A stretch of 41,610 bases of DNA from Alcanivorax sp. (GTDB lineage Bacteria > Pseudomonadota > Gammaproteobacteria > Pseudomonadales > Alcanivoracaceae), in NCBI GenBank assembly GCA_013823245.1, contig PNLU01000019.1:1-41610 (forward strand). Direction: 5' to 3'. The translations under genes were made by a program, and so were the position numbers. Each line of letters begins with the position of its first letter. The first letter of the stretch is position 1. Below the pieces are notes generated by a model. It searched no databases, had not been told where the DNA came from, and saw only the letters and a program-made list of their open reading frames with translations. Below, piece by piece: positions 1 through 41,610 of the stretch.

Positions 1-398
1 CCCCCGCGCCAGCCGCCCGGGAAGAGGCCGAACCGCCGCTGCTGGCCAACCGCGCCGAAACCCTGGTGGTGGATCAACCGGTGCGGTCCGGGCAGCAGCT
101 CTACAGCCGGGGCGACATGATCGTGCTGGCGCCGGTGGGCACCGGCGCCGAACTGCTCGCCGAAGGGCACATTCACGTCTATGCCAACCTGCGCGGCCGT
201 GCCATTGCCGGTGTGCGGGGTGACACCTCAGCACGTGTCTTCTGCCAGCAACTCAATGCCGAGCTGATCTCCATCGCGGGCCACTACCGCGTGGCCGAAG
301 ACCTGCCTGATGACTGCCGGGACAAGCCGGTACAGATTTCCCTGGACGGCGAGATCATGCAGTTCTCGCCGCTCATTCCCTCTTTGAAGCGTCGTTAA
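1..398 (+). CDS. minC: Septum site-determining protein MinC, C-terminal part (5' end outside window)
   Basis: This is the 3' part of minC, read in the frame starting at base 3 and open to the window edge. MinC is the FtsZ-polymerisation inhibitor of the Min system; with MinD it blocks Z-ring assembly at cell poles on the inner face of the membrane. The visible residues form the MinC C-terminal beta-helix domain, which dimerises and binds MinD. The strand-rich pattern around VRSGQQLYSRGDMIVLAPV and the glycine-rich GRAIAGVRGD segment are typical. The protein ends in basic residues (LKRR). A GTG at 66 lies inside the conserved domain and is not a plausible start. The stop at 396-398 is followed after 18 bases by minD, so the two genes are co-transcribed. 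The identity is secure from sequence and gene order. Confidence 0.95.
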   Translation, partial: PAPAAREEAEPPLLANRAETLVVDQPVRSGQQLYSRGDMIVLAPVGTGAELLAEGHIHVYANLRGRAIAGVRGDTSARVFCQQLNAELISIAGHYRVAEDLPDDCRDKPVQISLDGEIMQFSPLIPSLKRR

Positions 399-416
399 TC
401 TGAAGGAGAGTATTGC

Positions 417-1235
417 GTGACGAAAATCGTGGTTGTGACATCCGGCAAGGGTGGTGTCGGCAAAACCACCACCAGCGCGGCGCTGGCCACAGGACTGGCC
501 CTGCGGGGGTTCCGCACTACCGTGATCGATTTTGATGTGGGCCTGCGTAACCTGGACCTGATCATGGGTTGCGAGCGCCGCGTCGTGTACGACCTGGTTA
601 ACGTGATCAATGGCGACGCCAACATCCGCCAGGCCCTGATCAAGGACAAACGGGTCGAAAACCTGTTCATCCTGCCGGCCTCGCAGACCCGCGACAAGGA
701 CGCCCTCACCCAGGAGGGTGTAGAGCGCGTGCTCAATGCCCTGCGCGACGATATGGCCATGGACTACATCATTTGTGATAGCCCCGCCGGTATCGAGAAG
801 GGCGCCCTGATGGCGGCCTACTATGCCGATGAGGCCGTGGTGGTGACCAATCCGGAAGTCTCCAGTGTGCGCGATTCAGACCGGATGCTGGGCATTCTGG
901 CCAGCAAGACACGCCGCGCGGAACAGGGTGGTGGTGATATTCCGGCCCGGTTGCTGCTTACGCGTTACTCGCCGGAGCGCGTGACACGCGGTGAGATGCT
1001 GTCGGTGGATGACGTGCGGGAAATCCTGGCGATTGACCTGCTAGGCGTGATTCCTGAATCCCAGGCGGTGCTGAATGCGAGCAATGCCGGTTCGCCGGTC
1101 ATTCTCGACACGGAATCCGATGCCGGTCAGGCTTATCTGGATGCGGTGGCGCGTTTTCTGGGCGATGAGGTGCCGCACCGTTTCCTGACCGCGGGGCGCA
1201 AGGGCCTGCTGGGTCGTCTGTTCGGGGGGCAGTGA
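417..1235 (+). CDS. minD: Septum site-determining protein MinD (membrane ATPase)
   Basis: MinD is a ParA/Mrp-type ATPase that binds the membrane in its ATP form, recruits MinC, and is released by MinE, giving pole-to-pole oscillation. The 272-residue product is normal length. The deviant Walker A motif SGKGGVGKTTTS lies at residues 9-20, followed by the MinD signature DFDVGLRNLDLIMGCERR and the switch region DSPAGIEKGA. The C-terminus carries the basic, amphipathic membrane-targeting helix (GRKGLLGRLFGG). The start is GTG at 417, preceded by a strong GAAGGAGAG ribosome site at 402-410. The stop overlaps the minE start by one base, so the three min genes form one operon. Confidence 0.97.
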   Translation: MTKIVVVTSGKGGVGKTTTSAALATGLALRGFRTTVIDFDVGLRNLDLIMGCERRVVYDLVNVINGDANIRQALIKDKRVENLFILPASQTRDKDALTQEGVERVLNALRDDMAMDYIICDSPAGIEKGALMAAYYADEAVVVTNPEVSSVRDSDRMLGILASKTRRAEQGGGDIPARLLLTRYSPERVTRGEMLSVDDVREILAIDLLGVIPESQAVLNASNAGSPVILDTESDAGQAYLDAVARFLGDEVPHRFLTAGRKGLLGRLFGGQ

Positions 1236-1495
1236 TGAGCATCTTCAGTTATCTGCTACCGAAAAAGCAGCGTTCGGCGGCGGTCGCCAAGGAGCGTTTG
1301 CAGATCATTGTGGCGCGGGAGCGCAGTACCCGGGGCGGGCCGGATTACCTGCCGCAATTGCAGGAAGAACTGCTGGCGGTGGTGCGCAAGTACGTGCCGG
1401 TGGACCCGGATGCGGTGAATGTCCAGGTGGATCGGGATTCCGGTTGTGAAATCCTGGAACTGAACATCACCCTGCCCGAAAACCATCCCTCCTGA
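1235..1495 (+). CDS. minE: Cell division topological specificity factor MinE
   Basis: MinE stimulates MinD ATPase and confines MinCD to the poles. The product is 86 residues, the usual size. The N-terminal membrane-binding and anti-MinCD part (MSIFSYLLPKKQRSAAVAKE, then RLQIIVARER) is followed by the topological-specificity domain (LPQLQEELLAVVRKYV...). ATG at 1235 is preferred over the adjacent in-frame GTG at 1232, because it gives the conserved short N-terminus and a TGATG coupling to the minD stop. A terminator follows 33 bases after the stop, marking the end of the operon. Confidence 0.96.
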   Translation: MSIFSYLLPKKQRSAAVAKERLQIIVARERSTRGGPDYLPQLQEELLAVVRKYVPVDPDAVNVQVDRDSGCEILELNITLPENHPS

Positions 1496-1528
1496 TCCAT
1501 CTGCTGCCCTGTCGGCACGTCATACCAG

Positions 1529-1555
1529 GCCCGCTGCCAACACAGCGGGCTTTTT
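1529..1555 (+). terminator. Rho-independent terminator of minCDE
   Basis: A perfect 8-bp stem, GCCCGCTG (1529-1536) and CAGCGGGC (1543-1550), closes a 6-base loop and is followed directly by five T residues. It is correctly placed downstream of minE. Confidence 0.9.
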
Positions 1556-1586
1556 GGGGTCCCATTCTGGTTGGTTTGGCGGTCAG

Positions 1587-1705
1587 GGTTCTCGGGGGAG
1601 GGGTAAGGGCTTTCTGGACACGCTGCAAGTACGTCCCTGTAAGCTCTCGTTCGGCATCCATGCCTCTCGAAGGTCCAGAAAGCCCTTACCCCTCCCCCGA
1701 GAACC
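1587..1705. repeat. Long-hairpin repeat element A (33-bp perfect arms)
   Basis: Bases 1587-1619 and 1673-1705 are perfect 33-bp inverted repeats around a 53-base centre. The centre contains GGCATCCATGCCTCTCGA, which occurs in reverse orientation in element B. There is no open frame with plausible coding content and no transposase. It looks like a dispersed, non-autonomous intergenic palindromic element. Family membership and copy number cannot be judged from one window. Confidence 0.85.
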
Positions 1706-1835
1706 GTCGCGCACAGCCCGGTTAACCGCTTCCAGCCAACCGAAAGTTTCGTTCGCCCAGCATCACCCAGAATCTCTCACAGCAAGAACCAGACCCGCAG
1801 TTGGCTGCGTCCCGGTTGATTACTCAGAACGTGAC

Positions 1836-2029
1836 GGCCCACGGGGGCGGATACCGCTTTTCAGGACTGTCGAGAGGCATGGATGCCGAACGCAAGCCTA
1901 CAGGGGTGAGACAAGCGTTTTGCGACGCATGCGTCGCGCGCAGTCGAACGCACGCCATCTGTGATGGCGGGCCGGGCCCGGAGGGGATTTACGGCGTGTC
2001 CTGAAAAGCGGTATCCGCCCTCGTGGGCC
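1836..2029. repeat. Long-hairpin repeat element B (32-bp arms, related core)
   Basis: Arms 1836-1867 and 1998-2029 are 32-bp inverted repeats with one mismatch, but their sequence is unrelated to the arms of element A. The 130-base centre begins with the reverse complement of the element A core (CGAGAGGCATGGATGCCGAA, then a similar TACAGGG segment). It also holds a perfect 16-bp palindrome, GCGACGCATGCGTCGC (1922-1937), and a small hairpin CGCCATC/GATGGCG (1953-1969). The shared core with different arms suggests a modular repeat family. The flanking bases 1706-1835 hold no gene that I can support. Confidence 0.8.
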
Positions 2030-2327
2030 ATAACCACGGAAAAACACAGAATGGAACCCACCCAAGACCAATACTCTCTCTTGAACAACAAGATTTTCGG
2101 GTGACAATCTGTGTCACTGGGATAACCCCATCGGCTTGCATAAAAATGGTTTCGCCGGTGATTTTTTTCTGAAAAAGGGGTTTTAAGGGCAACCAAGGGG
2201 GCTCAACAGCCGTTTTTTTACTTTCGGGAAAAAATGTTGGCTATTTTATGTACCAACCGTTTTTTTTTTATGCTACTTTTCAGCCGTTGCAGTACCAAAA
2301 ACAGAGTAATGGCTTAGGAGATCAATC
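2030..2327 (+). promoter_or_regulatory. AT-rich, T-tract-rich leader upstream of the H1-like gene
   Basis: This stretch has no gene. Its composition shifts sharply to A/T with several T runs (around 2164-2170, 2212-2219 and 2260-2269). A TATGCT box at 2269-2274 could be a -10 element, about 55 bases before the start, but no good -35 box is seen at the right distance. A GGAGA ribosome site lies at 2316-2320. Such A/T tracts often mark bendable DNA bound by nucleoid proteins, which would fit autoregulation by the downstream product; that is inference. Confidence 0.4.
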
Positions 2328-3083
2328 ATGGCTCGAGTAGCGAAGAAGAAGGCAGTCCGTAAAAAGGCTGCTGCTCGCAAGACCCCGGCAGTGAAGAAAG
2401 TGGCAGTGCCGAAGTCAGTGAGCAATGCAGAAGCGAAGGTCAAACTCCAGCAGAAGGTTCTGGATCAGGCCGCCAAGAAGGTAGATCAGGCCACCACCAA
2501 GCTGGCCCAGCAGCGCAAGAAGGTCGACGCGGAGAACGCCAAGCTGGTCAAGGCCCGCGCAGACCTGAAAACCAAGCGTGAAAAGGCCCGCAAGAGCAAT
2601 GCTGCGGCGGCCAAGCGTACAGTGGAAGCCGCACGTGCCAAGGTCAACACCCTGCGTCTGAAGGTCAAGGAACTGCGCGACCAGATGAAGCTGGTGCGTG
2701 GCGAGCTGGCGGCGGCCAAGAAGCTGGTAACCCGTGAGCGCAAGAAACTGCGCACTGCCGAGCGTAACTACGCGACCAAGGTACGTGCTCAGGCTGCCAA
2801 AGACGCCAAGAAAGAGAAGGCTGCGCAGAAGAAAGCGGCTGCCAAGGCCAAAGCTGCTGCGAAGAAAGCCGCTGCGAAAGCCAAGGCTGCTGCCAAGAAA
2901 GCCGCCGCCAAGGCCAAGAAGCAGGCTCGCAAAGCCAAAACCAAGGTGAAAAAGGCGGCTGCACCGCGCAAGACCGCAGCACGCAAGACGCCTGCCCGCA
3001 AGAAAGCCGCCCGCAAGACCCCGGCGCGCAAGAAAGCGGCTCGTCGTGGTCGTCCGCCGAAGGCCAAGGCAACCGCTGGCTGA
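2328..3083 (+). CDS. Lys/Ala-rich histone H1-like DNA-binding protein (AlgP-like)
   Basis: The product is 251 residues and extremely basic. Residues 1-30 are a Lys/Arg/Ala tail. Residues about 35-165 form a long charged helical or coiled-coil segment (KLQQKVLDQAAKKVDQATTK...). Residues about 165-210 are AAAKAKAA/KKAAAKAK repeats. The end carries two copies of RKTPARKKAA and an AT-hook-like RRGRPPKAK near residues 240-247. This layout matches the AlgP (AlgR3)-type histone H1-like proteins of pseudomonads, which bind DNA without sequence specificity and can influence alginate-type gene expression. A specific regulatory role here is not shown. The start ATG has a good upstream ribosome site. The gene stands alone between an AT-rich leader and a strong terminator. 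Confidence 0.75.
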   Translation: MARVAKKKAVRKKAAARKTPAVKKVAVPKSVSNAEAKVKLQQKVLDQAAKKVDQATTKLAQQRKKVDAENAKLVKARADLKTKREKARKSNAAAAKRTVEAARAKVNTLRLKVKELRDQMKLVRGELAAAKKLVTRERKKLRTAERNYATKVRAQAAKDAKKEKAAQKKAAAKAKAAAKKAAAKAKAAAKKAAAKAKKQARKAKTKVKKAAAPRKTAARKTPARKKAARKTPARKKAARRGRPPKAKATAG

Positions 3084-3100
3084 AGGTCGTAAGCAGTAAT

Positions 3101-3128
3101 AAAAAACCCCGCTTCGGCGGGGTTTTTT
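3101..3128. terminator. Bidirectional hairpin terminator between the H1-like gene and mobA
   Basis: AAAAAACCCCGC (3101-3112), a TTCG tetraloop and GCGGGGTTTTTT (3117-3128) form a perfect 12-bp stem. The six T residues on each strand allow it to stop both the rightward H1-like transcript and the leftward mobA transcript. The two genes converge on it. Confidence 0.93.
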
Positions 3129-3148
3129 GTTTCGATCGGTAACACTCT

Positions 3149-3715
3149 TTAGTCCTGCGGCCAGTCAGCAGGCGTATTGAGGTTGTCGAAATCCCGTTGC
3201 TCGCCCGCCACACGCACTTCAATCACCGGTTTGTTGTCCAGCCAGCCATGCACGCTGCGTTGGCCGCTGTCCAGATAGCGACGCAGATCATCGGCCCATT
3301 GCTGGCGCGAGAACGCCATGCACAGCGGCTGCCGTCGCTCGCCGTCGTGCAGCACGGCGATGTGGGTGCCATCGGCACTTGCCGCAAGCAGGGCAGGCAC
3401 CAGTGATGCGGGCAGCCAGGGCATATCGCATGGCAGCACCACACAGCGGTCATGATGTGCCTTCCCCAGGCAAGCCTCGATACCCGCCAGCGGACCGGGA
3501 AAATCCGGGCGCAGATCCGGGCATACGGTGGCGCCCAGCGCACGATAGGCGGCCGTATTGCGGTTGGCGCTGATCAGAATCTGATGCGGCCCGGCAAAGC
3601 GGGCCAGGGTATGCCGGATCAGCGGCTGGCCGGCCAGCGGCAACAGCCCCTTGTCCACGCCGCCCATGCGGCGCCCTGCACCACCTGCGAGCAGGATCAG
3701 TGAACAGACTTCCAT
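3149..3715 (-). CDS. mobA: Molybdenum cofactor guanylyltransferase MobA
   Basis: MobA transfers GMP from GTP to Mo-molybdopterin, giving the guanine dinucleotide form used by DMSO reductase-family enzymes. The 188-residue product has the N-terminal nucleotidyltransferase signature LAGGAGRRMGGVDKGLLPL (residues 8-26) and the substrate-loop segment DFPGPLAGIEA. It also has the metal-site region VLPCDMPWLP and the C-terminal DFDNLNTPAD typical of MobA. The length is normal. It is a single gene, divergent from the helicase gene at 3805, and no mobB is adjacent. The mapped start ATG (complement of 3713-3715) gives a standard N-terminus. Confidence 0.93.
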   Translation of the reverse strand: MEVCSLILLAGGAGRRMGGVDKGLLPLAGQPLIRHTLARFAGPHQILISANRNTAAYRALGATVCPDLRPDFPGPLAGIEACLGKAHHDRCVVLPCDMPWLPASLVPALLAASADGTHIAVLHDGERRQPLCMAFSRQQWADDLRRYLDSGQRSVHGWLDNKPVIEVRVAGEQRDFDNLNTPADWPQD

Positions 3716-3728
3716 GCGGTCTCCCGGG

Positions 3729-3757
3729 TTGGGTCGGTCGGCGGCATCCGTTATGCT
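3729..3757 (+). promoter_or_regulatory. Candidate sigma70 promoter for the yoaA-tsaB-uppP-rsmJ operon
   Basis: TTGGGT (3729-3734) and TATGCT (3752-3757) are separated by 17 bases and lie about 48 bases upstream of the helicase start, in the divergent gap with mobA. The spacing is ideal, the -10 box is good and the -35 box is weak. Confidence 0.45.
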
Positions 3758-3804
3758 TCGCTCCTTTCCAACTCAACAGTCCTTTCTATTTCAACAGGCC
3801 CGGG

Positions 3805-5757
3805 ATGACAACGGAAGCGGCGAATCAGGTTCTTGAGATGCTGCGCGACAGCGAGCGCTTCAGTGCGGCCATCCCGGGGTTCAGTGCGCGTGAGCCGCAA
3901 CTGGACATGGCGGCCGCCGTGGCCGATACCCTGGAGTCTCTCGACACGCTGGTCGTGGAAGCGGAAACCGGCACAGGCAAGACGCTGGCCTATCTGGTGC
4001 CAGCCCTGCTGGCCGATGGCCCGACCATCGTGTCCACGGGCACCAAGAGTCTTCAGGATCAATTGTTCTTCAAGGACCTGCCGGTGGTGATCCGGGCGCT
4101 GGGCGTGCGCCGTCAGGTGGCGTTGCTGAAAGGTCGCGCCAATTATCTTTGCCCGTATCGGCTGGCGCTGCACCGTGAGGAGGCACGTTTCCTGACCCGG
4201 GAAACCGCCGAGCAGTTGCAGGTGGTAGCGCACTGGGCGGGGCGCACGCGCACCGGCGATCTGGCGGAGTTGCAGGAACTGCCGGAAGACGCGCCGGTGT
4301 GGCCGTGGGTGACCAGTACCACCGACAATTGTCTGGGGCAGGATTGTCCACAATACAGTGAGTGTCCGCTGATGCGTGCCCGGCAAGCCGCCCAGGAGGC
4401 AGATCTCGTGGTGGTCAATCATCATCTGTTTTTTGCCGATGCCGCGCTCAAGGGCGAGGGCGTGTCCGAGCTGCTGCCCAGCGCCAATGCGGTGATCTTT
4501 GACGAGGCGCATCAGTTGCCGGATGTGGCGGCGTCGTTCTTTGGTGAATCCATCAGTGCGCGCCAGATCAACGAACTGACCCGCGATCTGCTCAGCGAAG
4601 CCGGGCATACGGCAGCGGACCTGCAGGCCCTGAACAGCCTGTGCGCGGCCATTGATCGCGCCGTGGCGGACATGCGACTGGCGATGGGCGATGAAGGGCG
4701 GCGTGCGCCCTGGTCGGAAGTCGCGGGGCTGCCTGCGGTCAATGAAGCGGTCAATGCATTGCTGGCCAGGCTGGAAGAGCTGGATGAGGCGCTGACACCG
4801 CTGCACAAGACCAGCCGCGGGCTGGACAACTGTTGCCGACGTTGCAGCGAGTTGCTGGCCACGCTGAGACGGCTGGTGGCCGCAGCGGACCCACAGCAGG
4901 TGTACTGGTTCGAGAATTTCCGCCGCGCCTTCGTGTTGCATGCCACGCCGCTGACGGTGGCCGATGCCTTCGATGCACATCGTTCACGACATCGTTGTGC
5001 CTGGATATTTACCTCGGCCACCTTGTCTGTGGCCGGTGACTTCCGCCATTTCACTGAACGGCTGGGGCTGGGTGAAGTGCGCACCTTGCGCCTGGAAAGC
5101 CCGTTCGATTTTCGCCGTCAGGCGGTATTGTATGTGCCGGAAGGGCTGCCGATGCCTGACTCGCCGGATTACACCCGTGCTGTGGTCGAGGTCATGATTC
5201 CGGTGATTCGCGCAGCGGAAGGCCGAACCTTCTTCCTGTTTACCAGTCACAGGGCCTTGCGTGAGGCCGCTGAACTGCTAAGGTCACGGCTGGATTTTCC
5301 TTTGTTAGTGCAGGGCGAAGCCGGTCGGCGCCAGTTGCTGGAGTCGTTTCGCCAGCGTGGCAATGCGGTGTTGCTGGGGGCGGCCAGCTTCTGGGAAGGC
5401 ATCGACGTGCGCGGTGACACGCTCAGTTGCGTGATCATCGACAAGCTGCCGTTTGGTTCCCCGGGTGATCCGGTGGCGGCCGCCCGGATCGAAACGATTC
5501 GCCAGCGCGGCGGGCAGCCGTTTCGTGATTTCCAGCTGCCGCAGGCGGTGTTGACCCTGCGGCAAGGGGCGGGTCGCCTGATTCGCGACCCGCAGGATCG
5601 CGGTCTGCTCGTGGTGGCAGACCCGCGCATCGTCAATCGCGGCTATGGCCGCCTGTTTCTCGACAGCCTGCCGGGCATGACCCGAACCCGGAAGCAGGAG
5701 GTCGTGGAGCGCTTCTTTCGCATGCTGAAGGCGCAGGATGAACATACTGGCAATTGA
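3805..5757 (+). CDS. yoaA: DinG-family ATP-dependent DNA helicase, YoaA type
   Basis: This is an XPD/DinG-like superfamily 2 helicase of 650 residues. Walker A is in EAETGTGKTLAY and the Walker B DEAH box in VIFDEAHQLPD. Four cysteines expected to bind a 4Fe-4S cluster lie in NYLCPYR and NCLGQDCPQYSECP. The C-terminal RecA-like domain carries TSATLS, FWEGIDVRG and the arginine-rich QGAGRLIRDPQDRG motif VI. YoaA in E. coli partners with the polymerase subunit HolC (chi) and helps repair stalled forks; equivalence is from family knowledge. ATG at 3805 is chosen because the longer open frame from 3700 runs into mobA and the promoter gap. The stop overlaps the tsaB start by 20 bases. Confidence 0.88.
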   Translation: MTTEAANQVLEMLRDSERFSAAIPGFSAREPQLDMAAAVADTLESLDTLVVEAETGTGKTLAYLVPALLADGPTIVSTGTKSLQDQLFFKDLPVVIRALGVRRQVALLKGRANYLCPYRLALHREEARFLTRETAEQLQVVAHWAGRTRTGDLAELQELPEDAPVWPWVTSTTDNCLGQDCPQYSECPLMRARQAAQEADLVVVNHHLFFADAALKGEGVSELLPSANAVIFDEAHQLPDVAASFFGESISARQINELTRDLLSEAGHTAADLQALNSLCAAIDRAVADMRLAMGDEGRRAPWSEVAGLPAVNEAVNALLARLEELDEALTPLHKTSRGLDNCCRRCSELLATLRRLVAAADPQQVYWFENFRRAFVLHATPLTVADAFDAHRSRHRCAWIFTSATLSVAGDFRHFTERLGLGEVRTLRLESPFDFRRQAVLYVPEGLPMPDSPDYTRAVVEVMIPVIRAAEGRTFFLFTSHRALREAAELLRSRLDFPLLVQGEAGRRQLLESFRQRGNAVLLGAASFWEGIDVRGDTLSCVIIDKLPFGSPGDPVAAARIETIRQRGGQPFRDFQLPQAVLTLRQGAGRLIRDPQDRGLLVVADPRIVNRGYGRLFLDSLPGMTRTRKQEVVERFFRMLKAQDEHTGN

Positions 5758-6418
5758 AACCGCAACTGAAACCTGTTCCGTCGCACTCCTGCACAAGGGG
5801 ACATTGCTGGAACAGTTCGAACTGGCGCCACGGCGCCAGACCGAGCGGGTGCTGCCCATGGTGGCCAGCCTGCTTGCCGAGGCCGGGATCGGCCGACATC
5901 AACTGGACGGTATTGCCTTTGGTCAGGGCCCGGGCGCCTTTACCGGCGTGCGCGTGGCTGTGGCAGTGACCCAGGGCCTGGCGTTTGCGCTGGATCGCCC
6001 GGTGGTGGGCGTTTCAACGCTGGCATCGGCGGCCCTGTCGGCGTTTGACCGGGGGCTGGAAGGCCCCTTGCTGGTGGCTTTCGATGCGCGCATGGACGAG
6101 CTCTACCTGGGCGCCTACCGGCCCGCCGGTCAGGACCGGCTGGAGGCCCTGTTGCCGGATTGTCTGGCCCATCCCCAGGCTCTACCGGTCTTGCCCAAGG
6201 GGCTGCGTGGTGGCGCCGGGTCCGGGGTGGTGCATCAGGCTGCCTTGCAGGCCGTGGTGCCTGCGCTGTCCCAGTGGGACGCCACCATTCATCCGCGCGC
6301 GGGCACGGTGGCCCGGCTGGCGGCACCGCGGCTGGCGGCCGGCGAGGGCGTGCCCGCAGAGCAGGCGCTGCCGGTCTATTTGCGTGATCGGGTCGTGCAT
6401 ACAGGAAAGGCACAATGA
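5738..6418 (+). CDS. tsaB: tRNA t6A37 biosynthesis protein TsaB
   Basis: TsaB is the inactive Kae1-like paralogue that pairs with TsaD (and TsaE) to make N6-threonylcarbamoyl-adenosine at position 37 of ANN-decoding tRNAs. The 226-residue product has the ASKHA-fold start MNILAIETATETCSVALL and the interface segment GQGPGAFTGVRVAVAVTQGL. The C-terminal half is more variable, as is usual. The start codon lies inside the 3' end of the helicase gene, and the stop overlaps the next gene by four bases (ATGA), so translation is probably coupled along this operon. Confidence 0.95.
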   Translation: MNILAIETATETCSVALLHKGTLLEQFELAPRRQTERVLPMVASLLAEAGIGRHQLDGIAFGQGPGAFTGVRVAVAVTQGLAFALDRPVVGVSTLASAALSAFDRGLEGPLLVAFDARMDELYLGAYRPAGQDRLEALLPDCLAHPQALPVLPKGLRGGAGSGVVHQAALQAVVPALSQWDATIHPRAGTVARLAAPRLAAGEGVPAEQALPVYLRDRVVHTGKAQ

Positions 6419-6873
6419 CAATTGAATGGGACTCTCCTTCATGGGACCACCCAGAGCCCTTCATCAGCCGCATCACCGTGGCTGATGATGTGATTGACCG
6501 TATGGGCCACGCCAACAACACCGCCTACGTGCAATGGTTTGAAGTGGCAGCCTGGGCGCATACCGAAGCCCTGGGGCTCGGCTGGGAGGTTTATCAACGG
6601 CTCAATCGCGGTTTTGTGGCACGCGAAACCCGCATCCAGTACCTGCGCCCCGCACTGGCCGGGGAAACCCTGCTGGTCGCCACCTGGATCGCCCGCAACG
6701 ACCAGCGCCTGAGCATGACCCGTCACTATCAGATCGTGCGCGAGCAAGATGGCGAAACCCTGGTGCGGGGTGATACCGACTGGGTCTGCGTGGCGCTGGA
6801 CAGCGGCAAACCGAAACGCATGCCGGAAGAGTTTGTGCGCGGTTATCCCGCGCCGGACGCACAGAACGACTGA
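6415..6873 (+). CDS. Acyl-CoA thioesterase, 4HBT/YbgC-like hotdog fold
   Basis: The 152-residue protein has the hotdog thioesterase signature DRMGHANNTAYVQWFEVA near residues 27-44, where the 4HBT family carries its catalytic acidic residue and the D-x-x-G-H-x-N-N loop. The later strand pattern (ETRIQYLRPALAGETLLV, then LSMTRHYQI) fits a single hotdog domain that would act as a dimer or tetramer. The family hydrolyses acyl-CoA or related thioesters; the physiological substrate cannot be read from sequence. It overlaps tsaB by four bases and precedes uppP by 13 bases, so it belongs to the same operon. Confidence 0.85.
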   Translation: MTIEWDSPSWDHPEPFISRITVADDVIDRMGHANNTAYVQWFEVAAWAHTEALGLGWEVYQRLNRGFVARETRIQYLRPALAGETLLVATWIARNDQRLSMTRHYQIVREQDGETLVRGDTDWVCVALDSGKPKRMPEEFVRGYPAPDAQND

Positions 6874-6886
6874 CACGGGATCACTG

Positions 6887-7684
6887 ATGGATTGGCTACA
6901 GACGATCGTCCTGGCAATGATCCAGGGGCTGACTGAATTTCTTCCGGTTTCCAGCTCTGCACACCTGATCCTGCCCTCGGAAATGCTCGGTTGGGAAGAC
7001 CAGGGGCTGGCCTTTGATGTCGCGGTGCACATTGGCACCTTGTTCGCCGTGGTCTGGTATTACCGTCAGTCGCTGGGTGCCATGGCCAACGGCGCGCTGG
7101 GCGGGCTGCGCACGCGGCAGTTGAATCCGGACCTGCGCCTGGCCTTGTTGATCGGTTGGGCGACGCTGCCCGCAGTGATCGCCGGTTTTCTTGGCAAGGA
7201 TCTGATTTCCGAACACACCCGCTCTGTGGCAGTGATTGCCTCCAGTACCCTCGTCTTCGGGCTGCTGCTGTGGGTGGCGGATGTTGTCGGTCGGCGCGAA
7301 CTCACGGTTATGGGCGTGGGGCTGGGCATTGCCACGTTGATCGGCCTGGCGCAGGCGCTGGCCCTGATTCCCGGCACCTCGCGCAGCGGTGTCACCATCA
7401 CCGCGGCGCTGTTGCTGGGGTTGCGCCGCGAGGACGCGGCCAACTTCTCTTTCCTGATGTCGATTCCGGTGATTCTCGGCGCCATTGTGCTGATGAGCAC
7501 GGACCTGACCCAGGCCGAGCAGATTTTTACCATTGCTCAGTTGCTGGTGGCCTGTGTGGTGTCCGGGGTGGTGGCCTACCTGACCATCGGCTTCTTTATC
7601 GCCATGGTGAAACGCCTGGGCATGCTGCCCTTCGTGGTCTATCGCCTGGCGCTGGGCCTGTTGCTGGTGCTGTTCTTCCTGTGA
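6887..7684 (+). CDS. uppP: Undecaprenyl-diphosphate phosphatase UppP (BacA)
   Basis: UppP dephosphorylates undecaprenyl pyrophosphate to recycle the lipid carrier for peptidoglycan and surface polysaccharide synthesis, at the inner membrane. The 265-residue product has the two signature regions: GLTEFLPVSSSAHLIL near residues 14-29 and IPGTSRSGVTITAALLLG in the middle of the chain. It is strongly hydrophobic, with about eight membrane helices. ATG at 6887 gives the standard short N-terminus MDWLQTIVLAMIQ; the upstream in-frame extension overlaps the thioesterase gene and is rejected. The stop overlaps the rsmJ GTG start. Confidence 0.96.
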   Translation: MDWLQTIVLAMIQGLTEFLPVSSSAHLILPSEMLGWEDQGLAFDVAVHIGTLFAVVWYYRQSLGAMANGALGGLRTRQLNPDLRLALLIGWATLPAVIAGFLGKDLISEHTRSVAVIASSTLVFGLLLWVADVVGRRELTVMGVGLGIATLIGLAQALALIPGTSRSGVTITAALLLGLRREDAANFSFLMSIPVILGAIVLMSTDLTQAEQIFTIAQLLVACVVSGVVAYLTIGFFIAMVKRLGMLPFVVYRLALGLLLVLFFL

Positions 7685-8439
7685 CCGCCACTGCGGCTGC
7701 CACGCTGGCCCTGTTACCCGGTGCACCGGCATCTGTGGTGGGACCGCAGTTGCCGGATGAGGCTGCAGCAAGCGACTACGCCCTGGTGCTGGGGCGGCGC
7801 GATGTGGGCGGGCCTGAGCCTGTACTGGCCCTGTGGCGCCCTCAGCGGCGCGAGACGCCCCTCTACGTGGATTTCTCAGGTGGCCGGATGGGTTATCGCC
7901 TGTCGGCGGAACGTGCCCGCCACGAGCGTCTGGTGCGCGCTGCGGGGCGGGTGCCGGAGGAGGGCGGCCTGCTGGTTGATGCCACGGCGGGTCTGGGACG
8001 GGATGCGGCGCTGCTGGCGGCCGCTGGATGGCAGGTGCTGATGCTGGAGCGTCATCCGGTGCTGCATGCCTTGCTGGCGGACGGGCTCAAGCGGGCACCG
8101 GCACTGGCCGGGGCACTGAAGCTGGTGCAGGCCGACAGCGCCGAATGGCTGGGCACATCAGTGCCGGGCCCGGAGGTAGTCTATCTGGACCCGATGTTTC
8201 CCGCCCGCGACAAGTCGGCGGCGGTGAAGAAAGAACTGGTCTGGCTGCAATGGCTGACCGAGTCAGTGCCGGATGAGCAGGAAGAAGCCGCGCTGCTGGC
8301 CGCCGCCCTGGGCGCGGCACGGAAGCGGGTGGTGGTGAAGCGGCCCCTGCGGGCCGCGCCGCTGGCAGGTCGCGCACCGTCCCATGCCCATGCGGGCAAG
8401 ACGGTGCGCTTCGATGTTTACGGGGCGTCTTCGGCCTGA
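7681..8439 (+). CDS. rsmJ: 16S rRNA (guanine1516-N2)-methyltransferase RsmJ
   Basis: RsmJ methylates G1516 of 16S rRNA using SAM. The 252-residue product shows the family motif VDFSGGRMGYRL and the SAM-binding segment LVDATAGLGRDAALLAAAGW. It also has the catalytic VYLDPMFPARDKSAAVKKE and the C-terminal RKRVVVKRPLRAAPLA and VRFDVYG. The GTG start at 7681 overlaps the uppP stop (GTGA); an upstream extension lies wholly inside uppP in another frame and is rejected. The last 22 bases overlap the 3' end of the convergent plsB gene, so neither transcript can terminate between the two reading frames. Confidence 0.92.
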   Translation: MTATAAATLALLPGAPASVVGPQLPDEAAASDYALVLGRRDVGGPEPVLALWRPQRRETPLYVDFSGGRMGYRLSAERARHERLVRAAGRVPEEGGLLVDATAGLGRDAALLAAAGWQVLMLERHPVLHALLADGLKRAPALAGALKLVQADSAEWLGTSVPGPEVVYLDPMFPARDKSAAVKKELVWLQWLTESVPDEQEEAALLAAALGAARKRVVVKRPLRAAPLAGRAPSHAHAGKTVRFDVYGASSA

Positions 8440-10922
8440 ACGGCGCTGTTCTGCTGCCGGGTTTCACACAGGCGGGTCAGGCGCACGATGCCCTGGCGCA
8501 GGTCCGGGCTCAGAATGCGCCGTGCCTCGTCATCCATGGCCTGCAGGCGTTCGTCAAAACAGAGCATGCCGTCGTCATTGCGCGTCACCAGTTTGTACAC
8601 CTGCAACTGGTGAATGAAGTTACGCAACACCGCCCGATCAAAGAATTCCGGTGAATTGAACTCGTACAGCAGGGACAGCCGCTGGGCGGTCAGATGCGCG
8701 AGCTCTTCCAGTGTGTCGGCATCCAGACTTGCGTTGCCGTGCTGCACCAGAATGCGAATGGTCAGATAGTAGCGCTCCAGCGCCTGAGCCACGGTCTGGC
8801 CCAGATGGGCCAGCAGATCGGATTCCAGCGTGTGCAGCGGGGCGCTGCGCACCACCTCGCCCTCGCGCTGGATCAGGCCCTGATCGGTGAGTACCCCGAG
8901 GATCTGTTCCACCGCCTGGTCCAGCTCGCCGTCTTCGCGCCAGTGCAGGAAGTATTCCGAGCGGAAGAACGGATACAGCAGGCGTACCAGACGTTGCAGG
9001 TGCCGCTGGGGAATGTCGCGCCCGTCGCCCAGCAACGAGCACACCAGGCCCGGCAGCACGAACAGGTGCAGGCTGTTGTTGCGGATATAGGCCATTTGCA
9101 GTGCGGTGACCGGGTCGGTGCTGATCAGATCGCCCATGGCGTGTTCGATACGGTGAATGAACTGGTTGTCCATGCCGTAGCGGATGATGTCTTCGGGCTC
9201 GCTACGCGCCAGTCGTGCGCTGCTGCTGTAGGGCGCTTCACCCAGCAGGTGCGCATACAATGCCAGCTGACGACCCAGCTGCACTTCATCCATGGTGTGC
9301 TTCGGTGTGGCCAGCAGCGCCAGGCTGAGCAGGTTGACCGGGTTCGCCACAGCGGCCGCATTGATGCGCGTGACGACTTCCGTTCCCAGTGCCTCCACGG
9401 TCTGCTTGAGGCTGTCCGGTAGCGGTTGTTTCACATCGATACGGCGCCAGCCCGGGGCCTGTTCATCCAGGAAGCTGCCCAGCTTGATCGGGTCGCCGAA
9501 ATTGACGTGCACCTCGCCGAAGTGCTTGCGCAACACGGACAGCGATTTCAGAAAGCCGAAGATGCTTTCCTTTTCCTTTTTCTGGCCGTGCATTTCGCCA
9601 ATGTACGTGCTGCCCTCGATCAGCTTTTCATAGCCGATGTACACCGGCACCAGAGCAATCGGGCGGCTGTGATCCCGCACGAAGCTTTGCACCGTCATGG
9701 CCAGCATGCCCGGGCGCGGCTTGAGCATGCGCCCGCTGCGGCTGCGACCGCCTTCGACAAAGTATTCGATCGAGTAGCCACGGCTCAGGATGATATGCAT
9801 GTATTCGTTGAAGACCGCCGCATACACCGGATTGCCCTTGAAGCTGCGGCGCATGAAGAAGGCGCCGCCCCGGCGCAGGATGGTGCCGATCACAGGCAGG
9901 TTCAGGTTGATCCCCGCAGCGATATGCGGCGGCACCAGCCCGTGCTTGTAGACCAGGTACGACAACAACAGGTAATCGGCATGGCTGCGGTGGCAGGGCA
10001 CATAGATCACCTCATGATCGCGGGCGATGCGTTGCAGTGTGTCCATGTTGTAGGCGCGCAGGCCGCTGTAGAGACGATTCCAGACCCATTCCAGCACGAC
10101 TTCCAGAAAGCGGATTACCGTATGCGAGTAGTCGGCCGCGATTTCCATGGCGTAGCGCCGGGCGCGGGCCTCGTGTTTTTCGTAGGACTCGCCTGCCTCG
10201 TCGGCGGCCTTGCGAATCACATCGCGCACCGGGGCGCTGTCGATCAGGGTGTTGACCAGCGTGCGGCGGTGCGACAGGTCAGGGCCGATCATGGCCTCGC
10301 GCTGGCGGCGGAAGTGCACCCGCAGAATGCGCTGGGTCTTGCGCACGGTCCGTTCGACATCCGCAGGTTGGTCCACCAGCTGGCGCAGGGAGATCGGCGC
10401 GCTGATGTTCATGTACAGCTGGCGACCCTGAGTCAGGATGATGAAGAATTTCTTGACGAAGCCCGGCGGTGACCAGTTGTCGGCGAACATGATCTTCCAC
10501 AGGGAATTTTCCTTCTCCGGACGACGCCCCCAGAACAGGGCGACCGGCACGATCTGGACATCGTCATCCGGGTGTTCGGCCAGATGCTCCACCGCCTGCA
10601 ACAGGCGCCGGGGAGGTGGGCTGATGCGCTCGCGGCCTACCAGATTGTTGCGCCGGTAAAGCGAGTAATAGCTGCGGCGCTGGGTGTGACCGGGCAGCGC
10701 CAGATTGTCCAGCGGGCTCGGCAGCCCCATGCGTCGCGCTTCGCGATCCAGCAGCAACATGTCCGCAACGGAGGCATCCCTCAGGACGTACAGGATCGGC
10801 CGGGTGGCATCGAGTCCCAGTTCGCTGAGGTCCCTGGGCAGACAGGTGACACGGGTACACCAGGTCAGGAACAGGCGGGCAATGAAGAAAAAGAGGCGGT
10901 CGAGACCAAACCAGAAAGTCAT
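8418..10922 (-). CDS. plsB: Glycerol-3-phosphate 1-O-acyltransferase PlsB
   Basis: PlsB acylates sn-glycerol-3-phosphate at position 1, the first step of phospholipid synthesis, at the inner membrane. The product is 834 residues. The acyltransferase active-site block is CHRSHADYLLLSYL, with H311 and D316 forming the HX4D pair. It is followed by a glycerol-phosphate binding block EGGRSRSGR starting at residue 390 and the IALVPVYIGYEKL block. The start is ATG (complement of 10920-10922), giving MTFWFGLDRLFFF; the open frame continues 84 codons upstream through the divergent promoter region and that extension is rejected. The 3' end overlaps rsmJ by 22 bases. Confidence 0.96.
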   Translation of the reverse strand: MTFWFGLDRLFFFIARLFLTWCTRVTCLPRDLSELGLDATRPILYVLRDASVADMLLLDREARRMGLPSPLDNLALPGHTQRRSYYSLYRRNNLVGRERISPPPRRLLQAVEHLAEHPDDDVQIVPVALFWGRRPEKENSLWKIMFADNWSPPGFVKKFFIILTQGRQLYMNISAPISLRQLVDQPADVERTVRKTQRILRVHFRRQREAMIGPDLSHRRTLVNTLIDSAPVRDVIRKAADEAGESYEKHEARARRYAMEIAADYSHTVIRFLEVVLEWVWNRLYSGLRAYNMDTLQRIARDHEVIYVPCHRSHADYLLLSYLVYKHGLVPPHIAAGINLNLPVIGTILRRGGAFFMRRSFKGNPVYAAVFNEYMHIILSRGYSIEYFVEGGRSRSGRMLKPRPGMLAMTVQSFVRDHSRPIALVPVYIGYEKLIEGSTYIGEMHGQKKEKESIFGFLKSLSVLRKHFGEVHVNFGDPIKLGSFLDEQAPGWRRIDVKQPLPDSLKQTVEALGTEVVTRINAAAVANPVNLLSLALLATPKHTMDEVQLGRQLALYAHLLGEAPYSSSARLARSEPEDIIRYGMDNQFIHRIEHAMGDLISTDPVTALQMAYIRNNSLHLFVLPGLVCSLLGDGRDIPQRHLQRLVRLLYPFFRSEYFLHWREDGELDQAVEQILGVLTDQGLIQREGEVVRSAPLHTLESDLLAHLGQTVAQALERYYLTIRILVQHGNASLDADTLEELAHLTAQRLSLLYEFNSPEFFDRAVLRNFIHQLQVYKLVTRNDDGMLCFDERLQAMDDEARRILSPDLRQGIVRLTRLCETRQQNSAVQAEDAP

Positions 10923-10999
10923 AGTAAAGAGAGCCTGAAAAAGTGAAGAAAGTGTAAACAAATGCGCCCTGTCGGCATAGCAGGGGGATATTTCAGGGT

Positions 11000-11028
11000 G
11001 TAACAGTGACCGACGAGTCAGGTATGCT
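11000..11028 (+). promoter_or_regulatory. Candidate sigma70 promoter for the MDR oxidoreductase
   Basis: GTAACA (11000-11005) and TATGCT (11023-11028) are separated by exactly 17 bases, and the gene starts 24 bases downstream after a strong AGGAGG ribosome site (11041-11046). Both boxes match four or more of six consensus positions. Confidence 0.5.
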
Positions 11029-11051
11029 GCGGCCTGCGAAAGGAGGAATAC

Positions 11052-12065
11052 ATGCGCGCGATACAGCTTGAACGTTTCGGCCTCGATGGCCTGGTACCTG
11101 TCGTCAGAAGCGCTGGCGAGCCCGGCCCGGGCGCGGTGCGGGTGCGGATGCATGCCGCGTCCCTGAACTACCATGACCTGGCCACCGTGATGGGGATGGC
11201 CAACCCGAAGATGGCCTTGCCCCAGGTGCCCTTGTCAGACGGGGCCGGGGTCGTCGAGGCTGTGGGCGAGGGCGTTCATGGCCTGAAGGTGGGGGATCGG
11301 GTCACCACCAGCTTCTTTCCCGGCTGGGTCGCAGGCCACCCGTCACTGGCGGTGTTGCGCGGGGTGACCGGCGAAACCCTGCCCGGCGCCATGCAGGAAC
11401 AGATGGTCGCCCCGGCCAGCGCCTTCGTGCCGACCCCCGACCATCTGACCGACCTGGAGGCCGCGACCTTGCCCTGTGCGGCGCTGACTGCCTGGCGGGC
11501 CGTGGTGGTCGAGGGTCAGGTCAAGGCCGGAGACCGGGTGCTGATTCAGGGCACCGGGGGTGTGAGCCTGTTTGCCCTTCAGTTTGCCGGGCTTCTGGGC
11601 GCCGAAACCGTGGTGATCTCATCCAGCGACGACAAGCTGGCGCTGGCCCATCGTCTGGGCGCCGATCATCTGATCAACTACAAGCGCGAGCCGCGCTGGG
11701 GGCGGGCCGTGCGCGAGGCCTGCGGCGGCGAAGGGGTCGATCTGGTGGTGGAAATCGGCGGCGCCGGGACGTTGCCGGAATCCCTCAACGCAGTACGTAT
11801 CGGCGCGCATATCTCCATGATCGGTGTGCTAGCCGGGGTGGCCGCTACCGTGCCCACCGCCAAGATCATGGCCATGAACGTGACAGTGCGCGGGATTACC
11901 GTGGGGCACCGTGAACAGTTCGAGGCCATGAATCGCGCTGTGTCGCTGCATCAGTTGCGCCCGGTGATTGGTGAGGTGTTCGGTTTTGATGAACTGTCCC
12001 GCGCCTTGCAGACGCTGCAGGCGGCAGGCCATACCGGCAAGCTGTGTCTGGATTACAGTCGCTGA
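11052..12065 (+). CDS. Zinc-independent MDR-family NAD(P)H:quinone oxidoreductase / alcohol dehydrogenase-like protein
   Basis: The 337-residue protein is a medium-chain dehydrogenase/reductase. The N-terminal GroES-like domain has SLNYHDLATVMG and PLSDGAGVVEAVGEGV. The Rossmann domain has the NAD(P)-binding stretch DRVLIQGTGGVSLFALQFAG near residues 158-177, followed by SSSDDKLALAHRLGADHLI. I do not see the structural four-cysteine zinc cluster, and the catalytic zinc-site cysteine is replaced in the NYHD region, so a quinone-oxidoreductase-like reaction is more likely than zinc alcohol dehydrogenase activity. Substrate is unknown. The gene is divergent from plsB and has its own promoter-like boxes. 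Confidence 0.8.
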   Translation: MRAIQLERFGLDGLVPVVRSAGEPGPGAVRVRMHAASLNYHDLATVMGMANPKMALPQVPLSDGAGVVEAVGEGVHGLKVGDRVTTSFFPGWVAGHPSLAVLRGVTGETLPGAMQEQMVAPASAFVPTPDHLTDLEAATLPCAALTAWRAVVVEGQVKAGDRVLIQGTGGVSLFALQFAGLLGAETVVISSSDDKLALAHRLGADHLINYKREPRWGRAVREACGGEGVDLVVEIGGAGTLPESLNAVRIGAHISMIGVLAGVAATVPTAKIMAMNVTVRGITVGHREQFEAMNRAVSLHQLRPVIGEVFGFDELSRALQTLQAAGHTGKLCLDYSR

Positions 12066-12143
12066 CGTGTCGGCGGTGGTGGTGGTGCGGCCTGAATGCC
12101 ATACTTGCAGCATAAAAACAGCGAGAGATGACAAGGAGATTCC

Positions 12144-12902
12144 ATGATGCGCAAGACGTTGGTGCTGGCCGCTGCTGCCGGCGCACTGGCCCTGACCCCC
12201 GCCGTGCAGGCTGCCCCGCTGGTGAATGTTTACGCCGGTGCCTTTACCTGGAACGCTGATGTATCGGGCTTCGTCGATACCGACGGTGACCGGGTGGATA
12301 TGGAAAATGATCTCGGCTTCGACCGTTCACGCCAGAATGTGCTGTATTTCGGGTTGGAGCACTTTGTGCCGCTGGTGCCGAACGTGCGGCTGCGGCATAT
12401 GGCCTTGTCGGATTCGGGTCGGACCAACACGGGCGGCTTCGATTTCGATGGTGTTGAATTTGATTCGGGCGAGGTACGTTCCAGTTTCGATCTCGACATG
12501 ACAGACCTGACGCTTTACTACACACCGCTGGATAACATGGTGAAGCTGGATGCGGGGCTGAATGTTCGCCGTATTGATGCTGAGTTTGATGTGCGCGGCC
12601 AAGAAGGCGGGTTTCCTGCAGAAGCCAACAAAACCGCCCGCGAAACCTTCCCGATGCTGCACTTGGGGGCCCGGGTCAATTTGCCGTTCAGCGGCTTCTA
12701 CGCTGGTGGCGAGATAAATACTATTCGCTACGACGGCAGCCGCATAGAGGATTACACGGCTCGTGTGGGCTGGGTGTCCGATTTCCTGCTAGGCGTGGAG
12801 CTGGGTTACAGCCACTTCAATATCAAGCTGGATGATGTGAGCGGCCTCGACACCGATCTGGAATTCGGTGGTCCTTACCTGGCGCTGTCGGTCAGCTTCT
12901 GA
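12144..12902 (+). CDS. Outer membrane beta-barrel protein (TIGR04219-like)
   Basis: The 252-residue protein has a Sec signal peptide (MMRKTLVLAAAAGALALTPA, cleavage probably after VQAA near residue 24). The mature part alternates polar and hydrophobic residues in probable transmembrane strands, contains several Asp-rich turns, and ends in the aromatic terminal residue (ALSVSF) that the BAM machinery recognises. The resemblance to TIGR04219-family outer-membrane proteins is from memory, and function is unknown. Two adjacent ATG codons (12144 and 12147) are possible; an AAGGAG site at 12133-12138 serves either. The convergent parA gene begins six bases after the stop. Confidence 0.7.
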   Translation: MMRKTLVLAAAAGALALTPAVQAAPLVNVYAGAFTWNADVSGFVDTDGDRVDMENDLGFDRSRQNVLYFGLEHFVPLVPNVRLRHMALSDSGRTNTGGFDFDGVEFDSGEVRSSFDLDMTDLTLYYTPLDNMVKLDAGLNVRRIDAEFDVRGQEGGFPAEANKTARETFPMLHLGARVNLPFSGFYAGGEINTIRYDGSRIEDYTARVGWVSDFLLGVELGYSHFNIKLDDVSGLDTDLEFGGPYLALSVSF

Positions 12903-12908
12903 GCCGGT

Positions 12909-13655
12909 TTACAGCTTGAGCCGCTCTGCCAGTTCGAACCACAGTGACTGGAAGGCGCGTGCCGCCGGTGTGTGCGGGGCAAACTCGCCCACCGGCGCAC
13001 AGTGTTCACCCATTTGCTCCACATGAGTGGAGTAGGGGACCCAGGTTTTCAGGCCACCGCGCATCGCCGCCGGTGGCTTGACCAGCATTTCCACATGCAG
13101 CAACCGCCGTCGATCCACCATATTGAAGAAGGGCAGCACCTTCAGGTGCTTGAAGCCCTTGTCGTCCAGCCATTGCCGGACCTGCTCCAGCGCCCGCAGC
13201 GACAGATGCGTCGGGATCACCGGCACGACCAGGCAATCTGCGGCCGCGAAGATGCTCTCGGCCACCGGGCTCAGGGTGGGTGGGCAGTCCAGCATTACCA
13301 GCCGGGTGTTTTCGCCCAGGGGCTCCAGCAGGCGCTTCAGGCTACCCCGTCCGGCGCCGGGCTCGGCCAGTTTCAGGTCCATGTTGCGCAGGCTGATGTC
13401 AGCAGGGATCACATCCAGCAGCGGATAGCGGCTGGGTACTCTCAAGCGACCCACAGGCTGCTTGCCCTTGACCAGACTACCGGCCTTGTAGCTTTTTTCG
13501 CCACTGACACCGAGGTAGAAGCTGGCTGCACCCTGCGGATCAAGGTCCCACAGCAAGGTGCGATGTTTCCAGCGTGCGGCATGCCATGCCACGTTGACGG
13601 CGGTGGCGGTCTTGCCCACGCCGCCCTTGAGGTTGTAGAAGGCAATCGTCTGCAT
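12909..13655 (-). CDS. Orphan ParA-family ATPase
   Basis: The 248-residue protein has the ParA/MinD-type deviant Walker A motif NLKGGVGKTATAVN (residues 8-21), the WDLDPQGAAS motif and the LDCPPTLSP switch. Family members partition DNA or position protein complexes by ATP-driven dimerisation on the nucleoid. No parB-like gene or centromere-like repeat cluster lies beside it, and it is far from a recognisable replication origin, so it is probably not the chromosomal ParA. The N-terminus MQTIAFYNLKGG is the normal start. It is transcribed away from the DUF4062 gene, and the shared gap (13656-13834) may hold common control. Confidence 0.82.
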   Translation of the reverse strand: MQTIAFYNLKGGVGKTATAVNVAWHAARWKHRTLLWDLDPQGAASFYLGVSGEKSYKAGSLVKGKQPVGRLRVPSRYPLLDVIPADISLRNMDLKLAEPGAGRGSLKRLLEPLGENTRLVMLDCPPTLSPVAESIFAAADCLVVPVIPTHLSLRALEQVRQWLDDKGFKHLKVLPFFNMVDRRRLLHVEMLVKPPAAMRGGLKTWVPYSTHVEQMGEHCAPVGEFAPHTPAARAFQSLWFELAERLKL

Positions 13656-13683
13656 CGGACGCTCCCCGGGGCCAGGCCCCCGA

Positions 13684-13714
13684 AACCCTGGAACCCGTAC
13701 TGTACCCCAGGGTT
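13684..13714. promoter_or_regulatory. Inverted repeat in the parA / DUF4062 divergent gap
   Basis: AACCCTGG (13684-13691) and CCAGGGTT (13707-13714) are perfect 8-bp inverted repeats around a 15-base spacer that itself contains the near-palindrome GTACTGTAC. It lies about 30-60 bases upstream of the parA start. It could be an operator or an mRNA hairpin in the parA leader; no binding protein can be named. Confidence 0.35.
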
Positions 13715-13834
13715 CCGGTGGCGGCCACGGGCGAGGGCTCCTTCTAGCCAGAGCACCTTGTGACCGGGGGGCAAAGTGGATTTAATACGTCCTCTCACAG
13801 CCATTTCGACACCGCGCCCGCGACAGGAGTCTGC

Positions 13835-14857
13835 TTGAGTATCGAGCGCAAGTATCAGGTTTTCGTCAGTTCCACCTACAGCGACCTGCCCGAAGCGCGG
13901 CAGGAGTTGATGCTGGCCTTGCTGTCACTGGGCATGATTCCCGTGGGCATGGAGCTGTACCCGACCGAATCCAACAACCACTGGAGCATGATCCAGAAGC
14001 TGATCAACGAGTGTGATTACTATCTGGTGCTGGTGGGCGGGCGATACGGCACCCTGTCGCCGATCGGGCTGTCGTACACCCATCGCGAGTACGTCTACGC
14101 CTCGACCAAGGGCAAGCCGGTGCTGGCGCTGCTGCATGATGCGCCGGATTTCCTGCCCGCAGAACGCCGTGAGGCCACCCGCGAGGGAGATGTGCGCTTC
14201 AATGATTTCCGCAAGTTGTTGCAGCAGAAGTGTCTGGTGCGGTACTGGAATGCCCCGGCAGATCTGGCCGAAGCGGTGCGCAAGGGCATGCCCGCGCTGG
14301 TGCAGAAGGCGCCGTCATCAGGCTGGGTGCGCGCCGCCGCCTCTGACGCAGCTGCTGATCTGGAAGTGCAGATGCTCAAGCAGCGCATCGAAGCGCTGGA
14401 ACGGGAGAAGGAAGAACTGACCCAGGGTCTGCGTCCGCCGCTGGAACATCTGGCGCGCGGCAGTGACCGGGTGACGCTGGGCTACAGTTGCAATGTTTTC
14501 ATCAAGGGGGACTGCAAGGTGAGCAGCGCCCAGACCAGCCTCACCTGGGACCAGGTGATTGCCAGTGTGGCGCCGCAGATGCTGGAAGAAGTGCCGGAAA
14601 GCGTGATGCGCCAGGCGCTGGAGGAGCATATCACCCGCACCGCCCTGAACGATGTGCAGGTGGTCATGCCCAAAGCCCATGCCGTGCGTAATGTGGTGCT
14701 GGACACCGACAGCTTCAACCAGGTGAAGATTCACCTGCGTGCACTCGGCCTGATCCGCAAGTGCCCGCCCCGCCCGGGCCGGACCCAGGTGGCCTGGCAA
14801 CTGACGCCGCTGGGCGACCAGGCCATGAGTCAGCTTCTCGCCCGGCGGCGCCCCTGA
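13835..14857 (+). CDS. DUF4062-domain protein with coiled coil and C-terminal helical domain
   Basis: The N-terminal domain (residues about 6-95) matches DUF4062: KYQVFVSSTYSDLPEARQEL, then PVGMELYPTES, CDYYLVLVGGRYG and SYTHREYVYA. This Rossmann-like or TIR-like module is also found at the N-terminus of NPHP3/NWD1-type eukaryotic proteins and of bacterial signalling or defence proteins. A Glu/Lys-rich coiled coil follows at about residues 168-195 (QMLKQRIEALEREKEELTQ). The last 140 residues look helical, with a possible winged-helix end (VKIHLRALGLIRK...WQLTPLGDQA). TTG at 13835 is preferred because an AGGAG site ends five bases upstream; an in-frame GTG at 13760 lacks one. The product is 340 residues. 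Function is unknown. Confidence 0.72.
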   Translation: MSIERKYQVFVSSTYSDLPEARQELMLALLSLGMIPVGMELYPTESNNHWSMIQKLINECDYYLVLVGGRYGTLSPIGLSYTHREYVYASTKGKPVLALLHDAPDFLPAERREATREGDVRFNDFRKLLQQKCLVRYWNAPADLAEAVRKGMPALVQKAPSSGWVRAAASDAAADLEVQMLKQRIEALEREKEELTQGLRPPLEHLARGSDRVTLGYSCNVFIKGDCKVSSAQTSLTWDQVIASVAPQMLEEVPESVMRQALEEHITRTALNDVQVVMPKAHAVRNVVLDTDSFNQVKIHLRALGLIRKCPPRPGRTQVAWQLTPLGDQAMSQLLARRRP

Positions 14858-14869
14858 GACGGTTGCAGC

Positions 14870-16591
14870 TTATCCGCGGCTTAACCGCCGCTCGATAAAG
14901 TCGAGAATATCGTCCACCGGCACCAGCGTGTTGTCAGTGTCGCGACGTGCCCGGTATTCCAGCTCCCCGGTATCCAGACCCCGTTCCGCCACCACGATGC
15001 GATGCGGGATGCCGATCAATTCGGCATCGGCCAGCTTCACACCCAGCCGCTCTTTCTCGCGGTCGTCGTACAGCACGTCGTAGCCCGCTGAGGTCAGATC
15101 CGAATACAGCTGCTCGCACAGCTCGCGTTCGCGCGGGCTCTTTTTCAGGTTCACCGGAATCAGCGCGATCTGGAACGGCGCAATCGCCTGTGGCCAGATA
15201 ATGCCGCGTTCATCGTGATTTTGCTCGATGGCGGCCGCCACCACGCGGGTGACCCCGATGCCATAGCAACCCATGGGCATCACCACGCTCTTGCCATTTT
15301 CATCCAGCACCGTGGCCTTGAGGGCTTCCGAGTATTTCGTGCCCAACTGGAAGATATGCCCCACCTCGATGCCGCGTTTGATGGTCAGGCGGCCTTCGCC
15401 GTCGGGGCTCGGATCACCGTCCACCGCCTTGCGCAGATCAGCGATCTCGGGCAGCGGCAGGTCGCGTTCCCAATTGATGCCGAAGTAATGCTTGCCGTCT
15501 TCGTTGGCGCCGGCGCCGAAATCACTCATCAACGCCACGCTGCGGTCGATCACGCACGGGATCGGCAGCTTCACCGGCCCCAGGCTGCCCGGCCCGGCAC
15601 CGATGGCGGCGCGGATTTCTTCATCGGTGGCAAAGCGCAGCGGCGCAGCCACCTGGGGCAGCTTTTCAGCCTTGATATCGTTCAGTTCGTGGTCACCGCG
15701 CACCAGCAGCGCGATCAGGCCGCCGCCAGCGTGCTCGCTGGCCTGCACGATCAGCGTCTTGACCGTTTTTTCGATCGGCAACGAGAATTGCTCCACCAGT
15801 TCGGCGATGGTTCTCGCATTCGGTGTGTCCACCAGCCGCAGTGCTTCACTGGCTGCGGCGCGCTCGCCCTCCGCGATGGCTTCTGCCAGCTCCACGTTGG
15901 CGGCGTAGCCAGAGCTGTCGGAAAAGGCAATGTCGTCTTCGCCCGATGACGCCAGCACATGAAACTCGTGGGAGGCCGAGCCGCCAATGGCGCCGGTATC
16001 GGCCGCCACGGGACGATAATCCAGCCCCAGCCGGTCGAAGATGCGGCAGTAGGTGTCGTACATGACCTGATAAGTCTCGGCCAGACTCTCGGTGTCCAGG
16101 TGGAAGGAATAGGCATCCTTCATGATGAACTCGCGCGAGCGCATGACGCCGAAGCGCGGCCGGATCTCGTCCCGGAACTTGGTCTGGATCTGGTAGAAAT
16201 TCATCGGCAGCTGTTTGTAGCTGTGCACCTCGTTACGCACCAGGTCGGTGATCACTTCCTCGTGCGTCGGGCCCAGACAGAAGGGGTTGTTGTGGCGATC
16301 CGTGATGCGCAGCAGCTCCGGGCCGTAGGCGGGCGCCCGGCCGGATTCTTCCCACAGCTCCATCGGCTGTACCACCGGCATCAGCACTTCCTGCGCCCCG
16401 CTGCGGTTCATTTCTTCGCGGATAATGCCTTCCACCTTGCGCAGCACCCGCAGCCCCAGCGGCAGCCAGCTGTAGAGGCCGGATGACAGCTTGCGGATCA
16501 TCCCGGCACGCAGCATCAGCTGGTGACTGGTCACGACGGCATCGGCGGGGGTCTGCTTGACGGTCGCCAGCAGGTAGCGGGAAGCGCGCAT
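14870..16591 (-). CDS. proS: Prolyl-tRNA synthetase (bacterial type, with editing insertion)
   Basis: ProRS charges tRNA-Pro. At 573 residues it matches the bacterial form with the INS editing domain. Class II motif 1 is the [20 protein letters not shown] region. Motif 2 is in [19 protein letters not shown]. The INS domain occupies about residues 225-400 and would deacylate Ala-tRNA-Pro. Motif 3 is in [17 protein letters not shown], followed by the anticodon-binding domain. The N-terminus [18 protein letters not shown] is canonical. It has a good promoter of its own upstream and converges on the DUF4062 gene with 12 bases between stops. Confidence 0.97.
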
Positions 16592-16625
16592 TGCTCAATC
16601 CTGTATGAAAGCCAACAAGCCCGCC

Positions 16626-16653
16626 ATTGTAAGCGAGCCACGGCCCATGTCTA
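16626..16653 (-). promoter_or_regulatory. Sigma70-type promoter of proS
   Basis: On the minus strand, TAGACA (16653-16648, five of six consensus bases) and TACAAT (16631-16626, five of six) are separated by 16 bases. Transcription would start near 16619, giving a leader of about 28 bases with an AGGA ribosome site just before the proS ATG. Confidence 0.65.
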
Positions 16654-16728
16654 CGCCGCCCTGAGGCCCGGCGACAGGCCCGGCCCGTGCCGTTACCATA
16701 CGGCTTCTTTATTGCAGCGAGAACACCG

Positions 16729-17148
16729 ATGCTGACCGCCGAACAAGTACAAGACGTGATTTACTCCGGGCTGCCCGCTGCCGCCGACACCGGGCTGCTG
16801 GTGGAGCAGGCAGGCAACCATGGCGCCCGGGTGCGCCAGCCCTTCCGCGACAGCATGATCCGCCCCGGCGGCACGGTGTCCGGCCCCACCATGATGGGGC
16901 TGGCCGACGCCGCCATGTATGCGGCTATCCTTGGCACCCTGGGCCGTGTGGAAATGGCCGTGACCCAGAACCTGAACATCAACTTCCTGCGCCGCCCGGC
17001 GCCCCGCGACCTGATCGCCGAATGCCGCATTATCCGCCTGGGGCGGCGCTCGGTGGTGCTGGAGGTCAGTCTGTTCTCCGATGACGGCGCCGGGCAGGCA
17101 GACGAGGCCCCTGTGGCACATGTCACGGGGATCTATGCCTTGCCGTGA
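16729..17148 (+). CDS. PaaI-like hotdog thioesterase
   Basis: The 139-residue product is a single hotdog domain. The segment IRPGGTVSGPTMMGLADAAM followed by MAVTQNLNINFLRRP and LIAECRIIRLGRRSVVLEV is the PaaI/YdiI-type pattern, with the helix carrying the active-site Asp (LADAAM). Such enzymes hydrolyse aryl- or acyl-CoA thioesters; the substrate is not evident. ATG at 16729 is the natural start; the upstream frame from 16687 overlaps the region near the proS promoter and lacks a ribosome site. The stop is 11 bases from the convergent tamB stop. Confidence 0.82.
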   Translation: MLTAEQVQDVIYSGLPAAADTGLLVEQAGNHGARVRQPFRDSMIRPGGTVSGPTMMGLADAAMYAAILGTLGRVEMAVTQNLNINFLRRPAPRDLIAECRIIRLGRRSVVLEVSLFSDDGAGQADEAPVAHVTGIYALP

Positions 17149-17159
17149 GGGGTTGGTAT

Positions 17160-20100
17160 TCAGCGCTCGGTTCTGAAGATCAGATCAATCGCGTTCTCTT
17201 TGGAGTTGCTGCGTGTTTCCAGGCTCAGGCTGCGGCTCAGGGTGTAACGCAACATCACGGTGTTCAGCGCTTCGAACAGCCCGACGCTGTAGCGCAGATA
17301 GAGGCGTGAGGAAATCTGTTTGCCCAGCATCAGGGCGGTGTCCTCGAATTCGCCCTCCGTGTCCACACCCAGTTCCAGGCCCAGGGTCTGGCCAAGGCGA
17401 TCCGTGATGAATTCGCCGCGCTCGATGCCGTACAGGGCAATGGCCTGCATGATCATTACGGCGTCGGCGTCAGAGCCGCTGTCCAGAGGGCGGCCGGTGA
17501 GCAGGAACGACATGGCTTCGGTTTCTTCCATGCTGGGTTCCGAGAAGACGCGCGAGCGCGGGTCCTGCAAGGTGCCACCGATCTGCAGGCCGGCGCGCAC
17601 GTTGTAGGCAGTGACGATGCGTACGGCCACGATGTCCAGGCCCGGATTGTCCGGTGGGCCCTGGAAGATCAGCGTGCCGCGTTCCACATGCAGGTTCTGG
17701 CCGTAGGCGCGGTAGCGGCCGTCTTCAATGCGGATTTCGCCGATCAGGCGCGGCGTGCGCTCGGGCTTGTCCTCGATGCGTACGTCGCCCACAAAGCGCG
17801 CCTGCAAGCCGAAGCCTTCGATGCTCACCCGGTTGCCCAGTCGCACGGTGACCTCGGTGTCCACCTGCCAGGGGGAGCTTTCATCGGGTTCGTCGCTGAC
17901 GATGATTTCATCGCGGGATACCGAGACAGCCTGCTGGGGCAGGTCGCGGGGTTCGAAGCGGGCTTCCGGCACGGTGATGTCGCCGCGTATCGTGACCAGA
18001 TTGCGGGCCACACGGATATCCAGGTCCGGGTTGATCAGCACTCTGGCGTCGGGGCGTTGCACGGCCAGGAAGTTTTCGCCGCGCACTTGCAGGCGCACCG
18101 GCCAGGGCAGAGGTTCGCGGGTGTCGAGCACGCCGTCCAGATTCAGTGTGCCGTTGCCCGAGGTGACCTGACCAGTGAGCGTCAGGTCGCCGCCGCGCTC
18201 TGCTTCGGCCAACAGGCGGATATCAGTCAGCGACAGGCCCACTTCCGGCACGTCGGCGGCGGCCTCGTCGAGCAGCAACTGGCCGCTGAAGCGGGGGTCG
18301 GCCACGGTACCGCGCAGGGTCAGGTCGCCGCGAATGCGGCCGTGGATGTTGCGCAGGTCCGGCACGAACACTTCCACCCACCCCAGGTCATCCAGATGTG
18401 TGCTCAACTCGCCATCCAGGCGTGTGTTGTCGCCGTCCAGTTCGGCGCTCAGTCGGGCGTGGGTGCCGCTGGTATCGTCCACGTCGAAGTGCGCCTGGCT
18501 GGTCAGTTGGGTACCGTCCAGGTTCAGGTGCGCGGAGAGGCCGCGCCAGGCCAGTTCGTAGGGTTCGTCGCGGCCGCTGGACAGCGCCATGCGGCCCTCG
18601 CTCACTTGCAGGTCGGCTTCGGCGGTGTTGTGGCCGTTGCGTTGCTGGAAGCGGGCACTCAGGTTGATCAGGCCTTCGAGTTCGGCGGTGTCTTCGGGCA
18701 GTTCGCGGGCCAGGTAGGCCAGCGACAGCTGGGTCAGGTCCAGGCGGGCGTCGATCGGGCCATCGGCGCGCCAGCTGCCATCCAGGCACAGGCGGCTGTC
18801 TTCCGCCACCAGGCACAGTGGCGCCAGGTGGGCGGCTTCGGCCGAGGCGCTCAGCGCCACGGGGCGATCCAGGGCCCAGAGGCCGGAAATCGGGCTGTCG
18901 ATCTCCAGGGCTTGCAGCATGCCTTGCCAGGCGCGCAGTTCTTCCAGCATGCCGGAGGCGGCGCCGCGGGTGCTCCCCTGGGGGGCGATGATCGACCAGG
19001 TGACACTGTGTTCGAGCGCATTGCCGTCGCCGCTCACCGAGACCTGCTCAAGCAGAACGTCGCCGTCGCGGGTCAGTGTGCCGGTGCCCAGAGCCAGGCG
19101 CATCAGCGGGTTGTCCGGGCCGTTGGTGGCGTCGGCGACCAATGACAGGTCATGCAGACGCCAGGCGGCGTAGCCGACCTCGTCGCTGTGGGCGCGGGCC
19201 TCCAGCACCGGGTCGTTGCGGGTGCCGTGCACGCGGGCGTCCAGGGTCAGGCCGCCATGCAGGTCCGGCCACAGGGCGCCCAGGTTGTCGCCTGCCAGGC
19301 TCAGGCTCAGGTCCAGGCGTTGGCCTGCGCTGCCGCTCAGGCGCAGGCGGTTGTCGCCAGCGCGCAGGGTCAGGTCACTGCGCAGTCGGGCGTCGCTGAA
19401 GGCCTGATCCAGGTGGTGGTTCAGGGACAGGGTGCCGCCACCGTCCAGGCGCTGCCCGCGTACTTCACCGCTGAGGCGCTCCAGGGCCAGGTCCAGGGTC
19501 AGGTGTTCGTCTTTCAGGGTGCCTTGCACACGGGTGTCCAGGGCCAGCCGGCCGGGCAGTTCGGCAATAAACAGCGCTGGATCAACGTCGTGGACGCCCA
19601 GTTGCAGGTCCCAGCTCAGATCCGGAGCCCAGCGCACATCCCCTTGCAGGGCGATGTGGCTGTCGGCCACCTCCAGCCGCGCCTGCTCCAGATGGGCCGC
19701 TTCAAGGTTGCCCCGTGCTTGCACCGCCACGCCGATGGCGGGCAGGTCCGGCAGGGTGGTGCCGCTCGCCAGTTGCAGACGGTACTCGTCCAGGCTGCCG
19801 TCGATGCTCAATTCGCCGTCGGCCAGCGCGAGGGCCTGGCCATCGGCGCCGTACAGGGTGAAGGCTTGCCACTGGTTCTGCAGATCAAACGACAGCGGGG
19901 AGTCGAAGGGGCGCAGGCTGCCCTCGCTGCGCAGGATGACCGGGGCGTGCAGGCGGTGTACCAGAGTCGGTTCGGCCAGTGTACCGCGCACACGGGCATC
20001 GGCATGGGCCATGAGCGGCGTATCCGGGTCGCTTTTGGGCTCGCTCAGCGCGGCCTTCAGGGCGTCAGGCAGCGGGGCCTGCCAATCAACCCAGGTGTCC

Positions 20101-20741
20101 AGTGCGAACGGCTGGGCCATGCCCAGGGTGCCGCTCAGGCTGATCTGTGCGGTGTCTTCGCGCACGAACAGTTGCTGCACATGCAGGCGGTCGCCATCGG
20201 TGCTGGCGGCCACCAGGATTTCATCCAGATGGATATCGGTGCCGTTGGCCAGGCTCAAGGTGAAGTCCGTGACGCGGGCGCCGTACACAGAAATGCTGAC
20301 AGGCAGGCGAATGTCATCCAACTGGTCGATATGGAAGGGTGTGTCGTCCTCCTCCGGTATCTCTTCCTGATCGGTATCCTCGCTCGGGTGCAGCGTGATG
20401 TGCAGGCGTTCGGCTTGCAGGGTGTTCACCGCCACGCGGCGTTGCAGCAGGGCCGGCATCACCACGGCCAGACTCAGGCGGTCACTTTCCACGGTCACTG
20501 CAGGGTGGTCATAGCGCACGGCGGTCAGGGTAATGCCCTGTAACAGGGTGCCGTCGATCTGTTCCACGCTGACCTCGCCGGGGGCCAGGTCGGCCGCCTT
20601 GAGCAGCAGCCAGCGGCTGCCGCCTTCATGGGCCATCAGGCCCAGCAGCGCGAACGGCAGCAGGATCACCAGCAACAGGGTCATCACCAGACCCCAGCGG
20701 ACCAGGGCGCGCAGGATGCGGATCACGCGGGCGCCGCTCAC
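17160..20741 (-). CDS. tamB: Translocation and assembly module subunit TamB
   Basis: TamB is an AsmA-like, inner-membrane-anchored protein that spans the periplasm. It works with TamA and is implicated in autotransporter assembly and in phospholipid transport to the outer membrane. The 1193-residue product has a single N-terminal membrane segment (LVMTLLLVILLPFALLGLMA, about residues 18-37), then a long beta-strand-rich region with many LxVxGxL-like repeats, and the C-terminal DUF490/TamB domain (RIEDGRYRAYGQNLHVERG ... DNPGLDIVAVR ... RLYLRYSVGLFEALNTVMLR). The GTG start overlaps the tamA stop by four bases (GTGA), so the pair is translationally coupled with tamA first. Confidence 0.95.
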   Translation of the reverse strand: MSGARVIRILRALVRWGLVMTLLLVILLPFALLGLMAHEGGSRWLLLKAADLAPGEVSVEQIDGTLLQGITLTAVRYDHPAVTVESDRLSLAVVMPALLQRRVAVNTLQAERLHITLHPSEDTDQEEIPEEDDTPFHIDQLDDIRLPVSISVYGARVTDFTLSLANGTDIHLDEILVAASTDGDRLHVQQLFVREDTAQISLSGTLGMAQPFALDTWVDWQAPLPDALKAALSEPKSDPDTPLMAHADARVRGTLAEPTLVHRLHAPVILRSEGSLRPFDSPLSFDLQNQWQAFTLYGADGQALALADGELSIDGSLDEYRLQLASGTTLPDLPAIGVAVQARGNLEAAHLEQARLEVADSHIALQGDVRWAPDLSWDLQLGVHDVDPALFIAELPGRLALDTRVQGTLKDEHLTLDLALERLSGEVRGQRLDGGGTLSLNHHLDQAFSDARLRSDLTLRAGDNRLRLSGSAGQRLDLSLSLAGDNLGALWPDLHGGLTLDARVHGTRNDPVLEARAHSDEVGYAAWRLHDLSLVADATNGPDNPLMRLALGTGTLTRDGDVLLEQVSVSGDGNALEHSVTWSIIAPQGSTRGAASGMLEELRAWQGMLQALEIDSPISGLWALDRPVALSASAEAAHLAPLCLVAEDSRLCLDGSWRADGPIDARLDLTQLSLAYLARELPEDTAELEGLINLSARFQQRNGHNTAEADLQVSEGRMALSSGRDEPYELAWRGLSAHLNLDGTQLTSQAHFDVDDTSGTHARLSAELDGDNTRLDGELSTHLDDLGWVEVFVPDLRNIHGRIRGDLTLRGTVADPRFSGQLLLDEAAADVPEVGLSLTDIRLLAEAERGGDLTLTGQVTSGNGTLNLDGVLDTREPLPWPVRLQVRGENFLAVQRPDARVLINPDLDIRVARNLVTIRGDITVPEARFEPRDLPQQAVSVSRDEIIVSDEPDESSPWQVDTEVTVRLGNRVSIEGFGLQARFVGDVRIEDKPERTPRLIGEIRIEDGRYRAYGQNLHVERGTLIFQGPPDNPGLDIVAVRIVTAYNVRAGLQIGGTLQDPRSRVFSEPSMEETEAMSFLLTGRPLDSGSDADAVMIMQAIALYGIERGEFITDRLGQTLGLELGVDTEGEFEDTALMLGKQISSRLYLRYSVGLFEALNTVMLRYTLSRSLSLETRSNSKENAIDLIFRTER

Positions 20742-22471
20742 AGGTCTGGCCCCATGCTGATGTGCAGGCGGAAGGGGTCGCGGCCATCGGACGGGCGCGC
20801 TACATCGATACGAATGGGACCGATGGGCGAGCGCCAGCGCACGCCGATGCCGTAGCCATACAGGGCCTCGAAGTCGTTCAGGGTGTCATAGGCATTACCG
20901 GCATCCACGAACACAGCCACCGCCCAGCTGGGCAGGAACAGGTAGTCGTACTCGATGCTGCTGGCCAGCATGTGGCGGCCACCGATGACCTCGCCGTCGG
21001 CGTTGCGTGGGCCCAGCCGCTGGTAGCCGTAGCCACGCACGGTATTGTCACCACCGGTGAAGAAGCGCACCGAGGTGGGCAACTCGACCACTTCATCGGC
21101 CTGGGTGGCGCCGCCCTCGACGCGTGTCAGCACGCGGCCGCCGAGAAACGGCACCACGGTCTTCGCACGGCCACGTACCTGGATGAAGCTGACACTGGAG
21201 AGCGCTTGCTCTTCGGCGATGCGCACCTTGCCACTCACTGTCCAGCCACGGGTCGGATAGATGGGATGATTGCTGCGCGTGCGCGACAGCTCGAAGCCGG
21301 GCATCAACAGGTCGGTGCGATCGCGCTGGCTGGCAATGGTGAAGTATTCGCGCTCATATTCCAGCGAGGTGGTGGCAATCCAGCCGGTGCGCAGTTCGCG
21401 CAGGTAGGCGGCCCCCACACGATAGCGCTCGCTGTCGCTGGTGCTGGTTTCTTCCTGCTGGTAGCTGGACGACAGGTTGATGCGTTCCCGGTTGGGATCA
21501 TCCAGCGGAATCTCGTAGTTGATCCCGGCGCCGGAGCGCACCGGCGACGCCTCCAGTTCGGTACTGTAGCGATGCCCGCGCCGGTTGACGCGCCGGTTCT
21601 CGTAACCCAGTCGCAAGCGCGGGCCGATGTCGGTGGAAAAGCCGATACCGGCCAGGTAGCCGTGTCGGGGGCGCGGCGTGGCTGTCACGCGTACCGGCAC
21701 ACGCAAGGTCTCTTCGTCCGGGTCGGTGTCGATGCGCACACTGGCGTAGTAGCCGCTGGCGTTGAGCGACTGTTGCAGGGCAATCAGCTGGCGGCTTTCA
21801 AATGCATCACCTTCGTTGAAGGGAATGAAGCGGTAAGCCAGATCGTCGTTGAGTACGTCCTGCTCGATCTGTATGTCGCCGAAGCGGTAGCGTGGACCGG
21901 AGTCCAGCCACAGGTGAATACGTGCCTCGGCCGCATCGGCATCAACTTCCAGCCGGTGTTCACGCAGCTGGCTTTCGAAGTAGCCACGGTCGGCGGCCGT
22001 GCGCACCAGCAGGTTCTTGGTGTCTTCGTAGTTGGAATGGATCAGTGGGTCATCTTCGCGAATGCGCCGATTGACGAAAATCTGCCGGAAGGCGTTGTCC
22101 TGCTCGGCCTCGCCCGTGACCCGCACATTGACCTCGCGCACGATCACGCGCTGGCCGGGTTCCACATCCACCAGCAAGCGCCAGCAGCCGTTGTCGCGTT
22201 CCAGCCGGGTCTCGATCTGCGCCCGATAGTAACCCAGTGCGCGCAGACCCCGATCGGCGTTCTGGCGCGCATTGCGCAGCAGGGCGCGCTCGCGCCAGGC
22301 GGGCAGGTCACAGGGTTCATTACTCACCGAAATATGCGCGCGGACATTGTCCTGCACGTCATCGTCGCCACCGCTGACACGCACTGTCGGCGTGTTGGCC
22401 AGGGCCTGGGCACCCCAGCCCAGCGCCAGGAGCACCAGCAGCGTTTTCGGCAGTATTCGGATTCTGAACAT
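20738..22471 (-). CDS. tamA: Outer membrane assembly protein TamA (Omp85 family)
   Basis: TamA is an outer-membrane Omp85 barrel with periplasmic POTRA domains that pairs with TamB. The 577-residue product has a signal peptide (MFRIRILPKTLLVLLALGWG, cleavage after ALA). Three POTRA-like units lie within residues about 30-270, followed by a 16-strand barrel region with the conserved FFTGGDNTVRGYGYQRLGP loop and the closing GIGVRWRSPIGPIRIDVA segment. ATG (complement of 22469-22471) is chosen because it starts the signal peptide; the longer frame from 22510 adds 13 residues with no export logic. The final residue is Leu rather than the more usual Phe. Confidence 0.95.
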   Translation of the reverse strand: MFRIRILPKTLLVLLALGWGAQALANTPTVRVSGGDDDVQDNVRAHISVSNEPCDLPAWRERALLRNARQNADRGLRALGYYRAQIETRLERDNGCWRLLVDVEPGQRVIVREVNVRVTGEAEQDNAFRQIFVNRRIREDDPLIHSNYEDTKNLLVRTAADRGYFESQLREHRLEVDADAAEARIHLWLDSGPRYRFGDIQIEQDVLNDDLAYRFIPFNEGDAFESRQLIALQQSLNASGYYASVRIDTDPDEETLRVPVRVTATPRPRHGYLAGIGFSTDIGPRLRLGYENRRVNRRGHRYSTELEASPVRSGAGINYEIPLDDPNRERINLSSSYQQEETSTSDSERYRVGAAYLRELRTGWIATTSLEYEREYFTIASQRDRTDLLMPGFELSRTRSNHPIYPTRGWTVSGKVRIAEEQALSSVSFIQVRGRAKTVVPFLGGRVLTRVEGGATQADEVVELPTSVRFFTGGDNTVRGYGYQRLGPRNADGEVIGGRHMLASSIEYDYLFLPSWAVAVFVDAGNAYDTLNDFEALYGYGIGVRWRSPIGPIRIDVARPSDGRDPFRLHISMGPDL

Positions 22472-22683
22472 CAAGACGGGGTCCCTGACCACACTCCATG
22501 GCGCCTGCACTTTTGATCAGCCTGAACTTCTGACCGGGAAGTGCTGCAGGAGGTGCCGCAGGCTGCTTCCACACAGGGCGCGCCACATTAACAGAAGGTG
22601 CTGTCAGTGTGCAGTGCGTCTTTGTGTGTTTGAAGGGGCAAGAATGAAAAAAAGGGGGAAATGGTGTGAACGGAGGGCAACAG

Positions 22684-23271
22684 TCATGACGGATCGTGTG
22701 AGGGATCATCGGTATAGTCGCGATAGTCACGCGCATAGTCTGTCGCGCTGGGACGTTTCTTCAGCCGCCGCTGCAACGTGCGGCGGTGAATGCCCAGTGT
22801 GCGGGCGGCGGCCGAGATATTACCGTCGTGGTCGTCCAGCACGCGCTGGATGTGTTCCCACTCCAGTCGTTCCAGAGACGGTGGGGCACTGGGCAGTGCG
22901 GGCGTCGTGGCCACATCCTGATGGCTCAGGGCGGCCAGGATATCGTCCAGACTCGCGGGTTTGGTCAGATAGTTATGGGCGCCGCGGCGGGTGGCGGTTA
23001 CCGCTGTCGGGATGCTGCCGTAGCCGGTCAGCACCAGTACCCGGCAGGCAGGGGAATGGCGCAGGATCGGCTCGATCAGGTCGAGGCCGTTATCTTCGCC
23101 CAGGCTCAGGTCCAGAATCGCCGCATCCAGGGGCCCGGGATGCTGTGTCAGCCAGGCCAGGCAGCCTGCGGCATCCGCAGCACAGTCCACGGTAAAGCCT
23201 CGACGGGCCAGCAGTCGCTGCATCTGGGTGCGCAGGGCGGTGTCATCTTCCACGACCAGCAGGTGCTGCAT
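22684..23271 (-). CDS. RegA/PrrA/RoxR-like response regulator
   Basis: The 195-residue protein has a receiver domain (residues 1-120) with the acidic pocket E8-D9-D10, phosphoacceptor D54 in ILDLSLGEDNG, and the conserved Lys in YLTKPAS. A Fis-type helix-turn-helix near residues 147-172 (GNISAAARTLGIHRRTLQRR) matches the RegA family, whose members control respiration and redox-linked genes. It is extended by about 20 Asp/Tyr-rich residues at the C-terminus (YARDYRDYTDDPSHDPS), which is unusual. It lies nine bases downstream of the kinase gene, so the two form one transcription unit. Target genes cannot be inferred here. Confidence 0.88.
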   Translation of the reverse strand: MQHLLVVEDDTALRTQMQRLLARRGFTVDCAADAAGCLAWLTQHPGPLDAAILDLSLGEDNGLDLIEPILRHSPACRVLVLTGYGSIPTAVTATRRGAHNYLTKPASLDDILAALSHQDVATTPALPSAPPSLERLEWEHIQRVLDDHDGNISAAARTLGIHRRTLQRRLKKRPSATDYARDYRDYTDDPSHDPS

Positions 23272-23280
23272 GGGGCGCTC

Positions 23281-24486
23281 TCAGGGGTTGTTGCGGCTGG
23301 GCAGGCTGATGCGCGCCTGGGTCCAGCGGCGGTCAAAATCCAGGGTCAGGGTGGCGCCCAGGGCGGCCAGACTGGTTTCCACCAGGGCCAGCCCGATGCC
23401 CAGGCCATCGCGGTCGCGCCGGGCGGTCTGGCGCGGGCCATCATCGCTGACCTGCACAAGGATAGCATCCCCGTCGCGACGGCAGGCGATCTGTAACCGG
23501 CTGGCTCCGGCGTCGCAGGCGTTGTAACCCAGATTGGCCAGCACCCGCTGCCAGGTGGCGATATTGTCCAGCACCGGATCGTCCGGCCCCTCCCAGGACA
23601 CCCGCATCGACGGTGCCAGATGGCGCAGCGTGGAAGCCAGCTCCTGGCTCAGTTCTGACAGGGGGCGGGTGGCAGTGTGGTCTTCGGTGTTGCCCGCAGA
23701 GGGGCGCAGCAAGGTGGCGATCCGGCGGCTCAGGGCACTGATCTGGGCAAGATCCTCACGACAGTCCTCCGGCAGGTCATTGCGCCCGGCCAGGTCGTCG
23801 GATAGCAGCAACAAGGTCGACAGCGGTGTATTCAACTCATGCGCCCGGTCGGCCAGGGTGGCGCCCACCTGGTACATGCGTTCGCGCTGAAGTGCCAGCG
23901 CCAGCGCGGTGCCCTGATGGCGCAGGCTGCGCTGCTGGCTTTGCCGCAGCAGGTGGCCGAGGCCGGTCAGCACCACCACCACCAGACTGAACGACAGCCA
24001 CATTCCCACTCCGTGGTCCGGGTGCATGTCGTGGGTCAGGGCATGCAGGTGCGTGCCGTGCCCGGGAATCTGGTGCCAGTGCAAGGTCAGACCATAGCCG
24101 GCGATGGCGATCAGGCTGTGCCCGGCGCTGGCGGCCAGCGGCATGGCCATGGCCGACACCAGCACCGGCAATAGCAGGTAGAAAGCGAGCGGATTGGTGG
24201 AGCCGCCAAGCTGGTGGAGCAACGCCAGGAACAGCAACTGGTCGAGCAGCACTTCCAGCCACAACAGCGGCCATTGCTGGCGCTCGGGGCGATTGCGTGT
24301 GCCCAGAAACAGCAGAGAGGGCAGCCACAGCAGACCCAGCCAGAACAGCGCCAGCACTGTGGGAATCGGGGAGGCGGCCTGCATATCGGCCACCAGAAAC
24401 AGCAGCCCCAGGGCGGTCACCAGGCCCCCGCGCAGGTAAACCAGACGGCGACGCCAGGTGCGGGGGTCGTTCCAGTGGCTCAGCAT
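23281..24486 (-). CDS. RegB/PrrB/RoxS-like membrane sensor histidine kinase
   Basis: The 401-residue kinase has about six N-terminal membrane helices, including the periplasmic-side motif GGSTNPLAFYLLLPV. This corresponds to the GGxxNPF heptapeptide that binds ubiquinone in RegB, with Leu replacing Phe. The phosphoacceptor His is H216 in AHELNTPLSTLLLLSDDL. The ATPase domain has an N-box (LANLGYNACDAG) and G-boxes (VSDDGP, GLGIGLALVE). The redox-active Cys that follows the H-box in RegB is not at the usual place; the nearest is in PEDCRED. ATG (complement of 24484-24486) is preferred to a TTG 30 bases upstream; neither has a strong ribosome site. Confidence 0.85.
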   Translation of the reverse strand: MLSHWNDPRTWRRRLVYLRGGLVTALGLLFLVADMQAASPIPTVLALFWLGLLWLPSLLFLGTRNRPERQQWPLLWLEVLLDQLLFLALLHQLGGSTNPLAFYLLLPVLVSAMAMPLAASAGHSLIAIAGYGLTLHWHQIPGHGTHLHALTHDMHPDHGVGMWLSFSLVVVVLTGLGHLLRQSQQRSLRHQGTALALALQRERMYQVGATLADRAHELNTPLSTLLLLSDDLAGRNDLPEDCREDLAQISALSRRIATLLRPSAGNTEDHTATRPLSELSQELASTLRHLAPSMRVSWEGPDDPVLDNIATWQRVLANLGYNACDAGASRLQIACRRDGDAILVQVSDDGPRQTARRDRDGLGIGLALVETSLAALGATLTLDFDRRWTQARISLPSRNNP

Positions 24487-24626
24487 GGCGGTATCCCGGT
24501 CGAGGTAAAACAGCAAGCTATTCTAGCGGTTTGCGGGAAAGGTGGGGTGCGGCAAATTGCCCTGTTGGTGTATCCATGTCAGCAAGGTGGGGCGTACGGC
24601 ACGATGCCGTCGTAGGCCGGGCAGAC

Positions 24627-24778
24627 TCAAACGTTACGGGTGGCTACGCCCTGAAGCAAATCACCGGCAAAGCCAGGCAGTTTGGGATGACGCCAACGGC
24701 GCAGGTCGGAGATATCAAAGTCGTGGTCGGCCAGCAGGCTGCCGGTGTCACGGGTCAACTGGCAGCCGCAGGCCAGGG
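24627..24778 (-). pseudogene. Orphan 3' fragment of a SAM-dependent methyltransferase gene
   Basis: Read on the minus strand, this encodes only the C-terminal 50 or so residues of a methyltransferase (LACGCQLTRDTGSLLADHDF ... LPGFAGDLLQGVATRNV), with an intact stop at 24627-24629. The same segment ends the complete gene at 30301-30918 with four replacements in 45 shared residues. The 5' part is missing: homology stops abruptly near 24777 where the AT-rich Rhs upstream region begins. It is most likely the original 3' end of the resident gene, cut off by arrival of the Rhs module. A short frame running through it from 24848 is an accident of the junction. Confidence 0.8.
24652..24776. repeat. 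Left copy of the direct repeat bounding the Rhs module
   Basis: These 125 bases align without gaps to 30323-30447 (offset 5671). I count 13 mismatches, about 90% identity. Most differences are silent in the methyltransferase reading frame. Confidence 0.85.
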
Positions 24779-24959
24779 CTGATTTCGTGATTTTCCTGTA
24801 TTGAGGCATGGTTCCTACTTTTTTCTTTCCGTAATAATATATTTCCACTCGAAGGCAACTAAGATGAGCGCCTCGAATGTGCTCCGGCTTTAAGATTCAT
24901 GTGTATGGGGTAATTCGATAATTCGAATTCGGATGGATTTCTCGTAAAAGGACTTTGTT
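24779..24959 (+). promoter_or_regulatory. AT-rich upstream region of the Rhs gene
   Basis: This is the left edge of the foreign segment. It is A/T-rich and holds a TAATAATAT stretch (about 24831-24839) that could serve as a -10 region. An ATTCGA/TTCGAAT cluster near 24912-24930 contains the palindrome ATTCGAAT. A good AAAAGGA ribosome site at 24946-24952 lies seven bases before the Rhs ATG. The bases just left of the pseudogene (24517-24626) hold only a small hairpin, ACGGCA/TGCCGT at 24596-24610, and no gene. Confidence 0.4.
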
Positions 24960-27900
24960 ATGACCCCCTTAATTTCAAAGGCGGCACTACTGTGCTGTCG
25001 GACTTTCGCGCTATTATTTTTCCTACTTCCTGCTATATCGCTAGCAGTTCTTTTCGATCCGATGCATTACGCCACTCCTCCTTCATATGTTGATGAAGGC
25101 CATGCCTATGAAGAGATCCCCGGCGAAATAATTGATAAACGGCACGGGACTGTATCTTGGTCTATAAAGGAGGGGGCTTTAAAGGGAAGATATGGGTTGG
25201 ATATTCCTATAATTAGGAGCTTCGGTTCTGGCCGGAGCGGACCAAAGCACTTTTCTAACTGGGAGCTTGAACTGCCGAGAGTCGAGGTGTCCGTATCTCC
25301 CCGAGGAGAGTCTGTAGGTGACATAAATGGACTTTCAGCTTGCAACAATCCCTACTCGCCTAGTTTCAAGAATTGGTCATCGGGGGGAGGTGGACTTACC
25401 GTTCCTGGCAACATATGGGTGAAGAGCCCTCCGATGACCTTGAGCGTCCCCGGCTACGGCGTAATGGATATTCTGAGAAAGCGTGAGGGTGACTCGCGGT
25501 TCCCGGAAAGTGCTGTATGGGTCACCACGGATAACTGGTTCCTAGAGTGCCTGGAAGATGAACCGGGGTTTAGGGCGTTCTCTCCGAATGGGGAAATATA
25601 CACTTTTTCGGAAAGAGCCCAAATCGCGGGAGTGTGGTGGTCTATTCATTCCTTCGGCGGTCATGTCACTTATTACGCCAGTAAAGTAGAGAATCAATTT
25701 GGGGATGCTATAAAGTTTGATTACGAATTGCATTATGGAGAATATGGAGAGATGCCGTCCAGCATCCGGAACTGGCTAGGAAATAATATTGTTCACTCCC
25801 ATAGGCCTCTATTGTATCGAGCTTATTTATTAAATAACGGGGGAATGGAGGGGGCGTTGGAGCTGATGTCCATTGATTACTCTAGTATTTCCTCTTACCC
25901 GACCATTGAGAAAATCACATTCAATGAATTTTCTGATTATAATTACGTTGGCTCCGCTGTTTCTCCTTACAGAAAAACGGAGATTACATATGTATACGAT
26001 ACAACATATCATCCTGTATCGAGGTATTGTCATTTCCTGGAGAGGTCAGCGAGATCAGATTGTGAGCAGGGAAAAGATTTTTCACGGTTAAACCTATCAG
26101 CTGTTCGGTATCCTGACGGAACCGAATCCAGTTATTATTACTCAGGGCCAGTAGTAAATAGTAGCTTTGATGGGATAGGTTCTGGAGGTGCCCATCTGGG
26201 GATTTCTTCGTTAGTTCATAGATCTGGGTTATTGGTAGATTATGAATATCAAAAACTAGATTGGAGAGTGGTAAAAGACACCAGCTTGAGTGGGTGGTCG
26301 CCGGCCATTAGTAGAAGAAGTGTTGTTGATATAGCGAGACATATGGAAGGGGCTGACTCCAGTGTCTGGATGCACACTGACTACAATATAAGTAGGGAGG
26401 GAAACCAATACTCACGTACAATTGTTAGCGGTGGTGGTCGTGAGTCTTCGTATCGGTACGATCGAATACTATCCTCCACTACGTATGGCAGGCTCATGCG
26501 TGAGGATAGGAGAATAGATGCTAACGACTCGCTGACCATAACATATGACTGGGATACTATTCTTTACAATGACGCATCTTATGGAGCGACGGTAAATAGA
26601 AATAAGGTTGTATTATCTAAAGTTTTGATTAGCGGCGGATTCGAAAAGTTGTATGATTATAATGAGTACGGCCATTTAACTAATGCAGTGGAGAAAGGGG
26701 TTTCTCCTGAAGGGAGAATAGAAAGAGAGAGAAAGATATCCTATTTTCATCCATATTATGCATCTGGAGGAAGTTATTATATTTTGGGGCTTAAGGATGG
26801 TGAGTGGTTGGATGAATACAATATCTATAGTGCTGAGTTCAACTGGCAAGGGAGGCCGCTTAGAGTTGCCGTTGATGGTAAGCAGCAGAATTTTGAGTAT
26901 CTGATTAGTGATAGTGATTCCCCCTACGCTTCCTTTCATTCAGGAGTGCAACAACTCCATACGACGAACTCTGTCGATTTGCCAAATACAGGCTTGGTTG
27001 GCCGAATTATTTGGGATAATGGCAGCGAGCATCAAGTGACGCTATCGGCATATGGGGGAGGGGTGCCATCAAGTGTGGCATATTCTGATGGGTCTTTTAT
27101 AAATCGCTCCGTCTTGACATCAGGAAGAGTGGTTCGTGATATCAACCACCTCAGCGTTTCAAGAAATTATCAATATGACTCTGCGGGTAGACTGATTAGT
27201 AATGTTTCTGATGTGGTGAACGGAGTTGTTGATGAACATTATATTGACTGGATCACCCCATTTTATAGAGTTCGCAGGCATAATGGTGTGGTCACGACGG
27301 AGAAATTTTATGGTTCTGGCTTGCTAGGGTTAAAGGAGGTTGGAGACATAGAATATCCTGCCTCTCATCCATACGGGAGTGTTTGGCGAGAGTCTTATTC
27401 TTATGATCAGTTTGGAAGTTTGACATTGCGTTCCATTAACAATTATAGAGTTGGTTATTTTTACGATGGTCTGGGCAGAAAAATAATTGAGAATGACACT
27501 TACAAGGGAAAAATTAATGAATATTGTTATTATATAGAAGGCGTCTCGACCTCAGACTGTGCGGGAATGTCGGATTCTCCGGTTTTTACGGCCGTCGCGA
27601 CAAAAACGACACGCGTTCATGGTAGGCCGGTAATGAGGTGGCGTGTGTATGATAATGGCGGCTACGATGTTGACAATTTGGCCAACTTTAGATCGTATTA
27701 TATGCAGAGAGCCCACCACAACTTTCCATGGGATGAAACCACGGCAAGAGAGATCGTCATTAGGCGTAATCATTCTCTAATGGCTGAGTCAGAGATTCAT
27801 GCATCTGGGCTGAAGAAAATGTTTTCATACGACGAGTATGGCCGCCTTGCATATCAGTTTGATGCTTCAGAAGGCGTAAGCGCATATTCTTATAATCCGG

Positions 27901-29789
27901 ATGGTACCAACTCCCACGTCCTTTTATCAGACAGGTTGACAAGTTATCAGTATAACATGTACGGCGCGGTTAGAAGCGTTTCAGTTAATGGTTCGATGAT
28001 AAAGGAATATGATTATTTTCCGGGCGGCCTTCTTCGAAGTAGCAATAATCACGAGTCAGGCGTTGAGGCTCGGTTTGAATATCTCGCAAATGGACTGATG
28101 AAGGCAGAAGAAATCTCTTTGGACGGCTATTCCTCCAGATTGTTGTATGATTATGACACTTACGGGAACCTAGCTAGCTTGGCTTATCCTTCTGATAGAG
28201 GCTATTCTTATTCTTACACGGCAAGAGGCCTGCCCGCCGGTGTCGGAGCAGTGGGTGATGTTACTGAATTTAATAACTGGGGTGCGATCCAGAGTATGGA
28301 GTATGGCCCTATAAGTCAGAAAGTGTCTTTCAGGCCTGATGGCTTGGCTGGAGCGGTTAGAACCCAATTGATTGGCGATGGAAACATTTTTCTGGATAGA
28401 AGTTACGATTACGACATGTACGGAAATAAAACCAATCTGCTTGACAGAATTGATGGCTCCGATTCGACTTCCCTTCGTTACGATGCTTCTGACCGGTTGA
28501 TTTTTTCGTCACATGCCGGAGTGGTTACCAGTTATGGCTATGCTGACTCTGATGATATTATGACTGTTAGACGCGATCTTTCTGACGGAGGCGTACACAG
28601 TGAACGTTATAGATATACTTATCCAGGTCGCCTCTCACTTTGGACAGTGGCAGGTCAGCACAAGAGTGTTTCTCATGATTCCGTCGGCCAAGTTACAGGA
28701 GTAGGCGCTATATCTATTGGCTACTACTCCAGCGGATTGACTAAGTCAATATCCGGCTCAGATGGTGTATCTACCTTTAGATACGATGCCAATGGGAAAT
28801 TGGTTCATTATGTTGACGAATCTGGTGTTGAAAGACATTTTATGCACAGCACAGTTCTAGGTGCAAAGATTTATAAGAGAAATATTACAGCTGATCGAGA
28901 GGCCGAGTATTTATATCTTGGGTCTAATCGGGTGGCCCGTATAGAAAGAGTTGGTGCGAGCGCTGCAACCTTTTCTCCTGCAGATAATCTGGGTATTGAT
29001 GCTGGCCTCGGTGCTGTACATCAGAGCATTAACTATAATATCGGCCACGAGGGGAATATTACATATTACGTTAATGATATGAATGGTAGTGTTCTATATG
29101 AAGTTTCAGAGGACGGGGAAGTTATCCGGAGTAGGAGGTACGGCCCTTATGGTGAAACTCGCGCCGAGTATAATTCGACAGAAGAGCGGATGCTTCACGG
29201 ATACGCTGGTGCTATCGAGTATCAACAGGGGCTAATTGGAATGGGCGTAAGAGTCTACTCGCCAGAGCTTAGGCGGTTCCTGTCTCCAGATCCTGTGTCT
29301 TATCTGTCATCTGGTAGAGATACAAGATTCATAGGGCGGTACCATTATGCGTACCACAGCCCGTATATGTACGTTGACCCAGACGGTAAGGCCGCTATGG
29401 CTGTTTACGCACTCGCGCTTGGCGCGATAGGTTATTCTGTTTATCAGTTGCACGATTTCTTCAAAAGCAGTGCCGAAATTGCTGATGCGGGCATTACGAA
29501 GCGAGCGGAGATGACTGCTGCTGATGTGAGTAGAATTTTTGCATCTGGTGCTCCGGGAGATGCGATGGAGGCGCAGCGACTTTACCACGAAAACAGGGTT
29601 TGGGCTGCGAACGCAGCGCAGAGCATGGCGGGGGATGCTTTCGTATCTTTCTCGGGCCTGACCTTTAATGCACCCTCTAGCGCTTGGGAGGCAATCGCTT
29701 CTTCGGGCGTGGGCACTTTCATAAATTTTTATGTTGGTGATGATCTCAGAGTAGATGTTGATATCCCGGGGAATCGGGAGGTTAGGTAG
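24960..29789 (+). CDS. Secreted Rhs/YD-repeat protein with variable C-terminal domain (probable polymorphic toxin)
   Basis: The 1609-residue protein starts with a Sec signal peptide (hydrophobic residues 16-29, cleavage probably after SLA at 29). Most of the chain is YD/RHS repeats, clear at residues 739 (YDSAGRLI), 957 (YDEYGRLAYQFD) and 1275 (YDANGKLVHYVDESG). The Rhs core ends with RRFLSPDPVSYL (from about residue 1438) and the junction SPYMYVDPDG, matching PxxxxDPxG, with DPDG at 1473-1476. The 133-residue tail after it starts hydrophobic (AAMAVYALALGAIGYSVY), then becomes polar and helical, and matches no toxin family I recognise. The N-terminus resembles WapA-like secreted YD proteins more than type VI cargo; no VgrG or PAAR gene is nearby. 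Codon use (AGA, AGG, ATA, TTA) and low GC mark horizontal origin. Confidence 0.88.
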   Translation: MTPLISKAALLCCRTFALLFFLLPAISLAVLFDPMHYATPPSYVDEGHAYEEIPGEIIDKRHGTVSWSIKEGALKGRYGLDIPIIRSFGSGRSGPKHFSNWELELPRVEVSVSPRGESVGDINGLSACNNPYSPSFKNWSSGGGGLTVPGNIWVKSPPMTLSVPGYGVMDILRKREGDSRFPESAVWVTTDNWFLECLEDEPGFRAFSPNGEIYTFSERAQIAGVWWSIHSFGGHVTYYASKVENQFGDAIKFDYELHYGEYGEMPSSIRNWLGNNIVHSHRPLLYRAYLLNNGGMEGALELMSIDYSSISSYPTIEKITFNEFSDYNYVGSAVSPYRKTEITYVYDTTYHPVSRYCHFLERSARSDCEQGKDFSRLNLSAVRYPDGTESSYYYSGPVVNSSFDGIGSGGAHLGISSLVHRSGLLVDYEYQKLDWRVVKDTSLSGWSPAISRRSVVDIARHMEGADSSVWMHTDYNISREGNQYSRTIVSGGGRESSYRYDRILSSTTYGRLMREDRRIDANDSLTITYDWDTILYNDASYGATVNRNKVVLSKVLISGGFEKLYDYNEYGHLTNAVEKGVSPEGRIERERKISYFHPYYASGGSYYILGLKDGEWLDEYNIYSAEFNWQGRPLRVAVDGKQQNFEYLISDSDSPYASFHSGVQQLHTTNSVDLPNTGLVGRIIWDNGSEHQVTLSAYGGGVPSSVAYSDGSFINRSVLTSGRVVRDINHLSVSRNYQYDSAGRLISNVSDVVNGVVDEHYIDWITPFYRVRRHNGVVTTEKFYGSGLLGLKEVGDIEYPASHPYGSVWRESYSYDQFGSLTLRSINNYRVGYFYDGLGRKIIENDTYKGKINEYCYYIEGVSTSDCAGMSDSPVFTAVATKTTRVHGRPVMRWRVYDNGGYDVDNLANFRSYYMQRAHHNFPWDETTAREIVIRRNHSLMAESEIHASGLKKMFSYDEYGRLAYQFDASEGVSAYSYNPDGTNSHVLLSDRLTSYQYNMYGAVRSVSVNGSMIKEYDYFPGGLLRSSNNHESGVEARFEYLANGLMKAEEISLDGYSSRLLYDYDTYGNLASLAYPSDRGYSYSYTARGLPAGVGAVGDVTEFNNWGAIQSMEYGPISQKVSFRPDGLAGAVRTQLIGDGNIFLDRSYDYDMYGNKTNLLDRIDGSDSTSLRYDASDRLIFSSHAGVVTSYGYADSDDIMTVRRDLSDGGVHSERYRYTYPGRLSLWTVAGQHKSVSHDSVGQVTGVGAISIGYYSSGLTKSISGSDGVSTFRYDANGKLVHYVDESGVERHFMHSTVLGAKIYKRNITADREAEYLYLGSNRVARIERVGASAATFSPADNLGIDAGLGAVHQSINYNIGHEGNITYYVNDMNGSVLYEVSEDGEVIRSRRYGPYGETRAEYNSTEERMLHGYAGAIEYQQGLIGMGVRVYSPELRRFLSPDPVSYLSSGRDTRFIGRYHYAYHSPYMYVDPDGKAAMAVYALALGAIGYSVYQLHDFFKSSAEIADAGITKRAEMTAADVSRIFASGAPGDAMEAQRLYHENRVWAANAAQSMAGDAFVSFSGLTFNAPSSAWEAIASSGVGTFINFYVGDDLRVDVDIPGNREVR

Positions 29790-29790
29790 A

Positions 29791-30261
29791 ATGAAGCAGA
29801 ATATTATGCTCGTCCTTGTTTTTTTACTTGGCTGGTCTTTTTATTTTTTTTCTAGTTATGATGGGTATAGGAAAATATCTTTTCTTTATTATACATATAG
29901 AAATGGTAGTGAAGTTAACGAAAATGGTGTCTGTTTGAGGCTGGCTTCTCCATGGGTAATAAGGTCGAGGCCTCATGAAGGGTACAAATACTACGACATT
30001 ATGATGGCGGATCTTAATCGTGAAACCATTCTTCTGGTGACATATGACCCTAGGGCTGAGACGGCTGATAGTGTGCTGGGCCAAGTGGACGCATTGTACT
30101 TTCAGTATAAAGGGAGAAATCAAGCCATGCTCATAAGCGACGAGCTATCTGTCTTGTTCGATTCGCTGGTTGGCGGGTATTTTTTTGGCACTGATCGCCG
30201 TGCAATTCAAGAGTTTTCGATCTATCTGGCGGAAAAGGAGGTAATTTCCCGGGAATGCTGA
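29791..30261 (+). CDS. Small membrane-anchored protein, candidate immunity partner of the Rhs protein
   Basis: The gene starts one base after the Rhs stop, so the two are surely co-transcribed. The 156-residue product has an N-terminal hydrophobic anchor (MLVLVFLLGWSFYFF, about residues 6-20). A soluble domain of about 130 residues follows, rich in Tyr and Arg (YRKISFLYYTYRNG, then YDIMMADLNRETILLVTYD). I recognise no family. Position directly after the variable tail of an Rhs protein is where immunity genes usually lie, and a membrane anchor would suit protection in the periplasm or at the inner membrane; both points are inference. Composition is as AT-rich as the Rhs gene. ATG at 29791 is favoured over earlier in-frame codons inside the Rhs gene. 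Confidence 0.65.
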   Translation: MKQNIMLVLVFLLGWSFYFFSSYDGYRKISFLYYTYRNGSEVNENGVCLRLASPWVIRSRPHEGYKYYDIMMADLNRETILLVTYDPRAETADSVLGQVDALYFQYKGRNQAMLISDELSVLFDSLVGGYFFGTDRRAIQEFSIYLAEKEVISREC

Positions 30262-30273
30262 GGTGATATCACC
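30262..30273. repeat. Perfect 12-bp palindrome after the candidate immunity gene
   Basis: GGTGATATCACC begins right after the stop codon at 30259-30261. It lacks a T tract, so it is not a typical terminator. It lies about 50 bases inside the right end of the foreign segment. Confidence 0.4.
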
Positions 30274-30300
30274 GTAGGCAACTTGTGAGGCACGTGTGGA

Positions 30301-30918
30301 TTACTGGATTACCGCCACACCTTGAAGCAACTCACCGGCAAAGCCGGGTAATTTGGGGTGACGCCAACGGCGCAGGCCGGAGATATCGAAACCGTGGTCG
30401 GCCAGTAAGGTGCCGGTATCACGGGTCAACTGGCAGCCGCAGGCCAGATGGCGCCACAGCGGGTTCAGGCCGTGTTGCACGCGGCGGGTCAGCGGGCGTT
30501 CGCTTTGCACATGTTCCAGCACCAGCAACTGGCCATCGGGGCGCAGCACGCGGGCAACTTCGCGCGCCGCAGCCTCGCGATCAGGAATGGTGCAGAACAC
30601 CAGGCAGGCGATCACGGTATCAAAGTGGTGGTCGGGGTAGGGCAGTGCCTCGGCACCGGCCTCGACCAGATGAAAACGCTCCGGCTGCGGCAGTGCTTCG
30701 GCTGCGGCTCGTGCTTTCGCCAGCATGGCGCCGCCCGGCTCAATACCGTGTATTTCCGTGGCGGCCGGGGTGTAGCGACCGAAGTTGGCGCCAGTGCCGA
30801 CGCCCAGTTCCAGCACGCGACCGCGCGCCCCGGCCAGCAGGGCGTCGCGATCACGGTTCAGGGGCCGGGTGGCCCAGTCCAGCAGGGGCGGGAACAGCTT
30901 GTCTTCGTACCAACCCAT
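30301..30918 (-). CDS. Class I SAM-dependent methyltransferase (UbiE-like fold)
   Basis: The 205-residue protein has the SAM motif I VLELGVGTGANFGRY (about residues 35-49), the acidic IHGIEPGGAM, and the later motifs FDTVIACLVFCTIPD and EVARVLRPDGQLLVLEHV. This is typical of methyltransferase domain 11 proteins related to UbiE and METTL7. The substrate is unknown. Its start codon overlaps the stop of the upstream TPR-like gene by one base (TAATG), so the two are coupled. Its 3' end is duplicated on the far side of the Rhs module, and this copy may be a hybrid whose last 40-50 codons came with the module. Confidence 0.85.
   Translation of the reverse strand: MGWYEDKLFPPLLDWATRPLNRDRDALLAGARGRVLELGVGTGANFGRYTPAATEIHGIEPGGAMLAKARAAAEALPQPERFHLVEAGAEALPYPDHHFDTVIACLVFCTIPDREAAAREVARVLRPDGQLLVLEHVQSERPLTRRVQHGLNPLWRHLACGCQLTRDTGTLLADHGFDISGLRRWRHPKLPGFAGELLQGVAVIQ
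30323..30447. repeat. Right copy of the direct repeat bounding the Rhs module
   Basis: This is the 3' end of the intact methyltransferase gene and the partner of 24652-24776. Homology begins close to the gene's stop and ends inside the reading frame, so the repeat coincides with the C-terminal coding part and not with a tRNA or a classical attachment site. Confidence 0.85.
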
Positions 30919-32156
30919 TACTTGACGTCCGGCAGCCTGTATTCGTGCGGGTTTTCCATCATGTGCATGTTCAGCGGTGGACTCAACACGTTGGTCAGGT
31001 TGTGGTCGGTGACCCGGCTGAAGCGGCGGCGATGGCGCTCGAAGGCACGGAAGCTGCGGTAGTGCTGGTCGTACAGGTGCGCTTCCTGAAGCCGTTTGAA
31101 GGCGTACATGGTATCCAGCGCGTCCATCGACCAGGTCGGAGTGTAGCGCGTGGCCTTGTTGAGGTAATCGATGGCCTGATTGAGGTCACGCTTGCGGCTC
31201 ATGTACATGATGGCGTTGGCGTATTCATAGTTCAGGATCGGAATATCCGGTGCCATCTTGAACGCCTTGCCGAACGACTCATCCACCACGGTGCTGCGGG
31301 CACCGTAGGTGATACGGCCAGTGGCACGTCCCACGCGGCGCATGATGTTGGCATCCACTGCGGCACGGAAAGCGTGGCCCAGCGGGTGGTCCGGAATCAG
31401 TTCGACGATTTCCTCGGCGTTATCCTTGATGCGGCCGATATAACCGCGCACCACGATTACCGGCACCGGTGATTCTTCCGCAATCCGGGCGATGGCATAG
31501 GCGTAGCCGAGTTTGGTGAAGGCCACCAGTTCACTGGCAATCGGATCATCGGCGGCGCGTTCGATCAGGTCGATATGCTCGCGCACGCGGTTGGCCACGT
31601 CCTGCAGCATCATGTACTTCTCGGTCTGCCGGTCGGCCAGATAGATGGCATAGGTAATCTGCGCAAACATGGCCGGATACAGGCCCATGATGCCCAGCTT
31701 CAGACCTTCTTCCCGGGCATCCTGGAAATCGCCGCGCAGGAACAGGCGCCATACCTCGACAAGGCGACGGCTGAGGTCTTCATAGCCCTGGAAGTTCTCG
31801 ATGCCGTTGAGCATTTCAGGGTAGTTGGAACCCATGTATTCCAGATAGCCAGCGGACGGGAACGGCGCGCGCACGCCGATCATGAATTCATCCCAGCGCT
31901 CTTCGATTTCGGCATGTGAGTAGTCGAAGAATCGCTTGTTGTAGGGGACTTCGTTCCACGGCACCAGGAAGATGCGCTCATCCACCGGGATGTCGATATA
32001 CGAGAGTTCCTCGGCGGTGACTTCGTCGCTCTCGTCATCGGGGCCATCATCGTCAATCAGGCCGTAACTGAGGCGGGGCAAGGCGGAGAGGGCAAGACTG
32101 AAAGCAAGCAATAGCGCGAGCCAGCGGGCTCCTGCCGAAACAGAGGTCGTATCCAT
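30918..32156 (-). CDS. Exported TPR-like protein of unknown function
   Basis: The 412-residue protein has an N-terminal signal peptide or signal anchor (WLALLLAFSLALSALPRLSY, about residues 12-31), then an acidic linker (DDDGPDDESDE). The rest is mainly helical and looks like degenerate TPR units: GDFQDAREEGLKLGIMGLYP, then AQITYAIYLADRQTEKYMM, and DLNQAIDYLNKATRYTPTW. I do not recognise a named family. It would act in the periplasm, perhaps as a scaffold. It is translationally coupled to the methyltransferase gene that follows, which suggests a shared function. Confidence 0.6.
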   Translation of the reverse strand: MDTTSVSAGARWLALLLAFSLALSALPRLSYGLIDDDGPDDESDEVTAEELSYIDIPVDERIFLVPWNEVPYNKRFFDYSHAEIEERWDEFMIGVRAPFPSAGYLEYMGSNYPEMLNGIENFQGYEDLSRRLVEVWRLFLRGDFQDAREEGLKLGIMGLYPAMFAQITYAIYLADRQTEKYMMLQDVANRVREHIDLIERAADDPIASELVAFTKLGYAYAIARIAEESPVPVIVVRGYIGRIKDNAEEIVELIPDHPLGHAFRAAVDANIMRRVGRATGRITYGARSTVVDESFGKAFKMAPDIPILNYEYANAIMYMSRKRDLNQAIDYLNKATRYTPTWSMDALDTMYAFKRLQEAHLYDQHYRSFRAFERHRRRFSRVTDHNLTNVLSPPLNMHMMENPHEYRLPDVK

Positions 32157-32465
32157 GGTCTGGGACTCTTTTGGCTGAATAGCGTAACGCTTTTTGTTTT
32201 TTTATCCGCTCGCATGGCGCGGGCGGAATCAACGGAACCATGCCACAGGAGCGGCGCGTTTGAACAGACCGTCTGGCACCGGGGGCGGGGTCCAATTGGG
32301 ACAATCGTACTGTGTCGGCGCCAGGCACTGAACAGCGCAACATGACATCAGGATGACGAAATTATAAAAATCAAGGGGTTGGGGGTGACGCGTGGTGCAG
32401 GCCCGGCGCCGGAAGGGCCATCAGGGGGACGCCGGGAGTTCGTCGGAATATTGTAACCGTGACCC
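32157..32465. other. Gene-free interval
   Basis: This 309-base gap separates the TPR-like gene from the PA4642-like gene, both on the minus strand. An A/T-rich patch at 32188-32206 (minus strand GGATAAAAAAAC) may hold the -10 region of the TPR-like gene. I see no RNA gene, open frame with coding character or convincing terminator. Confidence 0.4.
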
Positions 32466-32759
32466 TCAGCCGCCGTGGCGCTCCAGAATCTCGGCGTAGC
32501 CCTGGTGGCGAACATGCTGACGCACAATGCTGGCCAGAGTACGCCCTTGCGGGTCGGTGGCTGCCGGGTTGCGACCCGCAGCGGTGAAGAAGCCCAGGAA
32601 ACGGTCGAAATCCTCCTCGCGCAGGCTGCGGTAGGCGCGCTGCAAGGCATGGAAGTCTGCGTTCAGGCCACTCTCGGGCTCGATGTCCAGAAACACCTTG
32701 ATCTGCTCGTCGGTCATCGGCTCGCCGATAACCTTCTTCTTGTCCTTGCGTTCGCTCAT
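32466..32759 (-). CDS. PA4642-like small conserved protein
   Basis: The 97-residue soluble protein begins MSERKDKKKVIGEPMTDEQI and continues with a helical segment (DFHALQRAYRSLREEDFDRF). This resembles the conserved small protein known from Pseudomonas as PA4642, from memory. Function is unknown. It is charged, has no membrane segment or cysteine, and contains an ankyrin-like phrase (AAGRNPAATDPQGRTLASIV) that could be a single ankyrin-type unit. It is a single gene, 79 bases downstream of the UbiB-like gene on the same strand. Confidence 0.65.
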   Translation of the reverse strand: MSERKDKKKVIGEPMTDEQIKVFLDIEPESGLNADFHALQRAYRSLREEDFDRFLGFFTAAGRNPAATDPQGRTLASIVRQHVRHQGYAEILERHGG

Positions 32760-32838
32760 GCCGGATTGCTCTCTCGTCGTGCCTGCGGTCGGGGTGTCGC
32801 GGTGCGGAGCGGGATTATCCGGGCGTGGGCGCGGGGAT

Positions 32839-34089
32839 TCAACCTCGTAGCCGGAAGGGGATCTGGTGGCGGGTCATCAGACCGCCAATGGTGATCAGCA
32901 CTCGCACCATGGCGACGAAGGGATCGGGGATGACCAGACGCAGGCGGCGGAACTCATCCATCAGCGTGCCCAGATTGTCCACCAGGGTGGCATCACGCGT
33001 CTGGGCGTCGATCAATGCCCGGGACAGCGCCTGGAGCCGGTCTTCATCCACGCCGCCGAATCCGGCTGCCTCGAACAGCGGTTGCAAGGGGGCATCACCC
33101 TGACCCAGCAAGCGCATCAGCAGGGCGGTGTAGTGCAGGCGGGCTTCCGGGCTCAGGCTTTCCACTGCGCCCAGGTCGAGGACCGCCAGGGTTTGGGGGG
33201 CGGTGACGATAAAGTTGCCGGGATGCGGGTCGGCGTGGAACAGGCCAAATTCCAGCACCTGTTGCAGGGTGCTGTCGAGCAGGATTTCCAGCAGTGGGCG
33301 AATCCGGGCTTCATCGTGGCTGTCGAGCACCTGGGACAGGCTGGGGCCTTCCATCCACTCGGTCACCAGCAGGCGCTCGCTGCACAGTTGCGGAAAGACT
33401 CTGGGTACGCGGATGCCCGGGCGATGGGGCAGGGCGGCAAAGGTCTCCAGATGCCGGGCTTCCTCGGCAAAATCCAGCTCGCGCTCGGTGGTGGTGATCA
33501 ACTGGTTGACCACCTGGCGCAGGTCGACCTCGCGCAGCAGCGGTGCCAGCACACGGGTCAGCGCACGCAGTGCAGCGGCATCTTCATAAAATTCCTGACG
33601 CACCCGGGGCAGCTGCAGCTTGACCGCCACCTCGGTGCCATCGGCCAGGCGCGCCCGGTGGACCTGGGCAATAGAGGCAGACGCCACCGGAATGATGTTG
33701 AAGGCGCTGAAGGTCTGGGCCCAGTGCTTGCCGAGCAGTTCCTCCAGCCACGGCTGAACATCGTCAAAGTGGGCGCTGGGTGCGTCCTCGCGCAGGGCGG
33801 TGAAAGCGGCGATATAGGGCGGCGGTAGCAGATCGGGGCGGCAACTGAGGAACTGGGCGAACTTGATCCAGGCGCCGCCGTTGCGCCGGCACAGGTCGGC
33901 GAAGGCATCGGCCACGTCCTGGTGCAGCGGCATGCGATCGGCTTCGCTGTGCTTGCGCAGCAGGTCGCGGTGCAACCACAAGGCTTGCTGAATCTGGCGG
34001 ATAGTGCCCAGTACCCGCACATAGCGGCTGCGCCCGTGCCAGATCAGGCGCGGTGTGCTGGCCGCTGGGCGGGCCGTTGATGATGCCAT
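32839..34089 (-). CDS. ABC1/UbiB-family atypical kinase-like protein with altered KxGQ motif
   Basis: The 416-residue protein has the ADCK/UbiB layout. The family's KxGQ motif appears as K76-F-A-Q79 within GGAWIKFAQFLSCRPDLLPP, with Ala in place of the invariant Gly. The alanine-rich nucleotide loop is VASASIAQVHRARL. The catalytic-loop region HADPHPGNF starts at H285 and the metal-binding DFG equivalent is D305-L-G. UbiB proteins support ubiquinone synthesis or lipid handling at the inner membrane. This one is shorter than UbiB, lacks the C-terminal membrane helices and is not in a ubi operon, so it is a paralogue of unknown role. A GGGGAG site precedes the start. Confidence 0.8.
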   Translation of the reverse strand: MASSTARPAASTPRLIWHGRSRYVRVLGTIRQIQQALWLHRDLLRKHSEADRMPLHQDVADAFADLCRRNGGAWIKFAQFLSCRPDLLPPPYIAAFTALREDAPSAHFDDVQPWLEELLGKHWAQTFSAFNIIPVASASIAQVHRARLADGTEVAVKLQLPRVRQEFYEDAAALRALTRVLAPLLREVDLRQVVNQLITTTERELDFAEEARHLETFAALPHRPGIRVPRVFPQLCSERLLVTEWMEGPSLSQVLDSHDEARIRPLLEILLDSTLQQVLEFGLFHADPHPGNFIVTAPQTLAVLDLGAVESLSPEARLHYTALLMRLLGQGDAPLQPLFEAAGFGGVDEDRLQALSRALIDAQTRDATLVDNLGTLMDEFRRLRLVIPDPFVAMVRVLITIGGLMTRHQIPFRLRG

Positions 34090-34143
34090 AGTGACTCCCC
34101 GGTGATGCCTCTTTATGACACAAACCGGGGCAAAAAGTCTAAG

Positions 34144-35352
34144 TCACAGCCCCAGGACCTGCTTGGCGATGATATTGCGCTGGATCTCGTTCGAGCCACC
34201 ATAGATGGTGGTGGCTCGGGTGTTCAGGTAGCTGGACAGCACGGGCACGCCGCCGGCCGGGCCAATGAGGGAAGCGTCGGCGGCGGTGGCCGGATTCAGG
34301 GCCTCCGGTTGCCACACCTGGGCCCAGCTGCCCAGGGCCTCAATGGCCATTTCCGTGACCTGCTGGGCGGCTTCCGAACCGATGATCTTGAGCATCGAGG
34401 AGATGGCACCGGGGTTCTGGCCGCTGGACAGTGCCGACATCACTTTCAGTTCGGCGGCCTCGACGGCGCGAACGCTGACCTCCGCCCGGGCCAGCTTCAA
34501 CCGGAACAGCTCGTCGTCGATCGGACGCTCACCCGTCTGGCCCTGAGCGGCCAGATGACGCACCTTGTCCAGCGACACTTGCAAGCGCGGGCTGTAGGCC
34601 TGGCCGCCGCGCTCGAATTCCAGCAGGTACTTGGCCACGGTCCAGCCGTCGTTTTCTTCCCCCACCACGTTGCCCACGGGCACACGCACATCCTCGAAGA
34701 ACACCTGGTTCTGCTCGTGTTCGCCGCTGATGCTGATGATCGGGTCGATGGTGATGCCGGGTGTTTTCATGTCCAGCAGCAGGAAGGTGATGCCCTGCTG
34801 CGGCTTGCCGTCGCTGCGGGTGCGCACCAGCAGGAACATGTGGCTGGCATGGTGCGCGTAGGTGGTCCAGATCTTGGAACCGTTGAGCACATAGTGGTCG
34901 CCGTCGCGTTCGGCTTTCAGTTTCAGCGAGGCGAGATCAGAGCCGGACTGCGGCTCGGAATAACCCTGACACCAGAAATGATCGCCGCTGAGCATGGGCG
35001 GCAGGTATTCGGCGCGCTGGGCCTCGGTGCCCTTGCCGATCAGGCAGGGGCCGCACATGTCCAGGCCCATGGGCAGCAGACGTGGCGCATCGGCAGCAGC
35101 GCACTCTACGGCATATATATAGTGCTGGGTGATGCTCCAGTCGGTGCCGCCGAAGGCCTTGGGCCAACTCGGTGCGGCCCAGCCTTTCTTTTCGTGCAGG
35201 AGTCGCTGCCAGGTCATGGCAGCGTCGAAGTCCGCAAACACGCTGGTCATCAGGGCGCCGGCTCGGCGCAGGTCGGCGCTCAGGTGCTCGTTCAGGAAGT
35301 CACGGACCTCCTCGCGGAACTGCTGGTCTTGCGGAGACAGAACAAGTTTCAT
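34144..35352 (-). CDS. Acyl-CoA dehydrogenase
   Basis: This FAD enzyme would oxidise an acyl-CoA at the alpha-beta position. The 402-residue product has the N-terminal helical domain, the FAD/substrate segment QGYSEPQSGSDLASLKLKAE, the middle-domain signature GSKIWTTYAHHASHMFLLV, and the C-terminal block IYGGSNEIQRNIIAKQVLGL. The sequence resembles the dehydrogenases of sterol or branched-substrate catabolism as much as fatty-acid ones; the substrate is open. ATG (complement of 35350-35352) giving MKLVLSPQDQQFREEVRDFL is the family-like start; an 18-residue longer version is rejected. It is 54 bases upstream of the UbiB-like gene on the same strand, so they may be co-transcribed. Confidence 0.9.
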   Translation of the reverse strand: MKLVLSPQDQQFREEVRDFLNEHLSADLRRAGALMTSVFADFDAAMTWQRLLHEKKGWAAPSWPKAFGGTDWSITQHYIYAVECAAADAPRLLPMGLDMCGPCLIGKGTEAQRAEYLPPMLSGDHFWCQGYSEPQSGSDLASLKLKAERDGDHYVLNGSKIWTTYAHHASHMFLLVRTRSDGKPQQGITFLLLDMKTPGITIDPIISISGEHEQNQVFFEDVRVPVGNVVGEENDGWTVAKYLLEFERGGQAYSPRLQVSLDKVRHLAAQGQTGERPIDDELFRLKLARAEVSVRAVEAAELKVMSALSSGQNPGAISSMLKIIGSEAAQQVTEMAIEALGSWAQVWQPEALNPATAADASLIGPAGGVPVLSSYLNTRATTIYGGSNEIQRNIIAKQVLGL

Positions 35353-35488
35353 GTCGGGCGTATCCGTGGCTGAAGTGCAGAATCTGGCGTGCAGCAAAGT
35401 TAGCAAGAGCGGACGCCAATGACCACTGGGTCACAGGATCGGGAGAGACATTTTTTGCCAGAATCGTGGTGCTCCTGGCCAGGCCGGG

Positions 35489-35965
35489 TCAGCGCTGTGT
35501 CGTCAGGATGCGTTTGAGCGCCCGGATCAGCGTGATCCGGTCCTCCCGATTGAGCATCTCGCCGATGACCCAGTCGCGGGCGTGGCGGCGCAGCGCCAGA
35601 TGCGGCATATAGAAGTCATTGTCGGGGATGTGACTGTGCAGCTGCAGCCCGTAGCGCTCCAGCGTGATGGTTTCCACCGGCCCGCGGCGTCCGCGGGCGA
35701 TGTCCACCCGCTCCGGTGTCAGGGTGATGACCTCGCGCCAGCAGGTACGTTGGTTGACATACCACAGAGCCCAGATCAACAGTGCCGCTTTGGCGCCGCA
35801 GAAGGGGGCGATCAGCCAGGCGCCGATAGCCAGGAAAAACAGCATCATGGAGAGTGAGAAGACCAGTACGACAAGAATCAGGCTGCGTATCTGTGCCCAG
35901 CTCGCCGAGCGATTGGGCAGCAGCACGAAGCGTTCGAAGTCGGGTGCATGCTCGTGAATGACCAT
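35489..35965 (-). CDS. DUF2244 inner-membrane protein
   Basis: The 158-residue protein has two closely spaced membrane helices (SLILVVLVFSLSMMLFFLAI and PFCGAKAALLIWALWYV, about residues 28-69). A cytoplasmic domain follows with a basic pattern (REVITLTPERVDIARGRRGP). This is the DUF2244 layout found in many proteobacteria, often near cytochrome oxidase genes; here it stands alone. Function is unknown. Confidence 0.75.
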   Translation of the reverse strand: MVIHEHAPDFERFVLLPNRSASWAQIRSLILVVLVFSLSMMLFFLAIGAWLIAPFCGAKAALLIWALWYVNQRTCWREVITLTPERVDIARGRRGPVETITLERYGLQLHSHIPDNDFYMPHLALRRHARDWVIGEMLNREDRITLIRALKRILTTQR

Positions 35966-36041
35966 GGGCGCCCCGGTAACGGTAGCACGACGGAAAGGGT
36001 ATATCGGTTATAGCATCACAGGACGTGATGGATGGGGCAAG

Positions 36042-36069
36042 CGGTACGGGGCAGGGGCCCCGCACCGCC
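36042..36069. terminator. Hairpin after the HU-like gene (possible terminator)
   Basis: GCGGTACGGGGC (36042-36053) and GCCCCGCACCGC (36058-36069) form a 12-bp stem with one mismatch and a four-base loop, eight bases past the stop of the minus-strand HU-like gene. There is no T run on the exit side, so its strength as an intrinsic terminator is uncertain. Confidence 0.45.
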
Positions 36070-36076
36070 GGAAGGT

Positions 36077-36490
36077 TTAGCTGGCAGCCATGTCCTTCAG
36101 TTTTTTCAGCGGACGAATCTTGACCGCGATGCTGGCCGGCTTGGCCTTGAACACGGTTTCTTCGCCGGTAAAGGGGTTGATGCCCTTGCGTGCCTTGGTG
36201 GCCGGCTTCTTCACGGTGGTGATCTTCATCAGGCCCGGCAGGGTGAACTGGCCTGCGCCACGCTTCTTGACGTGACCTTCGATGATGCCGGTCAGTTCTT
36301 CCAGTACGGAGGAGACCTGCTTCTTGGTCAGACCAGTGGTTTCGGCGATGGTGGCGGTCACCTGAGTCTTGCTCATCGGCTCAGTGATCGGTTTGGCTTT
36401 GCGCGCTGCCGGAGCGGCGGCGGCAACTTTCTTGGCAGCCGGTTTCTTGGCTGCGGTTTTCTTGGCGGCGGCTTTCTTCTTTACGGCCAT
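36077..36490 (-). CDS. HU-family DNA-binding protein with Lys/Ala-rich N-terminal tail
   Basis: The 137-residue protein combines a histone H1-like tail (residues 1-33, KKKAAAKKTAAKKPAAKK and onward) with an HU/IHF domain. The domain runs from MSKTQVTATIAETTGLTKKQ through the DNA-binding arm (LPGLMKITTVKKPATKARKG, then INPFTGEETVFKAKPASIAV). The HU arm keeps the conserved N-P-x-T-G-E intercalation region. It would bend and compact DNA non-specifically. The tail at the N-terminus makes it longer than a standard 90-residue HU. Its composition matches the H1-like protein at 2328. It has a separate promoter and a leader of about 180 bases. Confidence 0.88.
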   Translation of the reverse strand: MAVKKKAAAKKTAAKKPAAKKVAAAAPAARKAKPITEPMSKTQVTATIAETTGLTKKQVSSVLEELTGIIEGHVKKRGAGQFTLPGLMKITTVKKPATKARKGINPFTGEETVFKAKPASIAVKIRPLKKLKDMAAS

Positions 36491-36603
36491 TGCTGTGCGT
36501 ACCCCTGTTGGTTGATGCAGCTGCCTCTGGCAGCCGGTTTCGACGTTGCCCGGATCAGCGTCAGGTGCTGTTCCGGCAGGTCCTGTTGTGTCTGAGCCTT
36601 TCC

Positions 36604-36648
36604 TTGAGTGACTTGGCCTTGAATGACTCGGCCTCGAACGACCCGGAA
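36604..36648. repeat. Three 15-bp tandem repeats in the HU-like gene leader
   Basis: TTGAGTGACTTGGCC, TTGAATGACTCGGCC and TCGAACGACCCGGAA lie head to tail at 36604-36648. They fall inside the predicted untranslated leader of the HU-like mRNA, about 115-160 bases before its start codon. Confidence 0.65.
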
Positions 36649-36675
36649 GCCTGTATTCATGCGACTTCCGCGCCA

Positions 36676-36704
36676 GTTATATGCCAAGGCGCAGGCGTCA
36701 GCAA
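36676..36704 (-). promoter_or_regulatory. Sigma70-type promoter of the HU-like gene
   Basis: On the minus strand, TTGCTG (36704-36699) and TATAAC (36681-36676, five of six) are separated by exactly 17 bases. Transcription would begin near 36669, leaving a leader of about 180 bases. Confidence 0.6.
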
Positions 36705-36842
36705 GCGTTCGGAGCCTGTTTTTCAGGGTTTTTTTGTATTTTTCAGGTGTCGGGTGCGCACGGATACCCCTGAGCGGGCCTGTCGGTTGCGGCGCTTTGC
36801 CCCCGGCGATGCGTTGGCATGGCTGCGCGCGAGGTGAATCGC

Positions 36843-36848
36843 TATACT
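36843..36848 (+). promoter_or_regulatory. Candidate -10 element of aspS
   Basis: TATACT matches five of six -10 positions and lies 58 bases before the aspS ATG. The best -35 candidate at correct spacing, TGGCTG (36820-36825, 17 bases), is weak. The interval between the HU-like promoter and this site holds no gene. Confidence 0.45.
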
Positions 36849-36905
36849 ATTGCGCCTTTCGCGCCCCCCGGGGTCGCGCCGTCAGATCCAGCGGAACGAG
36901 ATGTT

Positions 36906-38681
36906 ATGCGAAGCCATTACTGCGGTGACTTGAGAGCCTCCCACGACGGGGAAACGGTGACATTGTGTGGGTGGGTACACCGCCGCCGTGACCATGGCGG
37001 GGTGATCTTCCTGGATCTGCGTGACCGTGCCGGGCTGGTGCAGGTGGTGTTCGACCCGGATACCGTCGAGGCGTTTGCCCTGGCGGATCGCATGCGCAGC
37101 GAGTATGTGGTGCAGGTCACCGGCCGCGTGCGCCTGCGTGACGAGGCCGTGCGCAACAGCCGCATGACCACCGGGGACATCGAGGTGCTGGGCACCGCGC
37201 TGACCCTGCTGAACACGGCGGAAACACCGCCGTTCGAGCTGGACGAGTACAGCCAGGCGGGCGAGGAAGTGCGTCTGAAGTACCGTTACCTGGACCTGCG
37301 TCGTCCGGATGTGCTGGCCAACTTCCGCTTCCGCTCGCGTCTGACGGCCGCCGTGCGCACGGCGCTGGAAGCCCAGGGCTTCATGGATGTGGAGACCCCG
37401 ATCCTGACCAAGGCGACGCCGGAAGGCGCGCGCGATTATCTGGTGCCCAGCCGCACCCACCCGGGCAGCTTCTTTGCGTTGCCGCAGTCCCCGCAGCTGT
37501 TCAAGCAGTTGCTGATGGTGGCGGGCTTTGATCGCTACTACCAGATCGCCAAGTGCTTCCGCGATGAAGACCTGCGCGCCGACCGGCAGCCGGAATTCAC
37601 CCAGATCGACCTGGAAGCCTCCTTTGTAACCGAGGAAGACGTGATCCAGGTGGCGGAAACCATGGTGCGCCAGGTGTTCAGCCAGTTGTTGCAGGTCGAG
37701 CTGCCGACCTTCCCGCGCATGCCGTTTTCCGAGGCCATGCGCCGCTTTGGTTCCGACAAGCCGGACCTGCGTATTCCGCTGGAGCTGGTGGATATCGGTG
37801 ACCTGCTGGCCAAGGTGGAATTCAAGGTGTTTGCTGGCCCCGCCAATGACCCGAAAGGGCGCGTGGCAGCATTGAAGGTGCCGGGTGGCTGCGAAATGAG
37901 CCGCAAGGAGATCGACGACTACACGAAGTTTGTCGGTATTTATGGCGCCAAGGGGCTGGCCTACATCAAGGTCAATGACCTGGCGGCGGGCAACGAGGGT
38001 TTGCAGTCCCCGATTCTCAAGTTCCTGACCGACGACGCCATCGCTGGCATTCTGGAGCGCACCGGCGCCCGCACTGGCGACCTGATCTTCTTCGGCGCCG
38101 ACAAGGCGAAGGTCGTCAACGAAGCTCTGGGTGCGCTGCGCGTGCGCGTGGGCCACGATCGCAATCTGGTCGAGGGCGACTGGGCGCCGCTGTGGGTGGT
38201 GGATTTCCCGATGTTCGAGGAAGACGACGAAGGTCACTGGGCGGCACTGCACCATCCTTTCACCATGCCCTCCTGCTCGCCGGAGGAGCTGGCTGCAAAC
38301 CCGGGGGCGGCGCTCTCGAAAGCCTACGACATGGTGCTCAACGGGACCGAGCTGGGTGGCGGCTCCATCCGTATTCATGAACCGGCCATGCAGCGAGCTG
38401 TGTTCAAGGCGCTGGGCATCAGCGACGAGGAAGCGGAAGAGAAATTCGGCTTCCTGCTGGATGCGCTCAAGTTCGGTGCACCGCCGCACGGCGGCCTGGC
38501 CTTTGGTCTCGATCGCATGGTGATGCTGATGACCGGATGTGAATCGATTCGCGATGTGATCGCCTTCCCGAAAACCCAGACAGCGGCCTGCCCGCTGACC
38601 CAGGCTCCGGCCGAGGTGGCGCCGAAGCAACTGCGTGAGCTGGGCATCCAGTTGCGCAACCTGGAAAAGAAGGACGGATAA
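36906..38681 (+). CDS. aspS: Aspartyl-tRNA synthetase (bacterial type)
   Basis: AspRS charges tRNA-Asp. The 591-residue protein has the N-terminal OB-fold anticodon domain ([20 protein letters not shown]), class II motif 1 (near [20 protein letters not shown]) and motif 2 in [20 protein letters not shown]. The bacterial GAD insertion lies about residues 280-420, and motif 3 is [13 protein letters not shown]. Whether it is discriminating or also charges tRNA-Asn cannot be settled here. ATG at 36906 gives the canonical MRSHYCGDL start; the open frame extends 29 codons upstream through the promoter and is rejected. yebC starts 12 bases after the stop. Confidence 0.97.
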
Positions 38682-38693
38682 TACGAGGTTGGT

Positions 38694-39434
38694 ATGGCCG
38701 GTCACAGCAAATGGGCAAACATCAAGCATCGCAAGGCGGCGCAGGACGCCAAGCGCGGCAAGGTCTTTACCAAGCTGATTCGTGAAATCACCGTGGCTGC
38801 CCGGCTGGGCGGCCCGGAGCCGAACGACAACCCGCGTCTGCGGGCTGTGGTGGACAAGGCACTGACCGCCAACATGACCCGCGACACCATTGATCGCGCG
38901 ATCAAGCGTGGCGCGGGCAGTGACGACAATGCCGACATGTCGGAGATCACCTACGAGGGTTACGGCCCGGGCGGTGTGGCGGTGTTGGTGGAAACGATGA
39001 CCGACAACGTCAACCGTACTGTCTCTGATGTGCGCCATGCCTTTACCAAGCACGGCGGTAATCTGGGTACCAATGGCTCGGTGGCCTACCTGTTCAGCAA
39101 GCGTGGCGAAATCTTTCTGGAGCCGGGCCCGGACGAGGAGGCCCTGCTTGAGGTGGCCCTGGAAGCCGGTGCGGAGGACGTGCAGACCCACGACGATGGT
39201 TCCTTTACGGTGATCACCGCTGCGGACCGCAGCTTCGGTGAGGTGGTCGATGCCCTCAAGGCGGCGGCCTTCGAGCCCGCCAACGCCGAGGTCACCATGC
39301 ACCCGAGCACCGAAGCCGATGTGGATGCGGAGATCGCGCCCAAGGTGATGAAGATGATCGATCACCTGGAAGACCTGGATGACGTGCAGAACGTCTACAC
39401 CAACGTGCGCTTTCCTGATGATTTTGAAGGTTGA
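38694..39434 (+). CDS. yebC: YebC/PmpR-family regulator or translation factor
   Basis: The 246-residue protein has the canonical start [20 protein letters not shown] and the conserved segments [33 protein letters not shown] and [18 protein letters not shown]. Members have been described both as DNA-binding regulators (PmpR) and as factors that relieve ribosome stalling; sequence alone does not separate these. It sits between aspS and ruvC, the common gammaproteobacterial order, and is probably co-transcribed with aspS. Confidence 0.95.
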
Positions 39435-39462
39435 TGCCTGATACCGTCCGACAGCGCTTGCA

Positions 39463-39482
39463 TACTGTCCATAAGTTGAGTA
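39463..39482 (+). promoter_or_regulatory. Degenerate LexA-box-like sequence upstream of ruvC
   Basis: TACTGT-N8-TGAGTA lies 10 bases before the ruvC start. The left half matches the gammaproteobacterial LexA consensus exactly, and the right half matches four of six positions of ACAGTA. SOS control of ruv genes is known in E. coli (ruvAB), but the broken right half makes this a weak candidate. Confidence 0.25.
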
Positions 39483-39492
39483 TCAATGCCGC

Positions 39493-40011
39493 ATGACGCG
39501 CATTCTCGGCATTGACCCAGGTTCACGCTTCACCGGTTACGGCCTGATTGATCAGGTTGGCCAGACGTCGCGCCTGGTCGCCTGTGGCACGATTGCCACC
39601 CAGGGTGAAGATATTGCGCCGCGTCTGGGGCAGATATTCCGTGAACTCAATCAGGTGGTGGGTGTTCACGCACCGGTTGAGGTGGGTATCGAGAAAGTCT
39701 TCATGGCACGCAACGCCGATTCGGCACTCAAGCTGGGTCAGGCGCGGGGCGCTGCCATCGCTGCCGTGGTGCAGCATGATCTGCCGGTGTTCGAGTATTC
39801 GGCACGGCAGGTCAAGCAGGCACTGGTGGGCCGTGGTGGCGCAGAAAAACACCAGGTGGCGCAGATGGTGTGTTATCTGCTGGGGCTGGAAAAAACACCC
39901 CAGGCGGATGCTGCCGATGCCCTGGCCATCGCCATCTGTCATGCGCACATGCGGGTCAGTCTCGCGCGCATGGCGGGCGCCACCGCTGTACGCAGAAGAA
40001 GAATACGATGA
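39493..40011 (+). CDS. ruvC: Holliday junction resolvase RuvC
   Basis: RuvC is the dimeric endonuclease that cuts Holliday junctions in the RuvABC complex. The 172-residue protein has the RNase H-like start [14 protein letters not shown] with catalytic D8, the second acidic site in [20 protein letters not shown], and the C-terminal acidic pair in [18 protein letters not shown] at 39493 is the expected start. The stop overlaps ruvA by four bases (ATGA), giving a coupled ruvCAB operon. Confidence 0.97.
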
Positions 40012-40607
40012 TCGGACGTCTCCGTGGCACCCTGCTTGAAGCCCGCCCGCCCTGGCTGCTGGTGGAGGCGAGCGGTGTCGGCTACGAAGTCGAGGCACCG
40101 ATGACCGTCTTTTATCAGCAGCCCGTGCCGGGCCAGGAAATCATCCTGCATACCCATCTTGTCGTGCGCGAGGATGCGCAACTTCTATATGGCTTTGCCG
40201 ACCGCTTCGAGCGCGAGCTGTTCCGGGCGCTGATCCGCGTCAACGGCGTCGGCCCGAAGATGGGGCTGGCGATCCTCTCCGGTATTGAGGCCGCGCGCCT
40301 GGTGCGCTGTATTGAAGAGCAGGACACCACCTCGCTGGTGCGCGTGCCGGGCATCGGCAAGAAGACCGCCGAGCGTCTGGTGATCGAGATGCGTGACCGG
40401 CTGGGACGTCTGGAAGGCGCGCCGGTGATGCCCGGGCATGCACCCGCCAGCACGCCGATGGCGGATGCCCGGCAGGATGCGGTGGCGGCGCTCGAAGCGC
40501 TCGGGTACCGTTTACGCGACGCCGAACAGGCGGTGGCACGGGTCGAGGACGACAGCCTCGACAGTGCCAGCATGATCCGGCAAGCCCTGAAATCCCTGTC
40601 GCGCTGA
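40008..40607 (+). CDS. ruvA: Holliday junction branch migration protein RuvA
   Basis: RuvA binds four-way junctions as a tetramer and loads RuvB. The 199-residue protein has domain I ([20 protein letters not shown], then VGYEVEAPM) and the helix-hairpin-helix domain II ([17 protein letters not shown] and [18 protein letters not shown]). A flexible linker leads to the RuvB-binding domain III ([19 protein letters not shown]). The start is fixed by the four-base overlap with ruvC; longer frames upstream are inside ruvC. Confidence 0.97.
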
Positions 40608-40627
40608 CCCTGGCGGAGCAGACACTG

Positions 40628-41610
40628 ATGGACACCGAACGCATCATTTCCGCGCACAGTGCCGAAGGCGAAGAGCAGGTCGAGCGGGCCATTCGCCCCG
40701 CCAGCCTGGCGGATTATCGCGGCCAGCCCAAGGTCAGCCAGCGGCTGGAGATTTTCATCGATGCCGCCCGCATGCGCGGTGAAGCCCTGGATCACACCCT
40801 GCTGTTCGGCCCGCCCGGGCTGGGCAAGACCACGCTGGCGCATATCATCGCCCGGGAAATGGGCGCCGAACTGAAAAGCACCTCGGGCCCGGTCCTGGAA
40901 AAAGCCGGTGATCTGGCCGCGCTGCTGACCAACCTGGAAGCGGGCGACGTGCTGTTCGTGGACGAAATCCATCGTCTGTCGCCGGTGGTTGAGGAAATCC
41001 TTTACCCGGCGATGGAAGACTATCAGCTGGATATCATGATCGGTGAAGGCCCTGCTGCGCGCTCCATCAAGATCGAGTTGCCGCCCTTCACGCTGGTAGG
41101 GGCGACCACCCGGGCCGGTTTGCTGACGGCGCCGCTGCGGGATCGTTTCGGTATCGTCCAGCGGCTGGAGTTCTATTCGGTGGAAGATCTGGCCGGTATT
41201 GTGCGCCGTGCCTGCGACATCTTCGCACTGGATGCTGATGATGACGGCGCCGCCGAAGTGGCGCGTCGCGCCCGTGGCACCCCGCGGATCGCCAATCGCC
41301 TGCTGCGCCGGGTGCGGGATTTCGCCGAGGTGCGCGGTAACGGGCGTATTACCGGGGACATCGCCCGGGCGGCACTGGATATGCTCGAAGTGGACGCCTG
41401 CGGTCTGGATGGCACGGACCGACGTTTGCTGACCACCATGATGGAAAAATTCGACGGTGGTCCGGTGGGGCTGGAGAGTCTGGCGGCGGCGCTGAATGAA
41501 GATGCCGGTACGCTGGAAGAGGTGGTAGAGCCCTATCTGATTCAGCAAGGCTTCATTCACCGCACCCCGCGTGGGCGCCAGGTGACCAATCATGCCTGGC
41601 GCCACTTTGG
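40628..41610 (+). CDS. ruvB: Holliday junction DNA helicase RuvB, 3' end outside window
   Basis: RuvB is the AAA+ hexameric motor that drives branch migration with RuvA. About 327 codons are visible before the window ends. Walker A is [16 protein letters not shown], Walker B is [15 protein letters not shown], sensor 1 is VGATTRAG, and the arginine finger is in [14 protein letters not shown]. The C-terminal winged helix is present up to [16 protein letters not shown], so only about the last 10-20 residues are missing. The start at 40628 follows ruvA by 20 bases. Confidence 0.96.

What the first reader, a model, noticed from the sequence alone, without database searches (positions are those of the whole stretch)
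24627..30450. Rhs module flanked by two diverged copies of a methyltransferase gene's 3' end
The AT-rich Rhs/partner module lies between 24652-24776 and 30323-30447, which align without gaps for 125 bases with 13 differences. The right copy is the end of an intact methyltransferase gene; the left is an orphan fragment. Only about four of the differences change residues in the shared reading frame. The copies therefore diverged mostly while both were functional, not after a duplication here. The simplest model is that the module came from a related strain with its own version of this gene's 3' end, recombined into the resident gene, and displaced the old end. That would be an insertion that restores its target gene, like integrative elements, but in a protein gene and without a visible integrase.
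Basis: partly seen in the sequence, partly recalled or inferred. Interest (0 to 1): 0.75.

Follow-up and report, generated by a model that had tools for sequence, protein, structure and literature searches.

The report
Rhs cassette replacing a gene's end
A foreign Rhs (toxin-like) gene cassette sits in a conserved methyltransferase gene and seems to have brought its own version of the gene's last fifth, so the gene stays whole while the original ending was pushed aside; known gene-restoring insertions look alike, but no integrase was found here.

Summary
In detail: 24643-24776 (L) and 30314-30447 (R) align without gaps over 134 nt with 16 mismatches; L is an orphan, R ends an intact methyltransferase (MT) gene. 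All six congeners held have an empty site. L is followed by the native stop and kinase leader, so L is the resident end; R ends differently (..GVAVIQ*) beside module DNA, so R looks imported. L/R synonymous divergence (0.52) is like that to the nearest species held (0.51-0.74). Had L been non-coding that long, 28-34 changes are expected; at most 9 are seen, so in-place duplication is rejected under neutrality. The four amino-acid differences are best placed on L. The donor was thus at species, not strain, distance. Best reading: DNA carrying the Rhs pair plus a foreign MT 3' end, probably a circle, entered by one crossover, perhaps in the 29-nt identical block at the junction. This is the logic of e14/icd and of Rhs tip displacement, with a housekeeping gene as homology arm and no recombinase found. 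The catalyst is unresolved; a decayed tandem MT pair is unlikely but not excluded, as no strain-level relatives were available. No second case appeared at 23 other Rhs loci, several cut by contig ends.

The parts
24627..24776 (-). L: displaced resident 3' end of the methyltransferase gene (50 codons, native stop at 24627-24629)
   Evidence: Aligns with G002 from 24776 to 24637, stop aligned, then kinase side from 24565 on; the 4 non-synonymous L/R differences are best assigned to L, two by G002, two by the other congeners
24748..24776 (-). 29-nt block identical in L and R (gene positions 472-500) at the insertion junction; proposed crossover zone
   Evidence: P(first 29 of 134 clean) 0.015, but the block has only 1 mismatch to G002 too, so partly protein constraint
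24777..24959 (.). Left end of the module, AT-rich, no long ORF; no integrase remnant seen by eye in six frames
   Evidence: in 46 family genomes only short weak matches outside the own one (best E 0.004)
24960..29789 (+). Rhs gene, 1609 aa, Rhs core at residues 1394-1476, about 130 residues after it
   Evidence: NCBIfam TIGR03696 3.1e-12, 46.8 bits against a cut-off of 32.5; distant tblastn matches to Rhs proteins
29791..30261 (+). Small partner ORF, 156 aa, N-terminal hydrophobic stretch; presumed immunity protein (inference)
   Evidence: No family match (PADLOC with a start 12 codons earlier); single-sequence model of low confidence, not used
30262..30313 (.). Right end of the module; supplies the last 3 codons and stop (V-I-Q-stop) of the closed gene
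   Evidence: Similarity to L starts at 30314 and to G002 at 30319
30314..30447 (-). R: 3' end of the methyltransferase gene in use, inferred to be imported
30419..30447 (-). R copy of the 29-nt identical block
30301..30918 (-). Methyltransferase gene (205 aa) closed with the R end
   Evidence: positions 1-600 of 618 align to G002 at 86%
23281..24516 (-). Histidine kinase gene, native downstream neighbour; ATG probably at 24486
   Evidence: Pfam HATPase_c above cut-off; ATG from comparison with congeners
30918..32156 (-). TPR-like gene (weak, below Pfam cut-off), native upstream neighbour of the methyltransferase

Best explanation
The 5.5-kb AT-rich Rhs/partner module was imported into a conserved TPR - methyltransferase (MT) - histidine kinase - response regulator locus. 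It came joined to the last ~45 codons of MT from another species of the same clade. It entered as a circle, or an equivalent, by a single crossover inside MT, perhaps in the 29-nt identical block at gene positions 472-500. The MT gene was thereby closed with the foreign end (R), and the resident end (L) was shunted to the far side of the module, still joined to the kinase leader. Shown: the empty sites, the native flank of L, the age of the L/R split. Inferred: direction of import, circle, crossover point, enzyme. Host homologous recombination and a recombinase acting in trans or since lost fit about equally.
For: Empty site in 6 of 6 congeners, MT stop to kinase ATG about 82-108 nt; in the rest of the family 24 of 29 further genomes examined have the kinase within 1 kb of MT. 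The 19-kb stretch of G002 held aligns on both sides of the module, right flank ending at the R end, left flank starting at L. L keeps the native stop alignment (GVATRNV* vs G002 GIATRRI*) and leader; R ends GVAVIQ* with no native flank. dS L-R 0.52, L-G002 0.505, R-G002 0.738, MT first 158 codons R-G002 0.641. An L orphan since the split would have 28-34 changes in 129 nt; at most 9 seen, P 1e-4 to 4e-6. The four non-synonymous differences are best placed on L, none on R. R has 2 TTA of 8 leucines, L none, 17 neighbouring ORFs 7 of 1052, P 0.0012. The MT 5' part plus L would make a whole resident gene, so no target sequence need have been lost.
Against: No integrase found in the module, and none beside MT in the (cut-short) family list. 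No circle or donor seen. The pattern search of 84,980 species, which reaches close relatives only, found no close relative of the Rhs protein, so nothing shows the module is mobile. The 29-nt identity is weak evidence (a run that long anywhere by chance: 0.25). The TTA test is post hoc. G002 alone leaves two of the four amino-acid changes unassigned. The genome is a 196-contig draft, so a strain chimera cannot be ruled out.
Confidence: 0.7

Rival explanations
1. Decay of a tandem pair: an old duplicate MT gene stood between MT and the kinase, both in use, until the module landed and deleted the front of the second one.
For: Would also give slow, mostly synonymous divergence between L and R and leave L joined to the kinase leader.
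Against: The DNA search of 46 family genomes shows no second full MT copy; the six congeners have one MT and a short gap to the kinase. Needs a duplication about as old as the species split and kept only here.
Confidence: 0.12
2. Sub-case of the import model: an integrase-driven element of the e14/icd kind whose integrase was lost or acted in trans; the 29-nt block is the att core.
For: Same architecture and similar size (134 nt here; 163 bp and a pseudo icd' in the e14 passage); the block has a weak inverted repeat with 8-nt spacer (8 of 11 positions).
Against: No integrase or remnant seen in the module; the same inverted-repeat score occurs at several other places in the gene; the MT motif pattern was not found in viral contigs nor the MT protein in phage records.
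Confidence: 0.3
3. Sub-case of the import model: homology-facilitated illegitimate recombination of linear DNA, with a homologous anchor in MT and a non-homologous join at the left end.
For: Proposed in print for T6SS effector modules (passages read); the own genome has a ComEC-like competence protein, as have 10 of the 14 control genomes.
Against: As the passages describe it, incoming DNA replaces resident DNA between anchor and join; here, if the MT 5' part is resident, nothing was lost and both copies start at the same gene position.
Confidence: 0.2
4. Import the other way round: R is resident, and L with the kinase side came in with the module.
For: Either end could in principle be foreign; divergence from G002 does not clearly set one flank apart (dS TPR 0.53, kinase 0.57, response regulator 0.88).
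Against: R lacks the stop region and leader seen in congeners while L has both; amino-acid changes fall on L and TTA codons on R.
Confidence: 0.08
5. Assembly chimera of two strains joined at the 29-nt block.
For: Draft of 196 contigs, 92% complete; a shared short stretch lies at the junction.
Against: Both flanks otherwise follow G002, and R passes into the module without a shared stretch.
Confidence: 0.06

Closest known systems
Cryptic prophage e14 in icd of Escherichia coli; passages in PMC6379469 read; phage 21 in the same gene is recalled
   Same: Element supplies the 3' end of a protein gene, keeps it whole and leaves a displaced, slightly different resident end (163 bp) at the other junction.
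   Different: e14 enters by site-specific integration of a prophage; here no recombinase gene was found, and the cargo is one Rhs pair.
Rhs C-terminal tip displacement by homologous recombination with a circular intermediate (Jackson et al. 2009, PMC2935791, passages read)
   Same: Proposed single crossover of a circle, no integrase, old end shunted to a silent position.
   Different: There the arm is the Rhs core and the tip is exchanged; here the arm is an unrelated housekeeping gene and a whole Rhs pair is gained.
Effector-immunity displacement in Vibrio cholerae T6SS clusters (Kirchberger et al. 2017, PMC5361080, passages read)
   Same: Toxin-immunity module gained by recombination without integrase, old part kept as orphan.
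   Different: It happens within T6SS clusters and the orphans are immunity genes.
pcp-mediated circles of cfr(C) cassettes in Campylobacter coli (PMC10770853, passages read)
   Same: A gene copy acts as the homology for a circle to form and to enter elsewhere.
   Different: There circles were detected by inverse PCR and transferred; pcp sits at several sites and the cargo is resistance genes.

Membership tests
Gene-restoring integrative element (e14/icd kind) | Target gene kept whole by an element-borne end; resident end displaced to the other junction | tested here: met
   Anatomy met; that R is the element-borne end is inferred from flanks and codon pattern
Gene-restoring integrative element (e14/icd kind) | Identical core at both junctions | tested here: inconclusive
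   29 nt identical at the junction edge, but the block is conserved in G002 too
Gene-restoring integrative element (e14/icd kind) | Element codes for a site-specific recombinase | tested here: not met
   ORFs, Pfam, six-frame reading of the ends; own tyrosine recombinases lie on other contigs; serine recombinases in the genome not searched
Gene-restoring integrative element (e14/icd kind) | Empty site in relatives | tested here: met
   6 of 6 congeners
Rhs polymorphic toxin-immunity pair | Rhs core domain | tested here: met
   TIGR03696 46.8 bits, cut-off 32.5
Rhs polymorphic toxin-immunity pair | Toxic C-terminal domain of known kind | tested here: inconclusive
   No Pfam match to the tail
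Rhs polymorphic toxin-immunity pair | Cognate immunity gene downstream | not testable with these tools
   Small ORF in place at 29791-30261; function needs an experiment
Rhs polymorphic toxin-immunity pair | Delivery system for the Rhs protein | not tested
   No search made
Rhs tip displacement array | Repeats flanking the new part are Rhs core | tested here: not met
   The flanking repeats are MT gene ends
Recombinase-free circle carried by a homology arm | Circular form detectable | not testable with these tools
   Needs inverse PCR

The most novel reading that the evidence does not exclude
Rhs pairs of this kind travel between species as recombinase-free units that carry the diverged 3' end of a conserved housekeeping gene as a portable homology arm: entry restores the gene, and the flanking copies allow clean exit that returns the resident end.
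Probability: 0.12. Interest if true: 0.7.

Novelty: new variant of a known kind. Interest (0 to 1): 0.42.

Why it matters
The papers whose passages I read treat how Rhs tips and effector modules are swapped at existing loci; how a whole Rhs pair reaches a new chromosomal site is less clear from them. A gene-restoring insertion that can be placed in time and shows no recombinase gives a concrete structure to test: whether an 88% similar, 134-nt gene end is enough to bring in 5.5 kb without harming the target gene.

Tried and rejected
In-place duplication with later divergence: rejected under a neutral rate.

Other cargo at the same junction: 35 relatives with MT were examined (6 congeners, 29 others); 10 of the 46 family genomes gave no MT match by DNA and were not examined (two of them, G040 and G025, also none by protein at E 1e-30). 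30 of 35 have the kinase within 1 kb of MT. Of the 5 others, G018 is cut by its contig end; for G020, G044, G035 and G024 I read ORF starts only and saw no integrase by eye. No tyrosine recombinase stands beside MT among those listed for the family, but that table was cut short. More distant order members were fetched but mostly not examined for cargo; two of them were listed.

Same architecture at 23 other Rhs-bearing loci, by self-BLAST on the plus strand, repeats of 60 nt or more: flanking repeats were flagged in L114, L117 and L119. L114 and L119 are Rhs sequence by my reading (for L119), L117 has a contig-end overlap of 87 nt and a 94-nt 72% match that I did not inspect. So no duplicated host gene end was found in 23, one match uninspected, several loci cut by contig ends.

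Relatives of the module: 9 candidate stretches and one weak relative in 84,980 species; in the family, distant Rhs matches in 12 genomes besides the own; N-terminal part weakly in 2 of 368 class genomes and 3 of 389 order genomes besides the own; none in viral contigs by the patterns used; 88 plasmid records with distant Rhs matches, none covering 80%; partner none in plasmids; no PDB relative. Left flank plus left module end in plasmids: none. Inverted repeat at the block: not unusual in the gene. Promoter and terminator scans: at chance level. Rfam: none. Partner structure: mean pLDDT 45, not used.

The host leucine count used 17 ORFs chosen by length; at least one (36882-39365) has odd codon usage and may be an antisense ORF. 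The tail tree left out G001.

Paper searches; none of the listed titles and abstract starts describes an Rhs pair flanked by a housekeeping gene's duplicated end, but only the passages were read.

Full report
What is there. The window is a whole 41.6-kb contig of a 196-contig draft genome. On the minus strand runs a conserved order: TPR-like gene, methyltransferase (MT), histidine kinase, response regulator. Between MT and the kinase lies an AT-rich module on the plus strand: an Rhs gene (24960-29789) and a small partner ORF (29791-30261). Two copies of the MT 3' end flank it, L (24643-24776) and R (30314-30447), 134 nt, 16 mismatches, no gaps.

Which end is native. In six of six congeners MT is followed by the kinase after a gap of about 82-108 nt. 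The nearest, G002, was held over 19 kb and aligns with the window on both sides of the module: one side ends at the R end, the other starts at L. The order is otherwise the same, except for about 0.7 kb that only G002 has, opposite window 17152-17162. L runs in frame into a stop aligned with that of G002 and on towards the kinase leader, which is about 50 nt longer than in G002. R loses similarity 3 codons before its stop and is followed by module DNA. So L is the resident end, and R most likely came with the module. In the rest of the family, 24 of 29 further genomes examined have the kinase within 1 kb of MT; of the other five, four have other genes there and one is cut by its contig end. 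Ten family genomes gave no MT match by DNA and were not examined.

How old is the split. dS between L and R is 0.52, against 0.505 (L-G002), 0.738 (R-G002) and 0.641 for the first 158 codons of MT against G002; neighbours give 0.53 (TPR), 0.57 (kinase) and 0.88 (response regulator). L and R thus split at about the time of the split from G002. A tail tree of L, R and five congeners puts L and R together against G002 at 82% bootstrap, with nearly equal branches, so the donor was probably a species of this clade. If L had been non-coding since then, 28 to 34 changes are expected in 129 nt; at most 9 are seen (P 1e-4 to 4e-6). The four amino-acid differences are best placed on L: two by G002 and two, which G002 alone leaves open, by the other congeners. 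Three lie at positions that are the same or nearly so in R, G002, G006 and G003; the fourth, a serine, is shared with G006. None falls on R. L has since been released from constraint, R has not. R carries 2 TTA among 8 leucine codons, L none, 17 neighbouring ORFs 7 of 1052 (P 0.0012), which hints at time spent in AT-rich company; the test is post hoc.

How it got in. The MT 5' part plus L would make a complete resident gene, so nothing need have been lost: the mark of a circle entering by one crossover. The longest identical run, 29 nt, lies at the very junction (P 0.015 for that place, 0.25 for a run that long anywhere). It has only one mismatch to G002 as well, so it may reflect protein constraint. 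Its length is just under the threshold of 30 bp for RecA recombination that a paper passage quotes. No recombinase was found in the module, nor beside MT among the tyrosine recombinases listed for 46 family genomes, a table that was cut short. The own genome has two strong tyrosine-recombinase matches (open frames of 331 and 204 aa), one weaker and a broken one, all on other contigs; serine recombinases were not searched. A ComEC-like protein is present, as in 10 of 14 control genomes. I cannot choose between host recombination and a lost or trans-acting integrase.

What it resembles. e14 in icd: 163 bp displaced, a pseudo icd' left behind, slightly different end supplied (passages). Rhs tip displacement by circles (passages) and effector-immunity displacement in Vibrio (passages) use similar logic without integrase but with the toxin or secretion locus as arm. 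Gene-mediated circles in Campylobacter (passages) show that a gene copy can serve as a portable arm. Here the arm is an unrelated housekeeping gene. I found no second case at 23 other Rhs-bearing loci (one short match uninspected, several loci cut by contig ends), and the module itself has no close relative in the searches made.

Consequence. The insertion keeps the MT frame and leaves the kinase with its leader, so the locus may tolerate it. The module runs against MT and away from the kinase. This is inference from position.

Verdict. Observation confirmed; main interpretation supported with the donor moved from strain to species; mechanism still open. A single case in a draft genome, with strong precedents: a variant of a known kind.

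Noticed in passing
24627-24809 (-): L reads in frame from an ATG at 24809 inside the module, behind an AGGA, giving a 60-residue ORF: about 10 module residues, then the MT tail. It might be translated; chance is possible.
   Followed up: partly
24566-24636: The part of the kinase leader next to L does not align with G002 and has only short weak matches in the genus.
   Followed up: partly
17152-17162: Opposite this point G002 has about 0.7 kb that the window lacks.
   Followed up: no
L102 843-1441 (G000:C38): A broken tyrosine recombinase near a MutS-like gene in the own genome (the MutS name is recalled from its sequence).
   Followed up: no
L101 4032-5339 (G000:C141): An integrase directly behind a TrpE-like gene (name recalled), no tRNA found on that contig.
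   Followed up: no
L099, L107: Distant relatives of the Rhs N-terminal part (residues about 32-260) whose Rhs core sits in a separate ORF, with what looks like its own signal peptide; in the window both are one protein.
   Followed up: no
L119, L114, L115: Arrays of repeated Rhs cores, in L119 with small ORFs between them, as in tip displacement.
   Followed up: no
22684-24516 (-): Kinase plus response regulator with a Fis-type HTH look like a RegB/RegA-type pair (recalled); the leader keeps a GGCAATTTGCCGCACC-like motif in most of the genus.
   Followed up: no
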